Source: Microcaldota archaeon
Lineage (GTDB): Archaea; Micrarchaeota; Micrarchaeia; Norongarragalinales; UBA10210
Direction: 5' to 3'
Assembly: GCA_013331595.1 (NCBI GenBank)
Contig: DUGE01000113.1
Span: forward strand, 21,828-28,932
Length of the DNA stretch: 7,105 nt
A program made the position numbers and the translations under genes. Of this stretch, positions 1-7,105 are shown piece by piece. Positions within the stretch are counted from its first letter, which is position 1; each line of letters opens with the position of its first letter. Under the pieces are notes generated by a model, which was given only the letters and a program-made list of their open reading frames with translations, was not told where the DNA came from and made no database searches.

Positions 1-20
1 TTCAAATCCCGCCGAGTCCA
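1..20 (+). tRNA. 3' end of a tRNA gene, probably tRNA-Ala (truncated by window edge)
   Basis: The first 20 bases are the 3' end of a tRNA: T-loop TTCAAAT (1-7), 3' T-stem strand CCCGC (8-12), 3' acceptor strand CGAGTCC (13-19) and discriminator A73 (20). CCA is not encoded; the next bases are CTAA. The 3' strand is identical to that of the complete tRNA-Ala(GGC) at 1996-2235, including T70, which in that gene forms the G3:U70 pair that identifies alanine tRNAs. It is therefore probably another alanine isoacceptor or a duplicate. The anticodon lies outside the window. The T-loop is intact here, so this copy has no intron at 59/60, unlike the other one. Confidence 0.8.
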
Positions 21-25
21 CTAAC

Positions 26-52
26 TTTTCTTTCTTTGCGAAAGAAAGAAAA
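26..52. repeat. CTTTCTTT palindromic hairpin, 3' flank of tRNA
   Basis: Perfect 12-bp inverted repeat with a 3-nt GCG loop: TTTTCTTTCTTT (26-37) pairs with AAAGAAAGAAAA (41-52). It begins 5 nt after the tRNA discriminator base. The T-rich arm could act as the tRNA's poly-T terminator. It belongs to the same family as the hairpins at 2033-2069, 2182-2207, 2237-2277, 4405-4449 and 4469-4510, but it lacks the ATCAAAGAAA tail. Confidence 0.7.
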
Positions 53-149
53 CTAAAGTAAATTAAACAGTTTCAACAAAAAGAAGTTTCAAGCAATTGC
101 ACGAGCACGGAATTTCCAAACATTACGGAAACAAAAAAAAGGTTTTGAA

Positions 150-1311
<1,162 letters not shown>

Positions 1312-1396
1312 AACAGTTTCCTTGAACTTTCCTGCAGACAAAACTGCGTGCTTGAAATTATCAGGATGAGCTAAAGCCATCGGCACGGAACCCTAG

Positions 1397-1408
1397 TTAA
1401 ATTTAAAA
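1397..1408 (+). promoter_or_regulatory. TATA box of the BECR-like/DUF2283 operon
   Basis: TTAAATTTAAAA is centred about 33 bp before the ATG at 1435. This predicts a start site only a few bases upstream of the codon, so a leaderless transcript; no Shine-Dalgarno sequence is visible. Confidence 0.55.
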
Positions 1409-1434
1409 ATGAAAAGCCTCAGTAGAATACTCGA

Positions 1435-1737
1435 ATGCAGTTCGAAGTCACTTCAAAAGACGGCAAAAAAGTAAGGGTCACTGAAGCCTATTGGAATTTC
1501 ATAATCACCCTTAAACACCCGACAATGACAGGTAAAGAAAACCTGGCCATGAAAACGCTTGCGGACCCCGACGAGATAAGGCAAAGCTCCAGGGACAAAA
1601 GCGTATTTTTATACTACAAAAAACAAGATGCCTATTGGGCTTGCGTCGTCTGCAAACACCTAAACGGGGAAGGTTTCATAATTACAACTTACATCACAGA
1701 CAGGATAAAGGAAGGTAATAGAGTATGGAAAAAATGA
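1435..1737 (+). CDS. Small RelE/BECR-like protein, putative toxin RNase (partner of DUF2283)
   Basis: 100-aa soluble protein. The core KHPTMTGKENLAMKTLADPD, EIRQSSRDKSVFLYYKK (residues 27-63) and then VVCKHLNGEGFIITTYITD (71-89) resembles DUF4258/BECR (barnase-EndoU-colicin-RelE) proteins. These have a conserved His early, an 'L-x-x-P-x-x-I-R' helix end and a final 'G-F-I-x-T-x-Y' strand. Candidate catalytic residues by analogy are His28, Arg49, Lys62, Thr85 and Tyr86. The gene overlaps the next one by 13 bp, and that neighbour is a DUF2283 protein, a type I recall seeing next to such genes. A toxin-antitoxin role is therefore plausible but inferred. The 33-bp spacing from the TATA box suggests leaderless translation. 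It could instead be a non-toxic regulator. Confidence 0.72.
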   Translation: MQFEVTSKDGKKVRVTEAYWNFIITLKHPTMTGKENLAMKTLADPDEIRQSSRDKSVFLYYKKQDAYWACVVCKHLNGEGFIITTYITDRIKEGNRVWKK

Positions 1738-1940
1738 AAATAATTTTCAACAAGCTGGCGAACACGCTGGACATCTGGTTCGACGACCCACAGAAGGAAG
1801 CGATTAGCGAAGAAACTGGCGAAGAAGTAATTTTGAAGAAAGACCGCCAGGGAAAAATAATCGGCATTGAAAAACTAAACGTTTTAGCCACGCCCCTAAA
1901 GCAAATGGGAAAATTCCCTTTTGAAATGCTCGTCGAATAG
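1725..1940 (+). CDS. DUF2283 family protein (putative antitoxin of the upstream gene)
   Basis: 71-aa protein matching the DUF2283 pattern: MKIIFNKLANTLDIWF (4-19), then an acidic segment and VILKKDRQGKIIGIEKLNV (35-53), that is strand, 'D-x-x-G-x-I-x-G-I-E' hairpin and strand. The ATG at 1725 has AGGAAGGT 8 nt upstream (1709-1716). An internal ATG at 1734 forms an ATGA overlap with the upstream stop and gives the usual family N-terminus MKI, so either start is possible. The overlap implies translational coupling with the BECR-like gene. DUF2283 has no established biochemical activity that I can name; the antitoxin role is inferred from the pairing alone. Its stop is 55 bp before the tRNA-Ala gene. 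Confidence 0.8.
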   Translation: MEKMKIIFNKLANTLDIWFDDPQKEAISEETGEEVILKKDRQGKIIGIEKLNVLATPLKQMGKFPFEMLVE

Positions 1941-1960
1941 CAAAAAACCATTTTCACAAA

Positions 1961-1972
1961 GCGATTTAAAAC
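1961..1972 (+). promoter_or_regulatory. TATA box of tRNA-Ala
   Basis: GCGATTTAAAAC is centred about 28 bp before G1 of the mature tRNA (1996). This is the spacing expected for a tRNA transcript with little or no leader. Confidence 0.55.
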
Positions 1973-2031
1973 AAACGCCACACTATCATTAGAGTGGGCT
2001 CGTAGATCAACGGCAGATCGCGTGCATGGCA

Positions 2032-2078
2032 TAAACTTTCTTTGGAAAAGAAAGTTTAATCAAAGAAAGCTTCCATCA
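2032..2078 (+). other. tRNA-Ala intron 1 (position 37/38, 47 nt)
   Basis: A complete BHB motif defines it. The anticodon stem CGTGC/GCACG is followed by a 3-nt bulge CAT (2077-2079) on the 3' side, a 4-bp central helix ATGG (2026-2029)/CCAT (2073-2076), then a 3-nt bulge CAT (2030-2032) on the 5' side. Cuts fall after the second base of each bulge. The intron-internal helix continues as AAACTTTCTTTG (2033-2044) with CAAAGAAAGCTT (2061-2072), 11 of 12 paired. Its body is a member of the repeat family. Confidence 0.9.
2033..2069. repeat. Palindromic repeat copy forming the body of tRNA-Ala intron 1
   Basis: AAACTTTCTTT (2033-2043), loop GGA, AAAGAAAGTTT (2047-2057): a perfect 11-bp hairpin, 12 bp if T2032:A2058 is included. 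It is followed by AAT and a second purine arm CAAAGAAAG (2061-2069). The left arm can pair with either purine arm. The run from TAAACTTTCTTT, and from AAAGAAAGTTTAATCAAAGA onward, is shared with the copy at 2237-2277. Confidence 0.8.
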
Positions 2079-2100
2079 TGCACGAGGCTGCGGGTTCAAA

Positions 2101-2221
2101 AGAAGGCGAAACTACGTTTCTCCTTTCTAAACCTCTTCCTTTCCGAAAAAGAATATTTTTCTTTGGCGCGGCGCCATCGCACCTTTCTTTTTCGGCAAAA
2201 AGAAAGGGGCAAGGCTGAAAA
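2101..2221 (+). other. tRNA-Ala intron 2 (T-loop, position 59/60, 121 nt)
   Basis: BHB model: T-stem GCGGG/CCCGC, 3-nt bulge AAT (2220-2222), central helix TTCA (2095-2098)/TGAA (2216-2219), 3-nt bulge AAA (2099-2101). The helix on the intron side is weak, so this is a relaxed BHB. Inside are a hairpin with GAAAC/GTTTC arms (2108-2120, flanks extend it to about 2101-2128), a GAAAAA/TTTTTC hairpin (2145-2161), and a repeat-family hairpin at 2182-2207. No protein-coding or homing endonuclease signature is present; the 76-aa frame across it is low-complexity. Confidence 0.82.
2182..2207. repeat. Palindromic repeat hairpin inside tRNA-Ala intron 2
   Basis: CCTTTCTTTTT (2182-2192), loop CGGC, AAAAAGAAAGG (2197-2207): perfect 11-bp inverted repeat. 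The arms match the hairpins at 2237-2267 and 4469-4499. The ATCAAAGAAA tail is missing. Confidence 0.75.
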
Positions 2222-2236
2222 TCCCGCCGAGTCCAC

Positions 2237-2277
2237 TAAACTTTCTTTTTAGAAAAAAGAAAGTTTAATCAAAGAAA
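2237..2277. repeat. Palindromic repeat hairpin with tail, 3' flank of tRNA-Ala
   Basis: TAAACTTTCTTTTT (2237-2250), loop AGA, AAAAAGAAAGTTTA (2254-2267): perfect 14-bp hairpin starting two bases after the discriminator base, then the tail ATCAAAGAAA (2268-2277). The T-rich arm may serve as the tRNA terminator. The internal AAGTTTAAT (2261-2269) lies about 27 bp before the HIT start codon and could double as its TATA box. Confidence 0.8.
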
Positions 2278-2291
2278 AAGGAACGATTTGC

Positions 2292-2741
2292 GTGACCGAA
2301 TGCATTTTCTGCAGCATTGCCGAAGGCAAGGCGCACTCCGCGCAATTGGGCGAAAACAAGCACGCCCTTGCCGTTTTGGACGCCTATCCGGTGGTTGAGG
2401 GCCATTCGCTCGTCATTCCAAAGAAACACCACAGGGCGCTGTGGGAAATACCGCGGGAGGAGCTCAACGGCATATTTGACTTGATTATCGAAGTGGAAAA
2501 AAGCCTGTTGCAAAACCTGCATTGCGAGGGCGTGGACTTGCGGCAGCATTACAGGCCGTTCGTTCCCGAAAGCAAGCTTAAGAAAGACCATTTGCACTTC
2601 CACTTGATTCCGCGCAAAAGCTGGGATGAACTATTCAAGAAAGCCGGCACAAAGGAAACGGAATTGCGCAAGGAGCCGGTTAAGAAAGAGCTTGAAAGCC
2701 TCGCGGAAAGGATAAGGGGAAAACAAAAAAATCACAGGTGA
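2292..2741 (+). CDS. HIT-family (histidine triad) nucleotide hydrolase/transferase
   Basis: 149-aa HIT-domain protein; the family cleaves or transfers nucleoside monophosphates from phosphoramidates and dinucleotides in the cytoplasm. The histidine triad HLHFHLIPR follows KKD at about residues 100-108, and the N-terminal CIFC (Cys4, Cys7) followed by VVEGHSLVIPKKHHRAL (34-50) is typical. The usual 'N-x-G-x-x-A-G-Q' segment before the triad is replaced by VDLRQHYRPFVPESKLKKD, a subtype with a longer insert whose substrate I cannot name. The C-terminus is a Lys/Glu-rich helix. GTG at 2292 is the only reasonable start; no clear Shine-Dalgarno sequence is seen, and a TATA-like AAGTTTAAT at 2261-2269 would make it nearly leaderless. 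It is followed within 4 nt by a 50-aa gene. Confidence 0.9.
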   Translation: MTECIFCSIAEGKAHSAQLGENKHALAVLDAYPVVEGHSLVIPKKHHRALWEIPREELNGIFDLIIEVEKSLLQNLHCEGVDLRQHYRPFVPESKLKKDHLHFHLIPRKSWDELFKKAGTKETELRKEPVKKELESLAERIRGKQKNHR

Positions 2742-2745
2742 TAAC

Positions 2746-2898
2746 ATGAGCGTTGAGTACGGAGAGTTCAAGGGAAACAAGATGATTATCCTCAAGAGGA
2801 GCGAGACGGACAATTTCCCGTTCCAGTTCGGCAAAGGCAAAGCCAAACTGATCGTGGAGAATTTCGAGGCCATAAAGAAATTCGCGGAAGAAGAATGA
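2746..2898 (+). CDS. Conserved-looking 50-aa protein coupled to the HIT gene
   Basis: 50-aa protein starting MSVEYGEFKGNKMIILKR and ending IKKFAEEE. A strong AGGTGAT Shine-Dalgarno sequence (2736-2742) overlaps the HIT stop codon, with ATG at 2746, so the two genes are translated from one message. The sequence suggests two short beta strands (YGEFKGNKMIILKR), a glycine turn (FGKGKAKLI) and a C-terminal helix (ENFEAIKKFAEEE). I recall similar short 'F-x-F-G-x-x-K-A-K-L-I' proteins in DPANN and other archaeal genomes annotated only as hypothetical; their function is unknown. The strong ribosome binding site and regular composition argue that it is real. Confidence 0.78.
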   Translation: MSVEYGEFKGNKMIILKRSETDNFPFQFGKGKAKLIVENFEAIKKFAEEE

Positions 2899-2918
2899 AC
2901 AGGCTGCCTACACTAAAG

Positions 2919-2928
2919 TTTTCTTTTT
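2919..2928 (+). terminator. Poly-T terminator of the HIT/50-aa operon
   Basis: TTTTCTTTTT lies 20 nt after the stop codon of the 50-aa gene and is followed by GGGG. A U-rich archaeal terminator is the likeliest reading. Confidence 0.5.
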
Positions 2929-3005
2929 GGGGTTGACAGACCTTCGTTGCAGAACTGCGGTTCTGCGACATGCCGCAGAGCTTTGCTCTGCGTGCATCTT
3001 TTAGC

Positions 3006-3024
3006 AAAAGAAAAAGGGCGGCCT
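3006..3024 (-). terminator. Terminator of the 42-aa membrane peptide gene
   Basis: On the - strand GGCC-ACTAAA-GGCC spans the stop codon and is followed by GCCCTTTTTCTTTTGC. This small stem followed by a T-tract directly after the coding region fits an intrinsic terminator. Confidence 0.5.
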
Positions 3025-3153
3025 TTAGTGGCCTTCCTTTGTCGAGCCTACTACTAGCAAAGTGCCGAGAATGCCGAGGGAAGTCAAGTCCGAACCGGCA
3101 AAGGCCACTACTGCAAGCAATGCTATTGCGAGCCACAAGCTGCGTTCATCCAT
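3025..3153 (-). CDS. 42-aa hydrophobic membrane peptide
   Basis: Starts MDERSLWLAIALLAVVAFAG and continues as SDLTSLGILGTLLVVGSTKE then GH. Two hydrophobic stretches (residues 6-19 and 26-36) suggest one or two short membrane segments. A textbook Shine-Dalgarno GAGGTGG (- strand, 3168-3162) lies 8 nt before the ATG at 3153, so this start is preferred over the upstream in-frame ATG at 3210, which would give 61 aa. A T-rich terminator follows the stop. I do not recognise a family. It lies 78 bp downstream of the cysteine-rich membrane protein gene on the same strand and could share its transcript; a possible TATA-like GAGTTTAATTTCG is at 3186-3198. Confidence 0.65.
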   Translation of the reverse strand: MDERSLWLAIALLAVVAFAGSDLTSLGILGTLLVVGSTKEGH

Positions 3154-3231
3154 ATCCAAACCCACCTCTAATAGAACAAAACCCACGAAATTAAACTCTG
3201 CAGGGGGCACCCAAATTACTCCAGCACGAAT

Positions 3232-3693
3232 TCAGCCGTATTTCTGGGCGATTTCCTGGAAAGTTATTTCCCGCTGGTATCCTTCAGCGCTCATCAGGCA
3301 CGACCCTGAAGCCTTGCTGCACGATGCAGTTGCAGGCTTGTTTCCGGCGATCGTCTGCATAATGCAGGAATAGTCTTTCCTCCCGCTGGAAGCGCTTTCA
3401 CTGCACGAACAGCCGGAAACCGCCCAAGCGCTGCTTCCAGCAAGCTCCTTCGCCAAACCAACGCAAACTTGCCCCGCTTTCACGCTATTTAGCGAATCAA
3501 AAACGTATTGGTATTGGTTTGGAGTTTGTGGTGCGCCTGAAGGCGCATAGCTTGATGCAACCGGCGATGGAATAATCGGGCTTGCAACGGGCTTCGGCGT
3601 AAGCCCGGTGGAAGGCGAGCCTCCAATGAAAAAAAACAGGATGGCGAAAAGCAGGAGTATTGCCGCAATTGCCGCCATTTCGCCAAAATCCAT
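3232..3693 (-). CDS. Membrane-anchored six-cysteine extracellular protein, unknown family
   Basis: 153-aa protein. An N-terminal membrane segment (about residues 7-24, AAIAAILLLFAILFFFIGG) is followed by a Pro/Ser/Ala-rich linker (26-60) and a small domain with six cysteines (77, 95, 97, 110, 125, 132), an even number compatible with three disulfides outside the cell. The N-terminus lacks charged residues before the hydrophobic core other than Asp2 and Glu5, so it is a signal anchor or uncleaved signal peptide. The ATG at 3693 has GGTGA 6 nt upstream. GNAT is 47 bp upstream on the same strand. I do not recognise the C-terminal domain. Small disulfide-rich domains can bind ligands or sit on the cell surface, but nothing here identifies the role. 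Confidence 0.78.
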   Translation of the reverse strand: MDFGEMAAIAAILLLFAILFFFIGGSPSTGLTPKPVASPIIPSPVASSYAPSGAPQTPNQYQYVFDSLNSVKAGQVCVGLAKELAGSSAWAVSGCSCSESASSGRKDYSCIMQTIAGNKPATASCSKASGSCLMSAEGYQREITFQEIAQKYG

Positions 3694-3740
3694 GCCTATT
3701 CACCATTACGAAAAAACCGCGCTTGAAGCTTGAATTCGCT

Positions 3741-4271
3741 CTAATTTCGGCGGAATACGCGCAAGGGGATGCGCCGTCCCGCTCTCATCACAAAATCCCG
3801 CACCGGATGCTCTTTGAATCCCAGTCGTTTAACGAGCTTAACTGCGGCAGGGTTTTCGGCATGGGTTCTGCACAGAAAAGCTCCTACCCCCCGCGTTTCA
3901 AAGTGCGTCATAAGGGCATGGACTGCATCTGCACCATACCCACTCCTGCGCGAGCCAGCTGCCACTTCCACGCCAATCTCGTGCGAGGGAAGGCCCGCCC
4001 TGGAGAATTTCTCTGGAGAGTAGGTCAGCCGCACGCTGCCAATCTCGCCGCCAGTTTTTCGGTCGTGGATGGAGTAGAAATGAGCTTGACCTCCTTTGAT
4101 TGCCTCGCGAAGAACATTCGCGAGCGTTTCGGGTGGGACGGCTAAAACGTCCCCATAGAAAAGCGGCTCCCTGCGACCTCGTGCGACCAACGCTCTAACG
4201 CGCTCGGCGAATTCTGGCCCCTCAACGCTCCACGGTTTCAGCACCACTCTCTTGCCAGTTATATCCTGCAT
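3741..4271 (-). CDS. GNAT-family N-acetyltransferase (RimJ/RimL-like)
   Basis: 176-aa GCN5-related acetyltransferase that transfers acetyl from acetyl-CoA to an amine. The N-terminus TGKRVVLKPWSVEG (5-18) is the RimJ/RimL-type first strand. GGEIGSVRLTY (74-84) forms the central hairpin. Motif A is IGVEVAAGSRRSGYGADAV (99-117) with the pyrophosphate-binding loop RRSGYG at 108-113. Motif B is ENPAAVKLVKRLGF (139-152) with Asn140 and the terminal Gly-Phe. The ATG at 4271 lies 31 bp from the centre of a TATA box, so the message is probably leaderless. The substrate cannot be told; family members acetylate ribosomal protein N-termini, small amines or antibiotics. It sits between tRNA-Val and the six-cysteine protein gene. 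Confidence 0.87.
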   Translation of the reverse strand: MQDITGKRVVLKPWSVEGPEFAERVRALVARGRREPLFYGDVLAVPPETLANVLREAIKGGQAHFYSIHDRKTGGEIGSVRLTYSPEKFSRAGLPSHEIGVEVAAGSRRSGYGADAVHALMTHFETRGVGAFLCRTHAENPAAVKLVKRLGFKEHPVRDFVMRAGRRIPLRVFRRN

Positions 4272-4292
4272 AAAAGAAGTTGTGCAAAAGTC

Positions 4293-4307
4293 TTAATTAA
4301 GTATAAC
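4293..4307 (-). promoter_or_regulatory. TATA box of the GNAT gene
   Basis: - strand TTATACTTAATTAAG is centred about 31 bp from the ATG, which fits a leaderless transcript. Confidence 0.5.
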
Positions 4308-4325
4308 CGCTTCAAATCCTGCCCG

Positions 4326-4336
4326 AAAGAAAAACG
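4326..4336 (-). terminator. Poly-T terminator of tRNA-Val
   Basis: Immediately after the tRNA 3' end the - strand reads CTCCCGTTTTTCTTTCGGG. TTTTTCTTT is a U-rich tract enclosed by CCCG/CGGG, which fits archaeal termination. Confidence 0.55.
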
Positions 4337-4398
4337 GGAGTGGGCCCGCAGGGAATCGAACCCCGAGTCTTTCGCACGTCAAGCGAACGTCTTACCAA

Positions 4399-4450
4399 TG
4401 CCGAACTTTTCTTTCTTTGGTTAAGCTTTCTTTCAGCAGAAAGAAAAGTC
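4399..4450 (-). other. tRNA-Val intron (D-loop, 16/17, 52 nt)
   Basis: BHB on the - strand: central helix TCGA (4456-4453)/TCGG (4404-4401) with one T·G pair, 5' bulge ATG (4452-4450) and 3' bulge CAT (4400-4398). Cuts after the second base of each bulge restore a normal D-loop. The intron helix is a perfect 11 bp, ACTTTTCTTTC (4449-4439)/GAAAGAAAAGT (4415-4405). The outer exon-side helix is essentially absent, so this is a relaxed motif at a non-canonical position. Confidence 0.85.
4405..4449 (-). repeat. Palindromic repeat copy forming the body of the tRNA-Val intron
   Basis: The - strand segment GAAAGAAAGCTTAACCAAAG followed by AAAG lines up with AAAAGAAAGTTTAATCAAAG plus AAAG of tRNA-Ala intron 1, with only three substitutions. 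A short CTTTC-TGCT-GAAAG hairpin competes with the long BHB helix for the same pyrimidine arm. Confidence 0.75.
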
Positions 4451-4468
4451 ATTCGACTACGAGCCCAC

Positions 4469-4510
4469 GAACCTTTCTTTTTGTGAAAAAGAAAGGTTCA
4501 TCAAAGAAAA
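4469..4510. repeat. Palindromic repeat hairpin with tail in the 5' leader of tRNA-Val
   Basis: GAACCTTTCTTTTT (4469-4482), loop GTG, AAAAAGAAAGGTTC (4486-4499): perfect 14-bp hairpin two bases from G1 of the tRNA, then the tail ATCAAAGAAAA (4500-4510). The tail points away from the tRNA, as it does in the 3' flank copy at tRNA-Ala. It lies between the probable TATA box and the tRNA, so it should be transcribed. Confidence 0.8.
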
Positions 4511-4511
4511 A

Positions 4512-4536
4512 CATTGTTTAAAACGTTAAATAAGGG
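4512..4536 (-). promoter_or_regulatory. Putative promoter of tRNA-Val
   Basis: Two TATA-like boxes on the - strand: CCCTTATTTAAC (4536-4525) and GTTTTAAACAATG (4524-4512). They are centred about 64 and 53 bp from the mature 5' end, compared with 28 bp for tRNA-Ala. The extra distance is occupied by the hairpin repeat. Confidence 0.45.
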
Positions 4537-4578
4537 TTTGGAAGGAATAAAAACAATCGCGTGTCTTGCGGATAAAAC

Positions 4579-4592
4579 AAAAAATAAAAAAA
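4579..4592 (-). terminator. Poly-T terminator of alba
   Basis: The - strand reads TTTTTTTATTTTTTG shortly after the alba stop codon, a strong archaeal U-tract terminator. Confidence 0.6.
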
Positions 4593-4610
4593 CAAGGAAG
4601 ATTAGCCACA

Positions 4611-4937
4611 TCACTTTTCCATCGTGATTGTCAAGGAAGAGACTTTGCTCATCGAGCCGTCCTCGCTCTGGAGGTCTTCCGTTGCAGCATCGAAATTTGT
4701 CAGGCGCAGCGAGGGAATGAAGCGGTTTTTCACTATCTGGCTGACGTCAACAGCCCTGCCTATGGCACGGCCGCGCGCTTTCACTTTAACTGCGCTCAAG
4801 CCTCGGTTGAACTGCGTTACTACAGCAAGAACGTAGCTCATGATGTCCTTTTTGCCAACGTAAATCGTGTCGTCCGGCTTGATTGAAGTTGGCCTTGCTT
4901 CTGGTGCGTGTGCGTGTTCTTCTGTTTCGTGTTCCAT
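4611..4937 (-). CDS. alba: Alba (Sac10b/SSH10b) DNA/RNA-binding chromatin protein
   Basis: 108-aa Alba protein, an abundant dimeric archaeal chromatin and RNA-binding protein. IYVGKKDIMSYVLAVVTQFN (25-44) carries the paired lysines (29-30) at the position acetylated in Sulfolobus Alba. VKVKARGRAIGRAVDVSQIV (50-69) and NRFIP (71-75) form the nucleic acid-binding helix and strand, and the SSLTITMEK strand ends the protein. The N-terminus MEHETEEHAHAPEARP is an acidic, His-containing tail longer than in many homologues. The ATG at 4937 is chosen because GGGGTGG (- strand, 4952-4946) lies 8 nt upstream; a longer reading from 4991 gives 126 aa with an atypical N-terminus. A TATA-like GGATTTAAGCGC at 4996-5007 would give a leader of about 40 nt. 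A poly-T terminator follows. Confidence 0.93.
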   Translation of the reverse strand: MEHETEEHAHAPEARPTSIKPDDTIYVGKKDIMSYVLAVVTQFNRGLSAVKVKARGRAIGRAVDVSQIVKNRFIPSLRLTNFDAATEDLQSEDGSMSKVSSLTITMEK

Positions 4938-4945
4938 TTTAAAGT

Positions 4946-4952
4946 CCACCCC
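4946..4952 (-). promoter_or_regulatory. Ribosome binding site deciding the alba start
   Basis: - strand GGGGTGG with 8-nt spacing to the ATG at 4937. It supports the 108-aa form and matches the lsm ribosome binding site. Confidence 0.6.
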
Positions 4953-5041
4953 TATTTGCAATGCTTGCCTGAATGAATGTGAAAAAAGCAATCCGAGCGC
5001 TTAAATCCCTGAATCATTAAACACAGGCGCGGTTTGGTTTT

Positions 5042-5515
5042 TTAACCTAACGATTTTATTGCATTTGCAACGGTCTCGCCCTTCAGCACCATGCGCTTGA
5101 CCGAAAGCCTTTGCTCTGCAGGAACGCCTGCCTCACGCGATTTCTTTTCTACTGCCGAAATCTTTGCTGCAACGCTATTGTATGCTTTAATGGCTGAAGC
5201 AAGCGCGTCGCGCTCGTGTGAATTGCGGACTTTAAAGTCTCGAGTGAGAGAGTGTTTTTGCAATTGGCTCAAGTTTTTTGACGGCTTGAACAGTCTCGCG
5301 CCGAAAACGCTTTTCAAAACCAAAACTTTCCTCGGCGCGGGGTTCTTGTCGCAAGCGATTATTGTGGGCAAATAATCTGAAACTTCAGCTAGAAACTCGC
5401 CGGGAAGCCAGTTCTTCCTGCTTTTCAGGGCAACAAGCTTGCCATCAAAATCCAAGACTGCGAAAGCCCGCCACGTTCCGCCGTCCACGCCCACGATCAA
5501 AAGCCCACCGCCCAA
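5042..5515 (-). CDS. Short DUF460-type RNase H-fold protein
   Basis: Up to 157 aa, matching the RNase H-like core of archaeal DUF460 proteins. IVGVDGGTWRAFAVLDFDGK (7-26) is the first strand pair with Asp11. TIIACDKNPAPRKVLVLKSV (51-70) is the fourth strand, with Asp56 and the usual 'N-P-x-P'. FGARLFKPSKNLS and NSHERDALASAIKAY (98-112) carry Asp103. The three acidic residues of a RuvC/RNase H active site therefore look intact, although GVDGG replaces the usual GVDPG. Full DUF460 proteins are several hundred residues long; this one has only the nuclease-like domain plus a basic C-terminal helix. The start is uncertain: TTG at 5515, TTG at 5500 or GTG at 5494, the last with GGTGGG 9 nt upstream. 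It is probably nucleic acid-directed; the substrate is unknown. Confidence 0.78.
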   Translation of the reverse strand: MGGGLLIVGVDGGTWRAFAVLDFDGKLVALKSRKNWLPGEFLAEVSDYLPTIIACDKNPAPRKVLVLKSVFGARLFKPSKNLSQLQKHSLTRDFKVRNSHERDALASAIKAYNSVAAKISAVEKKSREAGVPAEQRLSVKRMVLKGETVANAIKSLG

Positions 5516-5534
5516 TGCTACAGCTAAGGAAGCT

Positions 5535-5562
5535 GGAAAATAAAAAAAGGAAATTTAAAAAG
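5535..5562 (-). promoter_or_regulatory. TATA box / T-tract between the class III gene and DUF460
   Basis: The - strand reads CTTTTTAAATTTCC (5562-5549) followed by TTTTTTTATTTTCC. The first part is a TATA-like box 40-55 bp before the DUF460 starts. The second is a poly-T tract that can terminate the upstream gene. The two functions overlap in 28 bp. Confidence 0.45.
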
Positions 5563-5565
5563 CTC

Positions 5566-6423
5566 TCAGCCCTTGGCGCCCTTCAAGTAGAGAAGCGCGT
5601 TCAAAAGCATCTGGTAGCGCGGCTTTTGCCCAGTTGGCGTCAATTCAGTTGCCGGGTCGAACGAGAAGTACAGCGTCTTTCCTGCGCTCAGCATTCCTCG
5701 CGATTCGATGATTGCGTAGGTGGTTGCGGAAGTGGTGCTGCCGCCGTATTCCTCAATCAAAGCCAAAACACCAGAGTTGGCCTTGGGGTAGACGTTGACG
5801 AAAGTGCTTTCGAAAATCCCGTGGTTGACGATGCCGTTGAAAATGGGCGATTCCTGGTCGATAATCTGGAACTTGCCCTGGGCAATGTTGACTAGGGTCT
5901 GGCCGCTGCGCTCGTGGAACAAGTTTCCGCTGTACGTTACGGGCATTACGTCGCCAATCAGGCCTATGCCGATGTCCCAGCCTACTGCGGTCGGGTCGTC
6001 GCTCACGCGAGTGCAAGCATCGCCTATCACTATAAGCTTCTTGCCGGACTTGACCGCATCTGCAATTTCCTTTCGGGCGGTCCTGTCGCACACTGGCGAG
6101 TTTTGCAATAGGATAATGTCAAAATTCTTGAGCACGCCGGGATAAATCGCTTCCTGGCGTATTGGGACTGCGTAGGCAACGCCCGCAAGGCGGTACTGCT
6201 CGCTGCGCAGGTAATCATTCAACTGCGGGGAAGGGCTTCCGACAACCGCAATGCGGATGTAAGCCTGGGGGAACAATCCACCCACCACAGGAACGGAACT
6301 CAAGTCGATGTAGCCGAACTTGGCTGCAATGAACAGGCCGAGCACGACGATGAGAATGATGGGAATGACGCTCTCAGCGTACTGCTGTCCCTTCTTGTTA
6401 AAGCCTTTAGCCATTGCCAGCAT
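5566..6423 (-). CDS. Class III signal peptide protein with extracellular Rossmann-like (GATase/ThuA-like) domain
   Basis: 285-aa protein. MAKGFNKKGQQYAESVIPII begins at residue 4 and forms a class III (archaeal type IV pilin-like) signal: basic segment, KG|Q cleavage site with Glu at +5, then a hydrophobic helix (20-35). The rest should lie outside the membrane. IRIAVVGSPS (57-66), FDIILLQNSPVC (101-112), ADAVKSGKKLIVIGDACT (121-138) and the later ESPIFNGI (191-198) follow the strand order and turns of GATase1/ThuA-like Rossmann domains; Cys112 and Cys137 are notable, but no catalytic triad is evident. ATG at 6423 is preferred, with GGTGAT just upstream; TTG at 6477 (303 aa) and ATG at 6414 are alternatives. 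A TATA box CTTTATAAACG lies near 6520-6531. The next upstream gene encodes a related protein. Confidence 0.75.
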   Translation of the reverse strand: MLAMAKGFNKKGQQYAESVIPIILIVVLGLFIAAKFGYIDLSSVPVVGGLFPQAYIRIAVVGSPSPQLNDYLRSEQYRLAGVAYAVPIRQEAIYPGVLKNFDIILLQNSPVCDRTARKEIADAVKSGKKLIVIGDACTRVSDDPTAVGWDIGIGLIGDVMPVTYSGNLFHERSGQTLVNIAQGKFQIIDQESPIFNGIVNHGIFESTFVNVYPKANSGVLALIEEYGGSTTSATTYAIIESRGMLSAGKTLYFSFDPATELTPTGQKPRYQMLLNALLYLKGAKG

Positions 6424-6519
6424 CACATCACCCGAAATTTTGCGTTTAAAAACCTTGAAAAATGCCTTGAACTTCAAACAATCAATGATTTGACGTTCTT
6501 TAAATCTACTGTTTCCCCG

Positions 6520-6531
6520 CGTTTATAAAGC
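6520..6531 (-). promoter_or_regulatory. TATA box of the class III signal peptide gene
   Basis: - strand CTTTATAAACG, a near-consensus archaeal TATA element, would start transcription near 6500 and give a leader of about 75 nt. A second candidate, GTATAAACTC, lies at 6551-6560. Confidence 0.5.
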
Positions 6532-6588
6532 TTGTTTTTTCACTCGACAAGAGTTTATACATATTTCGCGTTTTTGCGCCTGGATGGT

Positions 6589-7105
6589 TCAGCATGGCGC
6601 CAAATAATCAATGAGGTTCGTCAGGAACGTTGATGAATTGGACTGCTCTAGCGGGAAGGCGACGTAAACTATCTTTCCGGCGTAGCGCGTTTCAATGACG
6701 CCCGGATACACGGCGGAATTGTTTCCAGGGGTTACAACCTGGGCGACTATGCTCGTCTTGCTCGCATCCGGAAGAACCTGGACGAAACTAGTCGAAAGCA
6801 GGCCGTGCTGTTTTATCAAGCCGCGCACGAGAAGATGGTCGGGGTCAACAATGCGAAATTCCGTGGAAGTTGAATTGACTATAGAGCCAAAGCGGGCGTG
6901 CAGGTAATCTTCAAGCGCGCCAAAACCGCTTACGGTAGTATGGTTATAGAGGTACTGGTACCAAAGCGAGCTTTTCACTTGGTTCCAAGCGCCGGTCCAC
7001 TGGGCGGAATTGGGCGTGACGTTGTAGGAAAGCAATTCGCGGTAGAACGTCTCGTTCTTAGTGCGTGCAAGCTGCAGGTCATAATCGTCTATGAATTGGT
7101 TTGAA
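6589..7105 (-). CDS. C-terminal part of a paralogous secreted Rossmann-like protein (5' end beyond window)
   Basis: The frame stays open to the right edge, so at least 171 residues are visible and the N-terminus is missing; the TTG at 7035 is internal, not a start. The segment FRIVDPDHLLVRGLIKQHG then LLSTSFVQVLP aligns with FQIIDQESPIFNGIVNHG then IFESTFVNVYP of the downstream gene, and both continue with a 'V-I-E-[ST]-R-x-x-x-A-G-K-x-x-Y-x-x-F' strand pair and a final 'L-x-x-L-x-x-Y-L' helix. It is therefore a paralogue sharing the same C-terminal domain. Several N-x-S/T sequons (NHT, NST, NNS, NSS) fit an exported, possibly glycosylated protein. The protein ends in Cys. Whether it also has a class III signal peptide cannot be seen. 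Confidence 0.75.
   Translation of the reverse strand, partial: SNQFIDDYDLQLARTKNETFYRELLSYNVTPNSAQWTGAWNQVKSSLWYQYLYNHTTVSGFGALEDYLHARFGSIVNSTSTEFRIVDPDHLLVRGLIKQHGLLSTSFVQVLPDASKTSIVAQVVTPGNNSAVYPGVIETRYAGKIVYVAFPLEQSNSSTFLTNLIDYLAPC

Follow-up and report, generated by a model that had tools for sequence, protein, structure and literature searches.

A palindromic repeat family in and around tRNA genes is a candidate source of introns in Micrarchaeota

Introduction

Eukaryotic introners are multi-copy elements that turn into spliceosomal introns, and REP/RAYT palindromes and prokaryotic miniature elements (MITEs) are short palindromic, non-coding repeats present in many copies. In archaea, tRNA introns have been transposed in Thermoproteales by a mechanism described as unknown in the review passages concerned (PMC4090602). 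For the disrupted tRNAs of Caldiarchaeum, a mobile-element model (Sugahara et al. 2012, PMC3293823) involves an insert of 1.8 kb with a predicted recombinase gene, and direct repeats of 4–30 bp found at splice borders in 213 introns of all classes, archaeal included, have been taken to reflect transposition-like insertion (PMC11782384). Asgard archaea have intron-rich tRNA sets with many introns at non-canonical positions, the relevant passages naming no shared element (PMC11291895). The ARMAN-type epsilon2 tRNA endonuclease is reported to cut introns at various positions (PMC12397907, PMC4033280).

Intron transposition in archaea is already known, and what is new here is a visible element. 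We analysed a 7,105-nucleotide stretch of DNA from an archaeon of the order Norongarragalinales (Micrarchaeota), hereafter the window, alongside 29 genomes of the order and 301 of the phylum; relatives of the HIT protein encoded in the window bear the labels Micrarchaeota and Norongarragalinales. We consider it moderately probable that the palindromes of the window belong to one superfamily of small, non-coding, apparently mobile Micrarchaeota elements that supply bulge–helix–bulge (BHB) introns in an introner-like manner. Among the open-licence PMC papers listed, titles and abstract openings yielded no report of such an element in Micrarchaeota.

Palindromic units and interrupted tRNA genes in the window

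An initial annotation, made from the letters of the window alone, had assigned six palindromic stretches to one family shared by tRNA introns and tRNA flanks. All six are present, with coordinates right to a few bases, and the single-family claim holds: the inserts and the tRNA-abutting units (Table 1) have in common a TTTCTTT/AAAGAAA hairpin, to which most add a third box of this kind, and intron 1 of tRNA-Ala matches the 3′ flank copy of the same gene at 88% over 41 columns (E 7.5e-9 in a 150 × 150 base comparison). The strings quoted as near-identical bodies of the tRNA-Ala and tRNA-Val introns agree at 17 of 20 positions. Perfect hairpins of at least 11 bp with a loop of 3–8 nt number five in the window, against a mean of 0.03 and a maximum of 1 in 100 dinucleotide shuffles. 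Two placements required correction, the stretch at 2182–2207 being the hairpin of module M2 within the T-loop insert and that at 4469–4510 lying on the 5′ side of the minus-strand tRNA-Val, and one further copy had been missed. This copy (2911–3030) has arms with TTTTCTTTTT and AAAAGAAAAA, an outer repeat CACTAAAG/CTTTAGTG and a loop insert of two further hairpins at about 2944–2998 (all by eye). Units at tRNA 5′ and 3′ ends point their tail outward in the copies inspected by eye; the tail of the copy at 26–52 is unlike the others (CTAAAGTAAA).

Table 1 Features of the palindromic family and its tRNA genes in the window
Feature	Position	Strand	Evidence or remarks
tRNA 3′ end (T-loop to acceptor), cut by window edge	1..22	+	last 19 letters identical to 2219–2237 at the tRNA-Ala end; contains CGAGTCCA
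Type A unit abutting partial tRNA 1..22	23..64	+	hairpin 26–52, 12-bp perfect stem
tRNA-Ala(GGC) gene, position 1 to 73, two inserts	1996..2235	+	ARAGORN on joined exons; orthologue in same place in G284
Intron 1 of tRNA-Ala, position 37/38, type A unit	2032..2078	+	hairpin 2032–2058; related intron in G284 orthologue
Intron 2 of tRNA-Ala, T-loop, 121 nt, modules M1 and M2	2101..2221	+	nhmmer relatives in G284
Module M1 of intron 2	2100..2148	+	nhmmer: 5 copies, E<1e-15, window and G284
Module M2 of intron 2	2154..2215	+	box TTTTTCTTTGG, spacer, hairpin 2182–2207, end GGCAAGGC; alignment A3, model R1
Type A unit abutting tRNA-Ala 3′ end	2237..2277	+	hairpin 2237–2267; tail ATCAAAGAAA 2268–2277
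Free-standing relative, away from tRNAs	2911..3030		sequence, by eye
tRNA-Val(GAC) gene, position 73 to 1 in + coordinates, D-loop insert	4341..4466	-	ARAGORN on joined exons
tRNA-Val D-loop intron, type A unit	4396..4449	-	comparison with empty G284 site; relative in G284 tRNA-Val(CAC)
Type A unit abutting tRNA-Val 5′ end	4469..4509	+	hairpin 4469–4499; tail ATCAAAGAAA

Neither ARAGORN nor Rfam finds a tRNA in the raw window. Excision of both inserts of tRNA-Ala(GGC), at 37/38 and in the T-loop, restores a standard tRNA, as does excision of the D-loop insert of tRNA-Val(GAC) (ARAGORN, joined exons); with introns allowed, ARAGORN calls a tRNA-Ser at 4340–4466, which is wrong, the locus being tRNA-Val(GAC) once the insert is removed. 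The inserts would be removed as introns at BHB-like borders. Read by eye, intron 1 has bulges of 3 nt, CAT and CAT, on either side of a 4-bp helix (ATGG/CCAT), and intron 2 pairs TTCA with TGAA, with AAA and AAT as bulges and no continuous inner helix. The BHB script used was too strict for such inserts: it matched neither the 37/38 nor the T-loop site because inner helices there are imperfect or absent, that of intron 1 being mismatched after 2 bp. The tRNA-Val intron fits a BHB motif with relaxed bulges only, and measures 54 nt against the empty site of the closest relative or 50 nt (4400–4449) by the best relaxed BHB. T-loop insert edges track the exon, with TTCA/TGAA in the window and TTCG/CGAA in Arg-CCG (by eye). 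Four of the five M1 copies lie in tRNA genes, and the fifth (L142) occupies a T-loop-like site at which no tRNA could be restored.

Orthologues and genome census in the closest relative

The closest relative examined, G284, was read over 669 kb; its 16S gene carries an insert, spanning 2241 nt against a model of 1478 positions. The comparison of orthologous tRNAs with and without the element, which had been proposed as a check, separates the two genomes: tRNA-Val(GAC) of G284 is intronless, and its tRNA-Ala, in the same place as in the window, has a related intron 1 and lacks intron 2. Intron and flank copy of the G284 tRNA-Ala match each other in a sequence version other than that of the window, so the dissimilarity of orthologous introns to flank copies that had been named as evidence against the initial reading is not seen for this tRNA; gene conversion could also produce such likeness within a genome. 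G284 likewise has a unit at the site of the tRNA-Val 5′ copy, its arms differing by a paired change, and no copy stands at the place orthologous to 2911–3030.

Inserts related to those of the window are found in ten different tRNA genes of G284, in the D-loop, at about 30/31, at 37/38 and in the T-loop (by eye). Relatives of intron 2 (nhmmer) lie in tRNA-Glu, tRNA-Arg and tRNA-Met, a pattern of similar introns in different tRNAs that is characteristic of transposed introns. When one segment was excised, the ARAGORN calls included the expected isotype for nine of the genes and, in a separate test, for the tenth (Met), with wrong isotypes arising too; restoration of a tRNA, as expected of archaeal BHB introns, is thus seen for tRNA-Ala and tRNA-Val of the window and for ten G284 genes.

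Perfect TTTCTTT/AAAGAAA hairpins number 14 in the 669 kb, with 12 at tRNAs, one in 23S rRNA and one intergenic. The enrichment at tRNA genes that the initial annotation had proposed to test is strong in G284, and the unit is far from equally frequent after ordinary genes. With 13 of 14 hairpins at tRNA or rRNA genes, the family does not consist of ordinary terminators, and we rejected a plain intrinsic terminator on this count.

Distribution across the order and phylum

Model R1 of module M2, whose RNAalifold structure is poor and which is carried by sequence, found copies at E≤0.05 in at least 22 of the 29 genomes of the order, and at E≤1e-7 in at least 10; under stricter filters, 18 of the 301 genomes of the phylum have copies at E≤1e-5. 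Many of the M2 copies are within or next to tRNA genes. When one segment around M2 was excised, a tRNA spanned the joint at 23 of 51 sites; the figure for random sites was 2 of 60. The random sites were not matched for nearness to tRNAs, and one of their two joints falls within the real tRNA-Met locus. Such ARAGORN tests report wrong isotypes at true loci as well, and brought back no tRNA at L142, at L135 or, with a single cut, at the tRNA-Ala of the window. Among the 16 joints at 43 order-wide M2 sites, six (L197, L199, L202, L204, L205 and L215) are not introns because an intact tRNA precedes the unit and only the duplicate end is swapped in.

For type A units, an alignment of 15 (A2) proved too gappy, and model R2 was built instead on a six-sequence alignment that leaves out the G284 tRNA-Val 5′ copy (misplaced gap in A4). 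Pairing of the arms is kept through two-sided changes in 4 of 14 pairs, with 78 of 78 cells paired in these six chosen sequences. Five of 21 type A model hits have neither an RNA gene nor a duplication in view. A proposed rule, under which every flank unit would come after CGAGYCCA (the tRNA-Ala 3′ end or the reversed tRNA-Val 5′ end), fitted ten flank units, three in the window, four in G284 and three at L083 of G277, and was abandoned when it failed in G277 for tRNA-Cys and tRNA-Val(CAC). The motif stands without a unit at the 5′ ends of the window tRNA-Ala and the G284 tRNA-Ala(CGC), and outside G284 a unit accompanies 9 of 23 pattern matches (by eye); the nine include the L083 site once more, and a duplicate end is among the 23.

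Duplicated gene ends beside copies

In the order, 11 of 43 M2 copies lie beside duplicated ends of tRNA or other genes, with direct repeats whose right copy is at most 10 nt from M2, against 1 of 500 random G284 sites (Fisher p 2e-12, with a control unmatched for tRNA nearness); the other 32 copies have no adjacent duplication. Among 20 type A model hits tested, two have a duplication within 10 nt and two more have one further off, and in G298 (L247) a type A unit lies between 21-nt perfect repeats of a tRNA-Ala 3′ end (by eye). The duplications at gene ends are about 17–41 nt long, and arrays occur both of tRNA 3′ ends with hairpins between them (L199) and of a gene start (L229). No flanking duplication was detected at the seven units tested in the window, where the unit at 26–64 has only 25 bases to its left, or at the seven tested in G284.

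Six pairs of duplicated protein-gene ends, picked as coding, differ at 35 positions, 29 of them third codon positions and none second; both copies were therefore seemingly coding after divergence, and their divergence seems to predate their separation. As a plain insertion would let the detached copy decay, these duplications differ from plain target-site duplications. The comparison for target duplications proposed in the initial annotation gave copies beside duplicated gene ends in relatives, and none at the units tested in the window and G284.

Splicing endonuclease and candidate mobilizing enzymes

EndA of G283 matches PDB 4fz2 over residues 7–385 of 385 (E 8e-128), and an endonuclease domain is present in 25 of the order's 29 genomes. 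No EndA was found in G284, an incomplete MAG. By homology, the splicing endonuclease of the order is of the epsilon2-like, broad-specificity type.

A linked transposase or TnpA_REP-like protein, which the initial annotation had proposed to look for, did not emerge: the Y1_Tnp profile has matches in 7 of the 29 genomes and none in G284, the Cas1 profile in 4 and the tyrosine recombinase profile (Phage_integrase) in 14, and none of the three gave a family common to carriers. Of the ten strong carriers of M2, G289 alone gave matches to Y1 transposase and Cas1, and a tyrosine recombinase was found in G281, G287, G289 and G292 (taken to be MAGs); no integrase was found in G282, G283, G284, G285, G293 and G294 (MAGs). 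Assignment to the REP/RAYT class, which entails an encoded Y1 transposase, and to a casposon-derived class, which entails Cas1 in the carriers, is not supported by these profile searches.

Discussion

In the scheme that we propose, each element, about 40–60 nt long or combined to about 150 nt, has a TTTCTTT box and an AAAGAAA arm to match, usually followed by another such box beyond the arm, which gives the arms more than one way to pair. Copies would lodge at tRNA and rRNA genes and, less often, at other gene ends. Within a tRNA, the inner helix of a BHB motif could arise by pairing with the far box and, with intron edges that match the exon, the copy could be excised by the epsilon2-type tRNA endonuclease of the order. 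Related copies are many, some lie outside genes and orthologues differ in their presence, as for introners. The family, its enrichment, the presence and absence among orthologues and the gene-end copies give partial support to the initial annotation's reading of an element that inserts and then becomes an intron; the linked transposase sought alongside was not found. We infer from these patterns splicing, mobility, present or past, the direction from element to intron and a mobilizing activity, for which the profile searches gave no common enzyme.

Thermoproteales-type transposition is the strongest alternative, although we judge it unlikely. Introns would be primary here, spreading from tRNA to tRNA (for example, by reverse splicing or recombination) with flank and free copies as by-products. 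Related inserts in many different tRNAs, the many M2 copies within or next to tRNA genes and the precedent (Fujishima 2010, as recounted in PMC4033280 and PMC4090602) fit this, but free copies and protein-gene-end copies with DNA duplications do not, and units that abut tRNA 5′ and 3′ ends and point their tail away from the gene (by eye) are unexpected for a reverse-spliced intron.

Less likely again is serial site-specific integration, in which plasmid or virus remnants with att sites overlapping gene ends each bring a working end and displace the old one; the hairpins would be part of the att structure, and introns would arrive together with the new gene end, as Sugahara 2012 modelled. The almost purely synonymous divergence of the duplicated gene ends and the arrays at L199 and L229 speak for this, and tRNA ends are classical att sites (PMC3293823). 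However, mostly just about 40 to 150 nt separate the copies, six of the ten strong carriers yielded no integrase, and copies without duplication in the D-loop, the anticodon loop and 23S rRNA would go unexplained.

That the hairpins are functional signals (terminators or tRNA end-processing signals) alike by composition, with convergent introns, is very improbable and already disfavoured: arms conserved as pairs and a tRNA-Val 5′ flank copy kept between the window and G284 would suit it, but only one of 14 G284 hairpins is away from RNA genes, introns and flanks have the third box and its spacing in common, and units occur on the tRNA 5′ side, inside tRNA and rRNA genes and beside duplicated gene ends.

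The mobile-element reading can be taken further, with somewhat less than even confidence, to a full archaeal counterpart of introners, in which a DNA element whose box can pair with a near or a far partner moves as a hairpin, is spliced as a BHB intron, and carries and swaps gene ends on insertion; a T-loop-interrupted tRNA would be one whose original 3′ end has been replaced by an element-borne one. If true, this would be the missing mechanism of tRNA (and rRNA) intron gain in archaea. The element is a good candidate route by which these tiny archaea gain new introns, and a defined repeat family, free copies, duplicated ends, orthologous sites with and without the insert and a matching endonuclease type make the question of archaeal intron gain testable.

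Comparison with known systems

The passage from multi-copy element to intron would be shared with eukaryotic introners, although here the introns are apparently BHB tRNA introns, not spliceosomal ones. Like REP/RAYT palindromes and MITEs, the units are short, palindromic, non-coding and multi-copy; unlike them, they are concentrated at tRNA genes, with duplications of about 17–41 nt at gene ends and no Y1 transposase in G284. As far as the accounts cited above describe Thermoproteales transposition, copies here differ in lying also outside tRNAs, abutting tRNA ends, in 23S rRNA and by duplicated ends, and in their palindromic plan. The Caldiarchaeum model, as summarized, similarly links intron gain to tRNA integration with a tRNA-end repeat, whereas the inserts here are short, gene-less and present in many copies. 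Set against the splice-border repeats of PMC11782384, as outlined there, the repeats here are gene-end duplications next to copies of a named repeat family, with none at the window's own introns. The ARMAN-type epsilon2 endonuclease, in the form reported, is of the same type as the enzyme in this order and accounts for intron removal, not gain. With the Asgard tRNA sets, as described, the order shares many introns at non-canonical positions, here with a shared element.

A palindromic family in introns and tRNA flanks

The window proteins are archaeal (Alba, LSm, DUF460 and HIT), and two relatives of its HIT protein, 76% and 70% identical, are named Micrarchaeota and Norongarragalinales. One palindromic family really does make up the introns and tRNA flanks of the window, as the initial annotation had proposed and as is borne out by perfect hairpins with stems of 11 bp or more, of which the window has five (mean 0.03, maximum 1 in 100 dinucleotide shuffles), and by the alignment of intron 1 with the copy on the 3′ flank (88% over 41 columns). 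Hairpin units immediately adjoin three tRNAs, on the 3′ side for the one cut at the window start and for tRNA-Ala, on the 5′ side for tRNA-Val. By eye, flank units in the window, and in inspected copies from G277 and from G284 (the closest relative genome compared), place the hairpin on the tRNA side and the tail, ATCAAAGAAA or a variant, outward on either side of the gene. An alignment of six sequences (introns, flanks and one 23S copy) is paired in 78 of 78 cells, with both-side changes in 4 of 14 pairs, and is biased towards the hairpin geometry because the sequences were picked for it.

Window tRNA features
Feature	Position	Strand	Basis
3′ end of a further tRNA	1-22		
tRNA-Ala(GGC)	1996-2235		hand reading and ARAGORN on joined exons
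Insert at 37/38 of tRNA-Ala(GGC)	2032-2078		hand reading and ARAGORN on joined exons
T-loop insert of tRNA-Ala(GGC)	2101-2221		hand reading and ARAGORN on joined exons
tRNA-Val(GAC)	4341-4466	minus	hand reading and ARAGORN on joined exons
D-loop insert of tRNA-Val(GAC)	4396-4449, or 4400-4449		latter by best relaxed BHB

At 2911-3030 the window also holds a free-standing palindrome with TTTTCTTTTT arms, the loop of which contains two further hairpins (GCAGAAC..GTTCTGC and GCAGAGC..GCTCTGC). TTTCTTT hairpin loops carry similar inserts, by eye, at L125, L135, L209, L219, L224, L231 and L257; it looks as though a second element targeted the loop of the first.

Copies at RNA genes of a close relative

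The window HIT protein led to L001 in genome G001, a locus with MinD, LSm and Alba close by, and to G284, in which HIT is 68% identical and has tRNA-Ala upstream and tRNA-Val downstream, the same as in the window. In G284, tRNA-Ala(GGC) carries an intron at 37/38 and a unit on its 3′ flank, with no T-loop insert; tRNA-Val(GAC) there carries a 5′ flank unit and no intron. Relatives of the window T-loop insert lie instead in tRNA-Glu (E 3e-20), tRNA-Arg-CCG (7e-19) and tRNA-Met (3e-11) of G284, and a relative of the D-loop insert in tRNA-Val(CAC). In the window the Ala intron and flank both carry the AATCAAAG version, and in G284 both carry AGTAAAG; the two have therefore changed together between the genomes. 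This joint change would be due to renewed insertion or gene conversion; plain separate descent would not produce it.

Across 669 kb of the roughly 700-kb G284 genome, 35 perfect hairpins of at least 10 bp were found, 14 with TTTCTTT and AAAGAAA arms. Twelve of these 14 lie within or directly at tRNA genes (tRNA calls and region sequences), one lies in 23S rRNA, at a helix tip with about 47 additional bases, and one (L100) is intergenic, a free copy of M2, the right module (2154-2215) of the window T-loop insert. By eye, the family forms inserts in tRNA-Ala-GGC, Val-CAC, Leu-CAG, Thr-TGT, Arg-TCT, Arg-CCG, Glu-TTC, Met-CAT, Lys-TTT and Ser-CGA, and flank copies at three tRNA-Ala genes and tRNA-Val-GAC. 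Single-segment excision from the ten insert-bearing tRNAs gave the expected isotype, among other isotype calls, in nine; that of the tenth, tRNA-Met, was restored in a separate M2-site excision test. The G284 16S rRNA gene (L144:5311-7551) measures 2,241 nt against a 1,478-position model, the excess being a long insert, perhaps an intron.

EndA (tRNA splicing endonuclease) domains occur in 25 of 29 genomes of the order; none was found in G284. The 385-residue EndA of G283 matches, over almost its full length, the solved structure 4fz2, which we take to be the ARMAN-2 epsilon2 (broad-specificity) enzyme, in line with the abstract of PMC12397907. Cleavage of introns at various positions by an epsilon2-type endonuclease is reported in PMC4033280. 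Searches of the carriers for transposase, tyrosine recombinase and Cas1 found none common to all, which is weak evidence because the genomes are taken to be MAGs.

Distribution and in silico excision of the modules

R1, the model of M2, matches at least 22 of 29 genomes of the order at E ≤ 0.05 and at least 10 at E ≤ 1e-7; across the phylum, at E ≤ 1e-5 and with stricter filters, it matches 18 of 301 genomes, 11 of them in the order of G284. M2-like matches at E ≤ 1e-5 outside that order, in the same phylum, occur in G039, G040, G041, G044, G056, G059 and G100. R2, the model of the type A unit (TTTCTTT/AAAGAAA hairpin plus tail), gave 21 matches in 7 of the 29 genomes at E ≤ 1e-3: 12 lie within or at most about 50 nt from a tRNA, L267 lies inside an intron-bearing tRNA-Thr as judged from coordinates only, one is in 23S, two are at duplicated protein-gene ends and five have neither RNA gene nor duplication in view. 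In two long T-loop inserts of G287 (L224 and L230), by eye, the left half is a reversed M2 or type A relative, the centre nearly matches TTTGATTTGCAAATCAAA and M2 forms the right part, the whole being nearly palindromic.

We sampled 43 M2 copies, 41 on 40 stretches fetched around strong R1 matches and two from G284. Cutting one segment around M2 yielded a tRNA across the joint at 16 of these order-wide sites and at 7 of 8 further window and G284 sites (23/51), against 2 of 60 random sites, one of which is inside a real tRNA-Met locus; the test misses tRNAs bearing a second insert, such as the window tRNA-Ala. At six of the 16 (L197, L199, L202, L204, L205 and L215) an intact tRNA precedes M2 and the joint merely swaps in a duplicated tRNA end, so that 10 of 43 sites are intron-like by this test. 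Because these six joints are duplicate ends, not introns, serial site-specific integration at gene ends becomes slightly more likely, and apparently mobile palindromic elements supplying BHB introns slightly less so. Other M2 copies are found at protein-coding genes or, judged by eye, in plain intergenic DNA (L194, L203, L211 and L213 are examples).

Duplicated gene ends beside copies

A direct repeat with its right copy starting within 10 nt of M2 accompanies 11 of the 43 copies, among which the similar tRNA-Thr copies L204 and L205 may be non-independent, against 1 of 500 random G284 positions drawn irrespective of nearness to tRNAs (Fisher p 2e-12). Six of the 11 repeats are tRNA 3′ ends from the T-loop onward, with a core of 17-20 nt at 95-100% (L205, 82% over 34 aligned columns); those at L214, L216, L226 and L229 correspond to where an open frame begins or ends (31-38 nt, about 80%), L229 being an array with an 80-94-nt repeat; and that at L227 is 41 nt at 80%. 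L229 holds at least three copies of a protein-gene start (MIPSMDPKQLASMM...) with M2-like hairpins between them, and L199 has a tRNA-Val 3′ end three times in tandem with a type A unit and M2-like units in between. Among type A copies, L247 (G298) is flanked by 21-nt perfect repeats of a tRNA-Ala 3′ end, and repeated gene ends are also seen at L266 and L271. No flanking direct repeat was found at seven window and seven G284 units, the sole match being two type A units matching each other.

Duplicated protein-gene ends were compared copy against copy in six pairs, selected for being coding: 29 of the 35 differences affect the third base of a codon and none the second. One member of each pair sits at the end of a longer open frame, its partner being apparently detached. 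Since the differences are mostly third-position and never second, the ends seem to have diverged while both copies worked. This pattern does not fit a simple transposon, and we read it either as a gene end brought in along with the element, in the manner of att-site integration, or as a copy still in use. A model in which att-site-type integration imports a gene end with the inserted element is set out in PMC3293823.

Collectively, the palindromic family behaves like a mobile element favouring stable-RNA genes and supplying putative BHB introns. In the open-licence literature we found no palindromic element, with copies lying free and at gene ends, that underlies archaeal intron transposition; intron transposition among archaeal tRNAs is itself already known.
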